Position numbers and translations under genes: made by a program. A stretch of 64,000 bases of DNA, taken from NCBI RefSeq assembly GCF_017255185.1, contig NZ_JAFKCZ010000003.1, positions 124,001 to 188,000 on the forward strand, read 5' to 3'. Source of the DNA: Parahaliea mediterranea. Its GTDB lineage: Bacteria; Pseudomonadota; Gammaproteobacteria; Pseudomonadales; Halieaceae. Below the pieces are notes generated by a model. The model saw nothing but the letters and a program-made list of their open reading frames with translations, did not search any database and was not told the origin of the DNA. Below are positions 1 to 64,000 of the stretch, piece after piece (position 1 is the stretch's first letter; the number at the start of each line of letters is the position of its first letter).

Positions 1-487
1 GCAGCTCGCCGGTCAACTGGTAGCGCGTTTGCGGCCCAACCGGCACCAGTTGGCCGCGCCCCTCCACCAGGCGCAGGAAGTGCCGGTTGCAGGGGTAGCC
101 CGGGTCGCTCATCAGCAGCGATTCTCCGGGGTTCAGCAACAGCGCCGACAGCAGCAACAGCGCCCCCGAGGCGCCGGGTGTAATCACGATGCGGCCGGGG
201 TCGATATCCAGGCCGTAATCCCGCTGGTAATAGGCCGACAGGGCCTCGCGCAGCGCGGGCAAGCCCGCCGCCTCCGAGTAGTGGGTGGCGCCCCGGGCCA
301 GGGCGGCCCTGCCCGCCTCGACAATGGGAGCGGCGGTGGCGAAATCGGGCTCGCCGGCGGCCATGTGCACGACATCGCGCCCCGCGGCGGCCAGCGCCCG
401 GGCCCGGGCGAGGATCTCGACCACCCGGAACGGCTCGATTTCACGCACGCGCGCGGCACTGCCACGGCGCTCGAATACGCTGGGCAT
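1..487 (-). CDS. PLP-dependent aminotransferase, class I/II (partial, N-terminal 162 residues)
   Basis: The gene reads leftward from ATG at 487 (MPSVFERRGSAARVREIEPF) and leaves the window without a stop, so only the N-terminal part is seen. It resembles fold-type I aminotransferases of the aspartate/alanine type: an AAGEPDF stretch near the N terminus, a HYSEAAGLPALREAL segment, and ITPGASGALLL, which is the glycine-rich PLP-phosphate region. The catalytic lysine would lie outside the window. It is divergent from dksA with about 210 bp between. Substrate specificity cannot be told. The family call is fairly sure and the exact enzyme is unknown. Confidence 0.75.
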   Translation of the reverse strand, partial: MPSVFERRGSAARVREIEPFRVVEILARARALAAAGRDVVHMAAGEPDFATAAPIVEAGRAALARGATHYSEAAGLPALREALSAYYQRDYGLDIDPGRIVITPGASGALLLLSALLLNPGESLLMSDPGYPCNRHFLRLVEGRGQLVPVGPQTRYQLTGEL

Positions 488-696
488 AGGGGAATTCCAT
501 CTGTCAGTTGGACGACCATTCTAACAGCGCTTGACAGGGCTGCGACAACGCCCGGCAAAGCCGTTATTTTTTTGTGGCACCGGGTGGGGATATCTGGTAG
601 CTTCTGCGCGCTTGAGAGCAGCGCCCTGGCGGTCAGAACAGAACGCTGCTTTATCCATGAGTGCCTGATTCATTGTGCAGTATGGGAAATGTGACC

Positions 697-1161
697 ATGC
701 CAAAAGCAGCGCAAAAAGCCTCCGCCAAGCCGGCGGTTAAGCCCCCTTCAGAGTTCAAGAGCTTCGAGCCGTACAAGCCCAAGCGCGGCGAGGAGTACAT
801 GAACGAGAAGCAGCGGGAGCACTTCCGCAACATTCTCCGCGACTGGAAGTCCAACCTGATGCAGGAAGTGGATCGCACCGTGACCCACATGAAGGACGAG
901 GCCGCCAACTTTCCCGACCCGGCCGATCGCGCCACCCAGGAAGAGGAGTTCAGCCTGGAGCTGCGCACGCGCGACCGCGAGCGCAAGCTGATCAAGAAGA
1001 TCGACGGCACCATCGAGCGCATCGACCAGGACGACTACGGCTTCTGCGACGCCTGCGGCGTGGAGATCGGCATCAAGCGCCTGGAGGCCCGCCCCACGGC
1101 GACCCTGTGCATCGACTGCAAGACCCTCGACGAAATCAAGGAAAAGCAGGAGCTGGGCTAA
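697..1161 (+). CDS. dksA: RNA polymerase-binding transcription factor DksA
   Basis: DksA binds in the secondary channel of RNA polymerase and works with ppGpp to control rRNA, amino-acid and flagellar promoters. The protein is 154 residues, the normal size. It has a coiled-coil part followed by a four-cysteine zinc finger (CDACG ... CIDC). The coiled-coil tip has the acidic DPADRA sequence that acts on polymerase. ATG 697 was chosen because GGGA lies 9 bases upstream; in-frame starts at 661 (GTG) and 682 (ATG) would add only short unsupported extensions. It lies directly before gluQ, a neighbour pair conserved in E. coli and Pseudomonas. Confidence 0.97.
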
Positions 1162-1173
1162 TCCGCTCCCGCG

Positions 1174-1197
1174 GCCGCCCTCCGGGGCGGCTCTCTC
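1174..1197 (+). terminator. GC-rich hairpin after dksA
   Basis: GCCGCCC (1174-1180) pairs with GGGCGGC (1185-1191) over a TCCG loop, followed by TCTCTC directly before the gluQ start codon. It looks like a weak terminator or attenuator that lowers read-through from dksA into gluQ. The uridine tract is poor, so termination is uncertain. Confidence 0.45.
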
Positions 1198-2115
1198 ATG
1201 CCCGCCCCTGACATCACATACCGGGGACGCTTTGCCCCCTCCCCCACGGGCCCATTGCACCAGGGTTCCCTGATCGCCGCCCTCGCCAGCTATCTGGACG
1301 CCCGCGCCGCCGATGGCGCCTGGCTGCTGCGCATGGAGGATATCGACCCGCCGCGGGAACAGCCCGGCGCCGCGCGAGCCATCCTGGCCAGCCTGGAGGC
1401 CCACGGCCTGCACTGGGACGAAAACGTATTGTGGCAGAGCGCCCGCACCGAGGCCTATCTGGCGGCGCTGGACACCCTGCGGGGGACCGGCAGGCTGTTT
1501 GCCTGCCGCTGCACGCGCGCGCAGACCGACGAGCTGGGCAACTGCGCCGGCGACTGCCGTACGCGGCAGGCACAATCCGACGGCGACACCGCCCTGCGGG
1601 TAGCGGTCGACACGAACTATGAAGCGAACTGGCCGGATCGCTGGCAGGGGCCGCAGCACTGGCCCATCGGCGGCGCGCTGCGCGACTTCGTGGTGCGGCG
1701 CAAGGACGGCCTGTTCGCCTACCAGCTGGCGGTGGTGGTGGACGACGCCGCCCAGGGCATCACCCACGTGGTACGCGGTAGCGACCTGCTCGACTCCACG
1801 CCGCGACAGATGTGGCTGCAACACCTGCTGGGATTCGATTCACCGCGCTACGACCACCTGCCGGTACTCACCAACCGGGAGGGCCAGAAACTGAGCAAGC
1901 AGACCCACGCCCCGCCGCTGGACGACAACCAGGCGCCGCGCAACCTGCGCCTGGCCCTGGAGCACCTGGGCCAGCCGGCGCCCCCCGACGAGTACTCCGA
2001 CTGCGCCGCGCTGCTGCGCTTTGCCGTGGACCACTGGCGCGCGCAGTGGGTGCCGGCCACGGCCACGCTCGCGCCAACACCGGGTGGCGCGGCTTTACCG
2101 CCCCGCGGGGCTTGA
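1198..2115 (+). CDS. gluQ: Glutamyl-Q tRNA(Asp) synthetase
   Basis: GluQRS charges glutamate onto the queuosine base at position 34 of tRNA(Asp). The 305-residue protein has the shortened glutamyl-tRNA synthetase catalytic core without an anticodon-binding domain. The HIGH-type motif appears as PTGPLHQGS near residue 16 and the KMSKS-type motif as KLSKQ. The zinc-binding cysteines are present (FACRCTRA ... NCAGDCR). It follows dksA by 36 bases, as in many gammaproteobacteria, where the pair is often co-transcribed. Length and motifs are those of a working enzyme. Confidence 0.96.
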   Translation: MPAPDITYRGRFAPSPTGPLHQGSLIAALASYLDARAADGAWLLRMEDIDPPREQPGAARAILASLEAHGLHWDENVLWQSARTEAYLAALDTLRGTGRLFACRCTRAQTDELGNCAGDCRTRQAQSDGDTALRVAVDTNYEANWPDRWQGPQHWPIGGALRDFVVRRKDGLFAYQLAVVVDDAAQGITHVVRGSDLLDSTPRQMWLQHLLGFDSPRYDHLPVLTNREGQKLSKQTHAPPLDDNQAPRNLRLALEHLGQPAPPDEYSDCAALLRFAVDHWRAQWVPATATLAPTPGGAALPPRGA

Positions 2116-2151
2116 GTAGTATCGACGGGATCACCACAAGGAACGCTCACG

Positions 2152-2328
2152 ATGTACGTCAACAGAGCCTTGCTGCTGCTGTTGGGGCTCGCCCTGATCT
2201 TTCTCCCGGCCATCGAACGCTGGATGTGGCACAGCGAAGCCGAGTGGTATCGCCCCTACCTGCTGTGGTTTGCGGCGGTACTGGCGGCCTGGTGGAACCA
2301 GCGCTCAAGGTACCCCGATGAGCTTTAG
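2152..2328 (+). CDS. Small membrane protein overlapping cbrA (CbrX-like)
   Basis: This 58-residue ORF starts at ATG 2152 (MYVNRALLLLLGLALIFLP) after an AAGGA sequence, and its stop lies 11 bases inside the cbrA coding region. It has two hydrophobic segments (about residues 5-20 and 37-48) and a tryptophan-rich middle. In Pseudomonas a short ORF named cbrX holds the same place, and its translation is coupled to cbrA (from memory). Small two-helix proteins of this kind also precede sodium:solute symporters, which matches the N-terminal half of CbrA. A role as translational coupler, small partner of the transporter domain, or both, is inferred. Confidence 0.75.
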   Translation: MYVNRALLLLLGLALIFLPAIERWMWHSEAEWYRPYLLWFAAVLAAWWNQRSRYPDEL

Positions 2329-5300
2329 CCTGGCGCAAATCGTACTGGCCATCGTCGCCTACCTCAGCATCCTGTTCCTGGTCGCCCACCTGGCGGATAG
2401 CGACCTGCTGCCGCGCCGCCTGGTCCAGCACCCCGCCACCTACGTGCTGTCGCTGGGCGTGTTCGCCGGCGCCATGGCCAGCAATGCCATCTTCGAACTG
2501 GTGTGGCGCTACGGCTACGGTTTCATGCTGTACTACCTGGGCGTGGTGCTCATGTTCCTCATCGCCACGCTATTACTGCTCCCCCTGCTGCGACTGTGCC
2601 GCGTGTACCAGCTGTCCTCCCTGGCCGACGTCCTCACCTTCCGTTTTCGCAGCCAGTGGGTGGGCTCGGCGATCAGCCTGGCGATGTGCCTCACCCTGTT
2701 GCCGCTGCTGGCCCTGCAGCTCCAGGCGGTGGCCGACAGCGTGCACATCCTGGCCGGCGACACCGCCAACCTGCTGCCCGCCGCCGAGCGCCAGGACTGG
2801 CTGGCGCTGGTGTTCTGCCTGATCATAATCGTGTTCGCCATTCTGTTCGGCACCCGCAATATCGCCAGCCACAAGCGCAACACCGGCCTGGTAACGGCCA
2901 TCGCCTTCGAGTCACTGGTGAAACTGGCGGCGCTATTGACGCTGATGTTCGCCGCGGTCTATCAGGTATTCGGCGGTTTCGAGGCCATGGAGGAGTGGGT
3001 GCGGGAGTCCGCCCCCGCCGCCGCCCTGCTGCAGGGGCCGCTGCAGGGCAATGCCACACGCCTGCTGCTACTGGTATTTTTCGCCGGCGCGGTGTGCATG
3101 CCGCACGTGTTCCACATGGCCTTCGCCGAGAACAAGGAGAGCCTCGATTTGCGGGCCGCGAGCTGGGGCCTGCCCCTGTACATGCTGGCGATCAGCCTGC
3201 CGGTGCTGCCCATCACCTGGGCCGGCCTGGCCCTGGCCCACGACCTGCCACGGGAGTACAGCGGCCTGGCCCTGGGGCTGGGATTGAAATCCGCGGGCAT
3301 TGCCGCGACGGCCTTCGTCGCCGGCCTGTCCGCCGCCAGCGCCACCATCATCGTCACCACCCTGGCGCTGGCCAACATGATCATCAACCACCTGATCCTG
3401 CCCCGCAGCTTCATCCAGATCGGCCGCCAACAGAGCCTCTACTCGCACCTGAAGTGGCTGCGTCGCAGCCTCATCACCTTCCTCATCCTGGCCGGCTACG
3501 CCTGCTTCCTGGCGGTCAACGGCCGCCACAGCCTGGTCGAACTCGGCCTTACCGCGTTCACCGGCACGCTGCAGTTCCTGCCCGCCATCGTCGCCACCCC
3601 CTACTGGCACCGCGGCAACCGGCGCGGCCTGCTGGCGGGCCTGGCGGCGGGGCTGGCGGTGTGGGCCTACACCCTGCTGCTGCCGATTCTCGGCGCCGGC
3701 CACCCCCCCTGGCTGGCGGCACTGGCCATCGACTGGTTCGGCGACGCCCGCGAGGCCTGGGCGGTGGCCTGCGTGCTGTCCCTGGGGCTGAACAGCCTGC
3801 TGTTCATCGCGATATCGCTGCTCACCGACAGCTCCGAAGAGGAGCGCGTGGCGGCGGAAATCTGCTCGATGGACGACGTGGGCCGCCCCACCCGGCGCAC
3901 CCTGGCCCTGCACAGTGCCGGGGAGTTCATCGACTCCCTCGCCACCTCCCTCGGCGAGCGCACCGCCCGCGCGGAGGTGCGCCGGGCGCTGATGGAACTG
4001 CAGTTCGACGAAAGCGAATCCCGCCCCTACGCCCTGCGCCGCCTGCGCAGTCGCATCGAGGCCAACCTGTCCGGCCTGCTGGGCCCCTCTGTGGCCCAGG
4101 GAGTACTCAACCGCTGCATCCCCTTCCAGCCCGGGATCGAGGGCAACACCGAGGATCTCTACCTGATCGAACGCCAGCTGGACAAGGCCGAAGGCCAGTT
4201 CACCGGCCTGGCGGCCGAGCTGGACAACCTGCGCCGCCACTATCGCCAGACCCTGGACAACCTGCCGATCGGCGTGTTTTCCACCGCCGCCGACGGCGAG
4301 GTGCTGCTGTGGAACCGCAGCATGGAGGAGATCACCGACATCCCCGCGCGGCGCGTGCTGGGCTCCCTGCACGAGTCGATGCCGGCCCCCTGGCGGCAGA
4401 TTTTCGGCGCCTTTCTGGACGACGACAGCGAATCGCTGCTCAAGCGCGAGGTGGCCCTGCCCGACGGCAGCTCGCGCTGGATCAGCCTGCACAAGACGAC
4501 ACCGGGCGGGCGCGCCCCGGGCGAGCGTACCCCAGGCGAACACAACCGGGGCGACCGGCTGGTTCTGGTGGAGGATATTTCCGACCTAGAGCGCCTGGAA
4601 ACCGAACTCCTGCATAATGAACGCCTGGCCTCCATCGGCCGCCTGGCGGCCGGCGTGGCCCATGAAATTGGCAACCCCATTACCGGTATTGCCTGCCTGG
4701 CGCAGAACCTGGACTACGAAACCGATCCCGAGGAGGTGCGCGACACCGCCCGCGACATTCTCAAGCAGACCGACCGGGTGAGCCGGATCGTGGAGTCGCT
4801 GGTGAACTTCTCCCACACCGGCTCCCGCGCCGGCGACACCCGCCTGGTCGCCTGCAACCTGGCGGACTGCGTCGACGAGGCGGTGCACCTGCTGCAACTG
4901 GATTACGAAGCCAAGCCGGTGGCGTACATCAACGAGTGCGATCGCGAGACCCTGGTGGTCGCCGACACCCAGAAATTGCTGCAGGTTTTCATCAACCTGC
5001 TCGGCAACGCCCGCGACGCCTGCGGCGAGGACGGGCGCATTCGGGTACGGGCCAGCACCGGCGACGGCCGGGCACTGATCGACGTGGAGGACAACGGCTG
5101 CGGCATACCGCTGGAAATCCAGAGCCAGGTGTTCGAGCCCTTCTACACCACCAAGGACCCGGGTCGGGGCACCGGCCTGGGCCTGGCGCTGGTGTACAGC
5201 ATCATGGAAGACATGCAGGGCTCGATCCAGCTGCAAAGCCCCATCGACGAGGGGCACCGCCCCGGCACCCGGGTTACGCTGCAACTGCCGCTGGGCAGTT

Positions 5301-5329
5301 ACGACGGCGAGTTCCGGCTAACAATGTAA
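2318..5329 (+). CDS. cbrA: Transporter-type sensor histidine kinase CbrA
   Basis: CbrA is the membrane sensor of the CbrA-CbrB system, which sets carbon/nitrogen balance and catabolite repression in pseudomonads. The 1003-residue protein starts with a sodium:solute-symporter-like region of about a dozen membrane helices (to about residue 500). A linker and a PAS domain follow (LDNLPIGVFSTAADGEVLLW), then the HisKA helix with the phospho-accepting histidine at about residue 782 (VAHEIGNP). The ATPase domain has the N box (FINLLGNARDA) and glycine boxes (DNGCGI, GRGTGLGLAL). ATG 2318 was chosen because it gives the normal MSFSLAQIVL start and overlaps the upstream small ORF. cbrB follows after 88 bases. 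Confidence 0.95.
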   Translation: MSFSLAQIVLAIVAYLSILFLVAHLADSDLLPRRLVQHPATYVLSLGVFAGAMASNAIFELVWRYGYGFMLYYLGVVLMFLIATLLLLPLLRLCRVYQLSSLADVLTFRFRSQWVGSAISLAMCLTLLPLLALQLQAVADSVHILAGDTANLLPAAERQDWLALVFCLIIIVFAILFGTRNIASHKRNTGLVTAIAFESLVKLAALLTLMFAAVYQVFGGFEAMEEWVRESAPAAALLQGPLQGNATRLLLLVFFAGAVCMPHVFHMAFAENKESLDLRAASWGLPLYMLAISLPVLPITWAGLALAHDLPREYSGLALGLGLKSAGIAATAFVAGLSAASATIIVTTLALANMIINHLILPRSFIQIGRQQSLYSHLKWLRRSLITFLILAGYACFLAVNGRHSLVELGLTAFTGTLQFLPAIVATPYWHRGNRRGLLAGLAAGLAVWAYTLLLPILGAGHPPWLAALAIDWFGDAREAWAVACVLSLGLNSLLFIAISLLTDSSEEERVAAEICSMDDVGRPTRRTLALHSAGEFIDSLATSLGERTARAEVRRALMELQFDESESRPYALRRLRSRIEANLSGLLGPSVAQGVLNRCIPFQPGIEGNTEDLYLIERQLDKAEGQFTGLAAELDNLRRHYRQTLDNLPIGVFSTAADGEVLLWNRSMEEITDIPARRVLGSLHESMPAPWRQIFGAFLDDDSESLLKREVALPDGSSRWISLHKTTPGGRAPGERTPGEHNRGDRLVLVEDISDLERLETELLHNERLASIGRLAAGVAHEIGNPITGIACLAQNLDYETDPEEVRDTARDILKQTDRVSRIVESLVNFSHTGSRAGDTRLVACNLADCVDEAVHLLQLDYEAKPVAYINECDRETLVVADTQKLLQVFINLLGNARDACGEDGRIRVRASTGDGRALIDVEDNGCGIPLEIQSQVFEPFYTTKDPGRGTGLGLALVYSIMEDMQGSIQLQSPIDEGHRPGTRVTLQLPLGSYDGEFRLTM

Positions 5330-5388
5330 CCCCCGGTGACAGGCGAATCTCGCGACGACTGGAAAATTGGCGGGTCGCGGGGTATGTT

Positions 5389-5415
5389 GTGTCACCGTCT
5401 TGCACAAGGTAACAC
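5389..5415. promoter_or_regulatory. Inverted repeat directly upstream of cbrB
   Basis: GTGTCACC (5389-5396) and GGTAACAC (5408-5415) form an inverted repeat with one mismatch and an 11-base spacer, ending two bases before the cbrB ATG. The half-sites resemble the TGTTAC/GTAACA halves of the CbrB-like site at 6859-6884, but the spacing is shorter. It could be an autoregulatory site or simply a hairpin covering the ribosome-binding region. Confidence 0.35.
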
Positions 5416-5417
5416 CC

Positions 5418-6857
<1,440 letters not shown>

Positions 6858-6858
6858 G

Positions 6859-6884
6859 CGTTACCCCGTCACGAAGCTGTAACA
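6859..6884. promoter_or_regulatory. Probable CbrB binding site upstream of the sRNA
   Basis: CGTTAC (6859-6864) and GTAACA (6879-6884) are separated by exactly 14 bases. This matches the TGTTAC-N14-GTAACA arrangement reported for Pseudomonas CbrB sites, with one mismatch. A further GTAACA half-site lies at 6902-6907. The site is about 100 bp before the -24 box, a normal distance for a sigma54 enhancer. It begins two bases after the cbrB stop codon. Confidence 0.7.
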
Positions 6885-6982
6885 AAAGCCGGAGTAAAAA
6901 GGTAACAACTATCTGTACCGCGCACGAAACCGGTGCCCTCCAAAATTTTTAACTCATTGTTTTTAAAGGTTTTTGCAAAAAC

Positions 6983-6998
6983 TGGCACACAGCCTGCA
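6983..6998 (+). promoter_or_regulatory. Sigma54 (-24/-12) promoter of the CrcZ-like sRNA
   Basis: TGGCACACAGCCTGCA has GG and GC exactly 10 bases apart, as required at -24 and -12, and matches TGGCAC-N5-TTGCA at all but one conserved base. The predicted transcription start is about 7009, just before the first A-rich motif. It lies directly downstream of the gene for a sigma54 activator. Confidence 0.85.
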
Positions 6999-7008
6999 CT
7001 CTTATAGG

Positions 7009-7312
7009 CAGCTACAACAATAAAAATAAAAATCTGCTGTAATAAAAATAATAGCATTCACTATGGACCTGGTTGGGGAAGGCTACTTCCCCATCGTTCC
7101 TTTCTTACGGGAATACCCGCAGGGGCCCGGCGACTGTCGCCGACGGCAATCCCGGGGATATACCCACGGCGGCCGCGACACCGGGCCGCGAGAACTGACA
7201 TTTGGCAGCTTCTGGTTCCGATGCCTGCCAAATAACAATAATACCGGCTAGCGCATAACAATAACTCGGTTGAGACCTGGATGGGGAAAACGGCTGTTTT
7301 CCCCGTCTTATT
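7009..7312 (+). ncRNA. crcZ: CrcZ-like regulatory sRNA (Hfq/Crc sponge)
   Basis: In Pseudomonas, CrcZ binds Hfq with Crc and so relieves catabolite repression. Here the cbrB-pcnB gap, the exact place of crcZ, holds a predicted transcript of about 300 nt without a credible ORF. It contains five matches to the AANAANAA binding motif: 7016-7023, 7025-7032, 7041-7048, 7234-7241 and 7257-7264, three of them AACAATAA. It starts at a sigma54 promoter with an upstream CbrB-like site and ends in an intrinsic terminator. Two GGGGAA...TTCCCC hairpins (7075-7092, 7283-7304) flank the central part. Both ends are predicted. The P. aeruginosa RNA is somewhat longer (about 400 nt). Confidence 0.85.
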
Positions 7313-7315
7313 CTT
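7283..7315 (+). terminator. Intrinsic terminator of the CrcZ-like sRNA
   Basis: GGGGAAAAC (7283-7291) pairs with GTTTTCCCC (7296-7304) over a GGCT loop and is followed by a T-rich run (TCTTATTCTT). It ends the sRNA about 70 bp before the pcnB start. Confidence 0.8.
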
Positions 7316-7385
7316 CCCTCCCCAAGAGCTTCGCCCCGCTGGCACGGGACGCGGGCAACTGTGTTAGACTGCGCACCGTCAACCC

Positions 7386-8687
7386 ATGCACAAGGCGGCG
7401 CGCTTGAAGGTCATTCCCAGGGATCAGCACTGCATATCCCGCAAGAACATCAGTGATAATGCCCTCAAGGTCATGTCGCGCCTGCGCAACAGCGACTACC
7501 AGGCCTACCTGGTGGGCGGCGCGGTTCGCGACCTGCTCCTGGGCGGCCATCCCAAGGACTTCGACGTGGCCACCGACGCCACCCCCGAGGAAGTCCACGC
7601 CCTATTCCGCAATTCCCGCATCATCGGCCGCCGTTTTCGCATCGTCCACGTACGCTTCGGCCGCGAAGTCATCGAAGTCACCACCTTCCGCGGCCACCAC
7701 GACAACGGCGGCGAGGGCGGCGCCCACGCGCGCCAGTCCGCCAGCGGGCTGCTGCTGCGCGACAACGTCTACGGCACCCTCGAGGAAGACGCGGTGCGCC
7801 GCGACCTGACGGTCAACGCCCTGTACTATGACAGCGGCACCTTCGAGGTGTTCGATCACGTACACGGCCTCGAGGACCTGGAACGGCGCAGCATCTGTAT
7901 TATCGGCGACCCGGAGCAACGCTTCCGCGAGGACCCGGTGCGCATGCTGCGGGTGCTGCGTTTCGCCGCCAAGCTGGATTTCAGCATCGACGCGCAAACC
8001 GCGGCGGCCATCCCCGTGTGCGCCCCCCTGCTCGGTGAAATTCCGGCGGCGCGCCTGTTCGACGAATTTCTCAAGCTGTTCCTGACCGGTCGCGCCGAGC
8101 GCACCCTGGAACTGCTGCTGGAATACCGCCTGCTGCAGTACCTGTTCCCCGACAGCAGTCACCTGCTGGAGGAAGGCGGCACCGCCCTGGCCCTGGCGCG
8201 GGCCGCCATGGCCAGTACCGACTCGCGCATCCGCGACGACAAGCCGGTCACTCCCGCCTTCCAGCTGGCGGCGCTGCTGTGGCCGGCGGTGGGCGAGCTG
8301 TCGCGCAACCTGCAGGCGACCGGCGAGCCCCCGGTGCCCGCCCTGCACAGCGCCACCCAGCAGGTCGTCGCCCGCGCGGTGCAGTCGATGAGCATCCCCA
8401 AGCGCTTCAGCATGCCGATGCGCGACATCTGGGAGCTGCAGCTGCGCCTCGAGCGACGCGGTCGCAAGGCGGCGGAGCTGGTACAGCACCGGCGCTTCCG
8501 CGCGGCGTATGATTTCCTGCTGCTGCGCGAGGAAGCCGGCGAGGACACCGGCGACGTGGGCGCCTGGTGGACCGAGTTCCAGACCCTGCCGGAAAACCAG
8601 CAACTGCAACAGATCGTCGACGACAGCGCGCCTCGCGGCCGCCGGCGGCGCCCGCGCAGGCGGCGGCGCAGCAATACCACCTCATGA
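7386..8687 (+). CDS. pcnB: Poly(A) polymerase I
   Basis: PcnB adds A tails to RNA 3' ends and marks them for decay. The 433-residue protein has the class II nucleotidyltransferase head with LVGGAVRDLLLG (about residues 42-53) and the catalytic DFDVATDA (about 59-66). The PolyA_pol RNA- and head-binding region follows (GDPEQRFREDPVRMLR). The C terminus is strongly basic and arginine-rich, as in E. coli PAP I, and should bind RNA. Its stop overlaps the folK start (ATGA). It lies directly after the sRNA, the same place as in Pseudomonas. Confidence 0.96.
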   Translation: MHKAARLKVIPRDQHCISRKNISDNALKVMSRLRNSDYQAYLVGGAVRDLLLGGHPKDFDVATDATPEEVHALFRNSRIIGRRFRIVHVRFGREVIEVTTFRGHHDNGGEGGAHARQSASGLLLRDNVYGTLEEDAVRRDLTVNALYYDSGTFEVFDHVHGLEDLERRSICIIGDPEQRFREDPVRMLRVLRFAAKLDFSIDAQTAAAIPVCAPLLGEIPAARLFDEFLKLFLTGRAERTLELLLEYRLLQYLFPDSSHLLEEGGTALALARAAMASTDSRIRDDKPVTPAFQLAALLWPAVGELSRNLQATGEPPVPALHSATQQVVARAVQSMSIPKRFSMPMRDIWELQLRLERRGRKAAELVQHRRFRAAYDFLLLREEAGEDTGDVGAWWTEFQTLPENQQLQQIVDDSAPRGRRRRPRRRRRSNTTS

Positions 8688-9184
8688 TCACCTGCTACAT
8701 CGCCCTGGGCAGCAACCTCGACGAGCCCGAATCCCAACTGCAAGAGGCCGTGACCGCCCTGAGCCGCATCGAGGGCCTGCGCCTGGCCGCCGCCTCTCCC
8801 GTATACCGCTCCGCCGCGGTCGGCCCCGGGGAACAGCCGGATTACCTCAACGCCGTACTCGCGGTTATCACCGACCTGCAACCCCTGGCCCTGCTCGACG
8901 CACTGCAGGCCATTGAGGATCGCCAGGGGCGCCAGCGGGGCGAGCGCTGGGGGCCGCGCACCATCGATCTCGACATCCTGCTCTACGGCGACCAGCGCAT
9001 CGACCTGCCCCGGCTACAGGTGCCCCACCCCGAGATGACCGGGCGCAATTTTGTCCTGGTTCCACTGGCGGACATCTGCAACCCCGCATTGCGGCTGCCC
9101 GACGGCGAGGAACTGGGTTCCGTGGTCGGGCGCTGCCCCGACGCGCGACTCGAACGCACGCGCATTCGCCTCAAAACCCACTAG
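8684..9184 (+). CDS. folK: 2-amino-4-hydroxy-6-hydroxymethyldihydropteridine pyrophosphokinase
   Basis: FolK transfers pyrophosphate from ATP to 6-hydroxymethyl-dihydropterin in folate synthesis. The 166-residue protein begins MITCYIALGSNLDEPESQL, with the family's ALGSN loop. It carries the signature RWGPRTIDLDILLYGD, whose aspartates bind Mg-ATP, and PHPEMTGRNFVLVPL near the C terminus. ATG 8684 overlaps the pcnB stop codon, so translation is probably coupled. The whole expected length is present. Confidence 0.97.
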   Translation: MITCYIALGSNLDEPESQLQEAVTALSRIEGLRLAAASPVYRSAAVGPGEQPDYLNAVLAVITDLQPLALLDALQAIEDRQGRQRGERWGPRTIDLDILLYGDQRIDLPRLQVPHPEMTGRNFVLVPLADICNPALRLPDGEELGSVVGRCPDARLERTRIRLKTH

Positions 9185-9215
9185 GGCCCGGGCCCCGCAC
9201 ACCAGGAGTCGCAGC

Positions 9216-9899
9216 TTGAGCGGTGACAGCACGACCATCAATATCGACCTCAAGGGGCGCACGCCACCCCGGTTTATCGCGGTCGAGGGCCCCATTGGCG
9301 TGGGCAAGACCACGCTGGCCAAACGCCTGGCCGCCAGTTTCAACTACCAGACCCTGCTCGAACAGGCCGAGGATAACCCCTTCCTCGAGCGTTTCTATCG
9401 CAACCGCAAACAGGCGGCCCTGGCGACTCAGCTGTTCTTCCTGTTCCAGCGCACCGAGAAAATCCAGGACCTGCGGCAGGGCGACATCTTCGAACCGTTA
9501 CGGGTGGCCGATTTCCTGATTGACAAGGACCCGCTGTTCGCCCGCATCAACCTCGAGCCCGACGAATTCCAGTTGTACGAACGCGTTTACCAGCAGCTCA
9601 CCATCGATGCGCCGCCGCCGGACCTGGTGATTTACCTGCAGGCCTCGACCGACGTGCTGCTGTCGCGCATCGAGCAACGCGGCATTCCCTTCGAACAGGG
9701 CGTGGAACGCGACTACCTAGAGCGCCTGAACGAAGTGTACAGCGAGTTTTTTCTGTATTACGATGGCGCTCCGCTACTGATCGTGAACGCCAGCGAAATA
9801 GATCTCGCGGGCGGCGAGCACGATTACCGGCACCTGGTCGACTACCTGCTGGATATTCGCAGCGGCCGCCACTACTTCAATCCCACCTTCTTTGGATAA
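9216..9899 (+). CDS. Deoxynucleoside kinase family protein
   Basis: The 227-residue protein has a P-loop near its N terminus (VEGPIGVGKTT) and the deoxynucleoside-kinase pattern LYERVYQQL ... PDLVIYLQAS with a C-terminal lid arginine region (LSRIEQRGIPFE). Such kinases phosphorylate deoxyadenosine or deoxyguanosine in the salvage pathway. No ATG fits: TTG 9216 was chosen because AGGAG lies 8 bases upstream and the first residues lead straight into the P-loop domain. It sits between folK and panB. The substrate cannot be told from the sequence. Confidence 0.88.
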   Translation: MSGDSTTINIDLKGRTPPRFIAVEGPIGVGKTTLAKRLAASFNYQTLLEQAEDNPFLERFYRNRKQAALATQLFFLFQRTEKIQDLRQGDIFEPLRVADFLIDKDPLFARINLEPDEFQLYERVYQQLTIDAPPPDLVIYLQASTDVLLSRIEQRGIPFEQGVERDYLERLNEVYSEFFLYYDGAPLLIVNASEIDLAGGEHDYRHLVDYLLDIRSGRHYFNPTFFG

Positions 9900-9905
9900 C
9901 CGGCC

Positions 9906-10697
9906 ATGGGCAAGATCACCATCAGCACCCTGGACAAGATGAAAGCCGCCGGGGAAAAATTTGTCTGCATCACCGCCTATGACGCGACCTTCGCCCGCCT
10001 GGTGAGCGAGGCCGGCGCCGAGACCATCCTGGTGGGCGACTCCCTGGGCAATGTCGTGCAGGGCCACGGCAGCACCATTCCGGTGGGCATCGACCACATG
10101 GTCTACCACACCGAGTGCGTCGCCCGCGCCCGCCCCGACTCGCTGGTGATCGCCGACCTGCCCTTCATGACCTACGGCACCCCCGAGGACACCATGGTCA
10201 ACGCCGCCCGCCTGATGCAGGCCGGTGCGCAAATGGTCAAACTCGAGGGCGGCACCTGGCTCAGCGACTCCATCAGCATGCTGGTCGAGCGGGGCATCCC
10301 GGTGTGCGCCCACCTGGGCCTCACCCCCCAGTCGGTCAACGTGTTCGGCGGCTACCGCGTCCAGGGCCGCACGCCCAAGGGCGCCAAATCCATCCTCGCC
10401 GACGCGGTGGAAATCCAGGACGCCGGCGCCAGCTTGCTGGTACTGGAATGCGTGCCCGCGCACCTGGCCACCGACATCAGCGAAAAGCTGGATATACCAG
10501 TAATCGGCATCGGCGCGGGCGCCGGCACCGACGCCCAGGTGCTGGTTCTGCACGACCTGCTGGGGCTGTCGGACCACGTGCCGCGCTTCGTGAAAAACTT
10601 CATGGCGGAGCAAGGCAGCGTGCAGGGCGCGCTGCGCGCCTTCGTCGAGGCGGTGAAGGCGGGAGCCTACCCCAGCGACGAGCACAGTTACAGCTGA
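9906..10697 (+). CDS. panB: 3-methyl-2-oxobutanoate hydroxymethyltransferase
   Basis: PanB makes ketopantoate from 2-oxoisovalerate and methylene-tetrahydrofolate, the first step of pantothenate and CoA synthesis. The 263-residue protein has the family's VCITAYDATFARL start, the metal-binding VGDSLG segment, VKLEGG, and the AHLGLTPQSVNVFGGYRVQG stretch. It starts six bases after the kinase gene and is probably in the same transcript. panC follows after a 280-base gap with a possible separate promoter. Confidence 0.97.
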   Translation: MGKITISTLDKMKAAGEKFVCITAYDATFARLVSEAGAETILVGDSLGNVVQGHGSTIPVGIDHMVYHTECVARARPDSLVIADLPFMTYGTPEDTMVNAARLMQAGAQMVKLEGGTWLSDSISMLVERGIPVCAHLGLTPQSVNVFGGYRVQGRTPKGAKSILADAVEIQDAGASLLVLECVPAHLATDISEKLDIPVIGIGAGAGTDAQVLVLHDLLGLSDHVPRFVKNFMAEQGSVQGALRAFVEAVKAGAYPSDEHSYS

Positions 10698-10979
10698 CTG
10701 CCTCGGCCAGCCCCCTCCACGGCACAACCTCGCATATTAAAGGCCCCCAAGGTAAGCAAACACTCACTTATTCCATTTGGTGATGTGCTTCCTTTGGTAA
10801 CACCCGCCAATTAAAATTTGCTGAAAATGCATTGCCCGTAACACACGCATGGGGCATACTGCCTCACCCACCGACACGGAGAATGCCGGACAGGGTGAGG
10901 GCGTCGGCATAGCGCCCCCAGTAAATAGACCGACGATTGGTTTAGCGTCACCCATTCCACTGCAAGGGATACGGTAGAT
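10698..10979. other. panB-panC intergenic region with hairpin
   Basis: This 282-base gap has no credible ORF. The first half is AT-richer than its surroundings. CTCACCC (10863-10869) can pair with GGGTGAG (10893-10899), and CCGAC (10871-10875) can pair with GTCGG (10903-10907) in a competing fold, so two alternative structures exist in the panC leader. No clear -35/-10 pair was seen. A leader-type control of panC is possible but not shown. Confidence 0.35.
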
Positions 10980-11864
10980 ATGCGAACTTACGCCACCACC
11001 GCGCAATTGCGCGCCGGCCTCCGGGAATACCGCCAACAAGGCAATTCCATCGCATTTGTTCCCACCATGGGCAACCTGCACGAGGGGCACCTCGAGTTGG
11101 TGCGCCGGGCGCGCGCCCTGTGTGACATCGTGGTGGTGAGTATTTTCGTCAACCCGCTGCAATTCGGCGCCAACGAAGACCTCGACGCCTACCCCCGCAC
11201 ACTCTCCGCGGACAAGGAGAAGCTGTTCAGCGAGGGGGCACAGGTACTGTTCGCCCCGGGTGTGGAGGAGATTTACCCCGAGGGCATGCACAAACACACC
11301 CAGGTGCAGGTGCCCGACCTGTCCGAGACCCTCTGCGGCAGCAGTCGCCCCGGCCACTTCAACGGCGTCACCACCATCGTCAACAAGCTGTTCAACATGG
11401 TGCAGCCAGACGTGGCGGTGTTTGGCGAAAAAGACTTCCAGCAGCTATCCATCATTCGCAAGATGGTCGAGGATCTGTGCATGCCGATCCGCATCGAGGG
11501 CGTGGCCACCGCCCGCGACTGTGACGGCCTGGCCAAGAGCTCGCGCAACGGTTACCTCACCGCTGCCCAGCGCGAAATAGCGCCGGTCATTCACGAAACA
11601 CTCACCACCTGTCGCGAGGCCATCGCCTGCGGCTTCGACAACTTCCTGCAACTCGAATCCCACGCCCGCATGCAGCTGCTGCAGGCCGGCTTCGAGCCCG
11701 ACTATTTCGCCATCCGCGACGCCCGCACCTTGCGCGCGGTGGACGAGCACACCGAGGAAATCGCCATCCTCGCCGCCGCCCGCCTCGGCGACACCCGTCT
11801 GATCGACAACGTGCGCCTGGCGGTGAATCCGGCATCCGACTGGGGCATGCTGGCCGCGCGCTGA
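10980..11864 (+). CDS. panC: Pantothenate synthetase
   Basis: PanC joins pantoate and beta-alanine with ATP. The 294-residue protein has the HIGH-type motif in VPTMGNLHEGHLELV (about residues 23-37), FVNPLQFG, the ATP-binding VFGEKDFQQL, and the KSSRNGYL signature (here AKSSRNGYLT). It starts at ATG 10980 after AAGGGA. It completes the panBC pair of the CoA pathway and ends the cbrAB-pan synteny block. Confidence 0.97.
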   Translation: MRTYATTAQLRAGLREYRQQGNSIAFVPTMGNLHEGHLELVRRARALCDIVVVSIFVNPLQFGANEDLDAYPRTLSADKEKLFSEGAQVLFAPGVEEIYPEGMHKHTQVQVPDLSETLCGSSRPGHFNGVTTIVNKLFNMVQPDVAVFGEKDFQQLSIIRKMVEDLCMPIRIEGVATARDCDGLAKSSRNGYLTAAQREIAPVIHETLTTCREAIACGFDNFLQLESHARMQLLQAGFEPDYFAIRDARTLRAVDEHTEEIAILAAARLGDTRLIDNVRLAVNPASDWGMLAAR

Positions 11865-11955
11865 ACCTCAACAGCGGTTTCAGCGCGGGAGCTTTGGCGA
11901 TATCGCGAAACTCCACGGCTGTTCAAACCGCACTCTCGGGCTCTACAATCCAGAT

Positions 11956-12366
11956 ATGACGGAGTGGCCAAACTGGGAAACGATGCTGGTGTGGGCCAGC
12001 GTGATTTCGCTGGTCGCGCTGGCGGGCACGCTGCTCGCCCTGCCCTGGGCGGTTACCCGGCTGCCGGCGGACTACTTTACCCGGCCGCGGCGCACGGCCT
12101 GGCACCAGGCCACGCCCTACGCGCTGCTCAACCTGATCCTGATCGTACTCAAGAACTGCATCGGCCTGGTGCTGGCCCTGCTCGGCGTGGTCATGCTGTT
12201 CACGCCCGGGCAGGGCCTGCTGACCCTGCTGGCGGGCCTTGCGCTGATGAACTTTCCCGGTAAATACCGGCTGGAACGCAAACTCGCGCTGAGCCCCGGC
12301 GTCTTGCGGGGCATTAACTGGATGCGGAACCGGCGGGGCTACCCGCCGATGGAGGCGCCTGAATAG
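11956..12366 (+). CDS. PGPGW-family membrane protein
   Basis: This 136-residue protein has three hydrophobic segments (about 10-32, 53-72 and 73-95). The middle one ends in the sequence FTPGQGLLTLLAGLALMNFP, which resembles the PGPGW-type motif of small conserved membrane proteins of unknown function. A possible promoter (TTCAAA 11922-11927, 16 bp, TACAAT 11944-11949) would place the transcript start at or next to the ATG, so the mRNA may be leaderless; no ribosome-binding site is seen. It converges with the outer-membrane gene on the other strand. Confidence 0.7.
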   Translation: MTEWPNWETMLVWASVISLVALAGTLLALPWAVTRLPADYFTRPRRTAWHQATPYALLNLILIVLKNCIGLVLALLGVVMLFTPGQGLLTLLAGLALMNFPGKYRLERKLALSPGVLRGINWMRNRRGYPPMEAPE

Positions 12367-12381
12367 GCGCCTTCGCGCCTA
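12364..12381. terminator. Hairpin between convergent genes
   Basis: TAGGCGC (12364-12370) and GCGCCTA (12375-12381) form a perfect 7-bp stem with a CTTC loop. The stem contains the stop codons of both convergent genes. It lacks a T tract on either side but could act as a shared bidirectional 3'-end hairpin. Confidence 0.5.
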
Positions 12382-13014
12382 CAGGTCCAGTAGCACGCCG
12401 AGACTCCAGCCGCTGAATTCAAGCTTGCCGCTGAAGTCGTCGAAGTCATCGAAATCGTTTTCGACCTGGCGATAGCCCAGGCGGAACGACAGGTCCAATA
12501 CCGGCAGGTCGAGCAGGTAGTCCACGCCCCCCTCGAAGTCGTAGGCGCTGCTGTCGTCCCAGTTGGTCGCGGTACCCTCGGCGTACAGGCCGAGATCGCT
12601 GCCCAGTACCGGCACGCGCACCGCGCCGTACAACTGGGGCAACCAACCCTCGAATTTCCGCCCGCCCGGGGCCCGGCCATCGCTGTAGTTGGTGGCGCTG
12701 ACGCCGAGATCCAGGTCAATGGCCGGGTTATCGAGTATCTCGTAGTACAACACCGCGTCCAGCGTCGTCAGTTCCAGATCCCTGCCCCGGTCGCTTTCGG
12801 CGTAGTCCCAGTAGCGCAACTTGACATTGGGGATCAGCGGGATGGGGTGCTCCAATGCCGCGCTCAGCGACAGTTGCTGCTCGGCATCGCTGCCATAGCC
12901 AGGACCGTCCCCCTCGACCATCCAGGCGGCGGCACCGGCCTTGACGGCGAAAATATCGGCAAGGGCCAGCGAGGGGGCGACGGCCAGTAGCAGGGTGGGA
13001 ATAACGCGGTTCAT
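12379..13014 (-). CDS. TIGR04219-type outer membrane beta-barrel protein
   Basis: This 211-residue protein has a signal peptide (MNRVIPTLLLAVAPSLALA) followed by alternating hydrophobic/polar strands typical of a small outer-membrane barrel (KAGAAAWMVEGDG, LRYWDYAES, LYAEGTATNWDDS). It ends in a hydrophobic strand (GWSLGVLLDL). It resembles the TIGR04219 family of gammaproteobacterial barrels of unknown function. ATG 13014 is preferred over GTG 13020 because GGAG lies 8 bases before it. A weak promoter (TTGACC at 13072-13077, 17 bp, TACCGT) lies upstream. Confidence 0.75.
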   Translation of the reverse strand: MNRVIPTLLLAVAPSLALADIFAVKAGAAAWMVEGDGPGYGSDAEQQLSLSAALEHPIPLIPNVKLRYWDYAESDRGRDLELTTLDAVLYYEILDNPAIDLDLGVSATNYSDGRAPGGRKFEGWLPQLYGAVRVPVLGSDLGLYAEGTATNWDDSSAYDFEGGVDYLLDLPVLDLSFRLGYRQVENDFDDFDDFSGKLEFSGWSLGVLLDL

Positions 13015-13107
13015 GAACACGGCTCCGTGTGGGGGAGAAAAGGCCGATACGGTACGGCGTGACTGTTAAGCGGTCAAGCGGGAATGGTTGGCGAACGGTC
13101 GGTGAAT

Positions 13108-13130
13108 GGTCGAATAAATTCGACCCTACA
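13108..13130. repeat. Single REP-like palindrome
   Basis: GGTCGAAT-AA-ATTCGACC (13108-13125) followed by CCCTACA is one unit of the same palindromic family as the cheR-cheB array (37893-38548) and the doublets at 26125-26194 and 58521-58590. It lies upstream of the leftward outer-membrane gene. Confidence 0.85.
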
Positions 13131-13194
13131 CGGAATGCGGCGAAATTTGCATTGAACGAATCGTCAGCGTCCCCCGCGTTGGGTCGCGGTGGGT

Positions 13195-13409
13195 GGTGTC
13201 TCTTTTGTGCAGCGCAGGGGAGTCGGTGCGAACACCGCATCGGCTTGGCGGCAACGCGACCGCAGCACCCTCCGGCGGACTACCGAAGTTACGGAGCCCC
13301 CAAGCCATGCCCGGCACTCAGGCCATTCGAAGTTAGGAGCAACTCGCCACCCAAACAATAAAGAGGCAGACGCGCCGCAAGCCCCCCGGAGCGGAACAAA
13401 AGAGACACC
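13195..13409. repeat. 14-bp inverted repeat pair in a gene-poor stretch
   Basis: GGTGTCTCTTTTGT (13195-13208) has a perfect inverted copy ACAAAAGAGACACC at 13396-13409, 187 bases apart. Flanking bases are partly alike too. The surrounding stretch 13015-13579 carries no ORF with credible composition or ribosome-binding site, only the REP unit and the pnp terminator. The pair may be the ends of a decayed small mobile element. Confidence 0.55.
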
Positions 13410-13526
13410 GCCTGCCGGGGCACGATGCAGCGGCCGCGAGGCCGCCTCTCAAAAAGATGCCAACAAAAACCACCACATGTACCGGAACAGCCAGTCACGG
13501 CGCTACGCGCCATGCCTGGCGCACAA

Positions 13527-13551
13527 CGAAAAAGGGCGCCGGATGGCGCCC
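13527..13551 (-). terminator. Intrinsic terminator of pnp
   Basis: Read leftward, GGGCGCC-ATCC-GGCGCCC is followed by TTTTTTCG. This is a strong rho-independent terminator about 30 bases after the pnp stop codon and closes the metY-pnp operon. Confidence 0.92.
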
Positions 13552-13579
13552 TTGAATTTCGCGATAGATACCGCGCGGA

Positions 13580-15703
13580 TCAGGAATCGGCGGATTCCTG
13601 GGCCGGGGCCTCGGCGGCCTCGTCCTCGAGCAGTTCCTTGATGGACAGCTTGATACGGCCGCGCTGGTCGACGTCCAGCACTTTGACCCGCACTTCCTGG
13701 CCTTCGCTCAGGTGGTCGGTGACATTCTCGACGCGCTCGTTGGCGATCTGGGAAATGTGCACCAGGCCGTCCTTGCCGGGCAGGATGTTGACGAAAGCGC
13801 CGAAATCGACGATGCGCGCAACCTTGCCGGTGTACACCGCGCCGACTTCCGCCTCGGCGGTGATTTCCTCGATCAGCGCCACCGCCTTGTCGCGGGCGGC
13901 CTGGTCCTGGCCGAACACGCGCACAGTGCCGTCGTCGTCGATGTCCACGGTGGCGCCGGACTCTTCGGTGATGGAGCGGATGGTGGCGCCGCCCTTGCCG
14001 ATGATGTCGCGGATCTTGTCGGAGTCGACCTTGAGGGTGACCATGCTGGGCGCGTTCTCGGAGGTCACCTCACGGGCCGCCGGCAGTACGGTGTTCATCT
14101 GCCCCAGAATGTGCAGGCGGGCCTGCAGGGCCTGTTGCAGGGCGATCTCCATGATCTGCTCGTTGATGCCCTCGATCTTGATGTCCATCTGCAGCGCGGT
14201 CACGCCCTCGGCGGTACCGGCCACTTTGAAGTCCATGTCGCCGAGGTGGTCCTCGTCGCCGAGGATGTCGGTCAGTACGGCGAACTGGTTGCCGTCCTTC
14301 ACCAGGCCCATGGCGATACCGGCTACCGGTGCGCTCAGCGGCACGCCGGCGGCCATCAGCGCCAGGGAGCCCACACACACGGAGGCCATGGAGCTGGAGC
14401 CGTTGGATTCGGTGATTTCCGAGACCATGCGCACGGTGTAGGGGAAGGCTTCTTCGCCGGGCAGTACCGCGGCCAGACCGCGACGGGCCAGGCGGCCGTG
14501 GCCGATTTCGCGGCGACCGGTAAAGCCAATGCGGCCGGCCTCGCCCACGGAATAGGGCGGGAAGTTGTAGTGCAGCATGAAGGGATCGCGGCGCTCGCCT
14601 TCCAGTGCGTCGATGATCTGTGCGTCGCGGGTGGAGCCCAGGGTCACGGCGCCGATGGCCTGGGTCTCGCCGCGGGTGAACAGCGCGGAGCCGTGCACCT
14701 TGGGCAGCACGTCCACTTCACAGGCGATGGGGCGCACGGTGCGGTTGTCGCGACCGTCGATGCGCGCTTCGCCCGCCAGGATGCGCTTGCGTACCAGGGT
14801 CTTTTCCACCTTCTTGAAGATGTCCTTGACCTCGTCCCCGGAGGGGCCGCCTTCCACCGCCAGCGCGGCCACGCAGGCCTCGCGGATCTCGCCCACGCGA
14901 TCGTAGCGTGCGGCCTTTTCGGTGATGCGGTAGGCTTCGCCCAGGTCGTTTTTCACCTGTGCTTCCACCGCGGCCAGCAGTTCCTCGTTTACCGCCGGCG
15001 GCTGCCAGTCCCAGCGCGGCTTGCCGGCTTCGGCGGCCAGCTCGCTCACCGCCTGGACCACGGCCTGCATTTCCTGGTGGGCGTAGAGCACCGCGCCCAG
15101 CATCTGGTCTTCGCTGAGCTGCTTGGCCTCGGACTCCACCATCAGTACCGCTTCATTGGTGCCCGCCACGACCATGTCGAGCTTGCTGTCCTTGAGCTGT
15201 TCGTAGGTGGGGTTCAGGAAGTAGCCCTTGGCTTCGTTGAAGCCCACGCGGGCCGCGCCGATGGGGCCGTTGAAGGGCACGCCGGAAATCGCCAGCGCGG
15301 CGGAGGTGCCGATCATCGCGGGGATGTCCGGATCAATGTGCTTGTCGGCGGACATCACCGTGCACACCACCTGCACTTCGTTCATAAAGCCATCGGCGAA
15401 CAGCGGGCGGATGGGACGGTCGATCAGGCGGGAGGTCAGCGTCTCTTTTTCACTGGGACGCCCTTCGCGCTTGAAGAAGCCGCCGGGGATCTTGCCCACG
15501 GAGTAGGTTTTCTCCTGGTAGTGGACCGACAGGGGAAAGAAGGGCTGGTTTTCCTTCGCGCTCTTCTCGGCCACCACGGTCACCAGGACCGCTGTGTTCT
15601 CAACGGTGACCAATACCGCGCCGGTCGCCTGCCTGGCGATGCGGCCGGTCTCCAGAGTGACGGTCTGGTCACCGTACTGGAATGTCTTGGTTACTGGATT
15701 CAC
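13580..15703 (-). CDS. pnp: Polyribonucleotide nucleotidyltransferase (PNPase)
   Basis: PNPase is a 3'-5' phosphorolytic exoribonuclease and a core part of the RNA degradosome. The 707-residue protein has two RNase PH-like domains, with the helical domain between them. A KH domain ([17 protein letters not shown], about 560-576) and an S1 domain ([20 protein letters not shown], about 623-642) follow. Its length equals that of the E. coli enzyme. It ends with an acidic Glu/Ala tail. It follows rpsO after a hairpin, the classical rpsO-pnp arrangement in which pnp mRNA is self-controlled through RNase cleavage. Confidence 0.98.
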
Positions 15704-15730
15704 AATTTTTCTCCAATTCTATACATGACA

Positions 15731-15752
15731 ACCGGGGCGCAAGGGCCCCGGT
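15731..15752 (-). terminator. rpsO-pnp intercistronic hairpin
   Basis: Read leftward, ACCGGGGC (complement of 15752-15745) pairs with GCCCCGGT (complement of 15738-15731) as a perfect 8-bp stem with a 6-base loop between rpsO and pnp. No T tract follows. In E. coli this position holds the rpsO attenuator and RNase processing sites, so partial termination or processing is likely. Confidence 0.6.
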
Positions 15753-15764
15753 ATGTGGTGCAGC

Positions 15765-16034
15765 TTATCGACGCAGACCCAGTCGCTTGATCAACTCGGC
15801 GTAGCGAGTGACTTCCTTGCGCTTGAGGTAGTCCAGCAGCTTGCGGCGCTGGTTCACCATGCGGATCAGGCCGCGGCGCGAGTGGTGGTCCTGCTTGTGC
15901 TCGGCGAAGTGGTCCCGGAGCTGCTCAATATTTGCCGTCAGCAGCGCAATCTGTACTTCGGGGGAACCCGTGTCGCCCTCGGACACCTGGTACTCTTTGA
16001 CGATTTCTGCTTTCTGTTCAGCGTTTAATGCCAT
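15765..16034 (-). CDS. rpsO: 30S ribosomal protein S15
   Basis: S15 binds the central domain of 16S rRNA early in 30S assembly. The 89-residue protein has the standard size and sequence ([16 protein letters not shown] ... [25 protein letters not shown]), including the rRNA-binding HHSRRGL and the C-terminal [13 protein letters not shown]. It lies between truB and pnp in the conserved order. Confidence 0.99.
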
Positions 16035-16097
16035 TACTCAATTCCTCTGTTGAATCTGCCTGGGCGGGCCCGTTTCAGGCACCGCGTATGAATGAAG

Positions 16098-16129
16098 AAG
16101 CCTGTCCGTGCAGATCTACAGACAGGTTT
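16098..16129 (-). other. truB-rpsO intergenic hairpin
   Basis: AAGCCTGTC (16098-16106) and GACAGGTTT (16121-16129) pair with one mismatch around a 14-base loop in the 120-base truB-rpsO gap. Read leftward, a short pyrimidine run follows. It could be a weak attenuator, a processing site, or part of an S15-responsive leader structure. Confidence 0.45.
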
Positions 16130-16154
16130 CGCTCTGTGCCGCCGGCAATACCGA

Positions 16155-17081
16155 TTACCGGCTGACTATCAGCCGACGCGGCGCCACGCGCCCGTCGTCC
16201 AATATCTCTCCCACGCCCAGGAACTCACCGCTCTCCAGGGCGACGCGCACCATACCATTACAGGGCGCGTTTGGCACCAGAACCGGCTGGCCCTGGCGTA
16301 TGTAGAAGCCCGCCGACTCGGTCAGGCGAACCAGGGGCATGCCCTCCACGGCGATATCGGCGGGCATCAGCAGCCGGTCCATCTCGGCCAGCTGGTCATT
16401 CTGCTTCAGCGACTCCAGCGTCTCCATGCTCACGCTGTCAGCCAGCGTAAAGGGTCCCGCCTTGGTGCGGCGCAGGGCGCTGACATGGGCGCCGCAGCCC
16501 AGGGCCGCCCCCAGGTCCTCGGCGATGGAGCGCACATACGTACCCTTGCTGCAGGCCAGCTCGATGTCCACCTCGGCCCGCTCGCCCGGCCGGAAGGCCG
16601 TGAGTTCCAGGCTGTGCACGGTGACCCGGCGCGCCTTGCGCTCGACCTCGCGCCCCTCCCGGGCCAGCTTATACAGCGGTTGACCGTCCTGCTTGATCGC
16701 CGAATACATCGACGGCACTTGCTCGATCTCGCCGCGGAACGACTCCAGAGCCGCCCTCACCCGCGCCTCGTCGATCGCCGAGGCATCGGCCTCGCTCAGG
16801 ATTTCGCCCTCGGCGTCTCCGGTGGCGGTGGCGACACCCAGCACAAAGGTACTGCGATAGGCCTTGTCCGCGTCCAGCAGGTACTGGGAAAACTTGGTGG
16901 CCTCGCCAAAACACAAGGGCAGTACGCCGGTGGCCAGTGGGTCGAGGCTTCCAGTGTGTCCGGCCTTGGCGGCAAAATACAGCCGTTTGACCTGCTGCAG
17001 GGACCGGTTGGAACTCTCCCCGCCGGGTTTGTCCAGGACCAGGATACCGTCAACCGGGCGGCCGCGACGACGCCGGGCCAC
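16155..17081 (-). CDS. truB: tRNA pseudouridine(55) synthase
   Basis: TruB makes the universal pseudouridine 55 in the T loop of tRNAs. The 308-residue protein begins with an arginine-rich stretch and has DGILVLDKPGGESSNRSLQ (about 12-30), then the catalytic aspartate motif GHTGSLDPLATGVLPLCFGEATKF (about 41-64, D48). A C-terminal PUA-type region ends the protein. Its start codon overlaps the rbfA stop by one base, so the two are translationally coupled. Confidence 0.98.
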   Translation of the reverse strand: MARRRRGRPVDGILVLDKPGGESSNRSLQQVKRLYFAAKAGHTGSLDPLATGVLPLCFGEATKFSQYLLDADKAYRSTFVLGVATATGDAEGEILSEADASAIDEARVRAALESFRGEIEQVPSMYSAIKQDGQPLYKLAREGREVERKARRVTVHSLELTAFRPGERAEVDIELACSKGTYVRSIAEDLGAALGCGAHVSALRRTKAGPFTLADSVSMETLESLKQNDQLAEMDRLLMPADIAVEGMPLVRLTESAGFYIRQGQPVLVPNAPCNGMVRVALESGEFLGVGEILDDGRVAPRRLIVSR

Positions 17082-17488
17082 TAATTCCCCTCCCCGGACT
17101 CGACATCGTCGTCGCGCAGGCCGAGTTCACGATCGGCGTCCGCGGCTTTGCGAATCAACGCCTCCATGTCACGACCGCGGCCCACGCTGGTGTCGAAGTA
17201 AAAGCGCAACTGGGGCACGCTGCGCATGTTGCTGTCGCGGGACACCTGCGCGCGCAGGAAACCGGCGGCGTGGTTCAGCGCCTCGGCGGACCCGGCTGCC
17301 TCCTCCGTGGAGTCGGCACCGAGACAGGTGAAATACACCTTGGCGTAGCCCAGGTCGCGACTGACGTTCACCCCGGTAATACTGACCATGCCAATACGCG
17401 GATCCCGCAGCTCACGCTGGATCAGGGCGGCCAGTTCGCGCTGCAGGTAATCGGCAACGCGCTGGGTGCGGTTGTACTCCTTTGCCAT
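17081..17488 (-). CDS. rbfA: 30S ribosome-binding factor A
   Basis: RbfA helps late maturation of the 30S subunit and cold adaptation. The 135-residue protein has the family's start (RTQRVADYLQRELAALIQREL), the RDPRIGMVSITGVNVSRDLGYAKVYF core and the VPQLRFYFDTSVGRG stretch of the KH-like fold. It stands between infB and truB, 40 bases after infB, with an acidic C-terminal tail. Confidence 0.98.
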   Translation of the reverse strand: MAKEYNRTQRVADYLQRELAALIQRELRDPRIGMVSITGVNVSRDLGYAKVYFTCLGADSTEEAAGSAEALNHAAGFLRAQVSRDSNMRSVPQLRFYFDTSVGRGRDMEALIRKAADADRELGLRDDDVESGEGN

Positions 17489-17527
17489 GACCTCTCGGGA
17501 CCCTCGCCGGCTCGCCGCTACTCACCA

Positions 17528-20278
17528 CTACAGGGAGCGGGCGATCTCCTTCACTTCGTACACTTCGATCTGGTCACCGACCTTCACGTCATTGTAGTTC
17601 TTCACGCCGATACCGCACTCCATGCCGTTGCGCACCTCGCTGGCGTCATCCTTGAAGCGGCGCAGGGATTCCAGCTCGCCCTCGTAGATCACCACGTTGT
17701 CACGCAACACACGAATCGGCTTGGCGCGGTACACAGTACCCTCGGTCACCATGCAGCCGGCAATCAGGCCGAACTTCGGCGAGCGGAACACGTCCCGCAC
17801 CTCGGCGATGCCCACGATTTCCTCGCGCATCTCCGGTGCCAGCATGCCGGACAGGGCCTGCTTCACATCGTCGATCAGGTCGTAGATCACGTTGTAGTAA
17901 CGCAGGTCCACGCCCTCGCTCTCGATCAGGCGGCGGGCGGCGTTGTCGGCGCGCACGTTGAAGCCGAAAATGACCGCATTGGAAGTCATCGCCAGGGTGA
18001 CGTCGGTCTCGGCGATCCCGCCGACACCACCGGCCACGATGTTCACCTGAACCTCTTCGTTGCCCAGGTCCAGCAGCGAGGTCTGGATAGCCTCCAGAGA
18101 GCCGCGCACGTCGGCCTTGACCACCACGTTGAGGGTCTTCTTCTCGCCGGCGGTCATGCTCTCGAACATGTTGTCCAGCTTCGCCGCCTGCTGACGCTGC
18201 AGCTTGCTGTCGCGGCTCTTCTCCTGGCGGAAGTCGGCCACTTCACGGGCGCGCTTCTCGTTCTCCACCACGGCGAACTGGTCGCCGGCGTCGGGCGTGC
18301 CGTCCAGGCCCAGGATTTCCACTGGAATACTGGGGCCGGCCTCGCCGACGGGCTGGCCGTTCTCGTCGAGCATCGCGCGCACCCGGCCGTACTGCAGGCC
18401 GGCCAGTACGATATCGCCCTGGCGCAAAGTGCCGCTCTGTACCAGCAGCGAAGCGACCGGACCGCGCCCCTTGTCCAGGCGCGACTCGATGACGATGCCC
18501 TGGGCCGGCACGTCGCGGGGCGCTTGCAGCTCCAGCAGTTCGGCCTGCAGCAACACCGCGTCCAGCAGGGCCTCGATGCCCTCGCCGGTGTGGGCGGAGA
18601 CAGGGATAAACTGGGTGTCGCCACCCCACTCCTCGGGGATCACATCCTTGGCGGACAGTTCGTTTTTCACCCGGTCGGGATCGGCGCCCTCTTTGTCGAT
18701 CTTGTTCACCGCCACGATCAACGGCACTCCCGCGGCGCGGGCGTGCAGCACCGCCTCCTCGGTCTGCGGCATCACGCCGTCGTCGGCGGCCACCACCAGA
18801 ATGACGATATCGGTGCTCTTGGCGCCGCGGGCACGCATCGCGGTAAAGGCCGCGTGTCCCGGGGTATCCAGGAAGGAGATCATGCCGTGGCCGGTCTCCA
18901 CATGGTAGGCGCCAATGTGCTGGGTAATGCCGCCGGCCTCGCCCGAGGCGACATGGCTCTTGCGGATGTAGTCCAGCAGCGAGGTCTTGCCGTGGTCCAC
19001 GTGACCCATCACGGTAACCACCGGCGCGCGGGGCTCCGGAGTACCCTCGTGCTGCGCCAGGGTTTCCTCCAGGCTTTCTTCCAGGGCGTCGGCGCTGATC
19101 AACTTGACCGAGTGCCCCATCTCCTCAACCACCAGGGTCGCGGTGTCCTGGTCGATCATCTGGTTGATGTTGGCCATCACGCCAAGCTTCATCAACTCCT
19201 TGATCACCTCGCCGGCCTTGACCTTCATCTGCTGGGCCAGGCCCTGCACGGTGATCATGTCAGCCAGCTCCACCTCGTGTACCTGGCGCTCGGTGGGCAT
19301 CTCGAAACCGTGCTTGCCGTGCTCGGCGTGGGCGCCCTTCATCTTGCGGCGGCCACCGCGGCGGCGACCGATACCGGACTCCGCCGCTTCCAGGTCGCTC
19401 AGCGACAGGTTGTGACCACGCTGCTTGCCGCGCCCTGCCGGGCGGTCCAGCCGACCTTTACCAGCGGACTTGCGGCGGCCCTGCTCATCCTTCGGCGCGG
19501 TCGTCGGCGCCTCGTGCAGACGCTTGGGCCGCTTGGCTTCCTTCTCTTTCTCGCGCACGGCCTTGGCCGCGGCTTCGGTCTTCTGGCGCTCTTCCTCGGC
19601 TTTCTTCGCCTCCAGCGCGGCCTTGCGCGCGGCAGCCTCCTCGGCTTCCTTCTTCTTGCGGCGCTCGGTGGCGCGCTGGCGCAGAATCTCCGGATCCAGT
19701 TCCAGGATGTCTTCTTTCTCTGGCGCGGCCGGCTTTTCTGGCTCTGGCGCGGCAGGCTCCGGTTCCGGCTCGGGTTCCGGTTCCGGTTCCGGCTCGGGTT
19801 CGGGTTCGGGTTCCGGCTCGGGCGCGGCCGGCTCCGGCGCGGGTTCCGGTTCAGCGGACGCTGCGATCTCCGGCTCAGGAGCGGGCGCGGCCGGCTCCGG
19901 CGCCTGCTGCGCCTCCTCGGCGGCGGCCTCCTCCGCCAGCCGCGCTTCCTCGGCCTCGGCCTCGGCGCGCAACTCTTCAGGATCGCGCTTGACGTAGGTG
20001 CGCTTCTTGCGCACTTCCACGTTCACGGTTTTCTTGCCCTGGGAGCCGGACGTGCGCAGCGTACTGATGGTCTTGCGCTTCAGTGTGATGCGTTTGGGCG
20101 CCGCGGTGGACTCCCCGTGGCTGCGTTTGAGGTGGCTCAGCAGTGTCTGCTTGTCTTCCTCGGACACCACCTCACCCGCTTTCTGGTGCGGCAGGCCTGC
20201 GTCCTTCATCTGCGTTAGCAGACGTTCTACGGAGGCTCCCACAGTTTCTGCGAGTTGCTGTACTGTCACCTGCGCCAT
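17528..20278 (-). CDS. infB: Translation initiation factor IF-2
   Basis: IF-2 is the GTPase that brings initiator tRNA to the 30S subunit. The 916-residue protein has the IF2 N-terminal helix ([20 protein letters not shown]) and a long charged linker, then the G domain with G1 [10 protein letters not shown]3 DTPGHAAF and G4 NKID, and C-terminal domains C1/C2. The linker holds an unbroken Glu-Pro run of about ten dipeptides near residues 165-185, and alanine/glutamate-rich repeats. Such linkers vary between species and are mostly disordered. It follows nusA by 58 bases. Confidence 0.98.
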
Positions 20279-20336
20279 TCAATAATCTCCTTAATCCCGT
20301 TGCCCTGTTTGCGGTGGTTCTGCCTCGTTCGAGGCC

Positions 20337-21830
<1,494 letters not shown>

Positions 21831-21880
21831 CTCAAGCCTCGCCTGTTCGTCTTGTACCCGTCACCCTGTCAAGGGCGCGG

Positions 21881-22336
21881 TCATACCCGGGGTAGAATGC
21901 GCGCTTTTTCGATTGCGCCGTGGGGCAACAGGTATTCGTGGTCATCCACCTGGACGATCACGTCCTCGCCCTCGATACCTTTGAGCACACCCTTGAACTT
22001 GCGCCGCCCCTCGAAGGGACTGCGCAACCGCAGCTCTATCCACTCACCGCTATAGGCCGGGTACTGTTCAAGCCGGAACAGCAGCCTGTCGACGCCCGGC
22101 GATGAAACTTCCAGGGTGTACTCGCCGCTGATCGGGTCCTCGACATCCAGCACCCCACTCACGTGGTGACTGACGGTCGCGCAATCGTCGACACTGATGC
22201 CATCTTCGCTTTCTATATAGATGCGCAGTACGCTGTGACGACCCTGGGACAGGTATTCAACGCCCCACAGCTCGAAGCCCAGCGCTTCCACCGAAGGCGC
22301 CAGCAGCTGCTGGATCTGCTGTTCTTTGCTTGCCAC
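21881..22336 (-). CDS. rimP: Ribosome maturation factor RimP
   Basis: RimP takes part in early 30S assembly. The 151-residue protein has the conserved [34 protein letters not shown], and [12 protein letters not shown] segments. GTG 22336 ([12 protein letters not shown]) was chosen because it gives the family's usual N terminus and has GGGAG about 10 bases upstream; the longer in-frame reading to 22420 would run into the tRNA-trailer hairpin. It is the first protein gene after the initiator tRNA. Confidence 0.96.
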
Positions 22337-22382
22337 GCTGACTTCGCTCCCACCGGCGTACCGGCACTTTCTTGCACATACG

Positions 22383-22405
22383 AAAAAGCCCCTAAAAAGG
22401 GGCTT
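22383..22405 (-). terminator. Terminator/attenuator between initiator tRNA and rimP
   Basis: Read leftward, AAGCCCC and GGGGCTT form a 7-bp stem with a TTTTTA loop followed by TTTCG. It lies about 45 bases after the tRNA and before rimP. It should give partial termination, so that tRNA exceeds rimP-nusA mRNA. Confidence 0.75.
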
Positions 22406-22411
22406 ATCCGA

Positions 22412-22445
22412 ACGCATCACCTAGTTTACGGAGCGGGTGATGCGT
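22412..22445 (-). other. tRNA trailer hairpin
   Basis: ACGCATCACC (22412-22421) pairs perfectly with GGTGATGCGT (22436-22445), a 10-bp stem with a 14-base loop. It begins four bases after the CCA end of the tRNA. It probably marks a tRNA 3'-processing site and works in series with the terminator at 22383-22405. Confidence 0.6.
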
Positions 22446-22448
22446 AAT

Positions 22449-22525
<77 letters not shown>

Positions 22526-22604
22526 TCAATACTATCTCGCCGTGAAGACCCCTTGGACTTCACTTCGAAGCACTGTGTTGCCGTGCCCGAATTCGAGGGT
22601 GTGC

Positions 22605-22633
22605 ATTATAGGTAGCACTCCCAGTGTGGTCAA
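22605..22633 (-). promoter_or_regulatory. Sigma70 promoter of the metY-rimP-nusA operon
   Basis: Read leftward, TTGACC (complement of 22633-22628), 17 bp, and a perfect TATAAT (complement of 22610-22605). The start would be near 22598, about 73 bases before the tRNA. This is the best -35/-10 pair seen in the window. Confidence 0.88.
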
Positions 22634-22658
22634 CAGCGAACACGACGATTTTGCAGAT

Positions 22659-23654
22659 TTATTCCGGCGCCCGGACTTCCTGCTCGATTGCGCCAAAAAT
22701 CGACGCACCTTTGGCGTCGAACATTTCCAGGCGCACCCGGTCGCCGTACTGCATGAAAGCCGTTTGCGGCTCGCCTTGCTGGATCGTCTCGATCATCCGG
22801 ATCTCGGCGATACAACTGTAGCCGAGGCCGCCGTCTTTCACCGGGCGCCCCGGGCCGCCGTCACTGTCCTTGTTGGACACCGTGCCGGAACCGATGATGG
22901 CCCCCGCGCCCAGGGCGCGGGTGCGGGCGGCATGCGCCACCAGCGTGGGGAAGTCGAAGGTCATGTCCACGCCGGCGTCGGCCCTGCCAAAGGCCTCGCC
23001 GTTGTAGGTCACGCGCAGAGGCAGGCGCAGGCGGCCGCCGTCCCAGGCATCGCCCAACTGGTCCGGCGTCACGCAAACCGGACTGAAGGCGCTGGAAGGC
23101 TTTGACTGGAAAAAACCGAAACCCTTGCCCAGCTCCGCCGGGATCAGGTTGCGCAATGACACATCGTTGACCAGCATGACCAGGCGAATCGCCTGCGCGG
23201 CCTGCTCGCGACTGGCACCCATCGGCACGTCACCGGTAATCACCGCCACCTCGCCCTCGAAATCAATACCCCAGCCGGGGTCGGCCATCACGATGGGCTC
23301 GCGGGGACCGAGGAAGGTATCCGAGCCGCCCTGGTACATCAGCGGGTCGGTCCAGAAACTCTGCGGCATCTCCGCGCCGCGCGCCTTGCGCACCAGCTCC
23401 ACGTGGTTCACGTAGGCCGAGCCGTCCGCCCACTGGTAGGCCCGGGGCAGGGGCGAGGCGCAAGCCGCCTCGTCGAAGGGCTCGCCCTCCCCGGCGTCGA
23501 CCCGGTCCGCCAGGGCCCGCAGCCTGGGCAGCGCCTCGTCCCAGTGATCCAGCGCGGCCTGCAGGGTGGTTCCCGCCGCGAGTTTTCGTTGCAGGTCAGT
23601 CGATACGACAACCAGGGCGCCGTCGCGCCCCGCTTTCAATGAAGCGAGTTTCAC
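22659..23654 (-). CDS. Fumarylacetoacetate hydrolase (FAH) family protein
   Basis: The 331-residue protein has the FAH fold marks: acidic metal ligands in GWGIDFEGEVAVITGDV, LVNDVSLRN, FQSKPSSAFSP and a GSGTVSNKD region. In tyrosine breakdown FAH splits fumarylacetoacetate to fumarate and acetoacetate. With hppD and a VOC protein in one operon, that role is likely, but FAH-fold enzymes have many substrates. GTG 23654 (VKLASLKAGRDGALVVVS) was chosen because GAGGAG lies 7 bases upstream; it starts two bases after the VOC gene. It is the last gene of the operon. Confidence 0.85.
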   Translation of the reverse strand: MKLASLKAGRDGALVVVSTDLQRKLAAGTTLQAALDHWDEALPRLRALADRVDAGEGEPFDEAACASPLPRAYQWADGSAYVNHVELVRKARGAEMPQSFWTDPLMYQGGSDTFLGPREPIVMADPGWGIDFEGEVAVITGDVPMGASREQAAQAIRLVMLVNDVSLRNLIPAELGKGFGFFQSKPSSAFSPVCVTPDQLGDAWDGGRLRLPLRVTYNGEAFGRADAGVDMTFDFPTLVAHAARTRALGAGAIIGSGTVSNKDSDGGPGRPVKDGGLGYSCIAEIRMIETIQQGEPQTAFMQYGDRVRLEMFDAKGASIFGAIEQEVRAPE

Positions 23655-23656
23655 GC

Positions 23657-24187
23657 TCAGTCTCCTCGTTCGTGCAGCCAGGCCGCGTGGCGTGGCGCTT
23701 GCTTGGTCCGCGACCACTCTTCAATCATCGCCGGCGCCACCTCACGCAGGCTCTCCAGGTCTCCCGGACGGTCGATATTGGCCGCCAGTTCCAGGCGGTG
23801 GCCGTTGGGGTCAAAAAAGTAGATGGATTTGAAAATACCGTGGTGGGTGGGGCCCAGCACCTCGACACCCTCGGCCTCGAGCTGGGCCTTGGCCGCGAGC
23901 AGGGCCTCTTCACTGTCCAGCTCAAAGGCGATGTGCTGCACCCACGACGGGGTCTGCTCGTCGCGCCCCATGGGCGGCGAGTTCGGCAGCTCGAAAAACG
24001 CCAGTACGTTGCCCATGCCCGCATCCAGAAAGATGTGCATATAGGGATCCGGCTCGCCGGTGGAGGGCACCTCGTTCTCGGCGATGGCCAGCACAAGGTC
24101 CATGTTCATGGCCCGCTTGTAGAATTCGACCGTTTCCTTCGCGTCACGGCAGCGATAGGCCACGTGATGGATTTTGCGAATATTCAT
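23657..24187 (-). CDS. VOC-superfamily (glyoxalase/dioxygenase-fold) protein
   Basis: The 176-residue protein has the vicinal-oxygen-chelate fold: IRKIHHVAYRCRDAKETVEFY at the start with a metal-type histidine, a second module with WVQHIAFEL, and FFDPNGHRLELAAN with the usual C-terminal glutamate. The exact reaction is not known. It lies between hppD and the FAH-family gene, 15 bases after hppD, so a part in aromatic-amino-acid breakdown is inferred from context. Confidence 0.8.
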   Translation of the reverse strand: MNIRKIHHVAYRCRDAKETVEFYKRAMNMDLVLAIAENEVPSTGEPDPYMHIFLDAGMGNVLAFFELPNSPPMGRDEQTPSWVQHIAFELDSEEALLAAKAQLEAEGVEVLGPTHHGIFKSIYFFDPNGHRLELAANIDRPGDLESLREVAPAMIEEWSRTKQAPRHAAWLHERGD

Positions 24188-24202
24188 GTCGGAACTCCTC
24201 CG

Positions 24203-25303
24203 TTAGCCGGCCTGCTGCTCCGCGCTGTCTTCCTTTGCGCCGATCACACCGCGGGCGAGCTGGTCGCGCTCGATGCTCTCGAACAGCGCCTTGAAATTAC
24301 CCTCGCCGAAGCCCTCGTCCTCCTTGCGCTGGATAAACTCGAAGAATACCGGCCCCAGCAGGTTGGCGGAGAATATCTGCAACAACAGGCGCGGCTGGCC
24401 TCCCTCGGTGGTGCCATCGAGCAATATACCGCGGGTGCGCAGCTCCTGCGCGGGCTCGCCGTGCCCCGGCAAGCGCTCTTCCAGCATGTCGTAATAGGTA
24501 TCCGGCGGCGCGGGCATGAATGACATGCCCGCGGCTTTCAAGCGGTCGTAGCAGGCCAGCAAGTCGTCACAAGCAAAGGCGATATGCTGGATGCCCTCGC
24601 CGTTGTAGGCCATGAGGAATTCCTCGATCTGGCCGCCCCCCTTGGCTTCCTCGTTCAGCGGGATGCGAATCTTGCCGTCCGGGGCGGTCATCGCCTTGGA
24701 CAGCAGGCCGGTGTACTCACCCTTGATATCGAAATAGCGGATCTCGCGGAAGTTGAACAGATCCTCGTAATAGTGGGCCCAGTAGTCCATGCGACCGCGG
24801 TACACGTTGTGGGTCAGGTGGTCGAGGGTGTGAAAACCGTGCCCCTTCGGCTTGTGGTCCACGCCCTCCAGCCAGTGAAAATCGATATCGTAGATGCTGT
24901 GGCCTTCCTCATAGCGGTCGATCAGGTACAGGGTGGCGCCGCCAATACCCTTGATCGCGGGCAGGCGAAGCTCCATGGGCCCGGTCTCCACATGCACCGG
25001 CTGGGCGCCCTTGTCCAGGGCCAGGTTATAGGCCCTGGTGGCGTCCTTGACCCGGAAGGCCATGCCGCAGGCCGACGCCCCGTGCTCGCGGGCGTAATAC
25101 CAGGCATGGCTTTCGGGCTGGTAATTGGTGATGAAGTTGATGTCGCCCTGCCGCCACAGCTCCACGTCCTTGGTGCGATGGCGGGCCACGCGGCTAAAGC
25201 CCATCTTTTCGAACACCGGCTCCAGCATGCCCTTTTCGGGGGCGGTGAACTCGACGAATTCGAAGCCATCCAGCCCCATGGGGTTATCAAACAGGTCGGC
25301 CAT
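24203..25303 (-). CDS. hppD: 4-hydroxyphenylpyruvate dioxygenase
   Basis: HppD turns 4-hydroxyphenylpyruvate into homogentisate with Fe(II) and O2, the second step of tyrosine breakdown. The 366-residue protein has both VOC-fold halves, and the three iron ligands are at the expected positions: H162 (LDHLTHNV), H240 (IQHIAFAC) and E322 (FFEFIQRK). The C-terminal gating helix region ([15 protein letters not shown]) is intact. It is the first gene of a three-gene leftward operon with a promoter and palindrome at 25354-25392. No homogentisate dioxygenase gene lies beside it. Confidence 0.97.
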
Positions 25304-25353
25304 GTACAGTCTCCTATGGCGCAGGAACGCCCTGCGGTCTTCAGCGGGAAACC

Positions 25354-25392
25354 AGTATAGGAGGGAGCATATATAGTTTCAATAGAAACTAT
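25354..25392 (-). promoter_or_regulatory. hppD promoter with overlapping operator palindrome
   Basis: Read leftward, TTGAAA (complement of 25382-25377), 17 bp, and TATACT (complement of 25359-25354) form a good sigma70 promoter about 50 bases before hppD. A perfect 20-bp palindrome ATAGTTTC-AATA-GAAACTAT (25373-25392) covers the -35 box. A repressor bound there would block polymerase. No regulator gene is adjacent. Confidence 0.8.
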
Positions 25393-25532
25393 TATGGCGG
25401 CACGGAGTTCCCGGCGCGGGAATTGCCGGTGCGGGGTTTACCGACGCGGGGCCCGCCAGCGCGGGCCGCAGCAGGGCGACCAGCCAGGAGCCGGCCACCC
25501 GCTGGCGGCGACGGTACGGATCAGCCGGTCGA

Positions 25533-25886
25533 TCAGCTGTTCTTGCGGAAGTAGCGCAGCTGGCGGTTGAATGACGCCGCCACCTTTTCCATGCCGTCGA
25601 TGGTGTCGTTGCGCTTGCGCGTGTAGGCCGGCGAGCCGGTCGAGCCACTGTCCTCAAGACAGGCGATAAAGGCCTCGCCGGCGGAGACGTAGGCCTTGAC
25701 CGCCTGTTGCGCCTGCGCCATCTCGCTCTCCGAGGCGGTTTTGCCGTCGGGGATTTCGATGTCAAAGGAGGGTTCGTCACAGGCCATCCCCGGGGCGGCG
25801 AACAGGCACAGGGCCAGGGCCATCAGCGAACGACGGCCGGCACGCGAGCGGGAGGGCTTGTCCTGGGCAAGGATTTCGTTGGTCAT
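25533..25886 (-). CDS. Small secreted protein of unknown function
   Basis: The 117-residue protein starts at ATG 25886 (MTNEILAQDKPSRSRAGRRS), with CAGGAG about 8 bases upstream. A basic stretch and a hydrophobic segment (LMALALCLFAAPGMA) then form a signal peptide. The mature part is about 75 residues, helical in look, with two cysteines (ACDEPSF, FIACLED) and a basic end (KRNDTIDGMEKV ... LRYFRKNS). A longer in-frame start at 25940 has no good ribosome-binding site. No family was recognised; it may be periplasmic. Confidence 0.65.
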   Translation of the reverse strand: MTNEILAQDKPSRSRAGRRSLMALALCLFAAPGMACDEPSFDIEIPDGKTASESEMAQAQQAVKAYVSAGEAFIACLEDSGSTGSPAYTRKRNDTIDGMEKVAASFNRQLRYFRKNS

Positions 25887-26073
25887 AATACCGTCTCCTG
25901 GCGGTAGGTCGATGGGTGATGATCTGTCGTGACAGTTCACGCGGGGACCGCCGGTAGCCTCGAGGCATACCGTCAGCCGCTACCGCAAATATCGGCAGCA
26001 GCGAACAGTTCTTGAGGATTTAGATGGCACGCCACCCCGCCAGCGCCTGAAAACAGAGCCCAGAAAGGAACGA

Positions 26074-26258
26074 GGGACAGACACCTAAAAATAGGTATCT
26101 GCACAATGGTACTTACTTAACCGTTGTAGGGCCGAATTTATTCGGCCATTGATGCCGTGAGCGCCTTTATTGGTCGAATGAATTCGACCCTACAGAGGGC
26201 AAAATACCCTGTTTTTCACTTAAGTAAGTGCCATTCGTATCCGTCCCCTATTTTTAGG
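26074..26258. mobile_element. MITE-like element with REP doublet and imperfect terminal inverted repeats
   Basis: The ends are inverted copies. The left arm (26074-26120) holds CCTAAAAATAGG, then AATGG-ACTTACTTAA; the right arm (26220-26258) holds the complement, TTAAGTAAGT-GCCATTCGTATCC and CCTATTTTTAGG. Between them lies a REP doublet bounded by TGTAGGG (26125) and CCCTACA (26194), with palindromes at 26130-26147 and 26172-26189. No ORF is inside. A second, diverged copy is at 58468-58675. The right end supplies the fliA stop codon. Movement by a RAYT/IS200-type transposase encoded elsewhere is inferred. Confidence 0.75.
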
Positions 26259-26961
26259 CGGGCTCGGCGAGGCGGCTGCGCAGCCGGCTGATGGCCTGGC
26301 TGTGCAGCTGGCACACACGGGACTCGCTGACGCCGAGGACCGCGCCAATTTCCTTGAGGTTGAGCTCTTCCTGGTAGTACAGGCCCATCAGAGTTTTCTC
26401 CCGCTCCGGGAGTTCCTCAATGGCGCGGACCAGCAATTTACGCTGCTCGCCCTCCAGCAGCGCGCCGAAGGGGGTTCGCGCGCCGGTATCGCCGGCGGCG
26501 GGCTCTCCGCTTTCCGCCACCATCTCTTCGTAGGGCAGCAGGAAACCGTTGTTGATATCGCCCAGCAACTGCTGGTATTCGTCCAGGGGCATGTCCAGCT
26601 CCGCCGCCACCTCGCGCTCCTCCGGCGGCCTGCCCAGGCGCTGGGTCAGGCGGTGCATCGCGCTCTCGACGTCGCGGGCATGACGGCGCACGCTGCGGGG
26701 CAACCAGTCCCTGGAACGGAGCTCGTCGATCATCGCGCCGCGTATGCGCTGGCTGGCAAAGGGCAGGAAAGCGGCCCCGGCGTTAGGGTCGAAGCGCCCC
26801 AGGGCGTCCAGTAAACCCACCGTCCCGGCCTGTATAAGGTCATCGAGATCGATGCTCGAGGGCAATTTAACCTGCAGCGCAAGGGCCTGTCGCCGTACCG
26901 CCGGCAGGTACTCCTGCAACAGTGTTTCCTGTGTAATCTTTCCCTGTGCCGTGTATGTCAT
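26254..26961 (-). CDS. fliA: Flagellar sigma factor FliA (sigma28)
   Basis: FliA directs RNA polymerase to late flagellar and chemotaxis promoters. The 235-residue protein has region 2 (LIQAGTVGLLDALGRFDPN ... FASQRIRGAMIDELRSRDW), region 3 (RRHARDVESAMHRLTQRLGRPP) and region 4 with its helix-turn-helix (LNLKEIGAVLGVSESRVCQLHSQA). ATG 26961 (MTYTAQGKITQ) gives the usual length; a longer reading to 27009 is unsupported. It ends the leftward flhB-flhA-flhF-flhE run. Five matching promoters occur in this window. Confidence 0.96.
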   Translation of the reverse strand: MTYTAQGKITQETLLQEYLPAVRRQALALQVKLPSSIDLDDLIQAGTVGLLDALGRFDPNAGAAFLPFASQRIRGAMIDELRSRDWLPRSVRRHARDVESAMHRLTQRLGRPPEEREVAAELDMPLDEYQQLLGDINNGFLLPYEEMVAESGEPAAGDTGARTPFGALLEGEQRKLLVRAIEELPEREKTLMGLYYQEELNLKEIGAVLGVSESRVCQLHSQAISRLRSRLAEPA

Positions 26962-27012
26962 GGCGATCCGACTCGTGCCTTCAAGCTGTCCAATAGGATT
27001 TCCCAGCAACCA

Positions 27013-27495
27013 TTATTCCGCCTCCGGGGCGAAACCATCCGCCAAATAAACGCCTTTGCCTGCGGTTATTTCCGCAATGGGAGCAGGGAAATAGTCCACC
27101 CCCAGGCGCAAGCCGCGAACCGACAGCGCACGACGCTCCCCCGCCGGCAGGGCAAAGCGAAAGCGGAACGGTCCGCCCGCCGGGGCACCCGCCAGCGCGG
27201 TGCTCGCGCCGCGCTGGCGCTGCAACGCAACGCAGCGCTCGCCACCGCACAGCCAGGCCTCGATCCCCCGGCCCGGCGGCAACTCGAAGCGCCAGCTGAC
27301 ACGCGATACCCGGCCGCCATCCACCGGCGCACTGTCGGGCGCCGACACGGGGTCGCTCCAGTACAGGCGATCCGGGGCAGCTATCCGCAGCCCCGGCAGC
27401 TCCCCGCTCCAACTGCCCGCGGCCGCGATCACCCGCGGCGCGACGAGCAGCACCACCAGGGCGCCGGCCAGTCGCCGGCGACGGGCGCGGGTCAC
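27013..27495 (-). CDS. flhE: Flagellar protein FlhE
   Basis: FlhE is a periplasmic protein best known from the enteric flhBAE operon, where it is linked to preventing proton leak through the export gate. This 160-residue protein has a signal peptide (basic start, ALVVLLVAPRVIAAA) and a beta-rich domain. It matches enteric FlhE in its key pattern: SWRFEL, then LCGGERCV, whose two cysteines correspond to the conserved disulfide pair, then FRFRFALPAGERR. GTG 27495 was chosen because it overlaps the upstream stop (GTGA). It lies between the FlhG-like gene and fliA, not directly after flhA as in enterics. Confidence 0.8.
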   Translation of the reverse strand: MTRARRRRLAGALVVLLVAPRVIAAAGSWSGELPGLRIAAPDRLYWSDPVSAPDSAPVDGGRVSRVSWRFELPPGRGIEAWLCGGERCVALQRQRGASTALAGAPAGGPFRFRFALPAGERRALSVRGLRLGVDYFPAPIAEITAGKGVYLADGFAPEAE

Positions 27496-27956
27496 CGGGC
27501 CAGCACCAGCAATTCGGTACCGAAGTAATCCGCCGCCGCCTGCTGCAGGTTGCCGAGCAGCCCGCGGCGCGGCAGCGTCGGGGGATGCAGGGCCAGCAGG
27601 CGCTTGGGGCCGCCCCGCGCCGCCAGGGCCTGGATCTGGCGAAAGGCGCGGCGGAAACCCTGCCGGTCGTGTTCCACCCACAGCCCCCAACGGGGTTGCT
27701 GGTTCGCCAGTACGGGAATGTAGGGGCTGGCCACGTCCATCGGCACGATGCGCCAGTCGCCGGGATCCCCGACCCAGTGGCGCCCCTCCTGCGCCCAGTG
27801 CCTCAGCAGGCGGGAAACCTCGTCGACGTCACCGCCACCCGCCCCTGACAGGCCGACCACGACCAGGGTCCGCTCGGCGCGCTGCCGTTGCACCGGCGTT
27901 ACCCCGCGCGAGCGCGCCCAGCGTCTCAGGCCCTCGGCCTGGTCCACTGCGATCAT
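27492..27956 (-). CDS. FlhG/FleN-like remnant with FlhF-contact motif but no ATPase domain
   Basis: This 154-residue ORF stands where FlhG (FleN) is expected, directly after flhF (4-base ATGA overlap) and before flhE/fliA. Residues 5-12 read DQAEGLRR, the DQAxxLR motif with which FlhG N-terminal helices activate the FlhF GTPase. Behind it, TLVVVGLSGAGGGDVDEV aligns in place with the MinD-type P-loop of FlhG but has no lysines and cannot be a Walker A motif. The remaining FlhG ATPase motifs are not seen. It may be a reduced FlhF activator. The reading is inferred from motif and position. Confidence 0.65.
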   Translation of the reverse strand: MIAVDQAEGLRRWARSRGVTPVQRQRAERTLVVVGLSGAGGGDVDEVSRLLRHWAQEGRHWVGDPGDWRIVPMDVASPYIPVLANQQPRWGLWVEHDRQGFRRAFRQIQALAARGGPKRLLALHPPTLPRRGLLGNLQQAAADYFGTELLVLAR

Positions 27957-30370
27957 GCGTTGCCGGCGGGCGCGGCCAGCGCCAACCGACGCAGGGCCTC
28001 GCGCTGGCTGAACAGCTGCATGACCGCCGCCAGCAACGAAGCCGCCGAGCGGCGCCGCGAGCGCCCACCCAGCGCCAGCAACTGGGCGCGGATATCCAAC
28101 GCCCAGTCGCTGTTGTCGCGCTCCAGGCGGATAGCCAGCGCGGCAATACCGTGGGCGGCGTAACGCAGCTGGGGGGTCTGGCCACGCCAGCCGGGCAGGC
28201 GTTCAACCAGGGTGTCCATGGCGGTGCGCCGCAAGGTGAAAAAGGCTTCCGCCGTCAGCTGCCGGGCGAACAGCGCGATGCAGCTCGCGTCGGCAAGCTC
28301 CGCGGGGGCCAACCAGTAGCGGCGGCCGAGCACACTGCCGGTGTCCAGGTGGCGCAACTCGCCAATCCAGGCATGGAGATAGCCCGAGCAGCGTCGGCGC
28401 CGCCCCCCGGCGGTGAGAAAGGCCGGCGCACGCTGCAGCCGGAGCTGCACCTGGCGGCCGCGGTAGGTCACCGTGGTCGCCCCGGCGGACTGCGCCAGCG
28501 CGCGCAGGCCGGACAGCGGCACCGCCTCGCCGCCGTGGCGCACCCGGGTGTTGTGCGAGGCCGTGGCGACCCAGTCGATGCCCCGCTCCAGCAGCGACAG
28601 CCAGGAGTGACTGTCGGGCACCGAGGCCAGCAACAGCGAGGGCTCGCCGGGAAGATCGGCCAACTCGCGAACGGCGCAGCCCGCCGATGGCGGAACCAGG
28701 GCCTGCCCGGCGTCATCCAGCGCCAGCGGCAGGGGGGCGCCATCCTTCGACCAGGCCAGGGTCGCTGACGCAGCCGGCACGGCGTCCAGGGGGTCCGGGA
28801 CATCACCGGCCCAGGCCCGCTCCAGCCCGCCCAGTCCGGCGAGCCTGCCATTCAGGGCATCCCAGGCGCTGTGCAGGGTGAGGCTGCGATCCAGGGGGTC
28901 GCGCCCCCCGCGCGCGCCGTCCTCGACGTGCTCCAAGGGCGGCGCCATCAATGCTTCTGTGATCAGGTCCTGGGCCACCGCCGGCGCCAGATCCTCCGGC
29001 ACCCGCTGGCCGTGGGCGACGAAGTTGACCCGCAGGCCGTGGCGCATCACCGCCGCCAGCGCCGGCCCCAGGCGCGGCGCTTCATCGAGCTTGGTAATAA
29101 TCGCATCGCGAATCTCGCTACCGCCGGCACGGGCGGCGCCGCGATAGGCGGCGATGGTGTCGTCGAGGTTCTCGGCGTGCGCCGCCGCATTGACCATCAG
29201 CAAGCCGCGCACCGCGCGATCGCTGCCGGCCAATTGGGTCATCTGCTCCACCAGGCGGTTGTCGCGCTGCCCCATGCCGGCGGTATCGACAATGAGCAGC
29301 GGCTTTTCCGCCAGGTGTCGCGGCAGGTCGGCGAGGTTGTCACCGGGCTCCAGGGCGTGCATTTCCACGCCCAGCAGCTCGGCGTAAACCCGCAGGTGGT
29401 CGCGGGCGCCAACCCGGTAGTGATCGGCGCTGACCAGGGCGATGCCCTCGGAGCCGTGGCGCATGGCGTAGCGCGCGGCCAGCTTCGCCGCGGTGGTGGT
29501 CTTGCCCACTCCGGTGGGGCCGATTAACGCCAGCACGCCCCCCTCGTCGAGTTCCGCCCCGGCGTCCTCCGCCACCCGCAGGCGCCCGATCAGCTGCCTG
29601 GCGAGCCAGGCGTCCATCGCCCGCCCCGTTTCCAGTCCCGTGGGCATCGCCGCCAGGATTTCCTCCGCCAGGCCCACGCCGAGGCCCGCGGCGAGAATAT
29701 TCCGGCGCACGGCTTCGACGCGGCCAGCATCGGCGCGGCCAGCATCGGCGCGGCCGGCTTCGGCGCGGCCGGCGTCAGCGCCTGCGCTGTCATCGGCGGT
29801 GCCGGTGCGGCCTTCCTCGTCCCGGGACCGCGGCGCCATCCTCGAGGCGTCCAGCAGTTCGCGCATCTCCTGGACCTCACGCAGCAGACGCTCGTGGGCC
29901 GCCAGCAAATCGTCGCCGGTAGCGGACGACACGGCCGGTGTCGGCTCGGCGACCGCCGCCGTCGCGGCGGCGACGGGATGGGCAAGCCCAGCGGGTGGCG
30001 CGCCCCGCGCGCCTTCGGCGGCGGCCTTCGCGGCAGCGGGTGCCGCGGCAAAATCCGCCGCGGCGTCGGCTGCCGCGACATTGGCTTCCACAGCATCGGC
30101 TGCCGCAGCAACGGCTGCCGCAGCAACGGCTGCCGCAGCATCGGCGGCCGCAACGTCGGCTGGCGCCGTATCGGCGGCCACTGTATCGAAACGCGGTGCA
30201 TCGACTGCCGCGGCTGTCACGGCGCCACTGTCGTGCTCGGTCATGGCGAGAATCTCAATGCCCGCCTCGGTGTGGCGATTGGCGAGGATCAGGGCATCCT
30301 CGCCCAGGCTGGCGCGCACCTGGCGCATCGCCTCGCGACTACTGGTTCCAACAAAACGCCTTACAGTCAT
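27953..30370 (-). CDS. flhF: Flagellar biosynthesis GTPase FlhF, with long C-terminal extension
   Basis: FlhF is an SRP-type GTPase that places or times flagellar assembly. The protein is 805 residues, while most FlhF proteins have about 400-500. Residues 1-45 are the FlhF B domain (MTVRRFVGTSSREAMRQVRA). About 50-145 is an alanine-rich low-complexity stretch, and 199-217 repeats AEAGRADAGR. The NG domain spans about 220-474 with the P-loop GPTGVGKTTT (284-293), DTAG (362) and TKLDE (426). Residues 475-805 form an extension I do not recognise. The start overlaps the flhA stop (ATGA). Confidence 0.92.
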   Translation of the reverse strand: MTVRRFVGTSSREAMRQVRASLGEDALILANRHTEAGIEILAMTEHDSGAVTAAAVDAPRFDTVAADTAPADVAAADAAAAVAAAAVAAAADAVEANVAAADAAADFAAAPAAAKAAAEGARGAPPAGLAHPVAAATAAVAEPTPAVSSATGDDLLAAHERLLREVQEMRELLDASRMAPRSRDEEGRTGTADDSAGADAGRAEAGRADAGRADAGRVEAVRRNILAAGLGVGLAEEILAAMPTGLETGRAMDAWLARQLIGRLRVAEDAGAELDEGGVLALIGPTGVGKTTTAAKLAARYAMRHGSEGIALVSADHYRVGARDHLRVYAELLGVEMHALEPGDNLADLPRHLAEKPLLIVDTAGMGQRDNRLVEQMTQLAGSDRAVRGLLMVNAAAHAENLDDTIAAYRGAARAGGSEIRDAIITKLDEAPRLGPALAAVMRHGLRVNFVAHGQRVPEDLAPAVAQDLITEALMAPPLEHVEDGARGGRDPLDRSLTLHSAWDALNGRLAGLGGLERAWAGDVPDPLDAVPAASATLAWSKDGAPLPLALDDAGQALVPPSAGCAVRELADLPGEPSLLLASVPDSHSWLSLLERGIDWVATASHNTRVRHGGEAVPLSGLRALAQSAGATTVTYRGRQVQLRLQRAPAFLTAGGRRRRCSGYLHAWIGELRHLDTGSVLGRRYWLAPAELADASCIALFARQLTAEAFFTLRRTAMDTLVERLPGWRGQTPQLRYAAHGIAALAIRLERDNSDWALDIRAQLLALGGRSRRRSAASLLAAVMQLFSQREALRRLALAAPAGNA

Positions 30371-32451
30371 TGATTCGCCCCTATCACATTGGTCATCCGC
30401 AGGCTGCGGTCATCGGGAATTTCAGCCTGCGACATCACCACGAGCTGTCTCAGGCGGCGGCGCAGGAAGTGCGCCAACAACGGTCTCAGGGCCGGTTGCA
30501 CCACCAGTACCGGCGGTTCGCCCGCCTCTTCCTGGCGGGCCAGGGCGGCCGCGCTCTCCGCCATCAGGGTGTCGGCCAGGCCCGGCTCCATGGCCTCGCC
30601 GCCGCTGATGGCCTGCATCAGTACCTGTTCGAGGGTGCTGTCGAGGCCGATGACATGCAGCTCCTCGCGCCCCGGGAACCATTGATGAGTGATGGCGCGG
30701 CCCAGCGCAATACGCACCTGCACAGTCAGCTCGTCGACGTCCGACTCGCCGGTGGCGCGCTCCGCCAGGGTATCGAGAATGGTGCGCATGTCGCGGATCG
30801 AAACATCTTCCTCGAGGAGGTTCTGCAGCAGGCGTTGCAGGGAGGTCAGCGACACCGCCTTGGGCACCACGTCCTCCACCAGGGCCTTGCTCTCGGCGCC
30901 GAGCTTGTCGAGCAACTGCTGCACCTCCTGGCGGCCCAGCATTTCCCCGGCGTGACGGTGCAGCAGGTGGTTGAGGTGGGTGGCGACCACCGTGCTGGCG
31001 TCGACCACGGTGTAACCGTAGACCTGCGCCAGGTCGCGCTGCCCTTCGTCGATCCACACCGCGGGCAGGCCAAAGGCCGGATCCCGGGTGGCCTCGCCCT
31101 CGACCTCGCCGCTCAATTCCCCGGGGTTGATCGCCAGCCACTTGCCCGGAAACGCCTCGCCGCGGCCCACTTCCGCGCCCTTCAGGGTCAGCACATAGGT
31201 ATTGGCGCCGAGTTCCAGGTTGTCGCGAATGTGCACCACCGGCGGCAGGAAACCGATATCCTGGGCGAACTTCTTGCGCACGCTCTTGATCCGGCCCAAC
31301 AACTCGCCCTGCTGGCGGTGGTCGACCAGCGGAATCAGGCGGTGCCCCACTTCCAGGCCCAGGGTATCGACCAACTGAACGTCGTCCCAGCTCGCCTCCG
31401 GCGCCTCGGGAACCGGCGGCGGCCCGGTATTGATCTGCTCCTCGGCAATGCGGTTGTCACGCTGTCGCGTCAGCCACCAGGCGGCGCCGCCCAGCAGTCC
31501 GGTAAACAGCAGGAAAACCAGGTTGGGCATACCCGGCACCAGGCCGAGCAGGCCCATGACCCCCGCCGACAATGCCATGACCTTGGGGTTGATCAGCAGC
31601 TGGCTGATCATCTGCTGGCCCACATCCTGGTCGGTATTGACCCGCGACACGGTGACACCCGCGGCGGTGGAGATCACCAGGGCCGGGATCTGCGCCACCA
31701 GGCCATCGCCAATGGTAAGCAGGGTGTAGGTGCGCCCGGCGTCGGCGAATGACATATCGTGCTGCAACATGCCGATCAGCAGCCCGCCGATGATATTGAC
31801 CACCATGATCACCAGGCCGGCCATGGCGTCGCCGCGCACGAATTTGCTGGCGCCGTCCATGGAACCGTAGAAGTCGGCCTCCTGGGCCACCTCCGCGCGG
31901 CGCGACTTGGCCTCCTCCTCGCCGATCAGACCGGCGTTGAGATCGGCGTCGATGGCCATCTGCTTGCCGGGCATGGCGTCCAGCATGAAGCGCGCGCCCA
32001 CCTCGGCGATACGCCCGGCGCCCTTGGTAATCACCATGAAATTGATCACCACCAGAATCAGGAACACCACCAGGCCGACCGCGAAATTGCCGCCCACCAG
32101 GAACTGGCCAAAGGCCTCGATGACCCGTCCCGCGGCGTCGCCCCCCTGGTGCCCCTCCATCAGCACCACCCGTGTGGAGGCCACATTCAGGGACAGTCGC
32201 AGCAGGGTGGTGAACAGCAGCACCGCCGGAAACGCGGCGAACTGCAGGGCGTTGAGCGTGAACATGCTGACCAGCAGCACCATCACCGCCAACGCGATAT
32301 TGAAGGTAAAGAACAGGTCGAGGGCGAATGGCGGCAGCGGCAGGATCAGCATCGCCATCACCAGCAGGATAAGCAGCGGCCCCGCCAATACCTGCATCTG
32401 CGCGCGATCGAACATGCCGCTGTTGCCGAAATAACGGGTCAGCGTATTCAT
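30367..32451 (-). CDS. flhA: Flagellar export gate protein FlhA
   Basis: FlhA forms the nonameric ring of the flagellar type III export gate. The 694-residue protein has eight membrane helices in its N-terminal half, the FHIPEP-family signature region (RLSLNVASTRVVLMEGHQGGDAAGRVIEAFGQF) and the cytoplasmic RIAEVGARFMLDAMPGKQMAIDADLNAG segment. The C-terminal cytoplasmic domain binds substrates and chaperones. Starts and stops overlap by four bases with flhB and flhF, so the three are translationally coupled. Confidence 0.98.
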   Translation of the reverse strand: MNTLTRYFGNSGMFDRAQMQVLAGPLLILLVMAMLILPLPPFALDLFFTFNIALAVMVLLVSMFTLNALQFAAFPAVLLFTTLLRLSLNVASTRVVLMEGHQGGDAAGRVIEAFGQFLVGGNFAVGLVVFLILVVINFMVITKGAGRIAEVGARFMLDAMPGKQMAIDADLNAGLIGEEEAKSRRAEVAQEADFYGSMDGASKFVRGDAMAGLVIMVVNIIGGLLIGMLQHDMSFADAGRTYTLLTIGDGLVAQIPALVISTAAGVTVSRVNTDQDVGQQMISQLLINPKVMALSAGVMGLLGLVPGMPNLVFLLFTGLLGGAAWWLTRQRDNRIAEEQINTGPPPVPEAPEASWDDVQLVDTLGLEVGHRLIPLVDHRQQGELLGRIKSVRKKFAQDIGFLPPVVHIRDNLELGANTYVLTLKGAEVGRGEAFPGKWLAINPGELSGEVEGEATRDPAFGLPAVWIDEGQRDLAQVYGYTVVDASTVVATHLNHLLHRHAGEMLGRQEVQQLLDKLGAESKALVEDVVPKAVSLTSLQRLLQNLLEEDVSIRDMRTILDTLAERATGESDVDELTVQVRIALGRAITHQWFPGREELHVIGLDSTLEQVLMQAISGGEAMEPGLADTLMAESAAALARQEEAGEPPVLVVQPALRPLLAHFLRRRLRQLVVMSQAEIPDDRSLRMTNVIGANQ

Positions 32452-33602
32452 TGCTCCTGGCCCTCCCCGGCCGGCACATTAAGCTCCGCCGGCACCGGCA
32501 GGTCGCGGGGTTGCGCGGGCGAAACGCCGCCCTCCTGGCGCACCCGCCGCAGGCGGAATGCCCAGGCCAGGACCTCGGCCACGGCGGTGTAGAGCCCCGC
32601 GGGAATCTCGCGATCCAGGTCCACGTGGCGATACAGCGCACGCGCCAGCGGCGGCGCCTCCATCAAGGGCACCCGGTGTTCCGCCGCCAGCGAGCGAATG
32701 CGTTCGGCGACCGCGTCCACGCCCTTGGCCACCACCCGGGGGGCGGACATGTTCGCCTCGTCGTAGCGCAGCGCCACGGCGTAGTGGGTCGGGTTGGTCA
32801 CGATGACATCCGCCTCCGGCACCTTGCTCATCATCCGCGACCGCGCCACGCTCTGCTGCTGCGAGCGGATGCGCGCCTTGAGCTGAGGGTCGCCCTCGGT
32901 TTCCTTGTGCTCGCGGCGGATCTCGTCCTTGGTCATGCGCAATTTCTTGGCATGGCTCCACAACTGGTAGGGCACGTCGATCAGGATCACCACCACCAGC
33001 ACGAGAACCATCCAGCCGCAGGCCGCCGCGGCCATGCGCACGGTGTTGGCCAGCGCCTGGTCAATAGGCAGGTCCATCAAGGCCATGTATTCGCCGCGAT
33101 GCGCGACCAGGTAGGACACCACCACGCCGCCGACCAGCAGCGACTTGGCCACGGCCTTGGCCAGCTCCGCCAGCGCCTGGCTGGAAAACTGCCGCTTCAG
33201 GCCCTTGATGGGATTGAGTTTGGAGAACTGGGGTTTGAGGGATTTGGCGGATAGCGACCAGCCGCCCAGCAGCATCGGCGAGGCCAGCGCCAGCAGGGCC
33301 AGCAGCGCGAACAGGGGCAGTAGCGAGTACAGGGTGCGCTCGCCGAGGACCGCCGCATGGGTCACCATCACGCTGGTTTCGAGGGCCTGGCGCCGCTCGA
33401 ACAGGAAGGATTGCTCCATGACCTGCCCCAGCTGCCCGGCCAGCACGGTACCGAGAGCCCACAAGCCACCGACGCCACCCAGCAGCAGCATAAAGGTGGC
33501 CAGTTCCCGGGATCGGGGAACCTGCCCCTCCTCCCGCGCCTTTTCCAGGCGCCGGGGGGTGGCGGCTTCGGTCTTTTCCTGGTCGCTACTGTCGTCGGCC
33601 AT
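32448..33602 (-). CDS. flhB: Flagellar export switch protein FlhB
   Basis: FlhB switches export specificity from rod/hook to filament proteins by self-cleavage. The 384-residue protein has four membrane helices. A cytoplasmic domain follows with the cleavage site NPTH (VIVTNPTHYAVALRYDE) and a proline-rich C-terminal tail. ATG 33602 (MADDSSDQEKTEAATPRRLE) is the family's normal start; the longer reading to 33659 is not supported. It follows cheZ after 143 bases. A separate small FlhB-like protein is encoded at 47017-47325. Confidence 0.97.
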   Translation of the reverse strand: MADDSSDQEKTEAATPRRLEKAREEGQVPRSRELATFMLLLGGVGGLWALGTVLAGQLGQVMEQSFLFERRQALETSVMVTHAAVLGERTLYSLLPLFALLALLALASPMLLGGWSLSAKSLKPQFSKLNPIKGLKRQFSSQALAELAKAVAKSLLVGGVVVSYLVAHRGEYMALMDLPIDQALANTVRMAAAACGWMVLVLVVVILIDVPYQLWSHAKKLRMTKDEIRREHKETEGDPQLKARIRSQQQSVARSRMMSKVPEADVIVTNPTHYAVALRYDEANMSAPRVVAKGVDAVAERIRSLAAEHRVPLMEAPPLARALYRHVDLDREIPAGLYTAVAEVLAWAFRLRRVRQEGGVSPAQPRDLPVPAELNVPAGEGQEQ

Positions 33603-33745
33603 GTCGGACTGGGGGGAATACCTGAATAGTGCCGGCCATTGTCGGCAATACTCCGGCACACCGATCCGACGATAAACGCCGCCTAAGGTGCCTTATTCGC
33701 GCTTATGCCCGCGGGACGGCCGCGCCGCCCAATGCCAGGCGCTGT

Positions 33746-34435
33746 TTAGAAGCCGAGTTCGTCCAGCAGGGAATCGACCTGGTCCTGGCTGCTGACCACG
33801 TCCTCGCCATCGGGCTTGATTTGCGGGCCGTTGACCAGCGAGGCTTCCGCCTTCTCCTTGCCGGCGCCCGGATCGTCCAGGATACGCTGCATTTCGTCGC
33901 GGTCCCTACCGTCCGGGACGGCGTCCAGCAACACCTGCAGCAGCTGGTGCTCGACCTCCTTGATCACGTCCATCATCTTCTTGATGACCTGGCCGGTCAG
34001 ATCCTGGAAATCCTGGGCCATCATGATTTCCAGCAGTTCCTGGTTGGTCGCCCGGGTCACTTCCGGGACGGTATTCAGGTAGGCGCGCGTCTCCTGCACC
34101 AGGTCCTTGGCCTGATCCAGCTCCATGGGCTCGGCGAACCAACCCTGCCAGCGCTCGTCGAGTTCCTTGGCTTTCTGCTCGATTTCGTTCTGCAGTGGCT
34201 GCGCGCGGTCGATGGCGTTGAGTGCTCGCTCGGCGGCCTGCTCGGTCATGGAGGCCACGTAGTTCAACCGTTCGCGGGCGTCGGGGATGGCCTGGGCCGC
34301 TTTTTCCACTTCTTTGTCGAGCCCCAGCTCGCGCATGCTTTCGCGCAGCATCCGGGTCAGCTGGCCGATACGCTGGACCAGGTCATCCCCTGCATGGCCG
34401 TCACTCGCGACCACCTGATGAGCCTCACCACTCAT
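33746..34435 (-). CDS. cheZ: Chemotaxis protein phosphatase CheZ
   Basis: CheZ removes phosphate from CheY-P. The 229-residue protein is almost wholly helical and has the active-site region MMAQDFQDLTGQVIKKMMDVI, whose glutamine (QDLTGQ) attacks CheY-P, and the C-terminal CheY-binding helix (SQDQVDSLLDELGF). ATG 34435 was chosen because CAGGAG lies 8 bases upstream; an in-frame start at 34453 is less good. It follows cheY by 32 bases. Confidence 0.96.
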   Translation of the reverse strand: MSGEAHQVVASDGHAGDDLVQRIGQLTRMLRESMRELGLDKEVEKAAQAIPDARERLNYVASMTEQAAERALNAIDRAQPLQNEIEQKAKELDERWQGWFAEPMELDQAKDLVQETRAYLNTVPEVTRATNQELLEIMMAQDFQDLTGQVIKKMMDVIKEVEHQLLQVLLDAVPDGRDRDEMQRILDDPGAGKEKAEASLVNGPQIKPDGEDVVSSQDQVDSLLDELGF

Positions 34436-34467
34436 AATTGCTACTCCTGACATGGGTCAGTACCCGT

Positions 34468-34854
34468 CTATTTGCCCAGTTTCTCGAAAATCTTGCCGAG
34501 TTTTTCTTCCAGGGTCGCTGCGGTGAATGGCTTGACCACATAGCCGTTGGCGCCGGCCTGGGCCGCGGCGATGATGTTCTCCTTTTTCGCCTCGGCCGTG
34601 ACCATCAGCACCGGCAGGTCCTTCAGGTCACCGTCGTCGCGAATCTGCTTGAGCATCTCGAGGCCGTCGAGATTGGGCATGTTCCAGTCCGACACCACGA
34701 ACTCGAAGGAGCCCGAGCGCAACTTGGTCAGGGCCTCCTGGCCGTCTTCGGCCTCGTCCACGTTGGTAAAGCCGAGCTCCTTGAGCAGGCTGCGTACAAT
34801 CCGTCTCATGGTGGGGAAATCATCCACCACCAGGATTCTCATGTTCTTGTCCAT
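34468..34854 (-). CDS. cheY: Chemotaxis response regulator CheY
   Basis: CheY-P binds FliM at the motor and changes rotation direction. The 128-residue single-domain receiver has the acidic pair (ILVVDD), the phospho-accepting aspartate in [10 protein letters not shown] (about D57), threonine in VTAEA and lysine in VVKPFT, all at CheY positions. It lies between the receptor gene and cheZ in the long chemotaxis run. Confidence 0.97.
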
Positions 34855-34892
34855 CTTTGTCGTGCCTCGTTAAATGGCTGCTAAAAAAACCG

Positions 34893-36644
34893 TCAAAACT
34901 CTTCCCACTCGTCCTCGGAGGCGGCCTCGCGCCGTGGCGCGGCGCGCCCGCCTGCCGTGGCCAGCTTCACCGGCGCGCTGGCCCGCTCCCGCTGCTCGGC
35001 ATCATTGGCGGCGTCGCCCTCGAACTCCTCGCGCTGGTCGGCCACCGGCTCGGAACGCGGCGCCAACTCCGCCGAGCGCGCCGGGACACCGGCGAGCTTG
35101 AAGATGGCCACGGCCTGCTCCAGGCGCCGGGCCTGGTCTTCCAGGGACGCCGCGGCCGCGGCCGCCTCCTGTACCAGGGTGGCGTTCTGCTGGGTCACTT
35201 CGTCCATCTGGCTGACCGCGTTGCTGACCTGGTCGATACCGCCGCTCTGCTCCTGGGAAGCCGCCGAAATCTCGTCCATGATGTCGGTCACGCGCTTCAC
35301 CGCGCTCACCACTTCCTTCATGGTTTCACCGGCCTGGGCCACCAGGCCTGAGCCCTGGTCGACCTGGGCCACGCTGTTCTCGATCAGCGTCTTGATTTCC
35401 CGCGCCGCGTCAGCGCTGTTGCCGGCCAGGTTGCGCACCTCGCCCGCGACCACGGCAAAGCCGCGCCCCTGTTCGCCCGCCCGGGCCGCCTCCACCGAGG
35501 CGTTCAGGGCGAGAATATTGGTCTGGAAGGCAATCGAGTCGATCATGCCGGTGATATCGGCGATCTTCTTCGAGCTTTCGGAAATACGCTGCATGGTATC
35601 CACCACCTGGTCGACCACTTCCCCGCCGCGGGTGGCGGTTATCGAGGCGTCGTTGGCCAGCCCGCTGGCCTGCCGCGCGTTGTCCGCATTCTGCTTCACG
35701 GTAGCGGTCAGCTCTTCCATGCTGGTCGCGGTTTCCTCCAGGGACGCCGCCTGCTGCTCGGTGCGCGCGGACAGGTCGTTGTTACCGCTGGAAATCTCGG
35801 TGGTGCCGACGTAAATCGAGTTGCTGCTATCGCGCACATCGGTCACGATCCTGCCCAGGCTCTGCTGCATATGGTGCATGGCGGCAAACAGCTGGCCGAT
35901 CTCGTTCTTGCCGGGGACGTCGATCTCGTGCGAGAGATCGGCGTCGGCGATGTGCTGCAGGCTGTCCACCGCGGAGTAGATCGGCTGGATGAGCAGCTTG
36001 CGCATGCCCAGGTAGATCAGCGCGATCATCACCACCGTGAAGACCAGGAGGCCGATGCCGATCTGCGTGAATTGCTCGGTCTGCGCCTCGTAGGCGCCGA
36101 TCTGCTCCACGCGGCGCTCGTTGGCGTAGTTGGAAAAAGCGGCAAAGCTTTCCGCCAGGGCGTCGGTCGGCGGCACCAGTATCTGCCGCAGGGAATCGAA
36201 GTCATCGACGTCCCCCGCCTCCAGCGCGCTGTACTGCTCCTTCACCAGCTCCATGACTTCGGTGAAGTTGCTCTGGATAGCCAGCGCCATCTCCTGGCCT
36301 TGATCGCTCTTGGGCAGGGCAATGTATTTGTCGAACTGCGATTGCGATTCATCCAGGTCCACCTTGGTGCGATTCAGCTGCCGCTCGGCCTGCAGCGAAC
36401 GATCCATGGCCACGTAGTTCGCCGCCATTTCCAGCTTCACCCGGGCGGCATTCAAATTCATGACCGCGATGCCCGCCGCGTCAACCTGCTCGACACTGAT
36501 ATTCTCTATCAGGTCCAGCGATTCACCGGCAGTCCGGTTGGCGATCAACCCCAGCGCCGCCACGACACCGATGAGCACTGCAAAACACAGCAGGATCGAG
36601 GCCATGGCCACGTTGATTTTCAGGTTACGCAGTAAATTAGTCAT
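34893..36644 (-). CDS. Methyl-accepting chemotaxis receptor with CheR/CheB-tethering tail
   Basis: The 583-residue receptor has one membrane helix at about residues 13-34, a helical periplasmic sensor domain (four-helix-bundle type) to about 190, a second membrane helix at about 192-212, and HAMP to about 265. The signalling domain has the hairpin tip [30 protein letters not shown] (in two parts around residue 385). It ends EDEWEEF, a W-x-x-F pentapeptide like the NWETF tail that tethers CheR and CheB in enteric receptors. A linker rich in Glu/Ala leads to the tail. The ligand is unknown. It lies between cheB and cheY. Confidence 0.93.
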
Positions 36645-36730
36645 GCTGGCGTTTCCTTTAACTTTGTTTATGAATAAGCCTGTTGTTGTGAATTTTTCTT
36701 GCTTGCGACCGGGGACCGGCGGCGCCGCGA

Positions 36731-37792
36731 TTAAACCCGCTGCGCGCGCCCGGACTCCTCGACCAGAACCATCATCCTCGGGGCAATCTGTCCCAGGGGC
36801 AGCACCTCGACCGCTCCACCCCGGGCAATCGCTTCCCGCGGCATGCCAAACACCAGCGACGTTTCCTCGTCCTGCGCCACCGTGGGCGCACCCGCCTGGC
36901 GCATCTCCAGCAGCCCCTGGGCGCCGTCCTTGCCCATTCCGGTTAGCAACACCCCAATGGCGTTGCGGCCGGCCTGTTCGGCCGCGGAGCGAAACAGCAC
37001 ATCCACCGACGGGCGATGCCGATTGACCGGCGGTCCATTATCCAGGCGCGCCACGTAGTTGGCGCCGCTGCGCGCCAGTAGCAGGTGCGAATCCCCCGGC
37101 GCGATGTAGGCGTGACCGGGCAGTATCCGCTCGCCGTCCTCCGCTTCCTTGACCGATATCTGGCACAACCTGTCCAGGCGCTGGGCAAAAGAGCGTGTAA
37201 ATCCGCCCGGCATGTGCTGCGCGATCAGGATCGCCGGCGCATTGGCCGGCAGCGGCTCCAGCACCACCCGCAGGGCCTCTGTGCCGCCGGTGGACGCGCC
37301 CAGGATCAACAGCTTCTCGCTCGACACCATGGGCGCGCGAATCACTCGCGGTGGATCGCGACGCTCCGCCGCCGCCCGCTGCGGCCGCGAGCTGGCGGCG
37401 GCGCGTATCTTGCGGGCAATCAGGTCGCTGTACTCAAGCATGCCGTTGCGGATGCCAAGCGAGGGCTTCTCCACAAAATCCACCGCGCCGAGTTCCAGCG
37501 CCCGCAGCGTCACCTCCGAACCCGCCTGGGTCAGCGACGACACCATCAGTACCGGCATCGGCCGCAGGCGCATCAGGCGCTCCAGGAAGTCCAACCCGTC
37601 CATCCGCGGCATTTCCACGTCAAGGGTCAGCACATCCGGGTTGTATTGCTTGATAAGGTCGCGCGCCACCAGGGGATCCTGTGCCGTGGCGACGACTTCC
37701 ATATCGTCGTGTTCGTTGATGATTTCTCGCATCAAATCGCGTATCAATGCCGAGTCGTCAACACACAACACGCGGACTTTGGCAGAGTTCAA
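36731..37792 (-). CDS. cheB: Chemotaxis methylesterase/response regulator CheB
   Basis: CheB removes methyl groups from receptors once phosphorylated by CheA. The 353-residue protein has a receiver domain ([16 protein letters not shown]; aspartate in [12 protein letters not shown]) and an esterase domain with the catalytic serine in [10 protein letters not shown], the histidine in AQHMPGGFT and the aspartate in [14 protein letters not shown] 37792 was chosen: GGAGGAGAAGGGA lies just before it and no ATG fits the domain start. The 656-bp repeat array separates it from cheR. Confidence 0.96.
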
Positions 37793-37892
37793 GTCCCTTC
37801 TCCTCCATTGCAACGGGCGGCGAGCAACAATGACCACCACCGGCAGGGATTACGTCTCTGTGTATCGGCTGGGACGCGCCGGCCTTTAGGAT

Positions 37893-38548
37893 GGGATTCG
37901 TTCAACCTGAATGGGGCGGAATGAGGCGGAATGAATTCCGCCCTACACGGGATAACCAGCGCCCCCTGTAGGGTCGAATTCATTCGACCTGAATCGGCGC
38001 GGGAGGCGGAATGAATTCCGCCCGACACGGGATAACCAGCGCCCCTGTAGGGTCGAATTCATTCGACCTGAATCAGCGAGGGAGGCGGAATGAATTCCGC
38101 CCGACACGGGTTAACCTGAGCCCCCTGTAGGGTCGAATTCATTCGACCTGAATCGACGCGGGAGGCGGAATGAATTCCGCCCGACACGGGTTAACCTGAG
38201 CCCCCTGTAGGGTCGAATTCATTCGACCTGAATCGGCGCGGGAGGCGGAATGAATTCCGCCCTACACGGGTTAATCTGCACCCCTGTAGGGTCGAATTCA
38301 TTCGACCTGAATCGACGCGGGAGGCGGAATGAATTCCGCCCTACACGGGTTAACCAGCGCCCCCTGTAGGGTCGAATTCATTCGACCTGAATCAGCGCGG
38401 GAGGCGGAATGAATTCCGCCCTACACGGGTTAACCTGCGCCCCTGTAGGGTCGAATTCATTCGACCTGAATCGGCGGCGCGGGAGGCGGAATGAATTCCG
38501 CCCTACACGGGTTAACCTGCCCCCCTGTAGGGTCGAATTCATTCGACC
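37893..38548. repeat. Tandem array of REP doublets between cheR and cheB
   Basis: Two perfect palindromes alternate: A = GGTCGAATTCATTCGACC, preceded by TGTAG, and B = GGCGGAATGAATTCCGCC, followed by CTACA or CGACA. A units begin (at TGTAG) at 37967, 38046, 38126, 38206, 38285, 38365, 38444 and 38526; B units begin at 37925, 38005, 38084, 38164, 38244, 38323, 38403 and 38485. The period is 79-82 bp, with eight copies of each and a worn A unit at the left edge. Spacers (TGAATCGGCGCGGGA and CGGGTTAACCTGCGCCC types) are also conserved. Each A-B pair has TGTAGGG/CCCTACA ends, like a REP doublet (REPIN). Confidence 0.95.
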
Positions 38549-38567
38549 ACGCCCCCGAAAACGCCGC

Positions 38568-39428
38568 TCAGCGCGCCAGGGTGTAAACGGTCTGGCCGCG
38601 CAGCCGGAAATGGTCGCTGATGTAGGAAAAACTCTCGGAGTGCCCGGCAAAGAGCAGGCCGTCGGGCTTCAGATGTGGCGCGAAGCGCTCGAGAATACGC
38701 ACCTGCGTGCGCTGGTCGAAGTAGATCATCACATTGCGGCTGAATATCGCGTCGAACTCCCCGGTGACCGGCCACTGGTCCGCCACCAGGTTTAACTTCT
38801 GGAAGCTCACCCGCGCCGCGACCTCGGGCCGGATGCGTGCATAGCCCGCTCGCGAGCCACTGCCTTTCTGGAAGAACCGTCGCACGCGTTCGGGCGGCAG
38901 TTTACTGACCTGCTCCATACTGTAGATACCCTGCTCGGCCCGGGCCAGGGCGTCGGTGTCGATATCGGTACCGAGTACCTCGAACTCCCTGCGCCCGCCC
39001 AGCGCCTCCATCAGGGTAATGGCGATACTGTAGGGCTCCTCGCCGGTCGAGGCCGCCGCGCACCACACTCGCACCCGTCCCCCGGCACCCGCGACATGGT
39101 CGGCGAGCAGGGGAAAATGGTGGGCCTCGCGAAAAAAGGACGTGAGATTGGTGGTCAGGGCGTTGGTGAAGGCGTCCCACTCCGGGCTTGCTGAATCCCG
39201 CTCGAGACGATCGACATAATCGCCGAAACAGTGCAGCCCCTGGGCGCGCACCCGACGCGCGAGCCGGCCGTAAACCATCTCGCGCTTGTGATCGGCAAGC
39301 ACAATACCCGCGCGCCGGTAGATTAGGTCGCGAATCCGCCCGAAGTCGCGATCGCTGAAGGTCAGGTCGCGCAAACTTCCCATCTGCGACATCGGCGCCG
39401 CCGACGCCGGCCCACCCACCACGGTCAA
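38568..39428 (-). CDS. cheR: Chemotaxis receptor methyltransferase CheR
   Basis: CheR methylates receptor glutamates with S-adenosylmethionine. The 286-residue protein has the N-terminal helical domain (FGRIRDLIYRRAGIVLADHKREMVYGRL), the TTNLTSFFRE segment, the SAM loop VWCAAASTGEEPYSIA, the GTDIDTDAL acidic loop and IFSRNVMIYFD. TTG 39428 was chosen because its bases overlap the stop of the Aer-like gene (TTGA) and a GGGAG precedes it; an in-frame GTG lies two codons later. The gene ends 20 bases from the repeat array. Confidence 0.95.
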   Translation of the reverse strand: MTVVGGPASAAPMSQMGSLRDLTFSDRDFGRIRDLIYRRAGIVLADHKREMVYGRLARRVRAQGLHCFGDYVDRLERDSASPEWDAFTNALTTNLTSFFREAHHFPLLADHVAGAGGRVRVWCAAASTGEEPYSIAITLMEALGGRREFEVLGTDIDTDALARAEQGIYSMEQVSKLPPERVRRFFQKGSGSRAGYARIRPEVAARVSFQKLNLVADQWPVTGEFDAIFSRNVMIYFDQRTQVRILERFAPHLKPDGLLFAGHSESFSYISDHFRLRGQTVYTLAR

Positions 39429-41131
39429 TTGCGGCTCCCGGCCAGCGCCTGGGGCTGCGCGCTCCGCCGCTGCCCGCCGGCCGGGCGCGCACCGTCGCCC
39501 CTAGCAGAAGGCGCGGAAGGCTTTAACGGCACGACGCTATCGCGCGACTGGTCAAACCGGAACACCGATGCCGAGTGGTCCAGGCGCTCCACCCGCTCGA
39601 GCAGTCGCAGTGTTTCCGCGGCGCTGGCCCGCACCCGCTCCGCGTCCTGGCGCATCACGGCATCCATGTCCGCCACCGCCGCCGTCACCTGTGCGATACC
39701 GCTGCTCTGCTCCTCGCTCGCCGAACTGATATCCCCCATCAGCTCGCTGAGACGCGTCACTTTCTGCACCAGGTCCTCCATCGAATCGCCCGCGCGCCTC
39801 ACCAGCGCGTCGCCGCCTTCGATATCGCTGGCGGAGCTGGCGATGAGCTCCCGGACCTCTTTCGCGGCATCGGCCGAGCGACCCGCGAGCTGGTGCACTT
39901 CGCCGGCGACCACGGCGAAACTGCGACCCTGCTCGCCGGCCCTGGCGGCTTCCACCGAGGCGTTGAGGGCCAGCAGCTTGGTCTGGAAGGAAATGCTGTC
40001 GATAACCTCGATAACATCGGCCATGCGCCCCGCGCCGCTGGTGATGCGCGTCATGGTGTCGACCACCCGGCCCATCAGCTCACCGTTCTCCACCACCGTG
40101 GCGGCGGAAGCCTCGGCCAGGCCCCGGGCCTGACGCGCGTGCTCCGTATTTTGCTGCACCGCGGCCGACATCTGCTCCATGCTGGAGGCGGTCTGCTGCA
40201 GGGATGCCGCCTGATGCTGGGCGCGAGCCGCCATCTCGTCGTTGCCGGTGGCGATATCCCTGGCCGCCGGGTTGACCACGGCCAGGCCCTCGCGCACATC
40301 GCCGGCGATATTGGCCAGGCTCTTGCGCATGATATCCAGGCTGGCCATTAGCTCCGCGGTCTTGCCCCGCCGCTTGGCGGGCGAGGCCACCGCCAGGTTA
40401 CCCGCGGCGATCTGCACCGAGAAGGTCACCGCCTCGCTTAACGGCGCCACCAGGGCGCGACGGTTGTACAGGGTAAGCAACGCAAGCAGCGGCAGCCCCA
40501 GGGCCGGCACCGCCAACTGCGCCCACCACATCCAGCCCGGCGCCCCCTCCTGTCCGGAAATGGCGGCAAAGCCCAGGGCGGTGCTCGCTGCCACCAATAC
40601 CGCGGCGAGGGCCAGTAGCGCGTATAACCCGGCCCCCGCCGAACCGGCCAGGAGCCGCTGCAAGGCACCGCGCCACCCGCGGCGAGACAACTGCCCCCGA
40701 TGAACCGCCAGGTGCCCTCCCCGGCCATCGCGCAACAAGGCGTAGGCCGCGGCGGCCCGGGAGATTTCCTCGGGTCGCGCGCGGGTCCGCACCGAAACGT
40801 AGCCGAGCGTGCGTCCGCGCTCGACAATCGGCGTCACTTGCGCGCGCACCCAGTAGTAGTCCCCGTTCTTGCGCCGGTTCTTCACCAGGCCAACCCAGTG
40901 GTCGCCGGATTGCAGCGTGCCCCAGAGATCGGCGAAGGCCTCTCCGGGCATATCCGGGTGGCGGACGATGTTGTGCGGGGCACCCACCAGTTCCTCGTTG
41001 CTAAACCCGCTCACCTCGATAAAGGACGGATTGGCGTAGGTTATGCGACCCTTGAGGTCAGTGTGAGAAATCAGGAAATGATTCTCGCCGAGGACATATT
41101 CCCGGTTCGTTACCGGCTGATTGTTGCGCAT
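39425..41131 (-). CDS. Aer-like PAS-containing chemotaxis receptor
   Basis: The 568-residue protein begins with a PAS domain (about 20-115: GRITYANPSFIEVSGFSNEEL ends in KNGDYYWVRAQVTPI) of the Aer type that binds FAD and senses redox state. It has two membrane helices at about 165-220 without a periplasmic sensor domain. A signalling domain with tip [20 protein letters not shown] follows. The tip has K in place of the usual N (FQTN). The C terminus lacks a W-x-x-F tail. It stands between cheW and cheR. Aerotaxis is likely from domain order, not proven. Confidence 0.9.
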   Translation of the reverse strand: MRNNQPVTNREYVLGENHFLISHTDLKGRITYANPSFIEVSGFSNEELVGAPHNIVRHPDMPGEAFADLWGTLQSGDHWVGLVKNRRKNGDYYWVRAQVTPIVERGRTLGYVSVRTRARPEEISRAAAAYALLRDGRGGHLAVHRGQLSRRGWRGALQRLLAGSAGAGLYALLALAAVLVAASTALGFAAISGQEGAPGWMWWAQLAVPALGLPLLALLTLYNRRALVAPLSEAVTFSVQIAAGNLAVASPAKRRGKTAELMASLDIMRKSLANIAGDVREGLAVVNPAARDIATGNDEMAARAQHQAASLQQTASSMEQMSAAVQQNTEHARQARGLAEASAATVVENGELMGRVVDTMTRITSGAGRMADVIEVIDSISFQTKLLALNASVEAARAGEQGRSFAVVAGEVHQLAGRSADAAKEVRELIASSASDIEGGDALVRRAGDSMEDLVQKVTRLSELMGDISSASEEQSSGIAQVTAAVADMDAVMRQDAERVRASAAETLRLLERVERLDHSASVFRFDQSRDSVVPLKPSAPSARGDGARPAGGQRRSAQPQALAGSRN

Positions 41132-41193
41132 CTTTGTTTCACCACCAGAATCCCCGCGTTAAAGGGGTTGAAATACCGCCACCGTACCGCTCT

Positions 41194-41691
41194 CTACTCG
41201 GCCGCCTTTTCCACCAGGGCCATCTCGTCGCTGGTGAGCAACTTCTCAATGTCCACCAGCACCAACATGCGATCCTCGAGGTTGCCGAGACCGCTGAGAT
41301 AATCCACCGGCATGCTCACACCGAATTCCGGCGCCGGCTTGATCTGGTCCGGCTTGAGACTCATCACATCGGATACGCCGTCGACGACGATGCCGACGAT
41401 GCGCCCCTCGATACTGACCACGATGACCACGGTCTGCTCGTTGTACTCGACATTGTCGAGGCGGAACTTGATGCGCAGATCCACGATCGGCACGATCACG
41501 CCCCGCAGGTTGGCCACGCCCTTGATGAAATCGGGGGCATTGGCGATGCGGGTAACGTTTTCGTAGCCGCGTATTTCCTGAACCTTCAGGATATCGATGG
41601 CGTATTCCTCGCTGCCGAGGGAAAACACCAGGAACTCGCTGTTGCGCACATTGCTGTCGACGGACTCGCGCGCGGCACTGGATTGGGTCAT
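41194..41691 (-). CDS. cheW: Chemotaxis coupling protein CheW
   Basis: CheW links receptors to CheA. The 165-residue protein has the double SH3-like fold with [21 protein letters not shown], the [19 protein letters not shown] core and [11 protein letters not shown]. Its start overlaps the cheA stop by four bases (ATGA), so the two are made together. The Aer-like receptor gene follows. Confidence 0.97.
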
Positions 41692-43796
41692 GACAGAGCT
41701 ACCTCCTTCAAGGACATTGAATCGCGGCTGGTGTCGAAGGGACCGCCCTCGCGCTTGCGCTGGCTCAGCCGATGCAGGTCGGCGACATCGAGGATCAGCG
41801 CGACGCTACCGTCGCCGAGAATGGTGGCCGCGGACACGCCGGGCACTTTGCGATAGTTGGTTTCCAGGTTCTTCACCACCACCTGTTGCTGGCCAATCAG
41901 TTCGTCGACCTGCAGCGCGTAGCGGCGGCCCTCACCCTGCACGATCACGGTAATGCTCTCGGTGGGTTCGGTGCCGGCGCCCTCCACGTCCATGGCCTCG
42001 TGGACGGCGATCACCGGCAGGTAGTCCTCGCGGATCTTCAGCAGGACGTCGCCGCCGGTCATCGGGTAGAGGTCTTCCTTGCGCGGCTGCAGGGATTCGA
42101 GCACCGCATTGACCGGCAGGATGAAAATTTCCTTGCCGACGCGTATCGACATGCCGTCGAGGATCGCCAGGGTCAGCGGCAGCACGATGCGGGTGGTCGT
42201 GCCCTCGCCGGCGCGGGACAGGATCTCCACGTGGCCGCCCATGGCCTGGATATTGCGCTTGACCACATCCATGCCCACCCCGCGCCCGGACACGTCGCTC
42301 ACCTGGGCGGCGGTGGAAAAGCCGGGCGCGAAAATCAGCTGCCAGACCTCCTCGTCGCTCATGCCGTCGGAGACCTGCAAGCCGTTGCTCTCGGCCTTGG
42401 CCAGCAGTTTCTCGCGGTTGAGCCCGGCGCCGTCGTCGATCACCTCGATCAGGATATTGCCGCCCTGGTGCTGGGCCGACAGGGTCAGCTTGCCAACGCG
42501 GGGCTTGCCGGCGGCTTCCCGGGTGTCGGGGTCCTCGATACCGTGGTCGAGGCTGTTGCGCACCAGGTGGGTCAGTGGGTCGATAATGCGTTCTGTCAGC
42601 CCCTTGTCCAATTCGGTGGACTTGCCCTCGGTGACAAGCTCCACTTCTTTGTCCAGCTTCGAGGCGAGGTCACGCACCAGCCGCGGGAAACGGCTGAATA
42701 CGTAATCCATGGGCACCATGCGGATCGACATCACCGCTTCCTGGAGGTCGCGGGCATTGCGCTGCAAGAGATTGAGCCCGCTGGACAGGGTGCCGCCGGC
42801 ATTCGTATCGTCGTCCACCACCTGGTTCAACATGGATTGGGTGATGATCAGCTCACCGACGAGATTGATGATCTGGTCGACCTTGGTCACCGGCACGCGA
42901 ATGGAGGTGGACTCCCCACCGCCCTTGCCCGCCCCCTTGGCGGCTCCGTCGCGGGGCTTGGCCTCTTTGCGCGGCTTTGCCACCGGTGCCGCGGCGCCGC
43001 CGGACGGCTCCGCCTTGCTGGCAGTCTCGGCCGGCGCTGGCGCCTCGGGCGCCGGGGCCGGCGCATCCGCCGGCAGCGAAGATGCCTCCACGGCCCGGAT
43101 CTGCAACTGCTCCGGCTCGGCGATAAAGCACATCACCGCCTCGACATCGTCGGCGCTGGCGCTGGAGGTGAGAAGCACGCGGTAACGCTCTTCCTCGCCG
43201 TCCCGGGATACGATATCTCCCAGCTGCCCCAACTCGGCAATAAGCAATTCCCGGTCCTTTTCGCCGACACCGAGCAACACCACTTCGAGCAGGTCGCCGC
43301 CGGCACTGGCGGATTCCACGGGCGCCGCCTGCGGTTCAGGCTCGGGGGCTGGCTCGGGCTTGGCCGCCGGTGCCGGCGCGGGCGCGCCGCCGACATCGGC
43401 GGTCTCGCCGATCTCATCCAGCGCCATTTGCTGCAGGACCTTGCAAATGCGCTCATAGGCCTCGGGATCCGGTTCCTCGCCAGCGCGATATGCGTCCATC
43501 TGATCTTGTAACATATCCTTGGTTTCCAGAAAGGTGTCCACGATGTCACGGCGCAGGGTCAGTTCGCCGTGCCGCGTGTAGTCCAGCAGGTTTTCCAGCA
43601 GGTGCGTGGTGCGCTGCAACACCTCGAGCCCGAAGGTTCCCGCGCCCCCCTTGATCGAGTGCGCCGCGCGGAAGATCGCGTTGAGCTGCTCGGGGTCGGG
43701 GGCGTCCACGTCCAGCGCCAGCAGGTGCTGCTCCATTTCATCCAGGAGCTCCTGCGCCTCTTCGAAAAACGTGTCAAAAAAATCGCTGATATCCAT
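41688..43796 (-). CDS. cheA: Chemotaxis histidine kinase CheA
   Basis: CheA phosphorylates CheY and CheB. The 702-residue protein has the P1 domain with the phospho-accepting histidine in [11 protein letters not shown] (about residue 46) and the P2 CheY-binding region. A long Ala/Pro/Glu-rich linker, the P3 dimerisation helices, the P4 ATPase ([27 protein letters not shown]) and the P5 CheW-like domain follow. ATG 43796 ([20 protein letters not shown]) is the family's usual start; a reading to 43835 would overlap motB. It belongs to the motA-motB-cheA-cheW order of enterics. Confidence 0.97.
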
Positions 43797-43812
43797 GCTA
43801 TGTCCGAAGTAC

Positions 43813-44682
43813 TTATCTGGATGTTGCCAACTCACCGAGGCCCAGCGAGGCCCCGACGCGGTCGCGAATCAGTTGCGCCGCTTCCCGGTTCAATACCACC
43901 AGGGTGATGCGCCGGTTGACCGGGTCACCGGGATCGCTGCCCGGCGCCGGCAGCTGGTCGCCCATGCCGGTCACCCGCAATAACTTGCCGTTGTCGAAGC
44001 CGCCCATCACCAGCTCCCGCCGCGAGGCGTTGGCGCGATCCGCCGACAGCTCCCAGTTGCTGTAGCCGCTCACGCCGGCGGCGTAGGGCACGCTGTCGGT
44101 ATGCCCGCTGATACTCAGCCGGTTGGGCATTTCGTTGAGCAGCGGCGCCAGCGCGCGCAGCAGGTCGCGCATGTAGGGCGCCACCTGGTCGCTGCCGGTC
44201 TCGAACATGGGACGCTGCTCGGTATCCACCAACTGGATGCGCAGGCCGTAGGGCGTCATGTCAAAACGGATCTGGTTCGACAGCTCCCGCAGCTGCGGAT
44301 CGGCGGTGACCACCGATTCGATGCGCTTTTGCAGGGCCACGAACTGCCGCTGGACATCGGTGGCCCGACTCTCCAGCCGCATCTCTATACGTTCTTTCTC
44401 ACCGTCGATATGGGTCGGGTCCGGCCCGCCCCCCGGTATCGCGCTGGTGCTGGACATCTGCTTGTCGCCCCCGGCCAGGGCCACCGACAGCGGCGTGCGG
44501 AAGTACTCCGCCACGCTGCGCAGCTGCTGCGGCGTGGCGCTGGAGAGAATCCACAACACCAGGAACAGCGCCATCATCGCGGTCATGAAGTCCGCATAGG
44601 CGATCTTCCAGCTGCCGCCGTGATGGGCCACCGTCACCTTGCGGGGACGGCGAATAATAATGGGCCGCTCTCCCTTGCTCAT
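43813..44682 (-). CDS. motB: Flagellar motor stator protein MotB
   Basis: MotB anchors the stator to peptidoglycan and carries the proton-accepting aspartate. The 289-residue protein has a basic start and one membrane helix beginning with the key aspartate (YADFMTAMMALFLVLWILS, about D31). A plug/linker and an OmpA-like peptidoglycan-binding domain follow (LSISGHTDSVPY ... NWELSADRANASRRELV). The start overlaps the motA stop by four bases. Confidence 0.97.
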   Translation of the reverse strand: MSKGERPIIIRRPRKVTVAHHGGSWKIAYADFMTAMMALFLVLWILSSATPQQLRSVAEYFRTPLSVALAGGDKQMSSTSAIPGGGPDPTHIDGEKERIEMRLESRATDVQRQFVALQKRIESVVTADPQLRELSNQIRFDMTPYGLRIQLVDTEQRPMFETGSDQVAPYMRDLLRALAPLLNEMPNRLSISGHTDSVPYAAGVSGYSNWELSADRANASRRELVMGGFDNGKLLRVTGMGDQLPAPGSDPGDPVNRRITLVVLNREAAQLIRDRVGASLGLGELATSR

Positions 44683-45554
44683 GCCGCTTCGGGCTCCGCT
44701 CCCCGGGCGGAGCGCACGTGCTCCTCCAGTTCACTGAAGCTGGGGCGCTCGGAGGTGTGCAGGGCCTTGCGTCCGAATTCCACCGCCAGCGGCGGTGCGT
44801 AGCCGTTGAGCGCGGCCAGCAGGGTCACCCGGATGCACTGCAGCATTTTCACCGCTTCGTGGACCTGGCGGTCGATCCGGCTCGCCACCGGATTCACGAA
44901 ACCGTAGGCCAGCAGGATGCCCAGGAAAGTCCCCACCAGGGCGTGGGCAATCATCAGCCCCATCTGCTCGACACCGGCGTCGGCGGAACTCAGGGCCTTC
45001 ACCACCCCCAGCACCGCGGCGACGATACCGAAGGCGGGCAGTGCGTCACCCACCTTGCCCAGGGCGTCGGAGGGAATGTGGGCCTCGTGCTCGAAGGCCT
45101 CGATCTCGTGCAGCATCAACTCGTCGATTTCCATCGCGTCCATGCCGCCACTGACCATCAGGCGCAGGTAGTCGGTGAGAAATCCCATGATCATCGGGTC
45201 CGCCAGAATGCGCGGATACTCGCCAAAGAGCGGGCTTTCCTGCGGATTCTCCACGTCGCGCTCGATCGCCAGCATGCCGCCGCGGCGCATCTTGGACAGC
45301 AGCTTGTACTGCAGGGACATCAGCTCCATGTAGGTTTCTTTGTTGTAGCGTGTGGTGCGCTTGAGCTTTGACGCGGTACTGAGCGTCGCCTTGATCGCCT
45401 TGCCGTTGTTGGCGGCGATAAACGCCCCCAGCGCCGAGCCGCAGATCATCAGGATCTCGGTGGGCTGGATCAGGGGCCCCAGGTTCCCCCCCGCCAGGAC
45501 AAAGCCCCCGAAGACGGAAAACACGACGATCACGAACCCGATTGGTATAAGCAC
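44679..45554 (-). CDS. motA: Flagellar motor stator protein MotA
   Basis: MotA forms the proton channel with MotB. The 291-residue protein has four membrane helices, with pairs at about 1-50 and 165-220, and a charged cytoplasmic loop (KLKRTTRYNKETYMELMSLQYKLL) with the rotor-contact charges. GTG 45554 (VLIPIGFVIVVFSV) was chosen because AAGGA lies 8 bases upstream; an ATG at 45578 would start almost at the predicted sigma28 start site and has no ribosome-binding site. The pair motA-motB heads the mot-che transcript. Confidence 0.94.
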   Translation of the reverse strand: MLIPIGFVIVVFSVFGGFVLAGGNLGPLIQPTEILMICGSALGAFIAANNGKAIKATLSTASKLKRTTRYNKETYMELMSLQYKLLSKMRRGGMLAIERDVENPQESPLFGEYPRILADPMIMGFLTDYLRLMVSGGMDAMEIDELMLHEIEAFEHEAHIPSDALGKVGDALPAFGIVAAVLGVVKALSSADAGVEQMGLMIAHALVGTFLGILLAYGFVNPVASRIDRQVHEAVKMLQCIRVTLLAALNGYAPPLAVEFGRKALHTSERPSFSELEEHVRSARGAEPEAA

Positions 45555-45596
45555 AACGATTATCCTTGTTGCCGGCATGGATAGCTTCTGGACTGT

Positions 45597-45623
45597 CTAT
45601 CGGCAAGCGGCAGGGCCGCTTGA
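45597..45623 (-). promoter_or_regulatory. FliA (sigma28) promoter of motA-motB-cheA-cheW
   Basis: Read leftward, TCAAGCGG (complement of 45623-45616), 11 bases, GCCGATAG (complement of 45604-45597), against the consensus TAAAGTTT-N11-GCCGATAA. The start would be near 45590, about 35 bases before GTG 45554. In E. coli the same operon is also FliA-dependent. Confidence 0.75.
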
Positions 45624-45790
45624 GGGCGGCGGACAAGTTTCCCGCGAGGCAATGGCCGCACACACGCCGCCGGAGCCAGGAGCGGCCCAACGGGATGAAA
45701 AACGGATTTATCCGGCTTGCGGGCGGGCGCGGCCAGGCGCCCGCCAGAAGCCTCCGGGCGGGCCCGCGGCGTGAAACCGGACGAGGTCTG

Positions 45791-46321
45791 CTAGCGGCTG
45801 TTGGCCTGCAGCGAGGTCTTGCCGGCCCGCGAGGGAGGCTGGCAAATGCCGCAGACGTAATCGCTATTGGGCGTGTGCGCGTGCATGACGAAGTGGCCGG
45901 CGCAGCGGGTGCACTCGGACAGCTCGAACAGGCCGCTCTCGAAAAATCGAATCAGGGTCCAGGCCCGGGTAAGCCCCAGCACCGGCTCCGCGTCTTCCAG
46001 CGCCAACTGCTCCAGGTAGAGGCGGTAGGCTTTGGTAAAGCCCTCCATCCGGTCACAGCCCAGGGTGACGGTGAGCTGGCGGTAGAAGTTGTAAAACAGT
46101 GACGAATGAATGTTCGGCTGCCAGGTCACGAACCAGTCGGTGGAGAAGGGCAGCATGCCCTTGGGCGGGGACATCCCCCGCACTTCCTTGTACAGCCGCA
46201 CCAACCTGCCCCGACTCAGATCGGTCTCCGTTTCCAGTACCTGCAAGCGGGCACCCAGCTCAATCAACTCGATGGCCAGCTGCACCTGCTGCATCTCTGC
46301 GACCAGACTTTTTCCCGACAT
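45791..46321 (-). CDS. flhC: Flagellar master regulator subunit FlhC
   Basis: FlhC and FlhD form the hetero-hexamer that switches on early flagellar operons. The 176-residue protein has the helical DNA-binding part ([32 protein letters not shown]) and a C-terminal zinc site of four cysteines (CTRC ... CGIC), as in enteric FlhC. It starts three bases after flhD ends. FlhDC is usual in enterics, Burkholderia and some others; polar flagellates use FleQ/FlrA. Confidence 0.95.
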
Positions 46322-46324
46322 ACC

Positions 46325-46669
46325 TCAGACCCCCTCCACCGTATTCAACGCGCTCGATGGCGGCAGCGAAGCCATTAGCAAGGAGGTATGCATCAGGTCC
46401 ATGCCCTGGCTGCGCTCATTCTGGGTCAGTTGCGACAGGTGGCTGGCGTCGCTGATGCAAAAGCGGAACAGCAACTGGTTGGTGCGCGCCAGCCTGCCTA
46501 GCTGCTTGGCCGAGAGGGACAGCAGCAGCCGCCCGGTCTCGTCGTCGACCTTCAGGCGCATCAGCGCCATGGTGTAGTCTTCCTTCAACAGGCGTTGGGC
46601 GATGAGCAAATAGCTCAGATTCAGGTCCTGGATTTCAACCAGGTCGACATTATTTTCACTCACGGACAT
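46325..46669 (-). CDS. flhD: Flagellar master regulator subunit FlhD
   Basis: The 114-residue protein matches FlhD in length and sequence: EIQDLNLSYLLIAQRLLKEDYTMALMRL, then LGRLARTNQLLFRFCISDASHLSQLTQNER, with the cysteine that can bridge the dimer. ATG 46669 was chosen because GAGG lies just upstream and it gives the normal N terminus. A leader of about 185 bases separates it from a predicted sigma70 promoter. It heads the region's flagellar hierarchy. Confidence 0.95.
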   Translation of the reverse strand: MSVSENNVDLVEIQDLNLSYLLIAQRLLKEDYTMALMRLKVDDETGRLLLSLSAKQLGRLARTNQLLFRFCISDASHLSQLTQNERSQGMDLMHTSLLMASLPPSSALNTVEGV

Positions 46670-46859
46670 GGCACCTCGTGCAATTCGGCCGGAGCTGTAC
46701 CTCCGATCCCTACTAAAACGACATACGGGTGCGCTCTTGGTGGCGAACTCCGCGAACTGACTTGCATCCCTGCCGATGTTGGCCTGCACTTAGCGAGACT
46801 GGAATTCAGCGCCGTCCGGGCGCGTCATGCCCCATCTCGGTGCATGTTGTTTTAAGCCT

Positions 46860-46887
46860 ATAATAACCACAAAGAATATCAGGACAA
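46860..46887 (-). promoter_or_regulatory. Possible sigma70 promoter of flhDC
   Basis: Read leftward, TTGTCC (complement of 46887-46882), 16 bp, TATTAT (complement of 46865-46860). The start would be near 46853, giving a flhD leader of about 185 nt, similar to the roughly 200-nt leader of E. coli flhDC. The rest of the 46670-47016 gap carries only a doubtful 61-codon ORF (46790-46975) starting at GTG, with one hydrophobic segment. Confidence 0.45.
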
Positions 46888-47016
46888 GCGTCGCCGCGAT
46901 GAAAACTGTGAACTGAGTCCGAATTCCGACGAAAAACTCATGGGCAAGGTGATCCAGTGAGAAACTCACAGACACGGCCAGCCGGTCGGCAACACGGCCC
47001 CGCCGACGGGGGCCGC

Positions 47017-47325
47017 CTAGGCGGGGTCGGAGTCGTCGGCGCCGGCGCCCAGCCCGCGCTGGATATCGCCCACGCAGACCAGCAATTCGGCGATCACCAG
47101 GTAGAGCTTCTCCGGGATCTGCTCATCGATATCGACCTGCATCAGCAGGCCGACCAACTCCGGCGCCCCGTGCACGTAAATACCCTCGCGATCCGCCGCG
47201 GCGATGATGCGCTCGGCCAGTTCGCCGTAGCCCCGGGCCACGACCCGGGGCGCACTGTCGTCGGGGCCGTAAGCCAGCGCCACCGCGCGTCGGCGGGGAT
47301 CCGCACCGGACGCCTCGTCAGTCAT
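47017..47325 (-). CDS. Small cytoplasmic FlhB-domain protein (FhlB/FlhX-like)
   Basis: The 102-residue protein resembles only the C-terminal cytoplasmic domain of FlhB. RRAVALAYGPDDSAPRVVARGYGELAERIIAAA (seen in parts) corresponds to the stretch after the NPTH cleavage site, ending in QVDIDEQIPEKLYLVIAELLV. It lacks membrane helices and the NPTH motif itself. Such soluble FlhB paralogues occur beside fliK in several flagellar clusters and can partly replace FlhB-C. ATG 47325 lies inside the last codons of fliK, so translation is coupled. Confidence 0.88.
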   Translation of the reverse strand: MTDEASGADPRRRAVALAYGPDDSAPRVVARGYGELAERIIAAADREGIYVHGAPELVGLLMQVDIDEQIPEKLYLVIAELLVCVGDIQRGLGAGADDSDPA

Positions 47326-48724
47326 TGCGCGCCTCCCGGTCGCCAATGTGCAGGCTTACCGCCTCGAAACCACAGCGGGCCAGGCGCGTTTCAAGCTCTT
47401 CGCGGCGCGCGGCGAGCTCACCGGCCAGCGCCGCCGACGACGCCTCCAGCCCCAGCTCCAATTGCTCGCGGAACATCCGCAGGGACACCTGGACATCACC
47501 CAGGCCGGCGATTTCCAGGCGCAACTCCGACACCCACTCGTCGCCCCCGGAGCCGGCGTCGCCCGCGTCCCCGGATCCGGACTGCCCGTCCCGCGCCTGG
47601 GCGTTCGGGAAGTGGAGGGTGAAGGCCATGAACAGTCCCGACCACACGTCCCCCTCCCAGCGCAGTACCGGCATGGCCAACATTTCCAGCTGCTGGCGCA
47701 CCACCCCCTGCAGCGCTTCGCTCATCCCGTGCCCCGCGCCCTCGCCACGCACCGGTGACGACTCGCCAGCCCCGGCACGCCCCGCCACCGGCTGCTCGCG
47801 GGCAACCTGCTCCCAGGTCGCCCATTCCCGCGCCGCCCGCTCCCGGGCGGCGCGCTCCGGCGCCGACGACTCCACCTCCGCCAGTACCGGCGAGACGGGC
47901 GCGGCGCTCGCCGGCGACCCGGCGGGGGATCTGTCCGGTGAGGCTCCCGTCGCGGGAGCGGACAACGACCCCGCCACCGGCGGGACGGGCGGGGAAGACG
48001 GGGAAGGAGAGGAGGAAGAGACCGGTGGCGAGGGTAGCCCACGCCCCTCCGGGCGCGGGAGCTCCGTTGCCGCGGGCGAACCGGGACGCTCACCGGGGAC
48101 CGGCGACACCAAATGCCCGTTCGCGGCCACTGCCTGCGCCCCCCGCTCACCGCCGGACACCGGCACGCCCGCGCGGACCAGGGGCGCGGCGGCCGGCCCC
48201 GCCCCCTCCGCCGGCGGTCGGGCGCCGCTCGACATCTGCGGCTCCCGAGCCAATTGCTCACGCCCGAGTCCGCCCCGGTACCACCGGGCCAGGTGCGACT
48301 CGTAAAACAGACCGCTGCTGTCGATGCTGGATTTCAGTCGGGCCGCCACGTCGGTGGGCGAGGCGCCTTCCGCGCCCGCCGCGAGCAGGGGCGCGACCAG
48401 TTTGAGGGTCGAGGGCGGCGCGGGGAAGCGCGCCAGCACCTCGGCGATATCGCGGGCGGCCGCGCTGAAATGGGTGGCGGTGGAACCCGGGCCGGATACC
48501 GGGGGCGCCGTTGGCGCGGCGGGCCGCGCCAGGGACTGCTCCGTGGTGGCGGCAGCTGGCAGGGGGCGCGGGTCGAGGCGGGAGTCGCTGTGCACGGCCT
48601 GCGGCGCGGTACCCGCCTGCAGGGGCTTGACGGCTTCGTTGAGATCCCGCGGTGGCGGCAGATCCACCCGCTTGCCCAGAACCTGGTGCAGCAGGGTATC
48701 GAGTATGGGTGTGATACCGCTCAC
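47318..48724 (-). CDS. fliK: Flagellar hook-length control protein FliK
   Basis: FliK measures hook length and triggers the FlhB switch. The 468-residue protein begins MSGITPILDTLLHQVLGKRV and has a long Pro/Ser/Ala/Gly-rich middle (about 190-330), expected for the extended ruler part. The C-terminal flagellar-hook domain (EWVSELRLEIAGLGDVQVSL ... RREELETRLARCGFEAVSL) resembles the switch domain. It lies after fliT and overlaps the small FlhB-like gene, two functional partners side by side. Confidence 0.88.
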   Translation of the reverse strand: MSGITPILDTLLHQVLGKRVDLPPPRDLNEAVKPLQAGTAPQAVHSDSRLDPRPLPAAATTEQSLARPAAPTAPPVSGPGSTATHFSAAARDIAEVLARFPAPPSTLKLVAPLLAAGAEGASPTDVAARLKSSIDSSGLFYESHLARWYRGGLGREQLAREPQMSSGARPPAEGAGPAAAPLVRAGVPVSGGERGAQAVAANGHLVSPVPGERPGSPAATELPRPEGRGLPSPPVSSSSPSPSSPPVPPVAGSLSAPATGASPDRSPAGSPASAAPVSPVLAEVESSAPERAARERAAREWATWEQVAREQPVAGRAGAGESSPVRGEGAGHGMSEALQGVVRQQLEMLAMPVLRWEGDVWSGLFMAFTLHFPNAQARDGQSGSGDAGDAGSGGDEWVSELRLEIAGLGDVQVSLRMFREQLELGLEASSAALAGELAARREELETRLARCGFEAVSLHIGDREARND

Positions 48725-48747
48725 GACCGGGTCTTCAAATACAGCGA

Positions 48748-49140
48748 CTAAATGTCATCAAGCCTGGTGACAACGGCTCCGGCGGGGCGATAGGCCCGGT
48801 TCAGGTCGCGCTTGCGCTGGCTGACGCCCATCTTTTCGCCCAGTTCGTCGCGGCGGGCCACAAGGTACTTGCGAATCTGCACGTCATTGTACAGAATGCT
48901 CTCCAGCAACTCGGCCTTGCGCGCCTGCTGGCGTTTGTCGAGGACAACCTCGGCCTCTATGCGGGCCAGGGATTCCACATCCACAACGTAGCGGGACTCG
49001 CTTTCCAGCAGCGCGCTCCAGTCGCCTTCCCGCGCCAGGGTGAGCATCGACTGGGTGGCCGCCAGCAGTGACTCATACACCAGCAGCACATCTTCCGCAG
49101 ACATTGACGCAGTGGTACACCGTTCCGGTGATTTACTCAT
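48748..49140 (-). CDS. fliT: Flagellar export chaperone FliT
   Basis: The 130-residue helical protein lies directly after fliS, the standard place of fliT. It has VLLVYESLLAATQSMLTLAREGDWSALLESESRYV, the family's two-helix N-terminal pattern, and RQQARKAELLESILYNDVQIRKYL behind it (both read as parts of longer helices). FliT guards the cap protein FliD and in enterics also binds FlhDC to damp its activity, which would close a loop here. An internal start at 49104 is possible. Confidence 0.8.
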   Translation of the reverse strand: MSKSPERCTTASMSAEDVLLVYESLLAATQSMLTLAREGDWSALLESESRYVVDVESLARIEAEVVLDKRQQARKAELLESILYNDVQIRKYLVARRDELGEKMGVSQRKRDLNRAYRPAGAVVTRLDDI

Positions 49141-49170
49141 ATCTGGTCCCGGGCCCGCGGGGGGCCCTGA

Positions 49171-49614
49171 TTAAGCGTCGCCGATAACTTCATCGCGACT
49201 CACGTCGCCTCGCCCGATTTCCTGCCAGGCGGAACCGATATCACCCAACAGGCGCGAGGCCTCCTCCAGACTGGCTTCGTCATTGTGTAAATTGGCTGCC
49301 AGCAATAACCGCGCAATGTAATCATACAATGAGGCCAGATGATCAGCCAACTCCCCGCCCTTGTCGCGGTCGAGCGCCGCGAGCAGGCCGTTGTTGACAA
49401 TATCCAGGGCCTTGGACAGGGCCTGGCCCTTGGCCGCCGCATTGCCCTGCTGCATGTGGATGCGCGCCGTGCGCATGGCCACCTGGGCGCCGTCGAACAA
49501 CATCACGATCAATTGGTGCGGACTGGCCGACATGACCCCGCTTTCCACGCCCACCCTGGCGTAACTGCTGACTCCTCCCTGGCTGTAAGCGGCGGCGCCG
49601 CGCATACTACTCAT
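49171..49614 (-). CDS. fliS: Flagellin export chaperone FliS
   Basis: FliS binds the C-terminal end of flagellin and keeps it unfolded for export. The 147-residue protein has the family pattern AYSQGGVSSYARVGVESGVMSASPHQLIVMLFDGA (in parts), with the conserved SPHQLIVMLFDGA helix, and LYDYIARLLLAANLHND in the fourth helix. It lies between fliD and fliT, 53 bases after fliD. Confidence 0.95.
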   Translation of the reverse strand: MSSMRGAAAYSQGGVSSYARVGVESGVMSASPHQLIVMLFDGAQVAMRTARIHMQQGNAAAKGQALSKALDIVNNGLLAALDRDKGGELADHLASLYDYIARLLLAANLHNDEASLEEASRLLGDIGSAWQEIGRGDVSRDEVIGDA

Positions 49615-49667
49615 GGTATTGCCTCCCGAATCGGTGCGGGGCGGGGAAAACCAGCCCCCCGCACAAA

Positions 49668-51008
49668 CTATTTACGGCCCAGTTGGGCATTCATCATGTC
49701 GAACTGCTGGGTCAGATAGGCACTGGTGGAGTTCATGCTGGCGATCATGCTGTCCAGGCGGCCGAACTGGCTGCGATAGCGCTCGATGGTCGTGGCGATG
49801 CTCTGCTCCATGCGATCGTAGCGTTGGCCCAGCCTTTCGATACTGCTGCTCAGGCCCTCGGTGGCCTTCTCGATCAGCCCCGACTCCTCGACCATGGCCT
49901 CGACCACCGAATCCATTTGCACGGCGAACCCGTCTTCGCCGGCGAAGAAATCCGCCAGGCCGGCCGGATTGTCCGCCAGTAGTTCGCCAAGGGCCTCGTC
50001 ATCCAGCTTCAGGGTGCCGTCCTTCTGCAGCTCAATGCCGATATCGCTGAGCAGCGCGATATCGCCGCCCTCCACCGCATGACTCATGCCGCTGCGCAGG
50101 CGCGACTCGATGGAGCGCAGGGTGTTGTTGCCCAGCAGGGTCCCGGCGGTCCCGCTGTCCGCGTCGTAGGAGGTCAGGGTGTTGATGGTCTTTTGCAGGG
50201 CATTGTAGTTGTTGACGAAGGCGGTAACCGCGGACTTGATGGCGCTGTCGTCGCGGCGCAACTCCACTTCGACCTGACCGGTTTCCTCGACCTCCAGGGT
50301 AACCCCCTGGATCGCGCCCTCCACCGTGTTGCTCTGGCTCTGGATGGCGATGCCGTTGACCGTCAATTCGGCGTTGCGGGCGGTCACCTCGGTCCCGGCG
50401 TCCACCGCCAGGCTGCCGGCGAGCGCGCCGAAGTCCACCGCGGCGATGGCGTTGTCGGTGCCGGTTTCGCGGGACGAGAGTACCAGTCGGTGGGGGGTGC
50501 CGCTGCCGTCATTCACGATGGACGCCGCCACCGGACCCTGGGCATCGTTGATGGCGTCGCGAATCGCCTCGAGGGAACTGTCCCCGGCGCCGATGTCGAC
50601 ACTCATCGATTCACCGTTTTGCAGGTCGAGGGTAATCGTCCCCGCGCCCAGATTGGCTTCCCGGTCGGCCACGCCCGCGGTGGCAATACTGTAGCCGCGC
50701 GCACGCTGGGTAATGTCGATCTGGTAACTGCCCGGCATCGCCTCGCTGCCGGCGCTGACCGTCGCGGCATCGCCGGTGACGCTGGAAGTCACCGAGGAGA
50801 AGAAATCGGCCTCGCTCAGTTTGGCCGCGGTGGTCTGGAACTGCTCGAGCACGCCTTCCAACACGCCAAAGGCGGAGATTTTCGCCTGGTGCGATTTCTG
50901 CTGGGACACGATGGGCACCAACTGCTTGCGCTCCGCCGCCTCCAGCTGGTTCAAAAGACCGCTCAAATCCAGCCCGGACCCGACTCCCAGTGATGCGATG
51001 CTTGCCAT
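49668..51008 (-). CDS. fliD: Flagellar filament cap protein FliD
   Basis: FliD caps the filament and helps flagellin polymerise. The 446-residue protein has the FliD N domain (ASLGVGSGLDLSGLLNQLEAAE), a middle region with the FliD repeat and head domain, and the C domain (YNALQKTINTLTSYDADSG ... QFDMMNAQLGRK) with heptad helices. It is the first gene of the fliD-fliS-fliT-fliK leftward unit. A sigma28-type promoter lies about 100 bases upstream. Confidence 0.95.
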   Translation of the reverse strand: MASIASLGVGSGLDLSGLLNQLEAAERKQLVPIVSQQKSHQAKISAFGVLEGVLEQFQTTAAKLSEADFFSSVTSSVTGDAATVSAGSEAMPGSYQIDITQRARGYSIATAGVADREANLGAGTITLDLQNGESMSVDIGAGDSSLEAIRDAINDAQGPVAASIVNDGSGTPHRLVLSSRETGTDNAIAAVDFGALAGSLAVDAGTEVTARNAELTVNGIAIQSQSNTVEGAIQGVTLEVEETGQVEVELRRDDSAIKSAVTAFVNNYNALQKTINTLTSYDADSGTAGTLLGNNTLRSIESRLRSGMSHAVEGGDIALLSDIGIELQKDGTLKLDDEALGELLADNPAGLADFFAGEDGFAVQMDSVVEAMVEESGLIEKATEGLSSSIERLGQRYDRMEQSIATTIERYRSQFGRLDSMIASMNSTSAYLTQQFDMMNAQLGRK

Positions 51009-51098
51009 GCTGCTTCTCTTCTCATTGATGACTGTATTGTGCGCTTCGCGCGGCCAACCGAAGGCTGGAACAGCACGCGGAGATCACCCTAATTGAAG

Positions 51099-51126
51099 CT
51101 TTCGGCCGCGCAGCCACAAAACTTTA
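51099..51126 (-). promoter_or_regulatory. FliA (sigma28) promoter of fliD operon
   Basis: Read leftward, TAAAGTTT (complement of 51126-51119) matches the -35 consensus fully, and GCCGAAAG (complement of 51106-51099) fits the -10 with one clear mismatch. The spacer is 12 bases, one more than ideal. The -35 box includes the stop codon of the upstream PilZ gene. Confidence 0.65.
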
Positions 51127-52821
51127 GTCATAGGGCGCATCTTTTCGCCCCGGCGACACCAGGGCCTCGGCCGGGCCCAGTTGCCGCAGCGGGTCGTCGC
51201 CGACGATCTCGCCCAGCGCCTCGCCCGGGGGTTCCCGCCGCCCGGTCAGCTGGACCCGGCCGGGCTCGCCGGCCTCGTCCAGACCCAGCACCCAGCCCAT
51301 TTCGCCGCCCGGGAAACGTACCAGGGTGCCCACCGGCAGGCGGCCGAAGTGCTCGAAATAGCGCGCCACCCAGCGCGGATCGAAGCCCGGCGCATTGCGG
51401 GTCAGGCGGCGGTGAATCACCTCGATCGACAGCCCCTCCCCTTCGCGGGAATAGCGGCCGAGGCGATCGACCTCGACTACCACCGCGGCCAGGCGGGTCA
51501 GCTCATGCAATTGCGCGCCGCGCCAGCCATGGGGGTAGCCGCTGCCATCGACGCGCTCGTTGGCGCCCTTGACCACCGCGTCGCGCACCGTGCGCGACAG
51601 CCAGTGGCAGGATTCCAGCCGCGGCAGCAGCAGCTTCACATGCTCGCGGTAGGACCGCTCCTGCTCGTCGTCGCGGCTGGCCGCCGTCAACACCTCCGGC
51701 GGCAGCAGCACCTTGCCCAGGTCGTGCACCATGGCGCAGGCGGCCATCGCCTTGAGCAGGTCGCGCGGCATCTTGAAGGCCTGCCCGATATCGACCAGGC
51801 GCACCGCCACCGCCACCGCGTGCTGCACCACCTGGGGGTCGTGCCACAGGCAGACGGTGGCGAACAACAGCGCCTCGCGGTCCTCGGCGTGCAGGCCCAG
51901 CAGGCGATCCGCGGCCCGCGACAGGAGTACCGGGTCGACCCGGTTGCCCTCGCGCAACTCCATCACCAGGCTGTCCAGGTAGCCCGCCACCCGCGCCAGG
52001 CGCCGGGCCATGGGGGTGGCGTAGGGCAGCGCGTTGCGCAGGCCGACCTCGGGCTCGTCGGCCCGCGATTCAAACAGCGCCGAAGGCTGCAGCGAGGAGA
52101 CCTCGCCGGCGCCCCCCCTGGCGCTCTCGCGCTCGATTTCCCGCACATAGAACCAGAGCAAGCGATCCTGTTCCTGGGTCGTGGGTATAAAGGCGAAGCC
52201 CACCGCCAGCACGCAGCGCTCCCCGTCCGGATCCCGGTGCCGGGGCTCGGCCTCGACCACAAAGCGGGTGCCGTTGGGAAAACACAGCTCCAGCTCCAGT
52301 TTCGCGCCCTCGACAATGCCGGCGGCATTGGGGGGCAAATCCACCAGGCAGCCGCTGAGCGAAAGATTGCGGAGGTCTCCCTGGAACGTGACTTTGTCGG
52401 CCGCCGCCCCGCGCACCAGCACACCCACCTGCATCCCCAGGCGCAGCGGCGCGCGGTAGGCGTCCCGGCGCTGGTAGTGCTTCATCTCGGCGGGATAGTC
52501 ACAGCGGCAGTGCACCCTGCCGTCCACGTCCAGCCACTCCCGCACCGCCAGCAGGGGCGTGCTCAGCATGCCATCCACCCCCTGGCCAATCAGGCGCAGC
52601 TCGCCGGCACGCCGCACCTGCGGCACGCTCGCGCCGCTGGCGGTCACATCCAGGACAACGCACTCGCCGGGGATGACATCCACCACCACCACGGGCTGGG
52701 GCTCGAAACCCGCCCGGTCCAGGGCGATCGACGCGGCACCCGGCTCGGTGAGGCTGACCACCAGCTCGCCGACCTCCACCGGGTTGTCGATACGGATAAA
52801 ATCAGCCGCTTCTTCTTTCAT
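51124..52821 (-). CDS. YcgR-like PilZ protein fused to an HD-GYP-like domain
   Basis: The 565-residue protein joins a flagellar-brake type N-terminal domain (about 15-110), a PilZ domain (about 115-230) and a C-terminal HD-GYP-like domain (about 325-500). PilZ has both c-di-GMP contacts: RxxxR (R119-R123) and NLSLSG (152-157). The HD part keeps H334, HDLGK (366-370), H394, DGSGYP (425-430) and D452. However, the HH pair expected before the GYP loop reads KGAN (418-421), so metal binding may be partial. It should couple c-di-GMP sensing to motor braking, with doubtful phosphodiesterase activity. A FliA promoter precedes it. Confidence 0.85.
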   Translation of the reverse strand: MKEEAADFIRIDNPVEVGELVVSLTEPGAASIALDRAGFEPQPVVVVDVIPGECVVLDVTASGASVPQVRRAGELRLIGQGVDGMLSTPLLAVREWLDVDGRVHCRCDYPAEMKHYQRRDAYRAPLRLGMQVGVLVRGAAADKVTFQGDLRNLSLSGCLVDLPPNAAGIVEGAKLELELCFPNGTRFVVEAEPRHRDPDGERCVLAVGFAFIPTTQEQDRLLWFYVREIERESARGGAGEVSSLQPSALFESRADEPEVGLRNALPYATPMARRLARVAGYLDSLVMELREGNRVDPVLLSRAADRLLGLHAEDREALLFATVCLWHDPQVVQHAVAVAVRLVDIGQAFKMPRDLLKAMAACAMVHDLGKVLLPPEVLTAASRDDEQERSYREHVKLLLPRLESCHWLSRTVRDAVVKGANERVDGSGYPHGWRGAQLHELTRLAAVVVEVDRLGRYSREGEGLSIEVIHRRLTRNAPGFDPRWVARYFEHFGRLPVGTLVRFPGGEMGWVLGLDEAGEPGRVQLTGRREPPGEALGEIVGDDPLRQLGPAEALVSPGRKDAPYD

Positions 52822-52887
52822 TCATTCACTGGCCTCGATCGGATTGGGCGGCGCTGGAGCAGGCAGGGCACCAACACCTCTTCCGCC

Positions 52888-52914
52888 CTATCGGCCACGG
52901 CGGGGCTCGCTTTA
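52888..52914 (-). promoter_or_regulatory. FliA (sigma28) promoter of the PilZ/HD-GYP gene
   Basis: Read leftward, TAAAGCGA (complement of 52914-52907), exactly 11 bases, GCCGATAG (complement of 52895-52888), nearly the full consensus. The start would be near 52881, about 60 bases before ATG 52821. Enteric ycgR is also a class 3 flagellar gene. Confidence 0.85.
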
Positions 52915-53011
52915 GGCTTTGCGGCCGGTGACAGCGCGCCTATATAAGGCGGCAAGACCCGTCGGGAGACCCGGGGGCCGGCACAATCGGCGATTCTTTC
53001 TCAATAAACCC

Positions 53012-53038
53012 TAAAGCTAATCGCCAAACCGCCGAAAC
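53012..53038 (+). promoter_or_regulatory. FliA (sigma28) promoter of fliC
   Basis: TAAAGCTA (53012-53019), 11 bases, GCCGAAAC (53031-53038). The start would be near 53045, leaving a fliC leader of about 100 bases. The rest of the 52822-53145 gap holds this and the opposed promoter at 52888-52914; no ORF is seen. Confidence 0.85.
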
Positions 53039-53145
53039 TGAGGCTAACGGCATATGGCGCCGTTGCGGCGGTAACGCAATCAGCTCGACTGACACGGACC
53101 CGCCGGAAATCCTAACGAAACGGTCGAATAGAGAAGGACATCGTT

Positions 53146-54339
53146 ATGTCAGTAATCAACACCAACATTACCGCTATGATCGGTCAGCAGAACCTGGGCA
53201 AGTCCCAGAGCGCTCTGCAAACCGCTATGGAACGGCTGTCATCCGGCCTGCGTATCAACAGCGCCAAGGACGATGCCGCCGGCCAGGCCATCGCCAACCG
53301 TATGACCGCACAGATCACCGGTCTGTCCCAGGCCCAACGTAACGCCAACGACGGTATCTCCGTTGCGCAAACCGCCGAGGGCGCCCTGAACCAGGTGAAC
53401 GACAACCTGCAGCGCATTCGTGAGCTGACTGTACAATCCCAGAACGGCACCAACTCCGCGGACGACCTGAAGTCCATCCAGGCTGAAATCGACCAGCGCC
53501 TGACCGAGATCGACCGCATCTCCGAGCAGACCGATTTCAACGGCGTGAAAGTACTGTCCGATGACCAAACCCTGAACATCCAGGTTGGCGCCAACGACAG
53601 CGAATCCATCGACGTGGGCCTGAAGGAAATCACCGCCAGCACCCTGAACCTGTCCAGCTTCAACGTCGCAGGCCCCGATGGTGCCCCCGTTTCTGCCGCT
53701 GCAGCCAACTACGAGGATGCATACGGCACCACCACTTCCGTCAACAACGCCACCGTTGTTGAATCCACACCCAATGCACTGGCCACCCGCCTGGGCGTTG
53801 CCACTGGCAGTGTCGTCTTTGAAGCAGCCGACGCGTTCGTGGATAACTCTGGTAACTGGTACGCGGAAGTCACCATCACCGCCACCACCACCGCAGAATC
53901 CAACTCCCTGAAAGCCCTCGGCTTCGACCTAGACCGCTCCGACGTTGGCACTTACTACATTGCTCTCGAGCCGAGTAAAGCCGCTACGGCAGCTGGCAGC
54001 ACAACTGCGGCCTTCACCATCGACACGAACAACCTGAGCCTGTCCGCCCTGAGCACCGAACGCACCTCCAACCCGATGGCACAGCTGGACGCCGCCCTGA
54101 AGCAAGTCGACGAACTGCGCTCTGACCTGGGTGCGATCCAAAACCGTTTCGAATCTGCCATCACCAACCTGCAGACCAACGAAACCAACCTGTCCGCGGC
54201 ACGCTCACGGATTGAAGACGCGGACTACGCGGCAGAAGTATCCAACATGACCCGCGCGCAGATCCTGCAGCAGGCCGGCACTTCCGTACTGGCTCAAGCC
54301 AACCAGGTCCCGCAAAACGTCCTGTCTCTGCTGGGCTAA
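53146..54339 (+). CDS. fliC: Flagellin
   Basis: Flagellin is the filament subunit. The 397-residue protein has the highly conserved D0/D1 N terminus (INTNITAMIGQQNLGKSQSAL; LSSGLRINSAKDDAAGQAIA) and C terminus (IEDADYAAEVSNMTRAQILQQAG ... NVLSLLG). A variable centre (about 170-300) is rich in Thr, Ser and Ala, residues open to O-glycosylation. ATG 53146 has AAGGA 8 bases upstream. A strong terminator follows. A GT41-type glycosyltransferase gene comes next. Confidence 0.98.
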   Translation: MSVINTNITAMIGQQNLGKSQSALQTAMERLSSGLRINSAKDDAAGQAIANRMTAQITGLSQAQRNANDGISVAQTAEGALNQVNDNLQRIRELTVQSQNGTNSADDLKSIQAEIDQRLTEIDRISEQTDFNGVKVLSDDQTLNIQVGANDSESIDVGLKEITASTLNLSSFNVAGPDGAPVSAAAANYEDAYGTTTSVNNATVVESTPNALATRLGVATGSVVFEAADAFVDNSGNWYAEVTITATTTAESNSLKALGFDLDRSDVGTYYIALEPSKAATAAGSTTAAFTIDTNNLSLSALSTERTSNPMAQLDAALKQVDELRSDLGAIQNRFESAITNLQTNETNLSAARSRIEDADYAAEVSNMTRAQILQQAGTSVLAQANQVPQNVLSLLG

Positions 54340-54378
54340 CCCCCCCGTAAACAGTCGAGGCCTTCGGCCTCACGAATA

Positions 54379-54405
54379 GGGCGCCTTTTGGCGCCCTTTT
54401 TTTTT
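54379..54405 (+). terminator. Strong intrinsic terminator of fliC
   Basis: GGGCGCC (54379-54385), TTTT loop, GGCGCCC (54390-54396), then nine T. A second hairpin GAGGCC-TTC-GGCCTC (54357-54371) stands before it. Together they insulate the very strongly expressed fliC from the next gene. Confidence 0.95.
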
Positions 54406-54467
54406 GATTGGACAAGATCGTCATACGCTAGGCTGGCAACTACACACTGTTCACACTGGATATCAGC

Positions 54468-57400
54468 ATGGGTAAGCAGGCACACAGGATCAAAGCGAGG
54501 CACCGCAGGCCACTCGTGCCGGACAAACTCCGGGAACGGCTGGTCTCCTTGTACCAGCAGCGCGCCTGGCCGGATGCCCTAACCCTGAGCGAAACCCTGA
54601 TTCGCGACTACGCTGCGGACACCTTCTCCTGGAAGGCCATGGGCTCGGTACTGCTGGAGTCGGGGGAGTGGATCAGGTCTCTGGAAGCACTCGACAAGGC
54701 CCAGGCCTTGGATGCCAACGACCCGGAACTCCACAACACCCGGGCCCAAGCCCTGTATCGGCTTGGCCGCGCAAACGAGGCAGTAGATCATCTGGAAACA
54801 GCGCTGCGCCTCAAGCCTCGCTTCAAGCAGGCGCGACTGCTACTGATCAAGCTCTACAACGATGCCGCGGGCTATAAACAAGCCCTGGAACATATCGCCA
54901 TCGCCGAGAAGCACTACCCCTCCGACGATGCCGTACTGTCGCGAAAGGCCTACGCCCTCGCTAAACTCACCCGCTTCGGCGAAAGCATTGCCACCCACGA
55001 AAAACTGGTAGCCAGCTTCCCCGACGACCCAGTTCACTTATCTAACCTGGCCAACGCCTACCGCAACGTTGGCCGCTTCGAGGAAGCGGAGCGGAACTAC
55101 TGGCGAGCCCTAGAATTGGCACCGGATAGCGACAAAATCTATTCGAACTACCTCGCCTCCATGCACTATAACCCAGCGCACTCGGCCCAAGACTTGTACG
55201 AAGCCCATCGCCAATGGGATAGCCGCTTCGGCCCCAACCCAGCACCAATTGCCCCGGAACCAGAGGACCGTTTCGAGCATCGGCGCCTGCGCATCGGCAT
55301 GGTGTCGGCGGGCTTTCGCATTCACCCGGTGGGTCAGATGATCACCTCTGCCATCGAGGCCCTTCCGCATGAGCAATTTGAACTCTTCGCCTACAGCATG
55401 AGTGACCAGGACGACGCTCTCACCGAGCGAATGCGCAATCGCGTCGACCACTGGCTGTCCATCACCCACCTAAGCGAATCCCGTCTTAGCGAGCGCATCC
55501 GCCAGGACAACATCGATATCCTGCTGGATCTTTGTGGTCACACGGAAGGCAGCCGCTTGCGGGCCTTTGCCGCGCGGCCTGCACCGCTGCAGGTCAAATG
55601 GGTCGGCGGGCTGATCAATACCACTGGCCTGGCCTCCATGGATTACCTCATCTCGGACAAGGTGGAAACGCCGGAGGGAGTCGACGACTGGTATGTGGAA
55701 AAACTAATTCGCATGCCCAACGACTACATATGCTATATGCCGCGCGGCAATGCCCCGGAACTCACGCTGCCCCCGGTCTCGGAGAACGGCTACATCACCT
55801 TTGGCTGTTTCAATAATCCCTCCAAGCTTAATGAAGAGCTACTGGATCAATGGATCAAGCTCTTGCACGAAGTGCCTGACAGCCGACTTTTTCTGAAAGG
55901 CATGCAATTCGACAGCAAAGAGTTTCAGGAGCGCCTACTGGCGCATTTTGAACACGGCGCCATCCCCCGCGAACGACTAATTCTAGAAGGCCACTCGAAC
56001 CATTACACCCTGCTGGAGTCCTACAACCGGGTGGATATCGCGCTCGATTGCTGGCCCTACTCGGGCGGGCTCACCACCTGCGAGGCCCTGCTGATGGGCG
56101 TACCGGTGGTCACCCTCCCCGGCCCCAGCTTTGCCGGCCGCCATTCGGCCAGCCACCTGACCCATGCCGGCCTGCCGGAACTGGTCGCCGAATCCTGGGA
56201 ACAGTACCATTCGCTGGCCCTGGAACTGGCCTCCGACCCCGACAACCTGGCCCTGATCCGACGCAGCCTGCGGCAACAGCTCAAGGCCTCGCCGGTGTGC
56301 GATTACAAGCGCTTCGCCGGCCACCTGGCCACCGCGCTGCGCGGCATCTGGCAACGCTACTGCCGCCAGCAGCCCCCCGCCGCGCTACACTTCAACCGCG
56401 AGGGGCAGGCCTGCTTCGAGGGCGACATGGAACCTATCGGGCCCGCGCTGCGGCCCGAGGCCGCCAACGACGCCGATGGCAACAGTGGCTTCCCCTGGCA
56501 ACTGGAAGGGCGCGTGGTGGCCATCGACAACGGCGCCAAGCTGTTCCGGGACAGCGGTTTCGACAGCCTGCGGGCACTCGACGCGTTTACCGTCGTCGGC
56601 TTCGACCCCCTGAGCGAGGTCGCCGGCCCCGAGCGCTTTGCCCCGGGGCAGGACAGCGTCCAGCTTTTCCCGCACGCATCGCTTGGCGACGGCCGCCCGG
56701 CCACGCTCTACGCCTGCCTGGACCCCGCCATGAGCGCGACCCTCAAGCCCCTGCCGGACGCCCAACTCGGCGCGGGCCAGGCGCGCGGTGCCCGGGTATT
56801 GGCCGAACTGCCGATCAACACCGTGGCCCTGGACCACATCGAGGGCCTTGGCGCCATCGACTGGCTGGTTCTGGATCACCGCGCGGACAATATCGCGATT
56901 CTCGACAACGGCGCACGGGCCCTGCGCGACACCCTGCTTTTGCAGGTGCGGGCTCCTTTCCAGCACAGCCATGAGCGGCAGTCGAGCCTGGCGGAGCTGG
57001 AACACTGGGCTAAGCGCCACGACTTCCGCTTCTACCGCCTCAATGACCCGACCCATGCCAGCCAGTTCCCCGAGGATTGCGAGCTGCGCAACCGGCAGGC
57101 AAGCGAGCTCAGCAGTGCCGACGCCCTGTTCATTCCCTCGCAGGCGCGCCTGGCCGCACTGGAGGCGCCGCGGCGCATGAAGCTCGCCTTCCTGCTGCAT
57201 ACCGTATTCGGCATACACGACCTCTGTCACGCCCAGTTGCAGGCCATTGACCCGGCGCTGGCCGCGCGCTACCTGGAATCGCTATCCGTCGGCACTGGCG
57301 AAAAGCCCCGGACGGCGCCAGCGCCAACGCCTGCTCCGGCCAACCCGGGTGACACTGTTCAGGTGCCCGATGCGCCCTTTATGAGCCCCGGCGAGGCCGA

Positions 57401-57935
57401 CCTCTTCAGGCGCTGCCTGGAGCAGGCCACCAGCTACTTTGAATACGGCTCTGGCGGCTCCACGGTCTGGGCCGTCGAACGCGGCCTCACGGTGCGAGGC
57501 GTCGAGAGCGATCACCAGTGGGTCGGCGCGCTCAAGGAACGCCTCGGCGAGCCCTGCCAGGTAGACGTGGTGGATATCGGACCCACCAAGGAATGGGGTT
57601 TCCCGATTTCCATGGAGCACCAGGAACGCTTCCCCGACTACAGCCTGGCCATCGACCGGCACGACGCGAATTTCGACCTTATTCTGGTGGATGGCCGCTT
57701 TCGGGTGGCCTGCGCAATGTCGGCGATCCGCCACTGCCTGGCGCGCAATGCGCCTGTCGACACGACCAGGATTTTCATTCACGACTTCTGGAACCGCCCT
57801 CAATACCACGTCGTGCTGAATTTCCTCGAGCCACTGCAGCAGTGCGAGAGCGCCGGCGTGTTCAGGATCAAGCCGGATGTGAAGCTGGAGCAGGTCGACC
57901 AGACCTGGCGAGAGTACGCCCGGGTTCCGGGCTGA
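54468..57935 (+). CDS. TPR / GT41 (SPINDLY-type) glycosyltransferase with two methyltransferase-like regions
   Basis: The 1155-residue protein has TPR repeats (about 20-235), then a GT41 O-GlcNAc-transferase type catalytic part (about 272-640) with GMVSAGFRIHPVGQM (H286), FGCFNNPSKLNEE (K453), and the nucleotide-sugar binding PYSGGLTTCEALLMG at about 530. Residues about 680-870 resemble an FkbM-type methyltransferase core (VVGFDP; VALDHIEG; WLVLDH). About 970-1140 is a second, class I-like methyltransferase region with the glycine-rich FEYGSGGST (991-999). Its place right after fliC suggests flagellin O-glycosylation and sugar methylation, which is inference. ATG 54468 follows GGATATCAGC. Confidence 0.85.
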   Translation: MGKQAHRIKARHRRPLVPDKLRERLVSLYQQRAWPDALTLSETLIRDYAADTFSWKAMGSVLLESGEWIRSLEALDKAQALDANDPELHNTRAQALYRLGRANEAVDHLETALRLKPRFKQARLLLIKLYNDAAGYKQALEHIAIAEKHYPSDDAVLSRKAYALAKLTRFGESIATHEKLVASFPDDPVHLSNLANAYRNVGRFEEAERNYWRALELAPDSDKIYSNYLASMHYNPAHSAQDLYEAHRQWDSRFGPNPAPIAPEPEDRFEHRRLRIGMVSAGFRIHPVGQMITSAIEALPHEQFELFAYSMSDQDDALTERMRNRVDHWLSITHLSESRLSERIRQDNIDILLDLCGHTEGSRLRAFAARPAPLQVKWVGGLINTTGLASMDYLISDKVETPEGVDDWYVEKLIRMPNDYICYMPRGNAPELTLPPVSENGYITFGCFNNPSKLNEELLDQWIKLLHEVPDSRLFLKGMQFDSKEFQERLLAHFEHGAIPRERLILEGHSNHYTLLESYNRVDIALDCWPYSGGLTTCEALLMGVPVVTLPGPSFAGRHSASHLTHAGLPELVAESWEQYHSLALELASDPDNLALIRRSLRQQLKASPVCDYKRFAGHLATALRGIWQRYCRQQPPAALHFNREGQACFEGDMEPIGPALRPEAANDADGNSGFPWQLEGRVVAIDNGAKLFRDSGFDSLRALDAFTVVGFDPLSEVAGPERFAPGQDSVQLFPHASLGDGRPATLYACLDPAMSATLKPLPDAQLGAGQARGARVLAELPINTVALDHIEGLGAIDWLVLDHRADNIAILDNGARALRDTLLLQVRAPFQHSHERQSSLAELEHWAKRHDFRFYRLNDPTHASQFPEDCELRNRQASELSSADALFIPSQARLAALEAPRRMKLAFLLHTVFGIHDLCHAQLQAIDPALAARYLESLSVGTGEKPRTAPAPTPAPANPGDTVQVPDAPFMSPGEADLFRRCLEQATSYFEYGSGGSTVWAVERGLTVRGVESDHQWVGALKERLGEPCQVDVVDIGPTKEWGFPISMEHQERFPDYSLAIDRHDANFDLILVDGRFRVACAMSAIRHCLARNAPVDTTRIFIHDFWNRPQYHVVLNFLEPLQQCESAGVFRIKPDVKLEQVDQTWREYARVPG

Positions 57936-57983
57936 TACCGGGGCGCGCCGGCCGAGCGGGAGGGGGCGCGCCGGCCCGTCTGT

Positions 57984-58010
57984 TAAAGATCGCTAACTTT
58001 TCGCCGATAG
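57984..58010 (+). promoter_or_regulatory. FliA (sigma28) promoter of flaG
   Basis: TAAAGATC (57984-57991), exactly 11 bases, GCCGATAG (58003-58010), one base off the -10 consensus. The start would be near 58017, 50 bases before flaG. It is among the best sigma28 matches in the window. Confidence 0.88.
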
Positions 58011-58066
58011 CCTGCACAGGGGCCTGCATTGTGCGGGCCGGTTTCGTTAGTACAGGACGTATGCAT

Positions 58067-58435
58067 ATGACTTCCCCTCTCGAAGGCGCGCACCCCGCGC
58101 GCGCGCAATCAACCACGCCGAGCTACGCCACGCCGCGCCAGCAGGTGGAAAAAGTGCTGGCCCAACTCCCCACCGGCAGCGCCGACCAGCGCGCGGTGCA
58201 ACAGGCCCAGGCCCTCGGGCGGGAAGAACTACAGGACCAGGCGCGACGCATCAACAGCGTACTGCGCAGCTACGGCGTGGAATTCGAGATCACCGGCGAT
58301 CCGCCCCAGACGGTGACCCAGATCGTCGACCTCGAAACGCGGGACGTCATCCGCCAGATCCCCTCCGAGGAAGTCCTGGCCTTCGTCGAGCGCCTGGATG
58401 AGCTGCGGGGCCTGCTGCTGAACGACGGCGCGTGA
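58067..58435 (+). CDS. flaG: FlaG family protein
   Basis: The 122-residue protein has a low-complexity N terminus and the FlaG domain (INSVLRSYGVEFEITGDPPQTVTQIVDLETRDVIRQIPSEE, read in parts), with the conserved VxxxxTxxVIRQIP pattern. FlaG proteins influence filament length; the mode of action is not settled. ATG 58067 was preferred over 58061 because AGGA then lies 9 bases upstream. It has its own FliA promoter. Confidence 0.9.
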   Translation: MTSPLEGAHPARAQSTTPSYATPRQQVEKVLAQLPTGSADQRAVQQAQALGREELQDQARRINSVLRSYGVEFEITGDPPQTVTQIVDLETRDVIRQIPSEEVLAFVERLDELRGLLLNDGA

Positions 58436-58467
58436 CGGCTATAGATCCCCGATAAAAGCGTTTGGGC

Positions 58468-58675
58468 ATGACAGACACTAGAGAAAAGGGAGCGGATACG
58501 AATGCCGCATGCTTAACAGCTGTAGGGCCGAATTTATTCGGCCATTGAGGCCGTGTGCACCGCTTTTGTTCGAATAAATTCGACCCTACAGAGGGCAACA
58601 TACCCTGTTTTTGACTAGAGAAAGTGCCATTCGGGACGGATACCAATTTTTGAAACAGGTATCCGTCGCCCATTT
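58468..58675. mobile_element. Second MITE-like element with REP doublet
   Basis: This is a diverged copy of the element at 26074-26258. Shared parts are the doublet from TGTAGGG (58521) to CCCTACA (58590) with palindromes at 58526-58543 and 58568-58585, then AGAGGGCAA-ATACCCTGTTTTT and AAGTGCCATTCG. Its right part also holds a 10-bp hairpin, GACGGATACC (58635-58644) with GGTATCCGTC (58658-58667), which could end flaG and fliE transcripts. ACTAGAGAAA occurs on both sides (58477, 58614). No ORF is inside. Confidence 0.75.
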
Positions 58676-58677
58676 CA

Positions 58678-59007
58678 TTACACCTGCATGTTCATGATGT
58701 CTTTGTAGGCGGTGACCAGGCGGTTGCGCACCTGGACGCCGAGTTCGAAGGCCACGCTGGCCTTCTGGCCGTCCATCATGACGTCGTGCAGGGAGACGCC
58801 GGGCGCGCCGGCCTGGAAGGCCTTGGCCTGGTCCCCCGACACCTGCTGCAAGTGATTGATGCGCTGCAGGGCGCCGTACAGGGTGTCGGCGAAACCGCCC
58901 TCGCCCACTGTCGCGGATACCCTGGCGCCCTTGTCGGGCGCGCCGCCGGCCTGGCCGGCAAGGACCTGCATCTGGTTGAGGGCCGATTGAATCCCGGGAG
59001 TGCTCAT
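58678..59007 (-). CDS. fliE: Flagellar hook-basal body protein FliE
   Basis: FliE joins the MS ring to the rod. The 109-residue protein has the family size and pattern, with the conserved C-terminal VAFELGVQVRNRLVTAYKDIMNMQV (in two parts) forming the helix shared with rod proteins. ATG 59007 was chosen because GGAAGGAG lies 6 bases upstream. It is divergent from fliF, as in enterics. Confidence 0.95.
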   Translation of the reverse strand: MSTPGIQSALNQMQVLAGQAGGAPDKGARVSATVGEGGFADTLYGALQRINHLQQVSGDQAKAFQAGAPGVSLHDVMMDGQKASVAFELGVQVRNRLVTAYKDIMNMQV

Positions 59008-59258
59008 GCGCTGCTCCTTCCCATAGTGCTGAAGTAGCGAGCATGGTAGCAAGCCGCGCGCCGCGCCCAAGCGACCAATTGACGGCAAAAAAACGAGCTT
59101 TTCTTGCCTTTGCTCTTGCGAGCCCTCCGCATAATGGCTGCTGTCATGGTTCCGCTCAATGACTGGGCGGGCTCTCACGAACCAACGCTGCGGCGATGGC
59201 CCAACTATCGGCCAATATCCGCGGAACTTTTAAGGCACTGTTGCCCAGAGGGAGATAC
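59008..59258. promoter_or_regulatory. fliE-fliF divergent control region with possible FlhDC box
   Basis: This 251-base gap must drive both early operons. GACGGCAAAAAAACG (59081-59095) resembles the FlhDC box reported for enterics (AACG-C/G-N2-3-AAATAACG) with two mismatches; a clear second, inverted box was not found. No sigma28 or sigma54 promoter was seen, which fits a FlhDC-dependent sigma70 promoter. Confidence 0.35.
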
Positions 59259-60980
59259 ATGAGCAACGGCCCGTCCGCCACTGACGGCAAACAACAGGAA
59301 ACCACCGCGCCGGGCAACAGCCAGCCGCGGTGGCTGGCGCAATTGCGCGACAACCCCCTGATCCCCCTGCTCTTTGGCGGCGCGGCGGTCATCGCTATTG
59401 TCACCGCACTGTTCCTTTGGGCCAGCGCCCCGGAATACCGGGTGCTGTTCAGCAACCTGAGCGAAGCCGACGGCGGGCGCATCATCGCCGAACTCGACCA
59501 GCGCGGCGTTCCCTACCGTTTCGGCCCCGGCGGCCAGGCCCTGCTGGTGCCCGGGGAGCAAGTGCACGACCTGCGCCTGCGCCTGGCGGAGCAGGGGCTG
59601 CCGCGGGGCGGCAACGTCGGCTTCGAGATCATGGACAACCAGGCCTTCGGCGTCAGCCAGTTCAACGAGCAGGTGAACTTCCAGCGCGGCCTCGAGGGCC
59701 AGCTGGCCTCGTCCATCGAATCCCTCGGCCCGGTATCCCGGGCGCGCGTGCACCTGGCAATGGCGCGCCCCTCGGTCTTCGTGCGCGAGCACAAGCCGGC
59801 CAAGGCCTCGGTGGTACTGACGCTGCAGCCCGGTCGCAGCCTCGGCGAGGGCCAGGTCAACGCCATCGTCCACCTGGTATCGAGCAGCGTGCCGGAACTG
59901 GCGATCGAGGACATCACCGTGGTGGACCAGAACGGCAGCCTGCTGTCCCGCCCGGGCGCCGCCGGCGGACGCGATCTGGACGGCACCCAGCTCGACTACA
60001 TCCAGGAAGTCGAGCACAGCTACCGTCAGCGCATCGAGAGCATCCTCAGCCCCATCCTCGGCAACGCCAACCTGCGCGCCCAGGTGGCGGCGCAAATCGA
60101 CTTTACCAGCCGCGAGGAAACCGCCGAGCGCTACGGCCCCAACCAGGGCGACAACGCCGCCGCGGTGCGCAGCGCGCAGACCCGCACCTCCTTCACCGGC
60201 GGCGACGAAGTGGCCCGCGGCGTGCCCGGGGCGCTCAGCAACACGCCACCCGGCGCCGCGCCCTCCCCGGTCGAACTGCCCCCCGCCGACGACAACGGCG
60301 AGCCGCAGGACAACACCGATGACGGTCGCCCGGACAACTTGCAGCGCGAGGACGTGGTCAACTACGAGGTCGACCGCAACGTCACCCATACCCAGCACCG
60401 CCGCGGACGCGTCCAGCGCCTGTCGGTCGCGGTGGTCGTCAACTACCGCGAGGCCACCAACGAAGACGGCGAAACCGTGCAGGAACCACTGCCGCCGGAA
60501 GAACTGGAACGCATCACCCGCCTGGTGCGCCAGGCCATGGGTTACGACGAGGCCCGGGGCGACGAGCTGGAAGTGGTGAACAGTCCCTTTACCGAACAGC
60601 GCCCCGTCATCGTCGAGCAACAATGGTGGCAATCACCGGACATCCAGCGCCTGGTACTGCAGCTCGGCCGCTACCTGCTGGTGCTGATTCTGGCGGTATT
60701 GCTGTATCGCTGGCTGCTGCGGCCACTGCTGCGCCGCTACACCGCGCCGCCCCAGGAAGAGGCCAGGGAGGAACCCCGGATTCGCGCCATGGTCGGCGAC
60801 GACGAACTGGAGGCTGACGAAGCCGGCGACGCCGGGGACGGCACCTACGACATGCCCCGGGGCCGCCGCCGCAAGCCCTCCGGCTACGAGCAGAAACTGG
60901 CCGACCTGAAGGCGATGTCGGAGGAAGAACCGGCCATTATCGCCATGATCGTACGCAACTGGATCGCCAAGTATGAATAA
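59259..60980 (+). CDS. fliF: Flagellar MS-ring protein FliF
   Basis: FliF forms the membrane MS ring. The 573-residue protein has a membrane helix at about 38-58 ([20 protein letters not shown]), the YscJ/ring-building motifs ([27 protein letters not shown]-type segment [15 protein letters not shown]), and an acidic loop. A second membrane helix lies at about 465-485 ([19 protein letters not shown]). The C-terminal FliG-binding tail ends [16 protein letters not shown] 59259 has GAGGGAG 5 bases upstream; the longer reading to 59196 is not supported. It overlaps fliG by 8 bases. Confidence 0.97.
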
Positions 60981-61980
60981 CGAATCGATCAAGATCAGCG
61001 GCCCGCGCCGCGCCGCCATCCTGCTGCTGGCCCTGGAAGAGGACGCCGCCGCGGAAGTGTTCAAGCACCTGTCGGCCCGCGAGGTCCAGGACCTGGGCCA
61101 GGAGATGGCCAGCCTGGGCCAGGTGTCGCACGCCGAGATGCGGCAGGTACTCGACGCCTTTCACAGCGAAGCCGAAGAGTACGCGGCCCTCAACCTGCAC
61201 ACCAGCGACCACATCCGCGCCATCCTGACCAAGGCCCTGGGCAGCGAGCGCGCCTCCAGCCTGATCGAGGACATTCTCGAGCACAGCGGCACCAATTCCG
61301 GTATCGACGCCCTCAACATCATGGATCCGACCCTGGTGACCGAGATGATTCGCGAGGAGCACCCGCAGATCATCGCCACCATCCTGGTCCACCTCGAGCG
61401 GCGCCAGGCGGCGGACATTCTGGAGCTGTTCGACGAAAAGCTGCGCAATGACGTGGTGCTGCGCATCGCCACTTTCAGCGGCGTACAGCCCGCCGCGCTG
61501 CAGGAACTGACCGAGGTCCTGGGCAACATGCTCAACGGCCAGAACCTCAAGCGCAGCAAGATGGGCGGGGTGCGCACCGCGGCGGAGATTCTGAACCTGA
61601 TGAACTCCAGCCAGGAAGAGGCGGTCATCGATACGGTGCGCGCGCACAGCGAGGACCTGGCACAGAAAATCATCGACGAGATGTTCCTGTTCGAGAACCT
61701 GGTGGAGCTGGACGACCGCGCGATCCAGCTGATCCTCAAGGAGATCAACACCAACTCCCTGATGGTGGCGCTCAAGGGCGCGCCCAAGGACGTGGTGGAA
61801 AAGTTCCTGCACAACATGTCCCAGCGCGCCGCGGACCTGCTGCGCGAAGACATGGCCGCCTCCGGGCCGATCCGCATGTCCCACGTGGAGAACGAGCAAA
61901 AAGCCATTCTCCAGGTGGTGCGCCGCCTGGCGGACAGCGGCGAGATCGTACTGACCGGCGGGGACGACACCTATGTCTGA
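60973..61980 (+). CDS. fliG: Flagellar motor switch protein FliG
   Basis: FliG transmits torque between stator and rotor. The 335-residue protein has the N domain that binds FliF ([22 protein letters not shown]), the middle [13 protein letters not shown] segment with the EHPQ motif that binds FliM, and the C domain with the charged torque helix ([15 protein letters not shown]) and [22 protein letters not shown]. It starts inside the last codons of fliF. Confidence 0.98.
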
Positions 61981-62716
61981 GTTCCAGCCGATGCAAGCGG
62001 AGCAGGACGAGGGCCAGTGGCGACGCTGGCGCATGGGCGAGCTCAGCCAGCGCAAACAGGTGGCGGCCGACCCCCAGGAGCGACGCCGCCAGGCCGAGCA
62101 CCGGCGCGAGTTGCAGCGCCGCGCCGAGTTCGAACTCGAACGCCAGCACGCGCTGGAACAGGCCCGCCAGGAGGGCTACGAGCAGGGGCTGGCGGCCGGC
62201 CGCGAGGCGGGCCACGCCGAGGGCCTGGCACTGGGCCGCGAGGCGGGCCGGGAAGAGCTCCGGGAACAGACCCGGGACGCGCTGGGACCGATGTCCGGCC
62301 TGCTGCAAACCTTTCACGATGCCCTGCAGGACCTGGACGACCTGGTGGCCGACGAGCTGGTGGAACTGGCCCTGGAAACCGGTCGCCAACTGGCCGGCGA
62401 GGCGCTCAAGGCGCGGCCGCACCAGGTGGTGCAGCTGGTCCACAAACTGCTCCAGGACGAACCGCTACTGACCGGACAACCGCGTCTGTGGCTACACCCC
62501 CTGGACCATGAGCTGGTCGTGCAGGAACTCGGCGACGAATTCGCCGCCGCCGGTTGGGCCCTGCAACCGGACGACCAATTGAGCCGCGGCGGCTGCCGCG
62601 TCACCTGTACCAGCGGCGAACTGGACGCCACCCGCGAGAGCCGCTGGCAGTCAGTGATTTCGCGCGTGCGCCGCCCCCGTTCGCGACGCACCACGGCGGG
62701 GGGACAGCAGCAGTGA
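61973..62716 (+). CDS. fliH: Flagellar export ATPase regulator FliH
   Basis: FliH holds the ATPase FliI and links it to the switch. The 247-residue protein starts with a FliN-binding type end containing tryptophans ([11 protein letters not shown]). A long glutamine/arginine/glutamate-rich helix with glycine-repeat spacing follows ([21 protein letters not shown]), typical of FliH GxxxG repeats. The C-terminal domain is V-ATPase-E-like ([21 protein letters not shown]). It overlaps fliG by eight bases and fliI by four. Confidence 0.95.
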
Positions 62717-64000
62717 ACGCCGGCCTCGCGGGCAACCCGCACCGGGCCCAGTGGGGCCGCACCCTGGGCAAGGTCCGCGAGCGTATCGCGGCGAGCCCCG
62801 ACTACCTGGTCAGCGGCCGCCTGGTGCGCGCCACCGGCCTGGTGCTCGAGGCGGTCGGCCTCAAGGTTCCCCTCGGCGCGGGCTGTCGCATCGAACTCGC
62901 CCCCGGTCTTGACGGGGAGCGCTTCGCCGAGGCGGAAGTGGTGGGGTTCTCCGGCGACAAGGTGTTCCTGATGCCCCTGGTGGAGCTTAGCGGCCTCACC
63001 CCGGGCGCCCGCGTATTTCCCCTGAACAACGCCGGCGACGGCCTCGAGCGCAGCTTTCCCCTGGGTGAAGCCCTGCTCGGACGGGTGGTAAACGGTTGCG
63101 GGCAGGCCCTGGACAGCAAGGGCTCGCTCGAGGACACGGCGCGCGGCTCGCTGACCTGCACGCCCCTCAACCCCCTCGATCGTGCCCCGATCGACACCCA
63201 GATCGACGTCGGCATCCGCGCCATCAACGCCCTGCTCAGCGTCGGCCGCGGGCAGCGAATGGGGCTGTTCGCCGGCTCCGGCGTCGGTAAATCGGTGCTG
63301 CTGGGGATGATGGCGCGCTTCACCAGCGCCGACGTCATCGTGGTCGGCCTGATCGGCGAGCGCGGGCGCGAGGTCAAGGACTTCATCGACAACATCCTCG
63401 GCGAGGAGGGCCGGCGCCGCGCCGTGGTGGTGGCGGCACCGGCGGACACCTCGCCACTGCTGCGCCTGCAGGGCGCCGCCTACGCCACGCGCCTGGCCGA
63501 GTACTTCCGCGACAGCGGCCGCAATGTCCTGCTGATCATGGACTCGCTGACCCGCTACGCAATGGCCCAGCGCGAGATTGCGCTGGCCATCGGCGAGCCG
63601 CCGGCGACCAAGGGCTATCCGCCCTCGGTATTCGCCAAGCTGCCGGCACTGGTGGAGCGGGCGGGCAACGGCCGCCCCGGGGGCGGTTCGATCACCGCGT
63701 TCTACACCGTGCTCACCGAGGGCGACGACCAGCAGGATCCCATCGCCGACGCCGCGCGCGCCATCCTCGATGGCCACATCGTCCTGTCGCGACAGCTGGC
63801 GGAGTCCGGCCACTACCCCGCGATCGATGTCGAGGCCTCCATCAGCCGCGCGATGAGCGCCATCGTCGGCCGCGAGCAGCAGCAGGCGGCGCAGCAGTTC
63901 AAACAGCACTTCTCGCGCTACCAGCGCAACCGCGACCTGATCAGCGTGGGCGCCTACAGCCCCGGGCACGACCCGCAACTGGATCGCGCCGTGGCGCTCC
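62713..64000 (+). CDS. fliI: Flagellum-specific export ATPase FliI (partial, C terminus cut by window)
   Basis: FliI is the hexameric ATPase of flagellar export, similar to F1-beta. The window shows 429 codons without a stop, nearly the whole protein. Walker A is [14 protein letters not shown] (about residue 187), with [13 protein letters not shown], Walker [18 protein letters not shown] and [18 protein letters not shown] behind it. GTG 62713 was chosen because it overlaps the fliH stop (GTGA). A short C-terminal piece lies beyond the window. Confidence 0.97.

Follow-up and report, generated by a model that had tools for sequence, protein, structure and literature searches.

A small protein of 154 residues, encoded directly behind flhF in the stretch of Parahaliea mediterranea DNA analyzed here (64,000 nucleotides, in the following termed the window), represents a genuine variation on the FlhF-FlhG switch, conserved among relatives, and we found no description of it. 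FlhG combines several tasks, i.e., it activates FlhF, controls the number of flagella, cycles on the membrane and restrains a transcription activator. With a probability that we put at about 0.6, the small protein is an FlhG relative that has been shortened, lacks the ATPase and serves as a standing activator of FlhF. A standalone activator of FlhF, which a sequence-only reading of this DNA had already considered undescribed, was not found in open PubMed Central texts, nor was any account of a transposase-like domain in FlhF, the second unusual element of this locus.

The Small Gene and Its Family

All genes considered here reside on the minus strand, in the order flhD (46325..46789), flhC (45791..46321), motA, motB, cheA, cheW, a receptor gene, cheR, cheB, another receptor gene, cheY, cheZ, flhB (32448..33659), flhA (30367..32451), flhF (27953..30370), the small gene (27492..27956), flhE (27013..27495) and fliA (26254..26961), with cheA, cheR, cheY and the receptor genes named by eye and with flhD (86.3 bits, cut-off 90 bits) and cheW scoring just below the cut-offs of their models. 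For fliA, the reading frame opens at 27009, and the start MTYTAQGK at 26961 was chosen by comparison with relatives. ATGA overlaps connect flhB with flhA, flhA with flhF and flhF with the small gene, the stop of which forms a GTGA overlap with the GTG start of flhE. As such overlaps join all five, translation along flhB-flhA-flhF-small gene-flhE is probably coupled from each gene to the next. Enterobacterial clusters are arranged as flhDC-motAB-che-flhBAE; the window has the same order, except that flhA and flhE are separated by flhF and the small gene. In the accessible part of one report, flhF and flhG are mentioned within such operons with no comment on the ATPase (PMC11247099).

The motif DQAEGLRR, located by the sequence-only reading at residues 5-12 of an ORF at the flhG place, is indeed found there (D5-Q6-A7-E8-G9-L10-R11-R12), and the ORF lacks Walker A. 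Sequence, alignment and structure model agree with a build of three parts that characterizes the whole family: a conserved N-terminal helix (residues 5-17, 27906..27944), a variable linker and a compact alpha/beta domain (residues 28-154, 27495..27875). All 17 aligned relatives share D5, Q6, A7, L10 and R11, and mean pairwise identity amounts to 72% for the helix, 15% for the linker and 50% for the domain. For 92 close pairs, dN/dS values of 0.08 (helix), 0.49 (linker) and 0.12 (domain) were obtained, with synonymous sites near saturation and at least one protein entered twice among the 86 sequences. Protein length in this set ranges from 143 to 241 aa, and according to a rough pattern about 10-103 residues separate helix and domain.

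None of the 86 sequences contains a Walker A motif, be it of the general or the MinD type (KGGxGK); GK[STN] occurs in four of them, at other places and outside any Walker context. The motifs DADLG and DTxAG, invariant in 17 ordinary FlhG proteins, are likewise absent from the small protein, and visual inspection of the alignment of 17 sequences revealed neither of them. The stretch GLSGAGGGDV, formerly interpreted as a decayed P-loop, should not be taken for a half-kept one, because the glycine run is private to the window genome and relatives feature GLPGTS.., GLDCDSGS or GDPLPAQ. The related claim that nothing else of the ATPase is left holds true for the nucleotide-binding parts but not for the remainder, where a conserved five-strand alpha/beta domain persists.

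A profile derived from three sequences, helix included, matched 23 of 390 genomes of the order, and 18 of these matches, the window genome among them, were taken as true. Five weak ones (E 6e-5 to 1e-3) were discarded: G002, G389 and G406 turned out to be other genes on reading, and G004 and G400 have stops inside. With G006 as well as G072, G207 and G286, the latter three identified by position after a long flhF, 22 genomes resulted. DQAxxLR is present in all 22, just as the sequence-only reading had demanded of homologues. In one of them, G327 (L185), flhF and the small gene are both frame-broken, reflecting assembly error or decay, and the motif resides in the first piece of the small gene. 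In G072, G207 and G286 (L177, L178 and L179, one genus), DQASGLRQWS is kept and the domain has drifted almost beyond the reach of the profile.

A scan of named genomes revealed 135 relatives, from which 80 loci were kept; the small gene was read in 79 of them, that of L095 lying beyond the range of reading. Most of the 80 loci stem from Halomonas, Billgrantia, Vreelandella, Modicisalibacter and other Halomonadaceae, accompanied by Aliidiomarina, Idiomarina, Pseudidiomarina, two Parahaliea, Alcanivorax, Alloalcanivorax and, among the Pseudomonadaceae, Azotobacter vinelandii, Stutzerimonas stutzeri K1 and Pseudomonas linyingensis, such that the family extends over Halomonadaceae, Idiomarinaceae, Halieaceae, Alcanivorax and a few Pseudomonadaceae. 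Since 79 of the 86 family sequences were collected with a pattern that includes the motif, helix conservation is inflated, and the motif count in the 79 named loci is no proof. A profile of the domain alone, run on all ORFs of the collected loci, most of them gathered via the motif, gave 109 matches, 106 with the motif; the other three are the second piece of the broken G327 gene, collected three times. As a domain-only profile matched only two of 369 genomes in an even draw of the class, window genome included, the family is narrow. In Parahaliea aestuarii, G006 and G327, fliA comes after the small gene without an flhE frame in between, and within the stretch read neither flhE nor fliA follows the small gene in G072, G207 and G286.

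Among 4871 ORFs of at least 100 aa from the window and the collected loci, which are mostly flagellar neighborhoods, 124 carry DQAxxLR within their first 30 residues. FlhG profile matches account for 32 and matches to the domain-only profile of the small protein for 88, and the remaining four (three distinct genes) sit directly after a long flhF. The motif is therefore not a product of chance. When 17 members were searched, Pfam, NCBIfam and PHROGs offered no family for the small protein, stray matches of single members (best E 0.11 and 0.007) being taken as chance, and no relative was detected by sequence among solved structures (one stray match, E 0.1) or in viral contigs. The small protein belongs to a conserved family and is no decayed remnant.

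FlhG in Genomes With and Without the Small Gene

The window genome is 98.7% complete and contains MinD. A separate full-length FlhG or FleN, for which a genome search had been suggested, was found in it neither with the Pfam CbiA model nor with an FlhG profile. For CbiA this statement covers ten of 20 matches (L030-L039), recognized by eye as Soj, a second ParA, CobQ, MinD, Mrp, BioD, Ffh, two tyrosine kinases and CTP synthase, with L040, L041 and eight weaker matches outside that reading; the FlhG profile gave two matches, the better one at the MinD place (E 5.8e-23). The same profile was run on 28 genomes with the small gene (27 distinct, G014 being identical with G785) and on two controls, which were recovered with E 5.7e-155 and 1.3e-118. 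In 24 of the 27 distinct genomes no full-length FlhG was found, at best a partial match over about the first 167 positions with E 1e-23 or weaker. A full FleN (E 1e-84 to 1e-121) is present in the other three, Azotobacter vinelandii, S. stutzeri K1 and P. linyingensis (G778, G779 and G780). Their FleN has no second FlhF at its side, as the long FlhF beside the small gene is the only one in each of these genomes. For A. vinelandii, an earlier study reports in its available sections that fleQ and fleN are not linked to flagellar genes and that fleQ is dispensable for flagella (PMC2885672).

The FlhF profile matched 271 genomes of the order; in 110 of them, taken best-scoring first, and in nine chosen stretches, i.e., 119 loci in total, the gene downstream of flhF was surveyed. 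In 112 loci flhF is short (stop-to-stop frame 378-639), and an FlhG ATPase is encoded downstream in 103 of these, 98 times with Walker A but not the motif (one of them with the near-motif NQAEGLQ), twice with both and three times with a full profile match and no Walker A by pattern. In the seven loci with long or broken flhF, the small gene follows, five times by profile and twice by eye. The usual FlhG in this order is an ATPase without the helix, and the small protein keeps the motif but no ATPase. Its mirror image is FleN of Pseudomonas and relatives, which occupies the same gene place and for which, in pseudomonads, the lack of the DQAxxLR helix is stated in the accessible text of PMC12713375. 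Elsewhere in the class, among the 30 best-scoring FlhG loci, retrieved with a query that contained the motif, 25 carry DQAxxLR ahead of Walker A and two more DQAxGMR; the helix of the small protein is close to the DQAxGLRxM that heads these ordinary FlhG proteins. Nine short-flhF loci have no FlhG profile match downstream, namely L240, L246, L249, L250, L252, L258, L259 and L272 (one genus, f27 g54) and L318, and in L240, L246, L249, L252 and L318 a fliA-like frame directly follows flhF.

The Long FlhF and Its C-Terminal Domain

FlhF of the window comprises 805 aa, includes an SRP-type GTPase domain with its motifs (residues 279-473) and is about 330 residues longer than usual. Its linker (residues ~50-220) is very alanine-rich and includes a DAGRAEAGRADAGRADAGR repeat. 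In 79 of 79 named loci read, the small gene is adjoined by a frame of 681-818 aa, 65 of these frames matching the FlhF GTPase pattern and 14 being assigned by size and place. The 27 genomes with the small gene possess one FlhF each, with an open frame of 683-818 except in the broken G327, as opposed to 384-445 in four ordinary genomes used for comparison.

Residues 454-805 were modeled together with 20 relatives (pLDDT 84.5, pTM 0.83), and the C-terminal domain (residues ~523-802, 27965..28804) is predicted to fold like Tn5 transposase. All six Foldseek matches below E 0.001 are Tn5 transposase or its inhibitor (best E 1e-6, TM 0.39). Upon realignment, the Tn5 inhibitor reached Z 14.4 over 267 residues with an rmsd of 5.0 and the others of the six 12.0-12.7, followed by piggyBac with 6.9 and Argonaute with 5.8 and below. 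While Tn5/IS4-family transposases and the extension share the predicted fold, the latter has no detectable sequence similarity to them and no conserved acidic column: in 21 extensions, no acidic residue of a DDE triad is found in invariant or 90% columns past residue 7 of the modeled piece, so the domain is not expected to cut DNA. Pfam revealed no transposase family at E ≤1 in the 21 members, its matches being three stray ones. A sequence link to IS4 transposases found no support, as hhalign against ten proteins gave E 0.37 and six of 40 shuffles scored as high; an alignment by eye that looked suggestive was not counted. That the extension might represent a captured transposase is a guess based on the model.

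The extra C-terminal part is spanned by the NCBIfam model NF011312/PRK14723 (long FlhF, 768 positions), which 19 of the 21 extensions match. Its name says only FlhF and refers to no domain, the Tn5-like fold being proposed here from the structure model, and long FlhF proteins score far below its cut-off where scores were seen (327 vs. 951 bits for FlhF of the window). A profile of the extension gave 24 matches in 274 genomes of the class, at full length only in the window genome and in G072; 21 are confined to the first 58 positions or fewer, where the GTPase domain ends, and the match in G660 is partial (E 3e-6).

The company of this extension lends some weight to a different reading, in which the conserved domain is the working part and links FlhF, perhaps via its new C-terminal domain, to a flagellar component such as FliM/FliN, with the helix mainly binding FlhF and stimulating its GTPase little. 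An adaptor of this kind would agree with the strong purifying selection on the domain, with the 681-818 aa frame beside 79 of 79 small genes and with the binding of FliM by ordinary FlhG, as reported in the part of PMC11236974 accessible to us. In three genomes, however, it is the domain that has diverged almost beyond recognition and the helix that is intact, and we regard the adaptor as possible though unlikely.

Fold, Proposed Function and Association With FlhDC

For the small protein, AlphaFold2 modeling with 17 sequences (mean pLDDT 86.8, ~70 over the helix) suggested a helix at residues 6-16 and a five-strand alpha/beta domain. Foldseek yielded no match below E 0.001 and listed FleN third (E 2.5e-3) among reductases and flavodoxins. 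Upon realignment, the TadZ receiver domain and FlhG (4rz3) tied at Z 7.5, FleN reached 6.7, and other receivers and small GTPases 6-7. Z values of about 7 are common for folds of this kind. FlhG structures 4rz3 and 4rz2 align co-linearly over 122 residues, model residues 27-154 being superimposed on 21-225 of the chain. Across this part the small protein is about 80 residues shorter, and the loss would comprise the residues carrying Walker A, DADLG and DTxAG. It stops at the place of FlhG residue 225, such that the C-terminal membrane helix is absent, as is the tail of the LEFFVERL type that ordinary FlhG of this order carries. In profile comparison, hhalign paired residues 92-152 with FlhG 162-225, a weak match (E 0.033-0.04, probability under 2%, with 1.6% at E 0.033) with a local score that beats 40 of 40 column shuffles; its global mode gave no usable alignment, 25 of 40 shuffles scoring as high. 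Compared with FlhG/YlxH/FleN, the small gene occupies the same place after flhF and the protein shares the N-terminal DQAxxLR with FlhG of much of the class, in partial agreement of folds, but differs by its missing Walker A and membrane helix, its shorter length and the variable linker.

A descent of the domain from FlhG is likely, short of proof. Alternatively, a DQAxxLR helix may have been joined to an unrelated receiver- or Rossmann-like domain that replaced the FlhG body, in which case the activator function may still hold. Such an origin would explain the tie with the TadZ receiver and the reductases and flavodoxins beside FleN in Foldseek, but it is hard to reconcile with the co-linear alignment to FlhG 21-225, with a profile match that pairs the same order of elements and with the identical gene place, and we consider it improbable.

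The reading as an FlhF activator draws on the enhancer helix of FlhG, which according to the sections available of PMC12826062 stimulates FlhF via a co-catalytic glutamine. Judged from the sequence, the small protein may stimulate the FlhF GTPase likewise: its helix, modeled with a confidence of only ~70, would dock on the GTP-bound FlhF homodimer with Gln6 as co-catalytic residue, triggering GTP hydrolysis and release of the dimer. Because the parts for ATP binding, MinD-like dimerization and membrane insertion are missing, neither ATP nor the membrane nor a transcription activator would gate activation; it would always be on, its level being set by translational coupling with FlhF. Lacking ATP binding and membrane helix, the small protein should not cycle like FlhG. 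The compact domain must have a function, since selection keeps it in most lineages; our guess is that it anchors the small protein to FlhF or to the C-ring, with the modified C-terminal domain of FlhF as first candidate dock.

Stimulation by the small protein being deduced from its sequence and the FlhF partner being altered, one could also imagine a helix that binds to FlhF but does not stimulate it and prolongs the GTP-bound state, but the putatively co-catalytic glutamine is invariant in 17 of 17 relatives, rendering a blocker very improbable. A decaying flhG that has lost its function, as the shortness of the protein and the broken frame in G327 might insinuate, can be practically dismissed in view of dN/dS values of 0.08-0.12, retention across several families and overlapping genes.

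The pair of small protein and long FlhF goes with the FlhDC regulator, and the proposed activator would act in FlhDC-driven flagella. FlhC is encoded in 30 of 30 genomes with the small protein (E 2e-73 or better) and in one of 30 with short FlhF (G151, weak, E 7e-15), the latter set consisting of 26 genomes with a confirmed FlhG ATPase plus G160, G183, G226 and G239. Where FlhDC runs the flagellar genes, the restraint of FleQ/FlrA by FlhG may lack an object, and because no activator of this type would be left to restrain, the ATPase could go, which would explain its loss. The enterobacterial flhBAE cluster has neither flhF nor flhG, and the variant suggests how enterobacteria could have lost both. 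We tentatively propose a rebuilt FlhF switch in FlhDC-driven flagella, with a captured transposase-fold domain on FlhF and FlhG cut down to an ATP-free activator docking there; flhBA-flhF-X-flhE, X being the small gene, might then be a living stage between full flhF-flhG clusters and flhBAE.

With the activator helix detached from the ATPase, the role of FlhF activation alone becomes testable, e.g., in Azotobacter vinelandii. This organism has peritrichous flagella under FlhDC, and Chromohalobacter is also peritrichous, both according to the available sections of PMC2885672. In Azotobacter as well as in G072 and G006, flhC is located far from flhF or on another contig.
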